Below are positions 1-33,999 of a DNA stretch of 33,999 bases, in pieces. The stretch lies in contig JAJRRW010000120.1 in NCBI GenBank assembly GCA_024279115.1, positions 1-33,999 on the forward strand, written 5' to 3'. Position 1 is the first letter of the stretch; every line of letters begins with the position of its first letter. The notes below the pieces were generated by a model. That model did no database searches, had not been told where the DNA came from, and saw nothing but the letters and a program-made list of their open reading frames with translations. The stretch comes from Alphaproteobacteria bacterium (GTDB lineage: Bacteria > Pseudomonadota > Alphaproteobacteria > Rhizobiales > JAKIUO01). A program made the position numbers and the translations under genes.

Positions 1-1
1 C

Positions 2-145
2 CCCGGCACGGGCGTTGGCATCGGCAAAGACCACACCATCTTCGCCAAGATCGAAGGCAATGTAGAATTCAAGACCCGCCGTAACGGCAAGGTCTTCATT
101 TCCGTGATGCCGATTACCAGCGCTGCGGCGGCAAGTGGAAAATAA
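2..145 (+). CDS. rpmA: 50S ribosomal protein L27, C-terminal part
   Basis: This is the 3' end of the gene for large-subunit ribosomal protein L27; the window begins inside it. The visible 47 residues contain the L27 signature [19 protein letters not shown] followed by the beta-strand core ([17 protein letters not shown]). The family normally has 85-90 residues, so about half is missing to the left. L27 lies near the peptidyl-transferase centre and helps position tRNA; that is family knowledge. The gene closes with two consecutive TAA codons (143-148) and a strong hairpin follows at 211-241. The next genes, an acetyltransferase and obgE, are the usual neighbours of rpmA in this bacterial group. 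Confidence 0.95.
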
Positions 146-210
146 TAACGGTATGAAATTGACAAACTCTACCGATCATAAGGTCCGGTAGAGCATTTTC
201 TCATCCATGA

Positions 211-241
211 AAAAGGGGCCCCTTGATCGGCCCCTTTTTTT
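211..241 (+). terminator. Rho-independent terminator after rpmA
   Basis: A 10-bp perfect stem (AAAAGGGGCC at 211-220, GGCCCCTTTT at 229-238) with an 8-nt loop runs straight into a tract of seven T (235-241). It should end rpmA transcription. The acetyltransferase gene starts only 13 bases further on, so that gene must use read-through or a promoter inside this short space. Confidence 0.9.
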
Positions 242-253
242 GTGGAGCTTGAG

Positions 254-820
254 ATGAAGAATGATGAACCCCGCAGTTTTAGACTGGAAACGGATCGGTT
301 AACCCTGCACAGGCCGCGCAGAAAGGATCTGTCCGCCATCACCAGAGAATTGGGCAAGCGGCGGATTGTCAAAAACCTGTCCACAGCCCCGCACCCCTAT
401 TCGTTCATCGATGCAACCAACTGGTTTGGTCGCATAAATGCCAGCTGGGGGGCGAGCAGCTTTACCTTTGGCATCTATGAAAAAATGCTGGCAGAGGAGC
501 TCATAGGGGTGATCAGCGTCGACAATCTGCTGGTTCACGCCCATCCTTGTCCCTCCTTTGGCTATTGGTTAGCAAGTGATCATTGGGGGCGCGGTTTGAT
601 GTCAGAAGCAGTTGGCTCTGTCCTTGCATTTGCATTTAAGAGATTGAATGCCCCGGCGGTTGAGGCTACCTATCTGGAGGAGAACCCGGCATCGGGGCGC
701 GTCATGGAGAAAAATGGTTTCGTGTCTGTGGAGCAAACATTGCTATGGTCACGGTTTCAAGGCACCTATCTGCCGGGCCATTTGATGAGATGCGAGAAAG
801 CCGATTGGCTTGGGAAATAG
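254..820 (+). CDS. GNAT family N-acetyltransferase (RimJ/RimL type)
   Basis: This 188-residue protein is a GCN5-related acetyltransferase of the RimJ/RimL type, which transfers acetyl from acetyl-CoA to an amine, often a protein N-terminus. The N-terminal strand LETDRLTLHRPRRKDL is typical. The acetyl-CoA loop is YWLASDHWGRGLMSEAV near residues 110-126 and the motif B-like part is NPASGRVMEKNGF near 150-162. The ATG at 254 is chosen because GGAG at 244-247 lies 6 nt upstream. An in-frame GTG at 242 falls in the T tract of the terminator and lacks a binding site. The gene sits between rpmA and obgE, a conserved place for such an enzyme in Hyphomicrobiales, but its substrate is unknown. Confidence 0.9.
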   Translation: MKNDEPRSFRLETDRLTLHRPRRKDLSAITRELGKRRIVKNLSTAPHPYSFIDATNWFGRINASWGASSFTFGIYEKMLAEELIGVISVDNLLVHAHPCPSFGYWLASDHWGRGLMSEAVGSVLAFAFKRLNAPAVEATYLEENPASGRVMEKNGFVSVEQTLLWSRFQGTYLPGHLMRCEKADWLGK

Positions 821-846
821 CGGGTAGGGGGCGTTGTGATTTGTTA

Positions 847-2035
<1,189 letters not shown>

Positions 2036-2042
2036 AGTCCCC

Positions 2043-2076
2043 GTAGGGGATCCGTAAATGTAGGGGATCCGTAAAT
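2043..2076. repeat. Perfect 17-bp tandem duplication
   Basis: The unit GTAGGGGATCCGTAAAT occurs twice without a gap (2043-2059 and 2060-2076), beginning eight bases after the obgE stop codon. A role is not apparent; replication slippage would explain it. Confidence 0.85.
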
Positions 2077-2131
2077 CCCGCACCTTTAGGCGGTATGGTC
2101 TGAATATGGCTTTAGTCGAAAAAGATTTGTC

Positions 2132-2349
2132 ATCCCAGCGTAGGCTGGGATCCATAACCACAGTCTTTGCAATTTTTGTCGAGATCGTGAGATAAACCGA
2201 TGGGGTCGGGAGTATGGTTCCCCGCCTTCGCGGGGATCACACGTGATGGAATTGTCAGGACCGTGCAAAAAATAGCTTTCGCAAGCGGCCTTTAGGCTGA
2301 AAAATACGGCTTTCAGCCGTAACTCGAAGCCAACGGCTTTAGCCGGTGG
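2132..2349. repeat. Cluster of short palindromic intergenic repeats between obgE and proB
   Basis: The 350-bp gap has several hairpins. ATCCCAGC-GTAG-GCTGGGAT (2132-2151) is a perfect 8-bp stem. CCCCGC-CTTC-GCGGGG (2220-2235) is a second palindrome of the widespread 'TCATCCC..GCGGGAT' type. ACGGCT-TTC-AGCCGT (2306-2320) and an imperfect CCAACGGCT/AGCCGGTGG hairpin (about 2330-2349) follow. None has a T tract, so they look more like REP-type elements than terminators. No gene is visible in the gap. Confidence 0.65.
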
Positions 2350-2385
2350 TCGTTCACCAAAACAGGGTTTTAAACAGGACTGAAG

Positions 2386-3498
2386 ATGACACCTGATTGG
2401 CACAAAGCAAAACGCATCGTCATCAAGATCGGCTCTTCCTTGCTGATCGATGAGGGGGGCCGTTTGAAAGATCAATGGCTGACCTCGCTGATCGGCGATG
2501 TCGCGGGGCTGGTGAGCCTCGGTTGCGACGTGCTGATTGTCTCTTCGGGGGCGATCGCGCTGGGGCGCGGGCGGCTGGGTCTGGCGCCGGGTGCCTTGAA
2601 GCTGGAAGAAAGTCAGGCGGCGGCCAGTGTTGGTCAAATAAGGTTGGCGCATGCCTATGAGGGGCGCTTGAAGGCCCATGATCTGATTGCCGCTAAGGTG
2701 TTGGTGACGCTTGGCGATACCGAGGAGCGTGGCCGCTATCTGAATGCAAGAGATACGATTTCGACCTTGCTGAAACTGGGGGCCGTGCCTGTTGTCAACG
2801 AGAATGATACGGTGGCGACCAGTGAAATCCGCTTTGGTGACAATGACCGGCTGGCCGCTCGTGTCGCCAGCATGATGAGTGCCGATCTGCTGATCTTGTT
2901 GTCTGATGTGGATGGCCTGTATACCGCTCCCCCTCACGAAGATGAAAGCGCCCGGCACCTCTCAAGCATCAAGGACATCACCCCCTCGATCGAAGCCATG
3001 GCGGGATCTGTCGGCAGTGATTATGGATCGGGCGGCATGATCACCAAAATTCTCGCTGGCAAAATCGCCACCAAGGCGGGGGTGCATATGTTGATCGCCT
3101 CTGGTCAGGACGATCACCCCATAAAGGCTTTGTTTAACGGCGCCCGTGCCAGCTGGTTTCATGCCAGGGGCAATGCGGTGACCTCGCGCAAGCGCTGGAT
3201 CGCTGGCGGTCTTGAAAGTCGCGGCGAACTGGTTATTGATGCGGGAGCCACCAAGGCGCTGCTGAGCGGCAAAAGTCTGCTGCCAGCCGGTATCAAAAGC
3301 CTGTCGGGTTCCTTTGCACGCGGTGATGTGGTGATTATATGCGATCAGGACCATAATCACATTGCCCGTGGCCTAAGCGCCTATGGAGCGAGCGATGCGC
3401 AAAAAATCATCGGCCATCACAGCAAGGATATCGCCGGCATATTGGGCTATGAAGGACGCGCCGCCATGATCCATCGCGATGATATGGTCTTGCTGTAG
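2386..3498 (+). CDS. proB: Glutamate 5-kinase
   Basis: ProB phosphorylates glutamate to gamma-glutamyl phosphate, the first step of proline synthesis. The 370-residue protein begins with the amino-acid-kinase strand [13 protein letters not shown], then [44 protein letters not shown] and [13 protein letters not shown]. The carboxy part (about residues 275-365) is a PUA domain, as in most bacterial ProB proteins. The ATG at 2386 has AGGA 6 nt upstream (2376-2379). In many Hyphomicrobiales proA and nadD come next; here a HAD hydrolase gene follows, so proA must lie elsewhere. Feedback inhibition by proline is usual for the family. Confidence 0.96.
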
Positions 3499-3639
3499 CG
3501 GTTGAAGAAATGTCTTATGCGGACGGCACCAAGGGATAATCTTTGGACCCTGTTGAGTCCACGATTGTGGTTTCCAAAGGCCCGCCTTTGGTTCCAACTG
3601 AAGAAGCTGCCGGCCCGGCGAGGGCGTTAGGGGAATGAT

Positions 3640-4314
3640 ATGAACTCTTTCGACCATGTTGAACACTGGATTTTTGATCTGGACAACACGCTTTATCCGG
3701 CCAGTTGCCGCCTGTTCGATCAAATCGACCAGCGCATGACACACTATGTTGCCGATTTTCTGGGGGTCGGGCGCGATGAGGCTTATGCCCTGCAAAAAAG
3801 CTATTTCCGCGATTTTGGCACCACCATGAACGGCATGATGGTCAATCATCAAATGGACCCGGAGGCGTACCTGCATTTTGTTCATGATATTGATCATTCA
3901 GCGGTGGAGGCGGCTCCCGATCTGGTGCAGGCAATTGATCGGTTGCCGGGCCGCAAGCTGGTGTTCACCAATGGCTCAACCGCCCATGCGCAGGCTGTGA
4001 TGGCGCGCCTTGGCATCGGCGATTTGTTTGATGCAGTGCATGATATCAAGGCGTCGAGCTATGTGCCAAAACCAGCAAAACAGACCTATATGATGATGAT
4101 CGAGCAGACCGGTGTCGAGCCGGCGCGTGCGGCGATGTTTGAAGACATTGCCCGCAATCTTGAGGTACCGTTTGCGCTTGGTATGAAAACGGTACTGGTG
4201 CGCACTCTGGGGGAGCACGCAGATGCCGGTGCCATTGATCTGGGCTCGGGCCGCGAGCCCCATGTTGAGCATACCACGGATGATCTGGGCACCTTCTTGA
4301 AGTCTCTTGCCTGA
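3640..4314 (+). CDS. HAD-superfamily pyrimidine 5'-nucleotidase
   Basis: The 224-residue product belongs to the SDT1-like pyrimidine 5'-nucleotidases of the haloacid dehalogenase superfamily, which dephosphorylate nucleotides or related small phosphates. Motif I is WIFDLDNTLYP (the two aspartates are nucleophile and acid/base), motif II is VFTNGS, and the region with KPAKQTY followed by FEDIARNLEVPFALGM gives motifs III and IV. The alpha-helical cap lies at about residues 20-90. AGGGGA at 3629-3634 precedes the ATG. About 140 bp separate it from proB and no further partner follows, so the physiological substrate is unknown. Confidence 0.9.
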   Translation: MNSFDHVEHWIFDLDNTLYPASCRLFDQIDQRMTHYVADFLGVGRDEAYALQKSYFRDFGTTMNGMMVNHQMDPEAYLHFVHDIDHSAVEAAPDLVQAIDRLPGRKLVFTNGSTAHAQAVMARLGIGDLFDAVHDIKASSYVPKPAKQTYMMMIEQTGVEPARAAMFEDIARNLEVPFALGMKTVLVRTLGEHADAGAIDLGSGREPHVEHTTDDLGTFLKSLA

Positions 4315-4446
4315 TTTTCGCCATCTCCTTGAATGGTGCATGAATAAGCTCTTCCAGAACGGTTCAGGCGGGCTTGCCTAAGGTTGGATCATGAACAAAA
4401 ACTTCATGTAACCCAAGCCTTCTAGCCTCAATAGGGAGATCAGAAA

Positions 4447-5025
4447 ATGACCCAATCACATTCTATAATTTCACCAAAAACCCTCGGAGTTGTCGCCGCG
4501 CTCGTTGTGCCCATGCTGTTGATCCCGACCAGTGGCAATGCCAGATCGGCCCAAACAGAGCGCCATTATTTTGATCAGCCCATCAAGGTCAGCCAGGGCT
4601 ATGGTCGCGGCAATCAAAATTACAAATCCGAGCGCCGGGCTCTGGGTCGCTTGTTTGATAAACCAGCCCCCAAAAAGAGCAAGGCGTTGAACCGGGCGCG
4701 CAACAAGCAGCTGAACCGCTCGCACAAGCGAGGCAACAAGCGATCAAGGCGCCGCGGGTATAGTGAAAATTATTATGAGGACGATTATGCCATGAGCTGC
4801 CGCTCCCCTCGTCAGATACACCGGCAGCTAAAGCGGCAAGGCTGGCGCAATTTTCACAATCTGCGTATCCGCCCCAACGTGCTTCGTTTCAAGGCCCGCC
4901 AGAATACTGGCCTGACCTATAATCTCAACATTGATCGTTGCAGCGGCTCGTTGATCAAGGCACAAATCCAGTTTCAGGACAGATGGTATCTGCGTTGGTT
5001 GCGGCGTATCAGCTTTTCTTACTAG
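4447..5025 (+). CDS. Secreted basic protein of unknown function
   Basis: Function not recognised. The 192-residue product has an N-terminal hydrophobic segment (TLGVVAALVVPMLLIPTSGNARS, residues about 12-34) that looks like a cleavable signal peptide. Next comes a strongly basic middle part (residues 70-105, rich in Lys, Arg and Asn) and an acidic-tyrosine patch SENYYEDDY. The C-terminal region (about 116-185) runs from SCRSPRQIHRQLKRQGWRNF to NIDRCSGSLIKAQ; two cysteines about 50 residues apart could form a disulfide. Similar C-terminal modules occur in many small periplasmic proteins of Hyphomicrobiales and recall PepSY-like folds; that is inference. GGGAG at 4433-4437 supports the ATG at 4447. 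Confidence 0.75.
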   Translation: MTQSHSIISPKTLGVVAALVVPMLLIPTSGNARSAQTERHYFDQPIKVSQGYGRGNQNYKSERRALGRLFDKPAPKKSKALNRARNKQLNRSHKRGNKRSRRRGYSENYYEDDYAMSCRSPRQIHRQLKRQGWRNFHNLRIRPNVLRFKARQNTGLTYNLNIDRCSGSLIKAQIQFQDRWYLRWLRRISFSY

Positions 5026-5069
5026 TGGCCTGCCTCTCTTAAATTGATGGGTATCGCAATTTGTTTCAC

Positions 5070-5345
5070 CCCCTCACCCTAACGCTTCGCGGGCTTGCCC
5101 CGGGATCCAGGGCACGGGTGGCAAACCATCGAAAGGGCAAGAAGCGTGGCCCCTGGACCCCGGCTCTGCGTTTGCTCGCTGCAGCTCCCAAACTTGTCGC
5201 GGGAGCCGGTGGGGGCCGCACATAAATCATACCCAGTCCTCTCGTAGCTCACGAAACCCTGCATATAAAGTGCGGCAGGCCACTAGGGCCTGAAATTGAA
5301 ATCCCGGCTCCGATCAACAAAGAAGTTTATGGATCGGGCCGGGGC
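5070..5345. repeat. Repeat-rich non-coding spacer (left part)
   Basis: This part of the 700-bp gap before the iron-sulfur protein gene has no convincing gene. It starts with a C/T-rich motif resembling that at 847-882. Two inverted arms follow, GCCCCGGGATCCAGGG (5097-5112) and its partner ending CCCTGGACCCCGGC (5145-5164). A second hairpin pairs CCCGGCTCCGATC (5303-5315) with GATCGGGCCGGGG (5332-5344) across a 16-nt loop. The CCTGGATCCCGG core is found again near 31361, which marks it as a dispersed element. Confidence 0.55.
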
Positions 5346-5412
5346 TCATGCCAGGCAGCACAAGCATTGATCGGTACGAACCATAAGCATCAAAAAGCCA
5401 AATTTAGGGGAT

Positions 5413-5574
5413 AGAGTGGTTTGTGTTCACTCGGGATCAGAATCAGCTGAGCTGTTTTGGTTCGGTTTCAAGTAAGGAAATACAGGACATATCTGGATAT
5501 TTTCCAATTTCCTGACACCGAAAACGGAGCAAAAATGCCAGCTGAAATGAGTCTGAGGTAACGCAAGCCGCTCT
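5413..5574. repeat. 162-bp palindromic MITE-like element, copy 1
   Basis: This block matches 19173-19334 in reverse orientation; by eye about 138 of 162 positions agree, with no gap. The element is itself a long imperfect palindrome centred near 5494: one end (AGAGTGGTTTGTGTTCACTC) is similar to the reverse complement of the other (AGAGCGGCTTGCGTTACCTC). The core around GGTTTCAAGTAAGGAAA and GACATATCTGGATAT is the best conserved part. There is no open reading frame inside. The structure fits a non-autonomous miniature transposable element or a large REP-like hairpin. Its partner transposase is not in this window. Confidence 0.85.
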
Positions 5575-5735
5575 TTAGGCAGATAGAAATCGAGGGTGAC
5601 CGGTAGCGTTCACGGTTTCGTGTTCAGTGTTGCGTTGCGTATACAAAGTTTATTCGATTAGACTAAAGCGGTTATTGACACGGTACTCCATGTGCAGTGC
5701 CGTTTTTTTTGACGGTTGAGGAAGGATCTAATGTG

Positions 5736-6050
5736 ATGAGGAAAAAAGCAATGCCAGAGAACAAAGATACGCCTGAAAAAAGTAATTTGACACGGCGCAA
5801 ATTTATGGACCGGGTCATGTTGACAGTTGCAGGTGGTGCCGCCTTGATGCTGGCGGGAACGCAGCAGGCGGAAGCCAAGGTTTCCAAGACGGCTGCAAAA
5901 TATCGCAGCTCTCCCAAAATGGGTAAAAGCTGTGGAGGCTGCGCCAAATATATGGGTAACGGTAAATGCTCCGCAGTAAAAGGCACAGTAAGCAAGAATG
6001 GCTATTGTAACCTTTATGCTGCCAAAAAAGCCAAACGCGGCTCTTATTAA
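5736..6050 (+). CDS. High-potential iron-sulfur protein (HiPIP), Tat-exported
   Basis: HiPIPs are small periplasmic electron carriers with one cubane [4Fe-4S] cluster. This 104-residue product has a twin-arginine signal (LTRRKFMDRV, then a hydrophobic stretch VMLTVAGGAALMLAG and AEA before the mature part). Four cysteines follow as C-x2-C-x8-C-x12-C, and the last part CSAVKGTVSKNGYCNLY fits the known HiPIP pattern C-x(6-9)-[LIVM]-x3-G-[YW]-C-x2-[FYW]. The ATG at 5736 has GAGGAAGG about 10 nt upstream; an ATG at 5751 is a second candidate. The mature domain of about 60 residues is typical of the small HiPIPs. The gene stands alone, with its own terminator, so its redox partners are unknown. 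Confidence 0.9.
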   Translation: MRKKAMPENKDTPEKSNLTRRKFMDRVMLTVAGGAALMLAGTQQAEAKVSKTAAKYRSSPKMGKSCGGCAKYMGNGKCSAVKGTVSKNGYCNLYAAKKAKRGSY

Positions 6051-6072
6051 AGCCAACCGTGGTTCTTATTGA
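6028..6072 (+). repeat. 22-bp imperfect tandem duplication at the HiPIP 3' end
   Basis: The last codons of the HiPIP gene (AAGCCAAACGCGGCTCTTAT plus stop, from 6028) are repeated with a 22-bp period as AAGCCAACCGTGGTTCTTAT plus stop, from 6050. Both copies could encode an A-(K/N)-RGSY-stop end, but the second lies in another frame after the first stop. It looks like an old slippage duplication whose codon wobble differences suggest it was once read. Confidence 0.7.
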
Positions 6073-6080
6073 AGATATTA

Positions 6081-6113
6081 ACCCACCCTCTTTTTGAAAG
6101 AGGGTGGGTTTTT
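6081..6113 (+). terminator. Rho-independent terminator after the HiPIP gene
   Basis: A perfect 13-bp stem, ACCCACCCTCTTT (6081-6093) with AAAGAGGGTGGGT (6097-6109), has a 3-nt loop and runs into five T. It ends the HiPIP transcript. Because the stem ends are A/T-rich on both sides it may also serve the convergent DAHP synthase gene. Confidence 0.93.
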
Positions 6114-6156
6114 GTACGCCATTTTTTTGCCTGAGAATTTTAAAACCCCCAGAATC

Positions 6157-7548
6157 CTAAAACCCCATCAGTGAGGCCGGCAGTTCGTTGGTGTCGCTGA
6201 CGCGGTCTTTTTTCATGCGCTCGGCAATCAAGAAGGCCAGTTCCAGCGACTGGTTGGCATTGAGGCGCGGATCGCAATGGGTGTGATAGCGGGCCGACAG
6301 ATCGGTTTCCTTGATACCATGGGCACCGCCGGTACATTCGGTGACCTGCTGGCCGGTCATCTCGATATGGATACCGCCGGGATGAGTGCCCTCAGCGCGG
6401 TGAATATCGAAAAATTCGCCAACCTCTTGCATGATGTCATTGAAGGGGCGGGTCTTGTAACCCGAGGAAGCTTTCACGGTATTGCCATGCATGGGGTCGC
6501 AGGACCAAACAACACGGCGGCCTTCTTTTTCGATAGCGCGGATCAATTTTGCTTGATGCTCTGCGCCTTTGCCAGCCCCAAAGCGGCAGATCAGGGTCAG
6601 GCGGCCCGCCTCATTTTCAGGATTGAGAATATCGTTGAGCTTGATCAGTTCGTCTGGCTCGATTGTTGGCCCGCATTTGATGCCAATGGGGTTTTTGACA
6701 CCGCGCGCGAATTCCACATGGGCATGATCGAGCTGGCGGGTGCGATCACCAATCCACAGCATATGACCAGAGGTGGCGTAATAGTCGCCAGAGGTGGAAT
6801 CGATGCGCGTTAAAGCCTGTTCATAGCGCAACAAAAGCGCTTCATGGCTGACATAAAAGCTGGTGGAGCGCAGTTGCGGTACATTTTCAGGGGTCAGGCC
6901 GCAAGCCCGCATGAAGCGCAGGCTTTCCGAGATACGGTCGGCCAGATCTTCGTAGCGATCACCAGCGGGGCTGTCTTTCAAATAGTTGCGGTTCCACTGG
7001 TGCACATGTTCCAGATGGGCATAGCCACCACCTGCAAAAGCACGCAGCAGGTTGAGCGTTGCAGCGGATTGGCGATAGGCCATGATCTGACGTTGGGGAT
7101 CGGGCTCGCGGCTTTTGCTCTCGAACTCCATGGCGTTAATGATGTCGCCGCGATAGCTTGGCAGTTCGACCCCATCCTGACTTTCAATAGCCGAAGAGCG
7201 CGGTTTGGCAAATTGCCCGGCAATGCGCCCGACTTTGACGACGGGAGAACCGCCCGCATAAGTCAAGACGGCGGCCATTTGCAAAAAGATGCGAAAGAAA
7301 TCGCGGATATTATCGGCCGTATGCTCGGCAAAGCTTTCGGCACAATCGCCGCCCTGCAACAAAAAACCATTGCCATTGGCAACTTCTGCAAGGCGTTTTT
7401 TGAGTTCACGGGCTTCACCAGCGAACACCAAAGGGGGAAAACCGGCCAAGCGTCCTTCGACGTCGCGGAGTTTGTCCTTGTCACCATATTCGGGCATATG
7501 CAGCCCGGGTTTATTGCGCCAGCTTGTCGGAGACCAGTTGTTGGTCAT
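6157..7548 (-). CDS. Class II 3-deoxy-7-phosphoheptulonate (DAHP) synthase
   Basis: This enzyme condenses phosphoenolpyruvate and erythrose 4-phosphate, the entry step of the shikimate pathway. The 463-residue length and motifs are those of the plant-like class II family: [10 protein letters not shown] near residue 65, [57 protein letters not shown] and [19 protein letters not shown] near the end. The conserved Cys, His, Glu and Asp metal ligands are within these blocks. The frame opens at 7563 (MDGHEM), but relatives begin with a WSPxSWRxxP segment right after the start, so the ATG at 7548 ([10 protein letters not shown]) is preferred. It is transcribed alone, divergent from the carboxylate-amine ligase gene. 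Confidence 0.95.
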
Positions 7549-7723
7549 TTCATGTCCATCCATCTTGTATCACAAAACACATCGTTTGCAGTATTTTCAC
7601 CTAATAGGTAGCAAACTTCAGGCCAGTTATAAGGGACGGATCGTACAGTGTCAAACAGCTTTCTTGATGAGCAGACACAACAAGGGTTAATCTGCATTTA
7701 TTCTGTTATGAAAGGGCGTCAAT

Positions 7724-8866
7724 ATGCGAACAAGCGAGCCATCATTTTCGATTGGCATGGAGGAGGAATATCATCTGGTGGAGCTGGAAACCGGCGATTT
7801 GGTGACCCAGCAACCTGATGAATTGCTATCCCGGTGCACGTCTATGCTGGGAGAGCGTGTGACCCGCGAATTTCAGCAATGCCAGATCGAAATCGGCACC
7901 AAAGTTTGCATGAGTGCCGGGGAAATCCGCGCCGATCTGCTGGAACTGCGCACCGGGATCGCCGATATTACCAAAGAATTTGGCATCGCCCCCATCGCCG
8001 TTTCGACCCATCCTTATGGCGAATGGGACAAACAGGTGCATACCAGGCGCGAGCGCTACGACTTGCTGGAGCGAGACATGCAGATTGCCGCGCGGCGCCT
8101 GCTGATTTGCGGCATGCATGTGCATGTGGGCATCGAGGATGAAGACTTGCGCATTGATCTGTTCAATCAGGCGTCCTATTTTTTGCCCCACCTGTTGGCG
8201 CTGACCGCCTCCTCGCCGTTTTGGAAGGGGTGCATGACCGGCCTCAAAGCCTATCGCTTGTCGGTGTTTGACGAGTTGCCGCGGACCGGCTTGCCCGAAC
8301 CCTTTTTAAGCTGGGGGGAATATCGCCGCACGGTCAATCTGCTGGTGGAGGCGAAAATCATTCCCGATGCGACAATGATCTGGTGGGATCTGCGCCCTTC
8401 CGAAAAATTTCCAACCCTTGAAATGCGCATTTGCGATGTCTGCCCGCGCATCGAGGATGGCGTGGCGGTGGCGATGCTGTTTCGCTGCATTTTGCGCATG
8501 CTTTTCCGCCTTCGTCCCAATAATCAGCGCTGGCGCGCCTATCCGACCTTTTTGATCAGGGAAAACCGTTGGCGGGCGCAGCGCTACGGCGTGGGTGGCA
8601 CGATGATTGATTTTGGTCGGGGCGAAATGCTGCCATTTCCTGAATTGATCGAAGAGCTGATTGAGCTTGTCATGGAAGATGCGCTGGCGCTCGATTGCGT
8701 TGCTGAAATCGAGCACTGCAAAACCATCGCGCGTGAAGGCACCAGCGCCGATCGGCAAATCGCCTTGTACAAGAAGCTGGCCGCAGATGGGGCCAGCGAC
8801 AAGGAAGCACTGCGCATGATTGTTCATGCTTTGCGCAAGGAAACGCTGGAGGGGACGGGGGCTTAA
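7724..8866 (+). CDS. YbdK-type carboxylate-amine ligase (GCS2 family)
   Basis: The 380-residue product belongs to the glutamate-cysteine ligase 2 family, ATP-grasp-independent enzymes related to gamma-glutamylcysteine synthetase; YbdK shows weak ligase activity of this kind. Diagnostic parts are FSIGMEEEYHLVELETGDL at the start, the CGMHVHVGIED block near residue 128, TASSPFWKGCMTGLKAYR, and LEMRICDVCPRIEDGVAVAM near 230. The ATG at 7724 follows AAAGGGCG. It has a promoter region of about 160 bp shared with the divergent DAHP synthase gene. The real substrate is not known from the sequence. Confidence 0.9.
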   Translation: MRTSEPSFSIGMEEEYHLVELETGDLVTQQPDELLSRCTSMLGERVTREFQQCQIEIGTKVCMSAGEIRADLLELRTGIADITKEFGIAPIAVSTHPYGEWDKQVHTRRERYDLLERDMQIAARRLLICGMHVHVGIEDEDLRIDLFNQASYFLPHLLALTASSPFWKGCMTGLKAYRLSVFDELPRTGLPEPFLSWGEYRRTVNLLVEAKIIPDATMIWWDLRPSEKFPTLEMRICDVCPRIEDGVAVAMLFRCILRMLFRLRPNNQRWRAYPTFLIRENRWRAQRYGVGGTMIDFGRGEMLPFPELIEELIELVMEDALALDCVAEIEHCKTIAREGTSADRQIALYKKLAADGASDKEALRMIVHALRKETLEGTGA

Positions 8867-8878
8867 GAAATGCGCTTG

Positions 8879-8923
8879 CCGCGCGGGCAACCTGCGCGGT
8901 TGGCGCTGGGGTCTGGCCCCCAG
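8879..8923. repeat. Two G/C-rich hairpins after the ligase gene
   Basis: CCGCGC (8879-8884) pairs with GCGCGG (8894-8899), and CTGGGG (8906-8911) pairs with CCCCAG (8918-8923). A run of nine C follows, not a T tract. They may weakly terminate or protect the upstream messenger. The rest of the 275-bp gap up to purA shows only a partial TCATCCCCGCG repeat (near 8968) and presumably the purA promoter. Confidence 0.45.
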
Positions 8924-9140
8924 CCCCCCCCCATACCATTTTTCCTTTATTATCATGCTACCATGTGTCATCCCCGCGCAGGGAAGACAATGGTGCGTGC
9001 CGAGAGTTTGGCGGCTATTGTTAAATCATTTTTTCGACCGGCCGGTTCTTTATTGCACCTTCCCCCCCTTTATAGCTATAACCTCAACGGTTGGGGAAAT
9101 TCCCTGGAAATTGACCCTGTGAAATTTACGAGGAATGCAA

Positions 9141-10433
9141 ATGGCAAATGTGGTGGTAGTGGGCTCCCAGTGGGGCGATGAAGGCAAGGGCAAGATCGTT
9201 GACTGGCTGTCGGAACGTGCTGATGTGGTGGCCCGTTTTCAGGGTGGTCACAATGCCGGTCATACGCTGGTTATCGATGGCGTCACTTACAAATTGTCGT
9301 CCTTGCCCTCTGGCGTTGTACGCGGCGGCAAATTATCGGTGATCGGCAATGGCGTTGTGCTTGACCCCTGGGCGCTGATGGAGGAAATCGCCTCGATCAC
9401 CGACAAGGGCGTCGACATTACCCACGAGAATTTACGCATTGCCGAGAATACCACGCTCATTCTGCCCGTTCATTCGCAGCTTGACCAGTTGCGCGAAAAA
9501 GCTGCTGGCAAGAACAAGATCGGCACCACAGGGCGCGGTATTGGCCCAGCCTATGAAGACAAGGTCGGGCGGCGCTCGATCCGTGTCATGGACTTGCAAA
9601 ATCTCGATAGTCTGCGCGCCAAGATCGACAAGCTGTTAATCCATCACAATATTTTGCGTCGTGGCATGGGCGAGCCAGAAGTTGATGGCGATGAGCTATA
9701 TGAAAAAGTCGCCGCCATTGCGCCAACCATCACGCCCTATATTGAACCCGTCTGGAAACTGCTCGATGAGCAGCGAAAAGCTGGCAAACGCATCTTGTTT
9801 GAAGGGGCGCAAGGGGCGCTTCTAGATATTGACCATGGCACCTATCCCTATGTCACCTCCAGCAATACGGTGGGTGCCAATGCGGCAACCGGTTGTGGTA
9901 TCGGTCCAGGCTTTCTTGACTATGTGCTGGGCATCACCAAGGCTTACACCACCCGCGTCGGCGAGGGGCCTTTCCCAACAGAGCTGTTTGACGAAGACGG
10001 CAAGCGGCTTGGGGAGCGCGGCCATGAATTTGGTACGGTCACGGGGCGCCAGCGCCGTTGCGGCTGGTTTGATGCCTGTCTGGTGCGCCAGACCATCAAA
10101 GTGTCTGGCATTAATGGTATCGCCCTCACCAAGCTTGATGTGCTGGATGGCTTTGAGGAGCTCAAAGTCTGCGTGGCTTATGAACTGGATGGCCAGAGGA
10201 TTGACTATTTCCCGGCCTCTGAAGGGGCGCAGGCGCGCGTCAAGCCGATCTATGAGACGGTGCCGGGCTGGTCGCAATCCACCGAGGGCGCTCGCTCCTG
10301 GGCTGATCTACCAGCAGAAGCGGTCAAATATGTGCGCCGTATCGAAGAACTGATCGAGTGCCCGGTGGCGATGTTATCCACCAGCCCCGAGCGCGAAGAC
10401 ACTATACTTGTAACGGATCCATTCGAGGGTTAG
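9141..10433 (+). CDS. purA: Adenylosuccinate synthetase
   Basis: PurA makes adenylosuccinate from IMP, aspartate and GTP, the first committed step to AMP. The 430-residue product has the P-loop-like [16 protein letters not shown] at residues 8-23, [57 protein letters not shown], and [12 protein letters not shown] with the late GTP-binding TKLDVLDGF. An ATG lies at 9135 too, but GAGGA (9130-9134) touches it directly and is 6 nt from the ATG at 9141, so 9141 is the start. A DsrC-like gene begins 9 bases after the stop and is probably co-transcribed. Confidence 0.97.
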
Positions 10434-10442
10434 ATCTTCGAC

Positions 10443-10808
10443 ATGAGAACAAGACCAGATAAAATATCGACATTGGTGGTGGGCGACAGGCAGCTCCAGC
10501 GCGACGGGCACGGCTATCTGCTTGATCCCTCGCTATGGGATAAAGAGGTTGCCGCCGCGATCGCCGGTGAAGAGGGTCTCGACTTGACGAGCCAGCATTG
10601 GGCGGTCATCAGCTATATGCGTGACTATTATGACGAGCATGATATTCCCGCCGATGCGCGCTTTGTTTTTGGGTTTCTGGCGGATCATCTCGGCACAAAC
10701 AAAACCGCTGCGCGGCGTCATTTTTTCGAGCTGTTTCCCTATGGCTATGTCAAACAGGCTTGCAAAATTGCCGGCATGCGCCAACCGCGCGCCTGGAGCA
10801 CGGGATAA
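10443..10808 (+). CDS. TusE/DsrC-family protein lacking the C-terminal cysteine
   Basis: The 121-residue product is a member of the DsrC/TusE family, which carry sulfur on cysteines of a flexible C-terminal arm. The fold is recognisable from GYLLDPSLWDKEVAAAIA, LTSQHWAVISYMRDYY and the arm FPYGYVKQACKIAGMRQPR. E. coli TusE ends with ...PKPVKCI and keeps only the penultimate cysteine; DsrC has two. Here the last residues are RAWSTG, with no cysteine, while the inner one (KQACKIAG) is present. This is the reverse of TusE, so classic tRNA 2-thiouridine relay is doubtful. It lies 9 bases after purA, with GAGGG 13 nt ahead of the ATG. Confidence 0.85.
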   Translation: MRTRPDKISTLVVGDRQLQRDGHGYLLDPSLWDKEVAAAIAGEEGLDLTSQHWAVISYMRDYYDEHDIPADARFVFGFLADHLGTNKTAARRHFFELFPYGYVKQACKIAGMRQPRAWSTG

Positions 10809-10890
10809 AGGCCAGAGGTGCAAAGGGGGTGCCCAAAGGGTTTTGCGCAACAGGCCATTCCAGAAAACGGTTTTGCCTCTTTGATTTGCT

Positions 10891-10923
10891 AATCCCGCAC
10901 GATGGTTGTCAATCTCGCACGAT
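10891..10923. promoter_or_regulatory. Direct repeat with 20-bp period upstream of the MFS gene
   Basis: AATCCCGCACGAT (10891-10903) is repeated as AATCTCGCACGAT (10911-10923), 12 of 13 bases the same and exactly 20 bp apart, which puts both on one face of the helix. The second copy ends next to the ribosome-binding site of the transporter gene. It may be a pair of operator half-sites acting on the transporter. Confidence 0.5.
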
Positions 10924-10938
10924 AAAGGAAGCTTGCCT

Positions 10939-12114
10939 GTGAGCCGGACATCCCAGCGTATCAAGGTGTTAAGCGCCGGTATTTGCAGCTTTATCTTGAT
11001 GGTGGGGATTGCCCGGTTTGCCTATACGCCGTTGCTGCCGCAAATGCAGCAGCAGGCAGGCTTGAGCGTCGCGGGTGGTGGCTGGCTGGCGGCAATCAAC
11101 TATATGGGCTATCTGGCCGGGGCCATTCTTGCCGCGATGATTGCCAGTGCGGCGTTGAAATATCGTTTGTACCAGATCGGCCTTGTGGTTGCGCTCATAA
11201 CAACGATCATGATGGGGATCACCGAGCATTTCTGGATATGGTCATTGTCGCGTTTTTTGGCGGGGCTTAGTAGTGCGGCTTGCTTCATGTTTGGCGCGGG
11301 GCTGGTCCTGAACTGGCTGATCCGCAATGAATATCGCCCCGAACTTGGCATCCATTTCAGTGGCGTTGGGCTGTCGATTGCTTTTTGCGCCCTTGCTGTC
11401 GAGCTGATGAAACACTGGCTTAGCTGGAGTGAGCAATGGCTGGTGTTGAGCCTGCTGGGCCTTGTCATAATGGTGCCAGCCTTTTTCTGGATGCCAGCGC
11501 CTAGCGCGCGCTCTGCTTTTACCGCCAGTGGGCGTGAGATGGTTGATCAGCCTCCCAGCTTGAAATTCATGCGGCTGTTCATGCTGGCCTATTTTTGTGC
11601 GGGCGTTGGCTATGCGGTCCCTGTGACCTTTATTGTGGCCATTGTTGATCAATTGCCGGGGCTGCAGGGCAGGGGCATCTGGGCTTTTGTGGTGCTGGGT
11701 TTGTCCGCCGCGCCGGCGGTGGTTTTGTGGGACTTGCTGGCGCGAAGGTTTGGCGATCTTAATGCGCTCTTGCTGGCCTTTTTGATGCAGGTCATCTCGA
11801 TCCTGATCCCCGTGCTGACCCATAGTCTTGTGCCCATTGTGCTTGGGACAGCGTTGTTTGGTGCAAGTTTTTTGGGCATTGTCTCGCTGGTGTTGACCAT
11901 GGCGGGGCGCTATTACCCGTCCAACCCGGCCCAGATGATGGGTAAAATGACCATATCGTTCGGGATTGGTCAGATCGTTGCCCCGGCCATCGCCGGTATT
12001 TTGGCGCAGCAAAGCGGCAATTATAATAGTGGACTTTATCTGGCCGCCTCGATCATGGTTTTGGGGACATTACTGATCCTTCAGTTGCGCAGTCTGGAGC
12101 GGGTGAGCGAGTGA
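10939..12114 (+). CDS. MFS transporter, YbfB/YjiJ-like
   Basis: This is a 391-residue inner-membrane transporter of the major facilitator superfamily with about 12 hydrophobic segments. The start (GICSFILMVGIARFAYTPLLPQMQ, then VAGGGWLAAINYMGYLAGA) is characteristic of the YbfB/YjiJ group, whose substrates are mostly unknown. The second half repeats the pattern (AYFCAGVGYAVPVTFIVAIVDQLPG). The GTG at 10939 is chosen because AAAGGAAG at 10924-10931 sits 7 nt upstream; a TTG at 10906 has no such site. It follows the DsrC-like gene after 130 bp and precedes the GST-like gene, and may form a loose unit with either. Confidence 0.88.
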   Translation: MSRTSQRIKVLSAGICSFILMVGIARFAYTPLLPQMQQQAGLSVAGGGWLAAINYMGYLAGAILAAMIASAALKYRLYQIGLVVALITTIMMGITEHFWIWSLSRFLAGLSSAACFMFGAGLVLNWLIRNEYRPELGIHFSGVGLSIAFCALAVELMKHWLSWSEQWLVLSLLGLVIMVPAFFWMPAPSARSAFTASGREMVDQPPSLKFMRLFMLAYFCAGVGYAVPVTFIVAIVDQLPGLQGRGIWAFVVLGLSAAPAVVLWDLLARRFGDLNALLLAFLMQVISILIPVLTHSLVPIVLGTALFGASFLGIVSLVLTMAGRYYPSNPAQMMGKMTISFGIGQIVAPAIAGILAQQSGNYNSGLYLAASIMVLGTLLILQLRSLERVSE

Positions 12115-12184
12115 GTCAGAAAAACGGTATGCCCCATGGGAGCTGGCTGGTAGAACAGGGCAGGTTTACAATAGGAGGTTTATT

Positions 12185-13153
12185 ATGAGCAGTGCCGAGA
12201 GCGAAATCATCTTACACAATTATCCGCAATCTCCTGTAGCCGAAAAGGTGCGGGTGGCGTTGGGCATCAAGGGCCTGTCCTGGCGCTCGGTCGAAATTCC
12301 GCGCCTCCCGCCAAAGCCCTTATTGATAAAGTTGACGGGGGGTTATCGCCGCACGCCGGTGATGCAGGTGGGCGCTGATATTTATTGTGACAGCGCGTGC
12401 ATCATAAAAGAGCTGGAGCGCCGCACCCCCGAACCGACCTTTTTTCCGACCAATGACAAGGGCTTGGTCTGGTGCCTCGCCCGCTGGACAGACATGGTAC
12501 TGTTTGATCTGTCCACCAGGATTGTGCTGGGAGCGGCTGGCGACGATTTGCCTGCCGATTTTGCCAAGGATCGCGGGCGGCTTTATTTTGGGCCGGACTG
12601 GCGCCAGAGCATGAAAGCAGCAGGTGCCAATCTGCCGCATCTGGTGTCTCAGATCCAGGCGCCCTTGAGCTGGTTTGATGAGCAACTGGCCGATGGTCGC
12701 GCGTTTTTGCTTGGTGAGCGCCCCGCCGCCATTGATGCGCAGATTTATTTCGTTATCTGGTTTTTGCGTGGCCGCTGGGATGGTGGACCTCCCTTATTGT
12801 CACAATTTCCCGCCCTTGAGCGCTGGGAAGCCAATGTCAAAGCCATTGGTCATGGAGAACGCAGCGAGATGACCGGGGAGCAGGCGATTGCGCGCGCTGC
12901 TGCGTGTACCCCGCTTGCCGCTATTGCTTCAAGCGCCGATGATCCCCAGGGGCTGCGGCCTGGCATGCAGGTGAGTATTGTGTCCGATATTGATGCCGGA
13001 GAACGCCCGGTCGAGGGAGAGATAAAGGCGGTCACTGGCCAGTCCATCACCCTTGGCCACTCATCCAAAGATCTGGGGGAGGTCTGCGTGCACTTCCCGC
13101 GAGCAGGATATGTTGTGCAGACCCTGGGACGCGATACGCTCCTTCGGCGGTAA
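12185..13153 (+). CDS. Glutathione S-transferase family protein with C-terminal extension
   Basis: The 322-residue protein begins with a thioredoxin-like GST domain (IILHNYPQSPVAEKVRVALGIKGLSW, then GGYRRTPVMQVGADIYCDSACIIKEL, residues 8-80), followed by the helical GST domain to about residue 225 (WFDEQLADGRAFLLGERPAAIDAQIYF). Canonical GSTs end there at about 200-230. Here about 85 more residues form a predicted beta-rich piece (GLRPGMQVSIVSDIDAGE ... EVCVHFPRAGYVV). The same kind of extension is known to me from other proteobacterial GST-like proteins, without function. The ATG at 12185 has a full AGGAGG at 12174-12179. A terminator follows at 13234. Confidence 0.88.
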   Translation: MSSAESEIILHNYPQSPVAEKVRVALGIKGLSWRSVEIPRLPPKPLLIKLTGGYRRTPVMQVGADIYCDSACIIKELERRTPEPTFFPTNDKGLVWCLARWTDMVLFDLSTRIVLGAAGDDLPADFAKDRGRLYFGPDWRQSMKAAGANLPHLVSQIQAPLSWFDEQLADGRAFLLGERPAAIDAQIYFVIWFLRGRWDGGPPLLSQFPALERWEANVKAIGHGERSEMTGEQAIARAAACTPLAAIASSADDPQGLRPGMQVSIVSDIDAGERPVEGEIKAVTGQSITLGHSSKDLGEVCVHFPRAGYVVQTLGRDTLLRR

Positions 13154-13233
13154 TCAATCTCTCACTTCAGTGGGGCAAAACCAGGTCAATCTTCCAGATT
13201 TGTCTTGAAAGAGGCATCGTCGAGACAAGGAAG

Positions 13234-13267
13234 CTGCAATGATACTATTGTCATTGCAGTTATTTTT
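13234..13267 (+). terminator. Rho-independent terminator after the GST-like gene
   Basis: CTGCAATGA (13234-13242) and TCATTGCAG (13251-13259) form a perfect 9-bp stem with an 8-nt loop, followed by TTATTTTT. It ends the unit read from 12185 and isolates the cytochrome genes that follow. Confidence 0.85.
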
Positions 13268-13416
13268 ACTTGTCCCTACTTCTTTCAGGGCAAGCGCATC
13301 TAAAATCTGTTTATAGGTTTATGATCTGGAGATTTCTTTGTGGTACAGTATATGTGTTTGTACTTAGTAAGTATTAAAACAAATAAGCATGCGGATTAAT
13401 GTATAGAAGCAGTCTA

Positions 13417-13463
13417 ATCATTTAAATGATGTAAAAAATCATTTATATTGACGCAGATCATTT
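13417..13463 (+). promoter_or_regulatory. FNR-like box and phased ATCATTT repeats upstream of the cytochrome operon
   Basis: TTGAC-GCAG-ATCAT (13448-13461) matches the FNR/FixK consensus TTGAT-N4-ATCAA in 8 of 10 positions and lies about 80 bases ahead of the cytochrome start codon. Before it stands a perfect 14-bp palindrome, ATCATTTAAATGAT (13417-13430). The word ATCATTT recurs at 13417, 13438 and 13457, spaced 21 and 19 bp, roughly two helical turns. The 390-bp gap from 13154 to 13540 is otherwise AT-rich and non-coding. Control by oxygen or nitrogen oxides through a Crp/FNR-type regulator is an inference. Confidence 0.5.
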
Positions 13464-13540
13464 GCCATCTACTTCAATGCGCCGATACTAAAGGTGTAGA
13501 AATAATCTCTGAAAAAACTGATCTTGTGAAGGAGGCGAAG

Positions 13541-14248
13541 ATGAAAAGTTTAAAAACGTTCCTGTTTATAATAATCGGTATAATGTTTGTTTCGTCACTA
13601 CCTGCCAAAGCTTTTGATGAAGGGGCGATCGCTCGCGGTGGTATGCTCTATGACAAGTGGTTCAAGGTTATCAAGGCGGATAAGCCCGAGGATACTCATC
13701 CGGCGTGGCCTGCGGCCAATACCAGGAAAAAAGGCAATATGACCTGGCGTTACAAATCCTGCCATGGCTGGGATCAAAAAGGTGCCAAGGGGGCCTACGC
13801 TTCTGGTTCCTACAAGACCGGTATCAAGGGCGTTGACGGCATGGTCGGTGCCGACACAGCGAAGATCATTGCGGTGCTAAAAGATGATACCCACAAACTG
13901 TCTGGTAAAATGTCTGACGCCGATTTTATGGACCTTGCCTTGTTCGTCAGGGCAGGGATCGATATCGACAAATATATTGATAGTGAAAAGAAGGCTCCAA
14001 AGGGTGGAAATGTCGCCACTGGTGCAAATTATTTCAACACGATCTGCGCTGGTTGTCACGGCAAGGATGGAGACTTGCCAAAGGATATGAAAACAACGCT
14101 TGGCAAGCAGATGTCAAATCCCTGGGAAGTCCTGCACAAGATCATGAATGGCCAGCCGGGCGAGCAAATGCCCGCTTTACGGATGCTTGATGCTCAGATC
14201 ATTGTCGACATCATGGCTCATCTGGCGACACTGCCAAAAGAAAAATAG
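13541..14248 (+). CDS. Di-domain cytochrome c with one degenerate haem motif
   Basis: This is a 235-residue periplasmic electron-transfer protein with a signal peptide (FLFIIIGIMFVSSLPAKA, residues 6-23). The C-terminal domain has a complete haem site CAGCH (about residue 170) and a likely methionine ligand in GEQMPALRM. In the N-terminal domain the corresponding site reads WRYKSCHGWD; relatives have a cysteine where the tyrosine is. The codon is TAC, one base from TGC. Covalent haem there would hang on a single cysteine, or haem may be absent. The ATG at 13541 has AAGGAGG at 13529-13535. The NapC-type gene follows 95 bases downstream, so the two probably exchange electrons. Confidence 0.88.
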   Translation: MKSLKTFLFIIIGIMFVSSLPAKAFDEGAIARGGMLYDKWFKVIKADKPEDTHPAWPAANTRKKGNMTWRYKSCHGWDQKGAKGAYASGSYKTGIKGVDGMVGADTAKIIAVLKDDTHKLSGKMSDADFMDLALFVRAGIDIDKYIDSEKKAPKGGNVATGANYFNTICAGCHGKDGDLPKDMKTTLGKQMSNPWEVLHKIMNGQPGEQMPALRMLDAQIIVDIMAHLATLPKEK

Positions 14249-14274
14249 CCTGCAGCTTGTGATTTTGGCCCTGC

Positions 14275-14307
14275 GCTCTCAATCTTGATTTTTTCCGGGT
14301 TGAGAGC
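14275..14307 (+). other. Hairpin between the cytochrome c and NapC genes
   Basis: GCTCTCAA (14275-14282) pairs perfectly with TTGAGAGC (14300-14307) around a 17-nt loop that contains TTTTTT. It is not followed by a T tract, so it is more likely an mRNA processing or stability element setting different levels of the two gene products than a terminator. Confidence 0.4.
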
Positions 14308-14343
14308 AGACCTCAATTCAATTTCACTGTAGGAAGCGCTCCC

Positions 14344-14922
14344 ATGATTACAAGATTATGGAAATGGTTTTGGCAGCCTTCGGCCCGTTTCGCCTGGGGG
14401 GGGATTTTCTTTGTGGGTGGCTTTGCTGGTATTGTTTTTTTTGGCGGTTTGAATGCGGCAATGGACTATACCAACAAAATGGAATTTTGTATCTCCTGTC
14501 ATGAGATGCGCACCACCGTCTATGAGGAATACAAGAAGACCGCGCATTACCAAAATGCCTCTGGTGTGCGGGCGATTTGTTCGGATTGTCATGTGCCAAA
14601 GGACTGGACCGCCAAGCTGATCCGAAAGGTCAAGGCGACCAAAGAGCTTTACCACAAGCTTGTAGGAACCATCGGCACGCCTGAAAAGTTCGAGGCCAAG
14701 CGGCTGGAGATGGCAAAAAATGTCTGGACCTCCATGAAAGCATCAGATTCGCGTGAATGTCGCAATTGTCATAGCTATCAAGCCATGGCCTTTCATAAAC
14801 AGTCTCGCCGAGGGGCGAAAGAAATGCGTGAGGCATTTGAAAAGGGTGAAACCTGCATTGAATGCCATAAGGGCATTGCCCACAAAAAACCTGTCGACCC
14901 CGATGACGAGGATGAAGATTGA
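14344..14922 (+). CDS. NapC/NirT-family tetrahaem cytochrome c
   Basis: Proteins of this family are anchored in the inner membrane and pass electrons from quinol to periplasmic reductases. The 192-residue product has one N-terminal membrane helix (WGGIFFVGGFAGIVFFGGL, about residues 19-37) and four CxxCH haem sites: CISCH, CSDCH, CRNCH and CIECH. The first is followed by EMRTTVYEEYKKTAHYQNASG, typical of NapC/NrfH. It ends in an acidic tail DPDDEDED. AGGAAG at 14331-14336 precedes the ATG. No terminal reductase gene is nearby; the upstream cytochrome c is the obvious partner. Confidence 0.94.
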   Translation: MITRLWKWFWQPSARFAWGGIFFVGGFAGIVFFGGLNAAMDYTNKMEFCISCHEMRTTVYEEYKKTAHYQNASGVRAICSDCHVPKDWTAKLIRKVKATKELYHKLVGTIGTPEKFEAKRLEMAKNVWTSMKASDSRECRNCHSYQAMAFHKQSRRGAKEMREAFEKGETCIECHKGIAHKKPVDPDDEDED

Positions 14923-15067
14923 GGGGGGGGGTATGCGTCAGGGTATTTCTGGTTAAATCATGTGCTCCCAGCTCTTTCCAACAAAAGCAGGCCTTATCGG
15001 TTGCGCTTGCTTTCGCTTGTCCGCATAATAATGGCAATGCGCTTTTGGTGATTCGGCGGGAGTTTTT

Positions 15068-16873
15068 ATGCAAGGCCTTGGGCTGATACAAATAGCGGTG
15101 TTCTTGATGGTGGCGGCGATTGCTGCGCCCATTGCCAAGAAGCTCAAGATCGGTTCGGTGCTCGGATATCTGATCGCCGGCTTTTTGATTGGCCCCTATG
15201 GCATCGGCTTTATCTATCAGCTTTATGATGTGGAAAATATCCTCCATATCGCCGAATTTGGCGTGGTGCTGCTGCTGTTTCTCATCGGCCTGGAGTTGCG
15301 TCCCAAACGGATCTGGGCCATGCGCTCGGCGATCTTTGGTCTGGGAGGCGCGCAGGTTGTCGGTTCGGCCCTGATGTTGATGGCCTTTGCGCTTTTGGCC
15401 AATGTGACAGCCATTGTGGCGTTATTTATTGGCCTGTCTCTGGCTCTTTCCTCTACTGCGTTTGTATTGCAGGTGCTTGAAGAGCGCGGCGAGTTGACAA
15501 AAAAACACGGACGTCTGGCCTTTTCCGTGTTGCTGTTTCAGGATCTGGCCGCCATCCCGCTCATCGCCCTTGTGCCATTGTTTGCCATCAATCAGGCGGG
15601 CTCTGGCCAGATGGACTTTTGGGCAGCCGGTACGGCAATCGCAACGATTATTGCGGTCGTGATATTTGGTCACTATGTGTTGAATGAGCTCTATCGTCTT
15701 GTCGCGGCGACCAAAGTGCGCGAAGCCATGACGGCCAGTGCGCTGCTGACGGTGGTTGGGGTGGCGCTTTCAATGGAGCATGCCGGTTTGTCGGCAGCTC
15801 TTGGCGCGTTTATCGCAGGGGTCATTCTGGCCGACAGCGAGTACCGCCACCAGATCGAGGCTGATCTGGCACCGTTTGTCGGCCTGCTGCTGGGCCTGTT
15901 TTTTATCTCTATCGGCATGTCGCTGGATATTTATGTGTTACGCGACGAATATCAGATGGTATTGCTGGCGGCCACCGGGCTGATTGCGATAAAATTTATT
16001 ATCATGTATCTGCTGGCCCGCTGGCGCGGCTTGCCCAATGCTCCCTCAAGACGCCTTGCGATCATCTTGTCGCAAGGGGGCGAGTTCGGATTTGTGCTGT
16101 TCACATCTGGTGTTATCGCGGGGGTGCTTGAACCGTCATTAGCCAAGATTTTGACCCTTGCGATCACGTTGTCGATGGTATCAACACCGCTTTTGCTTTT
16201 GCTTGATGATCTCTTGTTAAAGAGGCAGGCAGGTGATCAGGCGGTGCCGGTGTTCGATAAGCCACGAGGGCAGCAGGGACATATTATCGTTGCTGGATTA
16301 GGGCGGTTCGGGCAGATTATCACCCGTGTCCTGAGCGCCAGGAAAATACCTTTTACAGCTCTTGATACCAGTTCTACGCAAATCAACCTGATCAAGAAAG
16401 CCGGCTTTGTCGGCTATTTTGGCGATGCCTCGCGTCTTAATATTCTGCGCGCCAGCCGCATCGACAAGGCAGCGGGGTTCGTTCTTGCCGTGGGAAATGT
16501 TGAAGGCTCGCTGAAAATCGCCAAAATTGTTCGCGAACATTATCCCGATTTACCGATCTTTGCGCGGGCCCGCAATCGCCAGCATGTCCATCAATTGATG
16601 GATTTGGGCGTAACGGTTATTCGGCGCGAGACTTTTTTATCGGCGGTGGAACTCACCAAGGATATTTTGACCACGGCATATTATGAAGCGGATGACACAG
16701 TCAATCGCGATCTCAAGCGTTTTATGGAGCATGACAGGGCGCGCCTTTATGACGATTACAAGCATTTCACGGATATCGAGAAATTACGCGCCGCCAATCG
16801 AACCGCTGCTATTGAACTTGAAGAACTGTTCGCCAGTGACAGCAAGAGCGATGATGAGCAGGCTAAAAATTAA
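15068..16873 (+). CDS. Monovalent cation:proton antiporter, CPA2 family (Kef/YbaL type)
   Basis: This 601-residue inner-membrane protein should exchange K+ or Na+ for H+. The membrane part (residues 1-380, about 12-13 hydrophobic segments) shows the CPA2 features IGYLIAGFLIGPYGIGF-like loop near residue 40, LLLFLIGLELRPKRIW, SVLLFQDLAAIPLIAL, and LGAFIAGVILADSEYRHQIEAD. It is followed by a TrkA-N (RCK) Rossmann domain from about residue 397 (GHIIVAGLGRFGQIITRVL), which in relatives senses nucleotides or glutathione adducts. The C-terminal 80 residues are helical and charged. GGGAG at 15058-15062 supports the ATG. The gene is 145 bases after napC but with its own leader, so probably independent. 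Confidence 0.93.
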   Translation: MQGLGLIQIAVFLMVAAIAAPIAKKLKIGSVLGYLIAGFLIGPYGIGFIYQLYDVENILHIAEFGVVLLLFLIGLELRPKRIWAMRSAIFGLGGAQVVGSALMLMAFALLANVTAIVALFIGLSLALSSTAFVLQVLEERGELTKKHGRLAFSVLLFQDLAAIPLIALVPLFAINQAGSGQMDFWAAGTAIATIIAVVIFGHYVLNELYRLVAATKVREAMTASALLTVVGVALSMEHAGLSAALGAFIAGVILADSEYRHQIEADLAPFVGLLLGLFFISIGMSLDIYVLRDEYQMVLLAATGLIAIKFIIMYLLARWRGLPNAPSRRLAIILSQGGEFGFVLFTSGVIAGVLEPSLAKILTLAITLSMVSTPLLLLLDDLLLKRQAGDQAVPVFDKPRGQQGHIIVAGLGRFGQIITRVLSARKIPFTALDTSSTQINLIKKAGFVGYFGDASRLNILRASRIDKAAGFVLAVGNVEGSLKIAKIVREHYPDLPIFARARNRQHVHQLMDLGVTVIRRETFLSAVELTKDILTTAYYEADDTVNRDLKRFMEHDRARLYDDYKHFTDIEKLRAANRTAAIELEELFASDSKSDDEQAKN

Positions 16874-16898
16874 TCATTGCTTGTGGAATTGAGCCCGG

Positions 16899-18180
16899 TC
16901 AGGCTTTTGAAATGATTTCCTCAAGCGTTAGAAAAATCTCGGGAGAGGTTGATTGAGCGATGTTAAAGCGGAGATATTGACTGGCTTGCTCGCGCAGGCT
17001 GAACACATTTCCCGGCGCCAGAAGGATGCCTTTTTCATAGGCCTTGTGGGCAATATCGATCGCTTGAAGATTGCCGGGTAAGGCGCACCAGACAAACATG
17101 CCAGCCTGCGGAGTGATCCAGGGCTCGATGCCTATATGGGTCAGGCGCTGGCAGGTTTCCCCCATTGCCCGCGACAAACGCTCGCGAAGACCATCAAGAT
17201 ATCTTCGATATGAACCGTCGATGAGGACGCGCCATGTCAGTTCGGCTGAAAACGGCTCTCCGCCAAATGAGGTGGCGATCTTTAGATCCACCAGGCCCTC
17301 GATCCAGTCCGGGCGGGCCGCGATAAACCCGCAACGGGCTGCCGCTGACAAGGTTTTGGAAAAACTGCCGATATGAACAACGCGGTTTAACCCGTCAAGA
17401 GCCGCGAGGCGCGGAGCGGGCGTTGTCTCCAGATCGGCAAAGATATCATCTTCCAGTATGATAAGATCTGATTGCTCCGCCAGCTTCAAAACTTGATGGG
17501 CGACTGTTGGAGAGAGAACCGCCCCGGTTGGATTGTGAATGGCCGAATTGGCAATATAAAGACGGGGGCGATGGTCAAGCAGTGCTTGTTCAAACAATTC
17601 CAGATCAGGGCCGGTTTTCGTGTAAGGCACGCTAACCACCTTCACACGGTGGGCTTTCAACAGGGCATGGAAATTGAAATAGCAAGGATCATCGACAAGC
17701 ACTGTATCGCCAGGGTCGACAAAAAAACGACATCGTAAATCAATCGACTGTGTGCCAGAACCGGTTAGCATAAGTTGATCCAGCCGGGCAGGAATCCGAT
17801 GATCCGCCATGCGTCGTAGCAGATGTTCCCGCAAGGGAGTGAACCCGTGTGGTGTGCCATATTCCGTTAAGATAGATTACTCGCAGCGCGATAAAGATCG
17901 CAACGCGCGGCGAATACTGTCCTGCGGCATCCAGGAAGCGGGAAGCCAGCCGCATCCCGGTTTCAAGACCGTATCTCCAGCTTCCAAAGACTGCCGCGAT
18001 ACCCATAAAGGGTCGATCGCTCGATCTGTTTGTGGCTCGACCGAGGCCAGGATCAGGGGAGGAAGATTGCCGGTGACATAGAACCCTGAGCCTCTGCGAG
18101 CCTTGATGCGCCCCTTCAGCAGCCAATCGATCATAAGCATCGACGATGGTTGATTTGGAGACTTGCATGGTTGTTGCCAT
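16899..18180 (-). pseudogene. Broken MocR-type regulator (GntR/aminotransferase)
   Basis: MocR proteins join a GntR winged-helix domain to an aminotransferase-like PLP domain and regulate transcription. Reading right to left, a partial helix-turn-helix (MQVSKSTIVDAYDRLAAEG) changes frame at the C-run 18111-18114: removing one base would continue as GRIKARRGSGFYV. That frame reaches SLSRCE and an in-frame TAA (17877-17879), after which the same frame goes on as LTEYGTPHGFTPLREHLLRRM to the natural end, including LMLTGSGTQSIDL, FSKTLSAAARCGF and LPGNLQAID. The first part of the DNA-binding domain is missing. With one frameshift, one nonsense codon and a truncation, the gene is almost surely dead. 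Confidence 0.88.
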
Positions 18181-18221
18181 AGTCACAGCACCTGTCCCAT
18201 TTGCAGGATTGATGGCGACTT
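18173..18221 (-). pseudogene. Relic of a small secreted-protein gene joined to the MocR remnant
   Basis: These 49 bases match 19732-19780 at about 43 positions. Read on the minus strand they encode SRHQSCKWDRCCDYGN, against SRRQCRKWDRRCDYGN in the intact gene at 19693-20094, so the relic keeps the coding frame of its relative. It abuts the point where the MocR remnant begins, with overlap of a few bases. A deletion that removed the start of the MocR gene and most of the second copy of the small gene would explain this. Confidence 0.75.
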
Positions 18222-18430
18222 GAATTGCCAGAGCGTTTCGAGGTAGATTGCGAAAAAAATGTTACGGACAGTGATAATCGGTGATAGGATTGTGGCAGCT
18301 TTTGGCTGCGTTTGAAGGTTTAGACGCCAACGGATCATCATTCTGCCAATTAAATGGTCCATGAAGAATGTTGGTTTGGCGTTTGGTCGCAAATTACCTG
18401 TTGTAAATTATCAAAATTAAGGTGTTTGTT

Positions 18431-19174
18431 GTGCTTAGAACTGAATTGAAAGATCAGGGAAATTGGCTTTTTCGGTGGAGAAGCTACATACCCGTGTTAA
18501 TTTTCCCCTTGCTATTATTAACATTGCTGGCTGAGCAAGGGTATATATCCAACAGTTTTCATGCTGTGGACAGTTACCATATTGCCTTTTGTCTGGCCAT
18601 CGCGTTTTCGGGACTTGTTGTTCGTAGCCTGGTCATTGGCTATGTGCCAGAGGGGACTTCAGGTCGCAATACAACCGAACAAAGAGCAAAATTCCTCAAT
18701 ACGACAGGCCTGTATGCGCTTGTGCGTCACCCTCTCTATCTGGGAAATTTCCTGATATATCTGGGGATCGTCATGAGTGTGCCTGTCTGGTGGTTTGTCT
18801 TGTTGTTTGCGCTGTTGTTTTTTATCTATTATGAGCGAATTATGTATGCCGAGGAGGCTTATCTTCTTGGTCTTTATGGCAAGGACTATGAGAGTTGGGC
18901 TATCAAGACCCCGGCCTTTTTTCCAAAGCTGTCTGGCTGGCAGAAGCCGGCGCTTGCTTTTTCCTTCAGAAATGTGCTGAAGCGCGAATATCCAGGTTTT
19001 TTTGCGATTGTCACATCATTTACCATGATTGAATTATCGCGGAACCTTCTTGGGAGAGGGAAGCTTTTGCTCTCGTCAAACTGGATTGCCTTTTTTCTTG
19101 TCGGGCTGGGTGTATATTTGACGCTAAGGACAATGAAAAAGCAAACTCGTTTGCTTCATGTCGCGGGGCGCTAG
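18431..19174 (+). CDS. Membrane methyltransferase of the isoprenylcysteine/phospholipid methyltransferase type
   Basis: The 247-residue integral membrane protein carries the signature of the ICMT/PEMT methyltransferases, TTGLYALVRHPLYLGNFLIYLG (residues about 95-116), and further on EEAYLLGLYGKDYESW, where bacterial homologues bind S-adenosylmethionine. Several hydrophobic segments precede and follow it. The substrate (lipid or small thiol) cannot be told. The GTG at 18431 is preferred because AAGG lies 8 nt ahead of it; a GTG at 18422 overlaps that site. The TAG stop coincides with the left end of the 162-bp element at 19173, so the original C-terminus may have been altered by insertion. Confidence 0.78.
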   Translation: MLRTELKDQGNWLFRWRSYIPVLIFPLLLLTLLAEQGYISNSFHAVDSYHIAFCLAIAFSGLVVRSLVIGYVPEGTSGRNTTEQRAKFLNTTGLYALVRHPLYLGNFLIYLGIVMSVPVWWFVLLFALLFFIYYERIMYAEEAYLLGLYGKDYESWAIKTPAFFPKLSGWQKPALAFSFRNVLKREYPGFFAIVTSFTMIELSRNLLGRGKLLLSSNWIAFFLVGLGVYLTLRTMKKQTRLLHVAGR

Positions 19175-19334
19175 AGTGATTTGCGTTCACTCGGACTCGT
19201 TTCAATTGGCTTTTTTGCTCCGTTTTCGGCGTCAGGAAATTTGAATATATCCAGATATGTCCTGCCTTTCCTTACTTGAAACCGAACCAAAACCGCTCAG
19301 CTCATTCTGAGCCCGACTAAACGCAAAACGCTCC
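19173..19334. repeat. 162-bp palindromic MITE-like element, copy 2
   Basis: This is the inverted counterpart of 5413-5574, equal in length and about 85 percent identical by eye. Its left end, TAGAGTGATTTGCGTTCACTC, supplies the stop codon of the methyltransferase gene; the right end (reverse complement GGAGCGTTTTGCGTTTAGTC) is the imperfect inverted repeat. The most conserved part is the arm around CTTACTTGAAACCGAACC. No reading frame is present. The following 280 bp up to 19618 are non-coding, with a few ggatcac words near 19559-19582. Confidence 0.85.
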
Positions 19335-19618
19335 AGGTCACAAACGCATAAACAGTTTTGGACTGTGTTGAGCTGATTTTTGTTGGCTTAAGAGGTGGCA
19401 TGGTGCGTTGGGGGTGGTGATGCGGCCTGGCCCTTTTTTAGCGGTTCTTTTTTGCTGCCGGAGCAAAATATTTGGTGCGCGAATGGGGCCGGTTTTATTG
19501 ACGGGTTGGCGAGGGATGCTCTCAAGCTGAGGGGGCCGTGATGTGAAGCGCTGGATTATCGGATCACTGGATCACCCGATCACCCCAGTCCACCTGACGC
19601 AAAGCGGGCAAAACCAAA

Positions 19619-19653
19619 AGCCGCACAGATCTTTTAAAAAGATATGTGCGGCT
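19619..19653 (-). terminator. Hairpin terminator between converging genes
   Basis: AGCCGCACAGATCTTTT (19619-19635) pairs with AAAAAGATATGTGCGGCT (19636-19653) with one bulge, a 17-bp stem. On the minus strand the stem is followed by TTTGGTTTT, so it suits the end of the secreted-protein gene at 19693-20094; the plus strand has only CTTTG after it. Confidence 0.8.
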
Positions 19654-19692
19654 CTTTGTTAGATTTGGTGCTTTGAGGGTTATTGACCTCGC

Positions 19693-20094
19693 CTAGCGGC
19701 AGCGATTGTTCCATTTGCGACAGGCGCGGTAGTTGCCATAGTCACAGCGTCTGTCCCATTTGCGGCACTGACGGCGACTTGGGTGGGAGCGATAACGGTA
19801 AGAGCGATTATAACGATAGTCATCATCATAATGGTTCCGGCGCTTGGAGCGGATGGCTTCCGAGATGATCAAGGCGGCGATACCAGCGGCAACGGCTCCT
19901 CCGGCAATCCTGCGATTGCGTCTGCCCCGCCATCCGGCCACTTGAAACGGCTTGAAGCTCATGGTCCCTTTGGCTACCGGGTCTTGCGCATATTTCAACA
20001 GGCCGGTTTCACCGGCACTTGCGCCTGTAACAGCCATTAATTGATAGCCTGCGAGCGTGGCGATGACCAACGCGGCTTTGAATAGTTTTTTCAT
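19693..20094 (-). CDS. Small secreted Arg/Tyr/Cys-rich protein, unknown function
   Basis: Function not recognised. The 133-residue product has a signal peptide (KAALVIATLAGYQLMAVTGASAG, about residues 6-28) and a glycine/alanine-rich hydrophobic stretch (RRIAGGAVAAGIAALIISEAI, about 61-81) that may insert into a membrane. The end is very basic and tyrosine-rich (DDDYRYNRSYRYRSHPSRR) with a duplicated cysteine module: CRKWDRRC and CRKWNNRC, separated by DYGNYRA. Similar CRxWxxxC-type tails are common on small secreted proteins of Hyphomicrobiales, to my knowledge without assigned function. AAGGGG upstream supports the ATG. A decayed fragment of a close relative lies at 18173. Confidence 0.78.
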   Translation of the reverse strand: MKKLFKAALVIATLAGYQLMAVTGASAGETGLLKYAQDPVAKGTMSFKPFQVAGWRGRRNRRIAGGAVAAGIAALIISEAIRSKRRNHYDDDYRYNRSYRYRSHPSRRQCRKWDRRCDYGNYRACRKWNNRCR

Positions 20095-20217
20095 CAGTTG
20101 GGTGCCCCTTAATTGGTTAACGGCGCGAAGCCTTCGATGGTTGCTTGTTCGTGACCTCTGTTAATACTACATGTTAGGCAGTATTGGGGCTAAATCAAGA
20201 CTAAAATTTTTGTAATA

Positions 20218-21012
20218 TTAAGCGCTACCGATCTCCCTGGCCTTTTGCGCCAGCAGTTTCTTGCGATAGCGAGACTGGATGACATCGACAATCACCAGGG
20301 TAATGATGACAAAGTAGAAGGTGGTTTTGGTCATGGCTTCCACGGGTTGACCCAACAGATGCAGGTGAGCAAGATGGCCACCTTCGGACAATAGCATGAC
20401 GCCGACAATCAGCAAAATAAACAGCCCCAGCACCTCATACATACGGTTTTTCTTCAAAAATTCGGCAACGCTATCGGCCATGACAATCATTAATATGCCC
20501 GAAATGATCACCGCCGTTGCCATCAGCGTGAATATTTTGGTCAGCGCCATGGCGGACAAGATGCTGTCGAACGAGAACACCAGGTTCATGATGACGATCA
20601 TGGTGATGGCCATGGCCACCGAGCGGGTTTTGCCATTGCCGTTAACCTTGTCGATTTCCTCAACGGTCAGCATGAGCTTGATTTCCTTGATCGCCACATA
20701 GGTGATAAACAGGCCGCCAAGCAGTACAATGAGCGAGTGTCCGTTGAACGAGCCCGTCAGCAAACCGCTAATATCGATCGAAAACAACTGGCTTTGGAAC
20801 AGATCCACGGCTTTTAGAATGACGAACAAGAGGATGATGCGAAACAAAATGGCCAGCCCCAGCCCCAATTTACGCACATAAGACTGTTTGTCCGGGCGGA
20901 CCCGTTTTGATTCAATGGAGATATAAAGCAGATTGTCAAAGCCCAACACGATCTGTAAAAAAATCAGCATCACCAGAGTGAAGAGATTATCGAGTGTCAA
21001 AAGAGCTTCCAT
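20218..21012 (-). CDS. TerC family membrane protein
   Basis: The 264-residue integral membrane protein is of the TerC/Alx family, implicated in manganese export and tellurite resistance. Acidic-residue membrane motifs are present: LQIVLGFDNLLYISIES at residues 19-35 and MNLVFSFDSILSAMAL near 141-156, each with the conserved FD pair thought to bind metal. About seven hydrophobic helices are visible; the family's middle cytosolic loop is short (EEIDKVNGNGKTRS). GGGAGG on the minus strand precedes the ATG. It is divergent from mtaB with only 94 bases between the start codons; no manganese riboswitch is apparent there. Confidence 0.92.
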   Translation of the reverse strand: MEALLTLDNLFTLVMLIFLQIVLGFDNLLYISIESKRVRPDKQSYVRKLGLGLAILFRIILLFVILKAVDLFQSQLFSIDISGLLTGSFNGHSLIVLLGGLFITYVAIKEIKLMLTVEEIDKVNGNGKTRSVAMAITMIVIMNLVFSFDSILSAMALTKIFTLMATAVIISGILMIVMADSVAEFLKKNRMYEVLGLFILLIVGVMLLSEGGHLAHLHLLGQPVEAMTKTTFYFVIITLVIVDVIQSRYRKKLLAQKAREIGSA

Positions 21013-21106
21013 GCTGTATATCCTCCCTTAGAAGAGTTTTGTTGCTAACATCAAGAACACCGTCTAAGACACGTTCCGACTACATATCATAACCATCATA
21101 TCGACC

Positions 21107-22411
21107 ATGAGCAAACCGGAAATCATTACCTTTGGCTGCCGCCTCAACAGCTTTGAGAGCGAAGTCATGCGCACCAGAATGAGTGAGGCGGGGGTGGCAA
21201 AGGCCATCGTCGTCAATACCTGTGCTGTGACCAATGAAGCGGTGCGCCAAAGCCGCCAGAGTATTCGCAAGCTGCGCCGCGACAATCCAGACGCGCGCAT
21301 CATCGTCACCGGCTGTGCGGCCCAGATCAACCCGGATCAATATGAGAAAATGCCAGAGGTCGATTTCATTATTGGCAATGAGGAAAAAATGCACGCCGCG
21401 ACCTGGCAGGGGTTGCAAGCCGGTCAGCTGGAGCGCGTCAGGGTCAATGATATTTTTGCGCTCGAAGAAATGGCTGGTCACATGATCTCGGGGTTTGGCG
21501 GCCGGGCGCGGGCTTATGTGCAGATCCAGAACGGGTGCGATCATCGCTGCACTTTTTGTATTATTCCTTATGGCCGGGGCCAGTCGCGTTCGGTGCCAGC
21601 TGGCGACATTGTCGAGCAGATACGCGTCTTGTGCGCGCAAGGGTTTGGCGAGGTGGTACTGACCGGAGTGGATATCACAGCCTATGGAGCCGATCTTCCT
21701 GGCAGTCTGACACTTGGCAAATTAAGCACTAAAATTCTTACTTTGGTACCGGAGCTGGCGCGGCTTCGGATCAGTTCGATCGATGCTGTTGAGTGTGATG
21801 ACGCTTTGTTGGAGCTGATCACCAATGAGCCGCGATTAATGCCGCATCTGCATCTGTCGTTGCAGGCGGGGGATGATATGATCCTGAAACGCATGAAGCG
21901 GCGCCACAATACCAGCGAGGCGGTTGCGTTTTGCGACATGATCCGCGAGCGTCGTCCAGATATGGTGTTTGGGGCCGATATCATTGCCGGTTTTCCAACC
22001 GAAAGCGACGAGATGTTTGAAAACAGTTTGCGCCATATTGATGATTGTGGCTTGACCTATTTGCATGTCTTTCCGTTTTCGGCGCGCGCAGGCACCCCGG
22101 CGGCTCGCATGCCGCAATTGAACGGCGCGGTGATCAAGCAAAGAGCGGCGCGCTTGCGCAATAAGGGGGCACGCCGCCTTGCGCAATATCTAAAATCCCA
22201 ACAGGGTCAGGTCGTCGAGGTGCTGATGGAGCGAGAGACGATTGGCCGCACTCCGCAATTCACCGAAATACGGCTCGACCAGCCAGCCAGGGCCGGCGCA
22301 ATGATCCAGGCTCTTGTCACCGGGGTGAGTGATGATCATATGTTGCTTGGGCAAAGCATGAGAGATCGAAATTTGCTGGAAAAGCTTGTGCCGGGGGAGA
22401 GCCGATTGTGA
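21107..22411 (+). CDS. mtaB: tRNA t6A37 methylthiotransferase MtaB
   Basis: MtaB is a radical-SAM enzyme that adds a methylthio group to N6-threonylcarbamoyladenosine at position 37 of tRNAs. In its 434 residues the N-terminal domain has the three cluster cysteines (FGCRLNSFESEV, VVNTCAVTNEAVRQSRQ, VTGCAAQ). The radical-SAM site is CDHRCTFCIIPYGRGQSRS near residue 145-163, followed by HLSLQAGDDMILKRMKRRHN and FGADIIAGFPTESDEMF, and a TRAM-like end (LMERETIGRTPQFTEI). The ATG lacks an obvious ribosome-binding site. The gene overlaps ftsY by 4 bases. In many relatives dapF stands before mtaB; here that place is taken by the divergent terC gene. Confidence 0.94.
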   Translation: MSKPEIITFGCRLNSFESEVMRTRMSEAGVAKAIVVNTCAVTNEAVRQSRQSIRKLRRDNPDARIIVTGCAAQINPDQYEKMPEVDFIIGNEEKMHAATWQGLQAGQLERVRVNDIFALEEMAGHMISGFGGRARAYVQIQNGCDHRCTFCIIPYGRGQSRSVPAGDIVEQIRVLCAQGFGEVVLTGVDITAYGADLPGSLTLGKLSTKILTLVPELARLRISSIDAVECDDALLELITNEPRLMPHLHLSLQAGDDMILKRMKRRHNTSEAVAFCDMIRERRPDMVFGADIIAGFPTESDEMFENSLRHIDDCGLTYLHVFPFSARAGTPAARMPQLNGAVIKQRAARLRNKGARRLAQYLKSQQGQVVEVLMERETIGRTPQFTEIRLDQPARAGAMIQALVTGVSDDHMLLGQSMRDRNLLEKLVPGESRL

Positions 22412-23562
22412 GCGAAGCTGAAGACAAAAATGAGGACAAGCCGAAAAAAGGCCTGTTTCGCCGTCTGTTTGGCGACAAGGCAGAGGCGGAAGTCTTGGCA
22501 GAGGCAGAGGCGGAGGCGGAGGGCCATTCTTCGCCAGAAGCCGCTCGCGCGCCAGAGCATGGACCTGATGAGCAGGTGCAGCTTGAAGAACAGCGCGCCC
22601 CGGCGATCGAGGCCGCGCCGGTTATCGAGGCCGCCGCCCCTGCCGCCAGGCGCTCCTGGTATGGCCGGCTGAAAGAAGGGCTGGGCAAATCCTCGGCGCG
22701 CTTGAGTGATGGTATCTCCGGTATTTTTTCCAAGCGCAAGCTGGACGAAGACACCTTACAAGAGCTGGAAGATATTCTCATTCAGGCCGATTTGGGTGTT
22801 GATACGGCCGTGCGCATAACCGACAAGCTGGCTCAAACGCGCCTCGACAAGGATATCAGCACTCAAGAAGTCCAGGATGTTCTGGCCCGTGAGGTTGAAA
22901 GTGTTTTGCGGCCGGTGGCACAGCCTTTGGTGCTCGCACAAGAGGCCAGGCCGTTTGTCATCTTGATGGCCGGGGTCAATGGAGCGGGCAAAACCACGAC
23001 GATTGGCAAAATGTCGCGCAAATATAGCGACGAGGGCAAGAAAGTCATGCTGGCCGCCGGAGATACGTTTCGCGCCGCCGCTGTTGAACAGTTGCAGGTC
23101 TGGGGCGAGCGTACCGGGGCGCCTGTGGTTGCGCGCGCGCTAGGCTCAGATGCAGCTTCACTGGCTTATGACGCCATGCAAGAGGCCAAGACTGCAGGCG
23201 TGGACGTCTTGATGGTGGATACGGCCGGGCGCTTGCAGAACAAGGCGCATTTGATGGAAGAGCTGAAAAAGATTGTCCGGGTGATGAAAAAACTTGATGA
23301 AACGGCTCCCCATGCGGTGCTGTTGGTGCTGGATGCGACCACCGGTCAAAATGCGCTCAACCAGACCAAGGTGTTTGGTGAGGCGGTGGATGTGACCGGG
23401 CTGGTGATGACCAAGCTAGATGGGTCGGCGAGGGGCGGGATATTGGTGGCCATTGCCGATCGGTTCAAGCTGCCCGTGCATTTCATTGGCGTTGGGGAGG
23501 GGGTGGAAGACCTGCAACCCTTCAAGGCGGAAGAGGTCGCCAAGGCGATTGCCCAGATTTAG
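22408..23562 (+). CDS. ftsY: Signal recognition particle receptor FtsY
   Basis: FtsY docks SRP-bound ribosomes to the inner membrane. The 384-residue protein starts at a GTG inside the mtaB stop (GTGA, translational coupling). The first 90 residues form the acidic, Ala/Glu-rich A domain, with the amphipathic GLFRRLFGDKAEAEV near the start. The NG domain follows with the G1 loop AGVNGAGKTTTIGKM, DTFRAAAVEQLQVW, the DTAGRLQNK motif, TKLDGSARGG and the closing GVGEGVEDLQPF. All GTPase elements are intact. Confidence 0.96.
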   Translation: MSEAEDKNEDKPKKGLFRRLFGDKAEAEVLAEAEAEAEGHSSPEAARAPEHGPDEQVQLEEQRAPAIEAAPVIEAAAPAARRSWYGRLKEGLGKSSARLSDGISGIFSKRKLDEDTLQELEDILIQADLGVDTAVRITDKLAQTRLDKDISTQEVQDVLAREVESVLRPVAQPLVLAQEARPFVILMAGVNGAGKTTTIGKMSRKYSDEGKKVMLAAGDTFRAAAVEQLQVWGERTGAPVVARALGSDAASLAYDAMQEAKTAGVDVLMVDTAGRLQNKAHLMEELKKIVRVMKKLDETAPHAVLLVLDATTGQNALNQTKVFGEAVDVTGLVMTKLDGSARGGILVAIADRFKLPVHFIGVGEGVEDLQPFKAEEVAKAIAQI

Positions 23563-23587
23563 ATATTTATGAAGAAAGTGACATTCC

Positions 23588-24190
23588 ATGCAGCTCATTA
23601 AACTGCTTCTCGATCTTGGACCTCTCGTGGTGTTTTTTGTTATCTGGTATATCGCTGGCAAACAGCCCGATGCCTTTGACGCCTATTTGCCCCAGGCTGT
23701 GGCTGGCAAAGGCAATGCTTTTTTCCCGGCGACTGCGGCGCTGATGGTGATGACATTTGTGTCGCTGATTGCCAGTTTTGTGATTTTCAAAAAGTTTCCC
23801 ACCATGCCGCTGGTGACAGCTGTGCTGGTTTTGGTGTTTGGAGGGTTAACCCTTTATCTGGCCGATGAAACCTTTTTGAAGATGAAGCCGACCTTTATCT
23901 ATCTTTTGTTTGCGGTGGTGCTTGGCATTGGTATGTTGCTAAAAAGACCCTTCTTGAAAATAATGTTCGATGAGGCTTTTTCTCTGACACCGGAGGGTTG
24001 GCGTATTTTGACGTGGCGCTGGGTGATGTTTTTTGCGTTTTTAGCGCTTTTAAATGAAGGCGTGTGGCGAAATTTTTCAACCGACATATGGATCAATGTC
24101 AAAGTGTTCGGGTTTATCTCCCTTACCATGGTGTTTGCCGTCGCGCAGATTGGTATCATTCAAAAATTCACAACGGAGAGCGGAGACTGA
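23588..24190 (+). CDS. yciB: Inner membrane-spanning protein YciB (septation protein A family)
   Basis: The 200-residue product is a YciB/IspZ family inner-membrane protein, linked to septation and envelope upkeep. Typical are the start LLLDLGPLVVFFVIWY, the helix pair ending DETFLKMKPTFIYLLFAVVL near residue 90-110, GWRILTWRWVMFFAFLALLNEGVWR near 135-160, and the KVFGFISLTMVFAVAQI end. Five to six hydrophobic segments are visible. It lies 25 bases after ftsY and is very likely in the mtaB-ftsY-yciB operon. Confidence 0.93.
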   Translation: MQLIKLLLDLGPLVVFFVIWYIAGKQPDAFDAYLPQAVAGKGNAFFPATAALMVMTFVSLIASFVIFKKFPTMPLVTAVLVLVFGGLTLYLADETFLKMKPTFIYLLFAVVLGIGMLLKRPFLKIMFDEAFSLTPEGWRILTWRWVMFFAFLALLNEGVWRNFSTDIWINVKVFGFISLTMVFAVAQIGIIQKFTTESGD

Positions 24191-24293
24191 GTATATAGTT
24201 TATTTATATTTACTACGTACGCAAACTAATGATAGCCGTATCTATTTCAGTTTACTTAATTTTATTGTAGAAAAGATAAAACATTCGTAGACC

Positions 24294-24428
24294 TTGAGGG
24301 CAGTTTCGTACTACAATCAGGACGTAGACGGGGAAGTTTTCTTTAACCCTGACGAGCAGCTTGGTGTGTTCCCCCCATTCCTTAGTGCGCACCATCCAGA
24401 CCGTCTGAAAAAACTGATTATCTCATGA
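24294..24428 (+). other. Possible small ORF or gene remnant overlapping the MarR start
   Basis: After a TAG at 24288 a short frame runs to a TGA that overlaps the MarR gene start (ATGA at 24425-24428). It would encode about 44 residues (LRAVSYYNQDVDGEVF..., ending HHPDRLKKLIIS). The composition looks protein-like, but only a TTG at 24294 could start it and no ribosome-binding site is seen. It may be the 3' remnant of an older gene or a short leader coupled to the regulator. The bases from 24191 to 24290 are AT-rich and non-coding. Confidence 0.3.
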
Positions 24429-24898
24429 CGAATAAAAATATCATGACCAAGAACCGACTAGACAGATCTCCGATCCATCTCTTGCATCGTGTCGAACAAT
24501 ATGCCGGCGATGTCTTCCCTGAAGAAATGAGTGATGCCGGGCTGACGCCAAGGCAGTATGCTGTCTTGTTGACGGTTTCTCAAAATGAGGGCCTGTCGCA
24601 GACCGCATTGGTGGATAAAACAGGCATCGACCGATCAACATTGGCCGACATTATCCGGCGGATGCTGAAAAAAGGATTGTTGCGGCGCAAGAGAACCCGG
24701 GAGGATGCACGCGCCTATGCGGTGCGTCTGTCGGCAAAGGGTAAGGAGGCGTTGGCCTCAGCTTTGCCAGCGGCACTCACCGCCGATAAACGTATCCTCA
24801 AGGCTTTGCCGAAAAAGGAACGCGAAGAGTTCTTGCTCTCCCTTGTGCATATTATGGAAGCCATCAGGAAGATCGCCGACAAGCAACAAAAGGGCTGA
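24425..24898 (+). CDS. MarR family transcriptional regulator
   Basis: The 157-residue product is a winged-helix regulator of the MarR type, which bind DNA as dimers and are released by small ligands. The sequence shows LTPRQYAVLLTVSQNEGLSQTALVDKTGIDRSTLADIIRRMLKKGLLRRKRTREDARAYAVRLSAKG by parts: helix-turn-helix near residues 55-85 and the wing with the D-x-R-A motif (EDARAYAV) near 92-99. Helices at both ends form the dimer region. The ATG at 24443 is a second possible start. No target gene is next to it: mutM on the right converges, so the regulated gene may be elsewhere or itself. Confidence 0.88.
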   Translation: MTNKNIMTKNRLDRSPIHLLHRVEQYAGDVFPEEMSDAGLTPRQYAVLLTVSQNEGLSQTALVDKTGIDRSTLADIIRRMLKKGLLRRKRTREDARAYAVRLSAKGKEALASALPAALTADKRILKALPKKEREEFLLSLVHIMEAIRKIADKQQKG

Positions 24899-25017
24899 TC
24901 AGGCCGTGATGGTTTGATCAAGATATCCTGATTGTCGTTGGCAAGCGCGGTGGTTGATGCCAGTGCGCTTGTTTTTTGGTGTCTTTTGTTTTTGGCAACT
25001 TCTCGTTTTGGCGTCTT

Positions 25018-25908
25018 CTACTTTTGGCATTTTGGACAGTAGAAGGTCGAGCGTCCGGCCTGGGCAATGCGCTTGATGGTGCCGTTGCATGTGGCACGCG
25101 GACACGGGGCATCCTGGCGCCCGTAAACGGCGAAGCTGTGCTGAAAATAACCAAGGCTGCCATCGGTCAAGCGGTGATCGCGCAAGGTCGAGCCGCCCTG
25201 TGCAATGGTGTCGCTTAACACCTCTTTGATGGCGTTGGTCAGGCGTTCTGTGGCGATCGTTGGTGTTTGATTGGCGCGTGCCAGTGACATGGCTTTTTTG
25301 AGGGGCGACAGGCGGGCGCGAAACAAGGCTTCACAGACATAGATATTGCCAAGCCCGGCGACGGTTTTTTGATCGAGCAGAAATGACTTGAGCGGGGCTT
25401 TGCGGTTGCGCGCGGCGCGGGCCAGATGTTCGGCATGAAATTGATTGCCAAGGGGCTCGGGGCCAATGTCGCGAAACAGCTTGTGGCTGGATAATTCGTC
25501 GTTTGCAACCAAAGTCATAAATCCAAAACGGCGCGGATCATTATAGCGGATGATGGCCTTGTTGGAGAGGTGGAAAACCACATGATCATGGGCGGGGTTT
25601 GGTCGATCAGCGAGATTCTCCTGCGCTGAGTGTCCTTGCGCTGGCTTGTGGTCCGGTTGTTCAATCGTGACGCGGCCGCTCATCCCCAGATGCATGACCA
25701 GGTTTTCGGCGCTATCCAGAGGGATCAGCAGATATTTGGCACGCCTTTTCAAGGGGCCGATCAATTTGCCCTCAAGCCGGCGTTTGAAGTCTTTGGGAAA
25801 CGCGAAGCGCAGATTCGGGCGGTTTTGCTCCACACGGATAATCCGCCCCCCCTCAAGCACCGGCGCCAGCCCTCTTTTTACGGTCTCCACTTCTGGCAGT
25901 TCGGGCAT
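25018..25908 (-). CDS. mutM: Formamidopyrimidine-DNA glycosylase (Fpg/MutM)
   Basis: MutM removes 8-oxoguanine and other oxidised purines from DNA. The 296-residue product begins PELPEVETVKRGL, in which the proline after the start methionine is the catalytic nucleophile and the following Glu acts in catalysis. A lysine in LKRRAKYLL, the block LVMHLGMSG, NDPRRFGFMTL, and the helix-two-turn-helix DQKTVAGLGNIYVCEAL are all present. The C-terminal zinc finger has four cysteines, CPRATC and CPKC, close to the end; YFQHSFAVYGR stands before it. GAGGAAA on the minus strand precedes the ATG. The divergent ubiE-ubiB neighbours are conserved in alphaproteobacteria. Confidence 0.96.
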   Translation of the reverse strand: MPELPEVETVKRGLAPVLEGGRIIRVEQNRPNLRFAFPKDFKRRLEGKLIGPLKRRAKYLLIPLDSAENLVMHLGMSGRVTIEQPDHKPAQGHSAQENLADRPNPAHDHVVFHLSNKAIIRYNDPRRFGFMTLVANDELSSHKLFRDIGPEPLGNQFHAEHLARAARNRKAPLKSFLLDQKTVAGLGNIYVCEALFRARLSPLKKAMSLARANQTPTIATERLTNAIKEVLSDTIAQGGSTLRDHRLTDGSLGYFQHSFAVYGRQDAPCPRATCNGTIKRIAQAGRSTFYCPKCQK

Positions 25909-26002
25909 ATTGTTTCCTCATTTAAACCATGGACAAACGGCACCATAGCGCGCACAGTCCCGCTGCGCTATGGTTGCGCTGTGTAGTTGGAATGGAATGA
26001 AT

Positions 26003-26764
26003 ATGGCAGACACAAACAAGACCGCAAGCTTTGGCTTCAAGACCGTTGAGGAAGATCAGCGCCAGGGGCTGGTGAACGAGGTTTTTTCGAGCGTTGCAGA
26101 GCGTTACGACCTGATGAATGACCTGATGTCTGGGGGCATGCATCGCTTGTGGAAAGAAGCGTTTATCAACTGGCTGGCGCCGTCTCAAAGCGCTCAGAAC
26201 TATCGCCACCTTGATGTGGCCGGTGGTACCGGGGATATTGCCATGCGCTTGCTGGCTGCGGCCAATTGCGAGGCGCGCTCGGTGATTTGTGATATTTCTG
26301 GGGAAATGCTGCGGGTTGGGCAGCAGCGCGCCCATGAGCGCGGATATATTGAGCGTTTGTCTTTTGTGCAGGGCAACGCCGAGGCCCTGCCTTTTCCCGA
26401 CAATTATTTTGACAGCTATACAATCGCTTTTGGCATCCGCAATGTCACCCATATTGACCGGGCGCTTGGGGAGGCGCGGCGGGTTTTAAAGCGCGGCGGG
26501 CGTTTCATGTGTCTTGAGTTTTCCAAAGTCGAAGTGCCCATGCTCGACAAGGTCTATGATCTGTTTTCTTTAAATGTCATTCCCCGCCTTGGTCAACTGA
26601 CATCGGGTGATCGCAACAGCTATCAATATCTGGTGGAAAGCATTCGTAAATTTCCACCGCAAGAAGAGTTCGTATCATTGATCGAGCAGGCCGAATTTGA
26701 GCAGGTCAAATATCGCAATCTGTCTGGTGGCATCGCGTGTATGCATTCAGGCTGGAAATTATAG
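26003..26764 (+). CDS. ubiE: Demethylubiquinone/demethylmenaquinone C-methyltransferase UbiE
   Basis: UbiE methylates the ring carbon in ubiquinone (and menaquinone) synthesis. The 253-residue product shows TSFGF-like N-terminus ([39 protein letters not shown] by parts), the SAM-binding [14 protein letters not shown] near residue 71, [17 protein letters not shown], and the family block [27 protein letters not shown]. The frame continues upstream to 25970, but relatives begin just before the SFGF element, and GGAATGGA precedes the ATG at 26003. ubiB follows 32 bases later. Confidence 0.95.
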
Positions 26765-26796
26765 AGCGGCACGACTACGGGGTGAGGGTAGGATTG

Positions 26797-28391
26797 ATGG
26801 CATCCATCACGAACATATTCAAACTGGTAAGGGCCGGACTGACGCTGATGCGGTATGGCGTCCCTATTCCGCCGCCGGGCATCGAGGCACCAGCTCATTC
26901 AATGCGCTCAAAATGCTGTCGGCCCCGCTCTGGTGGCGGCCATTTAAAAAGCATCAAGGCATCACGCCAGCGCTGACGCGCCTTGGACCAAGCTATGTCA
27001 AGCTCGGGCAGTTTCTGGCCACCAGAGATGATCTGGTTGGCAAGGACATGGCCCAGGAGCTGACGAAATTACAAGATCGTCTGCCGCCCTTTGCCATGTC
27101 CAAGTCGATGGCGGTGATTGAGGCTGAACTGGGAGCCCCTGTTGAGGAGCTGTTCGTGCAAATCAGCAAGCCGGTCGCCGCCGCCTCTATCGCGCAGGTT
27201 CACAAGGCGCTGATCCGCGACGAAAAGGGCGAGCGCTGGGTGGCGGTAAAAGTGTTGCGCCCAGGGGTCGACAGGCGGTTTGCCAATGATCTCAAGACCT
27301 TTTATGAGGCGGCCCATCTGGCCGAGCGCTTCGATCCCGCCGCCAAGCGGCTACGCCCGGTGGCTATCGTCGATATGCTGGCCAATTCGGTGGCGCTGGA
27401 AATGGATTTGCGGCTTGAGGCGGCGGCGATTTCCGAGAGGTCGGAGAACATTGTCAATGATGGCGGCTTTCGCGTGCCGACAATCGATTGGTCGCGGACC
27501 TCGCAAAGGGTGCTGACAACACAATGGATCGACGGGATTCCCTTGCATGATGTGGCGGCGGTGAAAGCGGCGGGACACGACACCAGGGCGCTGGGCGCCC
27601 ATCTCATACAATCCTTCTTGCGTCATGCCATGCGCGATGGTTTTTTTCATGCCGATATGCATCAAGGCAATTTGTTCATCGACAAGAAGGGTGACATTGT
27701 CGCCATTGATTTTGGCATTATGGGGCGTCTTGGTTTGCAAGAGCAACGCTATCTGGCGCTTATTCTCAACGGCTTTATCAATCGGGATTATGAGCGCTCG
27801 GCGCAGATGCATTTTGATGCGGGGTATGTCCCCGCTCACCATAGCGTTGCCAGCTTTGCCCAGGCGCTACGGGCCGTTGGCGAACCCATTCAAGGGCGCA
27901 CGGCTGACGAGATTTCCATGGGCGGGCTGCTCGGGCAATTGTTTCATTATACGCAAGTTTTCGATATGGAAACCCGGCCCGAATTGCTGATGCTGCAAAA
28001 AACCATGGTGGTGGTTGAGGGGGTGGCGCGCTCGCTTGATCCTCAGCTCAATATGTGGACAACTGCGGGGCCAGTGGTCAAGGAGTGGATGGAGCGCACC
28101 CTTGGCGTCACAGGTAAAATGCGCGAGTTGCGAGACGAGAGCGGCAAGATGGCACAAATCGTTACGGATATGCCAAGTCTGCTGCTGCAGGGAGCGCGCA
28201 CCATCGAAGCGCTTGGTAATGCGACAAAAAACGGCGTGCATCTTGATGATGACAGCATTGAAAAACTGGCGCGCGCCCAGCGCCAGCACGGGCGAATGGG
28301 GCAATTGGCTCTGTGGATAGGTGCCCTGTCTTTGCTGGCGACGGCAATTGCCTTACTTTTCCCCCAGTTCGGGGCTATATTGGTGAGGTAA
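26797..28391 (+). CDS. ubiB: ABC1/UbiB-family ubiquinone biosynthesis protein, apparent N-terminal frameshift
   Basis: UbiB is an atypical protein-kinase-like ATPase needed for ubiquinone synthesis. The ATG at 26797, with GAGGGTAGGA before it, opens MASITNIFKLVRAGLTLMR, the expected family start. That frame meets a stop at 26976, while the rest of the protein (FNALKMLSAPLWWRPF on) lies one frame back, from about 26900 to 28391. One missing base near 26895-26905 explains it; joined, the protein has about 531 residues, the normal length. All kinase-like motifs are intact: YVKLGQFLATRDDLV, AAASIAQVHKA, VAVKVLRPG, FHADMHQGNLF, IDFGIMGRLG; two hydrophobic segments close it. If the shift is real, translation might restart at 26913. 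Confidence 0.88.
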
Positions 28392-28443
28392 GGTGCGTAT
28401 CTCACTGCCAAGAACGTTTGTTAACGAGATAAAGTACGAATAA

Positions 28444-29145
28444 ATGACTGTAATTTCAGCAAGATTATGTTTTCCCGTTGCTTTGGCAATGTTGCTGCCG
28501 CTTGGCCTGATTGGCTGCGGGAGCGCCGGAAATAGTACGGCCCTCAAAAACAGTGCCCACCTGACACCTCCGCCGCTACAAGAGAACCAGCGCACGGCAG
28601 CGATTTCGGCCGGACAAAGCCTGGATGTGGCGACAAATAAAACGGCTCCAAGCGCCAAAACTTCCAGCCCTGAAGCGAAAAAAGCACTGGCATCTAAAGC
28701 CAGCGGGACAGCGGGACCGATTGTGGCGGCGAAAGTGGATGCCCCCCCTATACCAGTGAGACGGCCCTATCGCAAAGTGCGTAAAAAGTCAGCGGCACGG
28801 ATGGTCAAGCATCAAGATCCTGCGATCAAAATCGCTGATAAAATGATCACCAGATCAGTTGTTAAACCCAAAATTCAAGCAAAAGCTCAGCCTGTCATAG
28901 TGGCCCCTGTCATTGCCAAAGCGCCAAAAGTAGAGATGGTTCCCGCAAAGTCTGTTCCTGCACAAACCGCATCAAATGAAAGCTCGGAGTTGATCTTTGG
29001 CGGTTACATTGATGGCTCGGGGATAAATGCATCCCAGGAGCTAAGCGCGCAAGAACTCAATACGGCGCAGATGGCGCAAGCCAAAAGTGTGGCCAATAAG
29101 CCCAGTTTTGGACAATCGGAATATCGTTTCTCCGGTCAGAAATAA
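28444..29145 (+). CDS. Putative lipoprotein, Ala/Lys/Pro-rich, unknown function
   Basis: Function not recognised. The 233-residue product has a lipoprotein signal with lipobox LIGC (Cys at residue 25) after a hydrophobic stretch (PVALAMLLPLGL). The mature part is low-complexity, rich in Ala, Lys, Pro and Ser, with VPVRRPYRKVRKK-like basic segment PIPVRRPYRKVRKKSA near residue 101-116 and a repeated 'VxxAPxIxKAPKVE' style stretch. The last 50 residues (LIFGGYIDGSGINASQEL... to SEYRFSGQK) look folded. It takes the position where coaBC often follows ubiB in related genomes. The ribosome-binding site is weak. Confidence 0.68.
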   Translation: MTVISARLCFPVALAMLLPLGLIGCGSAGNSTALKNSAHLTPPPLQENQRTAAISAGQSLDVATNKTAPSAKTSSPEAKKALASKASGTAGPIVAAKVDAPPIPVRRPYRKVRKKSAARMVKHQDPAIKIADKMITRSVVKPKIQAKAQPVIVAPVIAKAPKVEMVPAKSVPAQTASNESSELIFGGYIDGSGINASQELSAQELNTAQMAQAKSVANKPSFGQSEYRFSGQK

Positions 29146-29167
29146 TTCACTTGAAATCGCTTTGCTG

Positions 29168-29215
29168 ATATTCTCTTATGAACTTCTGGCGGCTAAAAAC
29201 CGATCATAAGAATAT
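29168..29215. other. Imperfect inverted repeat between the two lipoprotein genes
   Basis: ATATTCTCTTATGA (29168-29181) and TCATAAGAATAT (29204-29215) are complementary apart from two unpaired bases, around a 22-nt loop. No T tract follows directly, although ATCTTTTTGAAC comes six bases on. It may be a weak terminator of the first gene or an operator of the second. Confidence 0.35.
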
Positions 29216-29284
29216 TGTCAATCTTTTTGAACATCGGTCCTTAGTGGCGCGGGTTTTTGAGGAAAGCGGGGAACTGCTCAAAAT

Positions 29285-29719
29285 ATGAAGCAGATATTGC
29301 GTGTTACGGGCATCATATTGATGCTGATGCTCTCTGGTTGTACCGTGTCTCCCTCCGTGTTGGGCAATAATATTGCTGGCATTGGTAGCGGTGCTGCACA
29401 ACAAAATCAGGCGTCTGCAAATATGCAAGCCGCCAACGCCGAGACCTCACTCAAAGCCGCTCCCGACCAGTCAGCAGATGCTCCTGGTTCTACTGGTTCC
29501 ATCGTCCCCTTGAGCCAAGAGGGGGCTGTTGTCGATTTGCCCGATTCCAGCACTTTGGTGGCTCCTTCTGCCACCTTTGGGCAGGCGCCAACCTCGGTTG
29601 GTGATGAGGGCGTTGCGGTGTCTGAAGATGAGCAGGCTTTTTCTGCTGCCGAACGGCATCGCCGCGAGCTTATCAATCGTGGGGATCTGCAAGAAGGTCA
29701 GCCGCTGCCCGCAGAATAG
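29285..29719 (+). CDS. Putative small lipoprotein, unknown function
   Basis: Function not recognised. The 144-residue product begins MKQILRVTGIILMLMLSGCTV, a clear lipoprotein signal with lipobox LSGC and Cys19. The mature part is acidic, rich in Ala, Ser, Gln and Gly without sequence complexity, and ends with a possible helix ERHRRELINRGDLQEGQPLP. It is 140 bases after the other lipoprotein gene on the same strand. GGGGAA stands about 10 nt ahead of the ATG. Confidence 0.68.
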   Translation: MKQILRVTGIILMLMLSGCTVSPSVLGNNIAGIGSGAAQQNQASANMQAANAETSLKAAPDQSADAPGSTGSIVPLSQEGAVVDLPDSSTLVAPSATFGQAPTSVGDEGVAVSEDEQAFSAAERHRRELINRGDLQEGQPLPAE

Positions 29720-29936
29720 GCTTTGATCACAAAATGTTGACGTTGATGTTCTCGTTCGGGTTTTATGCTAGCGTATTGTGCGGTCATACGCGGTCATTAT
29801 GTCAGAGTCGTTTTGTGTCAGGTGAATGGGAAAAATCGCGGTGCATATTGGCCATGGGCGCACGGTGCTCTAGAGTGTACTTTATGTAACGGGAAGTCCC
29901 CAAGGTCAGGTACGAACATTCAATGGAGGCGAAACC

Positions 29937-30236
29937 ATGCAGAAAAAAATCATCCTGTCACTGGCGCTGATGGCACTGGTGCTGATGCCGGTCGGTAGTG
30001 CGGCGGCTGGCAATGTCAACAATGGCTATGAGCCGTTGTACTGGAATGGCCCAGAGGGCAGTATCGACTATAATATCTTGTTTGAGGGCAGTCCTGGCCC
30101 CGGGCATTTGATGAGGTTTTTGTCTCGGCGGACTTCTGTCAACCGCGCCTGCTCCAAGTATAGCCGCAAATATTTGCGCACTGGCCGGAGAAACTGGCTG
30201 CGCAAATATGATAGCTGCCTGGCCGACTATAACTAG
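29937..30236 (+). CDS. Small secreted protein, WNGP family (paralogue 1)
   Basis: Function not recognised. The 99-residue protein has a signal peptide (KKIILSLALMALVLMPVGSAAAG, residues 3-25). The mature part has NGYEPLYWNGPEGSIDYNILFEG, then ACSKYSRKYLRTGRRNWLRKYDSC. The next gene (30371) encodes the same arrangement: GY-x3-[YF]WNGP-x-G, N-[IV]-LF, then C-x2-Y-x-RKY-x-R-[TS]-G-x3-WLRKY-x2-C. The two cysteines, 24 residues apart, probably form a disulfide. GGAGG at 29925-29929 is 7 nt ahead of the ATG. The 217-bp gap before it is non-coding; a CTAGAG word near 29870 may belong to its promoter. Confidence 0.75.
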   Translation: MQKKIILSLALMALVLMPVGSAAAGNVNNGYEPLYWNGPEGSIDYNILFEGSPGPGHLMRFLSRRTSVNRACSKYSRKYLRTGRRNWLRKYDSCLADYN

Positions 30237-30274
30237 CTCCCCGTCTGGTCCCTCGTTTTGACAAAGCCCTTTTG

Positions 30275-30290
30275 TGTGATCTGCGTCACA
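30275..30290 (+). promoter_or_regulatory. Perfect CRP-type site
   Basis: TGTGATCTGCGTCACA is a perfect TGTGA-N6-TCACA palindrome, the consensus of cAMP-CRP-like regulators. A TTGACA hexamer lies just upstream at 30258-30263. The site stands about 80 bases before the start codon of the second WNGP gene and 40 bases after the stop of the first. Confidence 0.6.
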
Positions 30291-30370
30291 TTTCTCGGTG
30301 TGTCTTTTGCCTATCGTGTCTTCAGTTGAAACGGGCATCCGCCCCCTAAAACCGTCGGGAGACAAAGACA

Positions 30371-30654
30371 ATGTTGAAAAAAACCATCATCGTTTTGGAC
30401 TAAGTGCGATCACCATCGCTGGCACGCAAACCAGCGCCATGGCAGGTGGTGGCGGCCATAAAGGCTATAATTCCATATTCTGGAATGGCCCGGTTGGCAC
30501 CGATCACAATGTGCTGTTCACAAAATCATATAAGCATCGAGGCTATTCCCACAAGAGCTACAAGAGCTGCAAATTTTACAAGCGTAAATATGTGCGATCA
30601 GGAAAAAAAGTCTGGTTGCGTAAATATGAGATTTGCAAAGTTGATCAGCATTAA
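30371..30654 (+). pseudogene. Small secreted protein, WNGP family (paralogue 2), frameshifted
   Basis: The ATG at 30371 opens a signal peptide (MLKKTIIVL) that stops after ten codons at a TAA. One frame back, the remainder continues as GLSAITIAGTQTSAMAGGG, the rest of the signal peptide, and then KGYNSIFWNGPVGTDHNVLFT and SCKFYKRKYVRSGKKVWLRKYEIC to 30654. One extra G in the GG at about 30397 would restore a 94-residue protein like paralogue 1. The mature part is well conserved, so the mutation is recent, a phase-variable site or a sequencing error. A terminator follows at 30680. Confidence 0.75.
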
Positions 30655-30679
30655 AGCATCAGACTTTATCTGAACCGGG

Positions 30680-30711
30680 ATCGGGTAAAACGCGTGTTTT
30701 GCCCGATTTTG
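30680..30711 (+). terminator. Rho-independent terminator after the WNGP pair
   Basis: ATCGGGTAAAAC (30680-30691) pairs with GTTTTGCCCGAT (30696-30707) through a 12-bp stem with one G-T pair and a 4-nt loop, followed by TTTT. It can end the WNGP genes and, being nearly symmetrical, also the convergent gene at 30720. Confidence 0.8.
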
Positions 30712-30719
30712 GCTATTGT

Positions 30720-31205
30720 CTATTTCAATCCGTCCCTGATCGCATTGAGTAGCCTGCTGGTGCGAATTTGCGCGCGGGCCAGCATTTTTTGTGAGGCGGT
30801 TTTGCTGGCGAGATGTTCATCTATCTCGGCGCTGGCGATGGTTCGCGCCAGTTCAATGAGGCCGGTAAGTGGCCTGATCCAGACCTTCATCTGGACGATC
30901 TTGCCTTGCTCATCGAGCTTGAACCGGTCCACCCCCTGCAAGGTGAATTTACCGACCCGGGCTTCGAACTCGAACAAGACCTCATTGTCCTTCACCCAGG
31001 TATCGGTGACGTGATAATCCTCGAAGACGCCAAACACCCGCTCAAGAGTGGCAAAGACAATCTGCTTGCCATGCTTTGGCTTGAACACCGCTGGCGAATA
31101 AAATTCAATATCGTCATGGATCAGGGGCAGCATGAGCGAGGGATTATTTTCCTCGAAAATCTGATGCCATTTGTCGATGAAGTCTTGTGTGTGAGATAAG
31201 GTCAT
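30720..31205 (-). CDS. SnoaL-like / NTF2-family protein
   Basis: The 161-residue product has the NTF2-like fold signature of the SnoaL-like group: FIDKWHQIFEENNPSLMLPLIHDDIEFYSPAVF at the start and, after about 45 residues, EVLFEFEARVGKFTLQGVDRFKLDEQGKIVQMKVWIRPLTGL by parts. Such small alpha+beta cone folds include ketosteroid isomerases, cyclases and many uncharacterised proteins. The extra C-terminal 40 residues are a charged helix (EIDEHLASKTASQKMLARAQ). A clear ribosome-binding site is not seen. No pathway partner is adjacent, so no substrate is suggested. Confidence 0.82.
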   Translation of the reverse strand: MTLSHTQDFIDKWHQIFEENNPSLMLPLIHDDIEFYSPAVFKPKHGKQIVFATLERVFGVFEDYHVTDTWVKDNEVLFEFEARVGKFTLQGVDRFKLDEQGKIVQMKVWIRPLTGLIELARTIASAEIDEHLASKTASQKMLARAQIRTSRLLNAIRDGLK

Positions 31206-31363
31206 CTGGTAAAACTACCATGCTTATTGAAATGAGAAAAGCGGAGGGTCGTGTCTCATTTTGAATATTAATTCTCCCCGGACCAGCAAAAACGCGGGTG
31301 CGGTTTCGTGCCGAGCCGGGGGCCTCGGGGGCATGTACACAGGTTTTGCCTGTTTGCTCCTGG

Positions 31364-31384
31364 ATCCCGGTTCAAGCCCGGGAT
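31364..31384. repeat. Short palindrome of the CCTGGATCCCGG type
   Basis: ATCCCGG (31364-31370) and CCGGGAT (31378-31384) form a 7-bp hairpin with loop TTCAAGC. The core is like that of the spacer at 5097-5164. The 270-bp gap between the SnoaL-like gene and flhA holds no gene that I can support. Confidence 0.5.
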
Positions 31385-31475
31385 GCGCACTATTGCAAAC
31401 GCAGAGACGATCAAGGGGAAGGCTATATCTGAAATATCTCAAATGCCGAGCCCCGGCGGCAAGGTCTTTGCGTCC

Positions 31476-33671
31476 CTAAACGGTCATGTTTTCTTCGAGC
31501 ATGATGACCTGGGCAACGGTTTTGAGTTTGGCGGATTTGTGTATTTCGTTCTGGCTCAATACAGAGGTCTGGTTGCGGAACCGTTCGACAATGGAGCGCA
31601 CAAACGGGCGCACGCCGGGGCTAGTAATGAGCACGGCAGATTCCCCCGCAGTGCTGGCCTGTTCGATAGCTGTTTGTACGCAGCGGATGAACTCTTGCAA
31701 TTTTGAAGGCGCCATGGCCAGTTCGCGATTATCGCCATCGCCAATGATCGCCTCGATAAAGGCATGCTCCCATTGCGGGGCCATGGTGATGAGTGGCAAA
31801 AATCCGTCATGATTGGCGTGGGAGGCACAGATCTGGCGAGCGAGGCGTGAGCGCACATGTTCGGTGACCATCTGCACATTGGTGGTGTACCCCGTGGCCT
31901 CGGCAATGCCTTCCAAAATAGTGCCAAGATCGCGGATCGAGACGCGCTCGGTGAGTAGCATTTGCAGCACGCGCTGAATGGCCGTGAAGCTGATTTGGGC
32001 GGGAACAATCTCTTCGAGCAGGCGGCTTTCATGTTCGGGCAGCTCATCGAGCAATTTGCGCACTTCGGCATATGACAGCAGATCAGAGACATTATTGCGC
32101 AAAATTTCAGTGAGATGAGTGGATAGCACCGTGACGGGATCAACGACAGTATAGCCTTTGAACTGGGCCTGTTCGCGCAAGCTTGCATCGACCCATGTGG
32201 CAGGCAGGCCAAAGGTTGGCTCAACGCCGTGCAGGCCGGGCAGGTCTATTTGCGCGCCAGCGGGGTCCATGACCATGAAATGATCCGGGATGATCTGGCC
32301 TTCACCGGCGCTGATTTCCTTGATTTTGATGATATAATCATTGGCTTGCAGTTGCATATTATCGAGAATACGCACGGAGGGCATGACAAAGCCCATTTCG
32401 GTGGCCATCTGGCGGCGCAGGGCCTTGATCTGCTCCGTGAGGCGGTCACTGTCGCCATGGGGATCATTGATCAATGGCAACAGCCCATAGCCGATCTCCA
32501 GGCGCAGATCATCCATGCGCAGCGTCTCGACCATGGTTTCTTCAGCCGGCTCCGCTTCTTCAATTTTTTCGGCAACGGCAATCGCCTGTTCCTCGACCTT
32601 TTGCTCCTCAAGGTTTTTGCTGGCAATATAAGCCAGCCCGCCAGTGATCAGGCCAAGGGTCATGAACGGCACCAGTGGAATACCAGGTAGTACGGACATC
32701 AAGAGCATCAGGAATGATGACATGCCAAGCGCTTTGGGATAGCCGGTAAGCTGCGTGCCGATGGCTTTTTCAGCCGAGCCTTTGACGCCGGCTTTGGAGA
32801 CCAGCAGGCCAGCGGCCAGCGACACGACCAGGGCTGGAATTTGCGATACCAGCCCATCGCCAATGGTCAGCAAGGTATAGGCCTGGGCCGCTTCGCCCAT
32901 GGTGAGGCCCATTTGCCCTGTGCCGATAATGATGCCGCCAATGACATTGATAAAGGTGATGAGCAAACCGGCAACGGCATCGCCGCGCACGAATTTGCTG
33001 GCACCGTCCATGGCACCAAAGAAACCGCTTTCGCCTTCAAGTTCGGCGCGCCTTGCACGAGCGGTCTCTTCATCAATAAGTCCAGCGCCCAAATCAGCAT
33101 CAATAGCCATCTGCTTGCCGGGCATGGCGTCGAGCGTAAAGCGTGCCGCGACCTCGGCGATGCGCCCCGAGCCCTTGGTAATAACAATGAAATTGACGAT
33201 CACCAGAATGGAAAAGACAATAATGCCAATGATGAAATTGCCCTGCATGACAAAATGCCCGAACGCTTCAATAACATTGCCAGCCGCAGCAGGCCCCTCA
33301 TGGCCATGGGCCAGAATAAGGCGGGTGGAGGCAAGGTTAAGCGCCAGTCGCAACATGGTAGCGATCAGTAATATGGTGGGAAACGACGAAAATTCAAGCG
33401 GCTTTTGAATAAACAAAGCCGTCATCAAAATGAGCACGGAAAAGGTTATCGATACCGCCAGCAGCATATCAAGAATGAAGGCCGGCATGGGCAGGATGAG
33501 CACGATCAGGATGACAATGACGCCAGCAGCCAGTCCAAGGTCGCCCCGGCGCAGGACGTCGACCATCCGGCCAAGCCCCGCAAACGGGTCGGCTCCGCCC
33601 TTGTCCTGAACGGATTTGCTCGTTGTGTCCGAACCAGTTTCAGGCGGCCCGGCCGCTGATGTGTCGCTCAT
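31476..33671 (-). CDS. flhA: Flagellar biosynthesis protein FlhA
   Basis: FlhA is the large export-gate protein of the flagellar type III secretion apparatus. The product of 731 residues has an N-terminal membrane part with about eight helices (VIVILIVLILPMPAFILDMLLAVSITFSVLIL and onwards), the FHIPEP signature region FPTILLIATMLRLALNLASTRLIL near residues 97-118, and the conserved RFTLDAMPGKQMAIDADL loop. The cytoplasmic half starts about residue 350 (MDDLRLEIGYGLLPLI; further AQFKGYTVVDPVTVLSTHL) and ends in NEIHKSAKLKTVAQVIML. AAGGA lies 9 nt before the ATG at 33671; a TTG at 33677 is too near it. The upstream 200 bp contain tandem repeats and IS110 remains; no other flagellar gene is in view. 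Confidence 0.96.
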   Translation of the reverse strand: MSDTSAAGPPETGSDTTSKSVQDKGGADPFAGLGRMVDVLRRGDLGLAAGVIVILIVLILPMPAFILDMLLAVSITFSVLILMTALFIQKPLEFSSFPTILLIATMLRLALNLASTRLILAHGHEGPAAAGNVIEAFGHFVMQGNFIIGIIVFSILVIVNFIVITKGSGRIAEVAARFTLDAMPGKQMAIDADLGAGLIDEETARARRAELEGESGFFGAMDGASKFVRGDAVAGLLITFINVIGGIIIGTGQMGLTMGEAAQAYTLLTIGDGLVSQIPALVVSLAAGLLVSKAGVKGSAEKAIGTQLTGYPKALGMSSFLMLLMSVLPGIPLVPFMTLGLITGGLAYIASKNLEEQKVEEQAIAVAEKIEEAEPAEETMVETLRMDDLRLEIGYGLLPLINDPHGDSDRLTEQIKALRRQMATEMGFVMPSVRILDNMQLQANDYIIKIKEISAGEGQIIPDHFMVMDPAGAQIDLPGLHGVEPTFGLPATWVDASLREQAQFKGYTVVDPVTVLSTHLTEILRNNVSDLLSYAEVRKLLDELPEHESRLLEEIVPAQISFTAIQRVLQMLLTERVSIRDLGTILEGIAEATGYTTNVQMVTEHVRSRLARQICASHANHDGFLPLITMAPQWEHAFIEAIIGDGDNRELAMAPSKLQEFIRCVQTAIEQASTAGESAVLITSPGVRPFVRSIVERFRNQTSVLSQNEIHKSAKLKTVAQVIMLEENMTV

Positions 33672-33802
33672 GTTCAAGGTTCCTTAACCTTTACCCATAA
33701 GTGATTCGCGGCCTGTTGTGAATCCCTGTTGGGTGGGGAGTTGGCAGGTGTGCTGTTAATATCAATTGCCGGTGCAAGGAAGTGAATGTCCTGCGCGACA
33801 AT

Positions 33803-33840
33803 ATAGTTGTCCTACCGCTTCATAGTTGTCCTACCGCTTC
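33803..33840. repeat. Perfect 19-bp tandem repeat next to the IS110 end
   Basis: ATAGTTGTCCTACCGCTTC occurs twice without a gap (33803-33821, 33822-33840). It is directly downstream of the IS110-type transposase end, so it may be the element's terminus plus target or a duplication from insertion. The area 33690-33878 is otherwise non-coding, with a small AGCA..TGCT hairpin near 33862. Confidence 0.8.
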
Positions 33841-33878
33841 GCTATTTGAGGACAGCGGAAAAGCATCTGTGCTTCCTG

Positions 33879-33999
33879 TCAAGGGGCAACGGGTTGCCAT
33901 TCTCTGTTTTGTGCAATCAGGCTGTTGGCGAGAATGATCAATTTTCGCATGACGGCGGTGAGAGCTATTTTGGCTTTTTTACCATTGTCGCGTAAGCGG
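33879..33999 (-). mobile_element. IS110-family transposase, C-terminal end
   Basis: Reading leftward from the window edge, 39 residues precede a TGA: RLRDNGKKAKIALTAVMRKL followed by IILANSLIAQNREWQ. This is the typical end of IS110-family transposases (DEDD recombinases with a C-terminal Transposase_20 domain). The rest, including the catalytic residues, lies outside the window, so intactness is unknown. IS110 members carry non-coding ends that encode a guide (bridge/seek) RNA; the 33690-33878 stretch could be such an end, but this is inference only. Confidence 0.85.

Follow-up and report, generated by a model that had tools for sequence, protein, structure and literature searches.

A private tyrosine in the first haem-binding motif of a NapC/NirT-linked dihaem cytochrome from an alphaproteobacterium

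The cytochrome gene and its product

The window, i.e. the whole stretch of 33,999 nucleotides analysed here, is contig 130 of a 2.83-Mb draft genome (145 contigs, 98% complete). On its plus strand it carries the gene of a dihaem class-I c-type cytochrome of 235 aa (13541..14248), in which a signal peptide, recognised by inspection, is followed by two cytochrome c domains. The open reading frame extends from 13448 to 14248, and the ATG at 13541 is preceded by the ribosome-binding site AAGGAGG. Around the first haem site the translation reads MTWRYKSCHGWDQ, so that the haem-1 motif is YKSCH instead of CxxCH (13751..13765, plus strand), with Tyr71 encoded by TAC at 13751-13753 and the remaining cysteine and histidine by TGC (13760-13762) and CAT (13763-13765), respectively. 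The second domain, which is matched by the Pfam families Cytochrome_CBB3 and Cytochrom_C, carries the intact haem-2 motif CAGCH (14045..14059, plus strand), as seen in the sequence and in the homologue alignment. Both observations bear out the first-pass annotation, which had reported a tyrosine in the first site and a normal motif in the second. It was also right that TAC lies one transition away from TGC, the codon found at this position in most relatives.

A strand or frame mistake as the source of YKSCH can be ruled out, given the open frame, the ribosome-binding site and the agreement of the homologues. Nor is the motif a chance CH, since WR-C-K-x-CHGWD is the haem-1 signature of the family, and in every relative CxxCH stands at the aligned position. 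A search of the same genome for a second, intact copy of the cytochrome found none. Column counts over the aligned homologues suggest the likeliest distal ligands: His118 (13892..13894, plus strand), invariant in 20/20 homologues, is the candidate for haem 1, and the invariant Met210 (14168..14170, plus strand) is the candidate for haem 2.

An AlphaFold model of the protein, built from 41 aligned family members, has a mean pLDDT of 93. In this model, domain 2 adopts what is predicted to be an ordinary cytochrome c6-like fold (Z ~9; Foldseek, VIA-align). For domain 1, a Foldseek search with the whole model returned no clear solved relative, and a sequence search of the PDB gave weak hits only, nearly all of them to domain 2. 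The hallmarks of the thiosulfate dehydrogenase TsdA are the TsdA fold and an active-site haem with His/Cys ligands. TsdA (PDB 4wq7, 4v2k) resembles the window protein in being a dihaem protein with two c-type domains; however, its Foldseek match over the whole model is weak (E 5e-3, TM-score ~0.25, 13% identity).

The NapC/NirT partner and the protein family

Downstream of the cytochrome lies a gene for a membrane tetrahaem cytochrome of the NapC/NirT family whose four CxxCH motifs are all intact (14344..14922, plus strand; Pfam PF03264, E 1.5e-72), and such a gene directly follows the cytochrome in most close relatives, too. The window protein is 62-74% identical, across 225-235 aa and both domains, to many alphaproteobacterial proteins. 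With the dihaem cytochromes that bear the signature WRCKxCHGWDY and are linked to NapC/NirT (e.g. that of Magnetovibrio blakemorei MV-1, L030), it shares its length, the two-domain layout, both haem contexts and the downstream NapC/NirT gene, and it differs from them in the replacement of the first haem-1 cysteine by tyrosine, which is seen in the window sequence only. Full-length homology and the adjacent gene thus place it in this family, whereas in place of two CxxCH motifs it has YKSCH and CAGCH. Judged from its sequence, the window protein belongs by descent to the NapC/NirT-linked WRCKxCHGWDY family, with one defining site altered. A literature search returned no paper dealing with YxxCH sites that occur naturally in bacteria, nor one on the function of this cytochrome family.

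Some alphaproteobacteria encode tandem fusions in which two or three copies of the dihaem cytochrome are joined in one open frame of ~520-700 codons (L054, L044 and L066, i.e. G153, G442 and G517); in G153 and G517, a NapC-type gene lies nearby.

In the region 13160-15060, the cytochrome-NapC pair sits between GST and KefB-type genes, a site that is filled in G002 and G003, two sister species, by the gene of an nhaA-type sodium/proton antiporter. Because the pair occupies the place of nhaA in these sisters, it looks like an accessory module that was acquired or repeatedly lost. In a third genome, G001 of the same genus, the pair stands in a different context (L083), and its DNA is 70% identical to that of the window, with neighbouring DNA being ~78-86% identical between the sisters. 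The plasmid collection yielded no match, and the viral contigs no relative. An accessory module of this kind could tolerate a damaging mutation for some time.

Tyr71 among the homologues

Homologues were sought in samples of the order and the class (up to 400 genomes per sample), in the five genomes of the family and in the GTDB contig set. Among the resulting 63 distinct sequences, Tyr71 is private to the window: the other 62, which are 27-74% identical to it and come from alpha-, beta- and gammaproteobacteria, all have cysteine at this position. CKSCH is found both in the same-genus G001 (72% identical) and in the nearest relative, L025 (74%). Across the 38 columns that are invariant in 20 homologues, position 71 is the only one broken by the window protein, and a search of a 385-genome sample of the class with the degenerate pattern RYKxCHGWD matched the source genome alone.

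The alignment thus shows a tyrosine common to no relative. The first-pass annotation had left three options, namely a haem bound through one bond, a lost haem site or an error, and had named cysteine in all sister-strain homologues, together with reads supporting TGC, as grounds against a special site. The homologue part of this test came out against such a site: the one-bond haem has nothing positive in its favour, the tyrosine being conserved nowhere and the genome having ordinary System I genes, and loss and error both remain.

The state of domain 1

Apart from Tyr71, the surroundings of haem 1 are intact. Cys74, His75, His53 and His118 are identical to those of all 20 homologues, and the protein also retains W77, D78 and the motifs GAY and TGIKG. 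In comparisons of the window with its relatives, dN is ~0.13-0.25 against a near-saturated dS in both domains. As synonymous change dominates the divergence in both, purifying selection has acted on the protein through most of its history, and any heavy loss would have to be late. Taken together, the retained haem-1 residues and the mostly synonymous divergence make it most likely that the tyrosine is late or not real.

Two observations could nevertheless speak for a longer-standing loss of haem 1, in which the lineage would for some time have had a mono-haem cytochrome whose domain 1 served as a scaffold. Private changes in domain 1 are more numerous in the window (5/68 columns) than in any other of the eight closest sequences (0-3 in the relatives), and the end branch of the window in this domain measures 0.26 against 0.029 for its neighbour, with domain 2 being only mildly faster. 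From the sequences, these extra changes and the longer branch give a weak hint of relaxation. Yet a domain long relieved of its haem is hard to reconcile with the intact haem-1 residues and motifs listed above, and overall the window protein lies about as far from outgroups as its relatives do, so that we regard an old loss as unlikely.

Other lesions on the contig

Compared with sister genomes, 14/16 neighbouring genes are free of frame-breaking indels. One of the two exceptions is ubiB (26697-28391), which runs out of frame near its start, at ~26896, and is intact in three same-genus genomes at 90-93% identity. The cause may be an error in the sequence or a lesion of recent date, and an internal start downstream is possible. 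The other is a MocR-type regulator (helix-turn-helix plus aminotransferase; 16899-18210, minus strand) that has lost its start region and is interrupted by a frameshift and an in-frame stop, and of which a sister genome has an intact copy; either a true pseudogene or several errors would account for it. A working respiratory cell would hardly be expected to carry a ubiB lesion, which makes base errors on this contig more likely but proves none.

Possible haem attachment through a single cysteine

A haem bound through one thioether has its alpha band near 553 nm. Such sites are known from euglenozoan mitochondrial cytochromes c and c1 (AAQCH, FAPCH), in which, as in the window, the first CxxCH position is not a cysteine while the second cysteine and the histidine are kept. 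By analogy, haem 1 of the window protein could be functional with Cys74 and the His ligands as its only attachments. The preserved Cys74, His75, His53 and His118 in an otherwise well-conserved domain 1 would fit this, as would the stability of single-thioether cytochromes once they are made (PMC8262978). However, the euglenozoan motif is conserved across its group, in which the kinetoplastids have a dedicated synthase, KCCS (PMC8262978), whereas the window motif is a singleton (0/62 homologues share it) in a System I bacterium. The source genome encodes CcmE and two CcmC/CcmF-type genes, i.e. ordinary System I maturation genes, and all its remaining PF00034 cytochromes have CxxCH.

System I is described as recognising little beyond CxxCH (PMC3601427). 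According to its title, as cited in PMC4158909 (ref 27) and PMC3420020 (ref 32), the study of Allen et al. 2002 saw no detectable haem attachment to single-Cys apocytochromes by the Ccm system of E. coli, a claim concerning one substrate in an organism other than the present host. Bacterial CcsBA, which represents System II, likewise rejected an SxxCH peptide, with serine for the first cysteine, in vitro (PMC8112865). The CxxCK sites of NrfA, another bacterial cytochrome departing from CxxCH, differ from the window site in that the histidine is replaced, both cysteines are kept and the dedicated maturation genes NrfEFG are present (PMC3601427). A functional single-thioether site is thus very improbable here, and the chance that a System I bacterium truly makes this dihaem cytochrome with its first haem on one thioether, through YxxCH, is slimmer still.

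A probable recent mutation or base error

With the cysteine present in all relatives, the tyrosine most likely stems from a base error or from a recent mutation that damages the site, rather than from a new mode of holding haem. We therefore read the protein as a dihaem cytochrome of the ordinary periplasmic kind whose haem-1 site bears a private change, C71Y, that is either a recent and probably haem-1-damaging mutation or a consensus error in the draft (probability roughly 0.8). Of its two parts, a real private mutation comes close to an even bet, and a base error of the assembly is a tentative but serious possibility.

In its presumed role, the NapC-like quinol dehydrogenase would hand electrons to the cytochrome, which would pass them on through its two haems. 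The exchange of TGC for TAC, be it recent in evolution or introduced in assembly, turns the first haem-1 cysteine into tyrosine. If the change is real, the Ccm machinery would be expected to fit haem 2 normally and to attach haem to domain 1 hardly or not at all. This would leave domain 1 either without haem or with a loose, non-covalent one held via the His ligands, probably to the detriment of the electron path.

An odd single residue in a draft genome, standing without support in relatives, should first be read as a mutation or an error. If the haem were truly held by one bond, the protein would run counter to the view of Ccm as requiring both cysteines and offer a natural bacterial test case.
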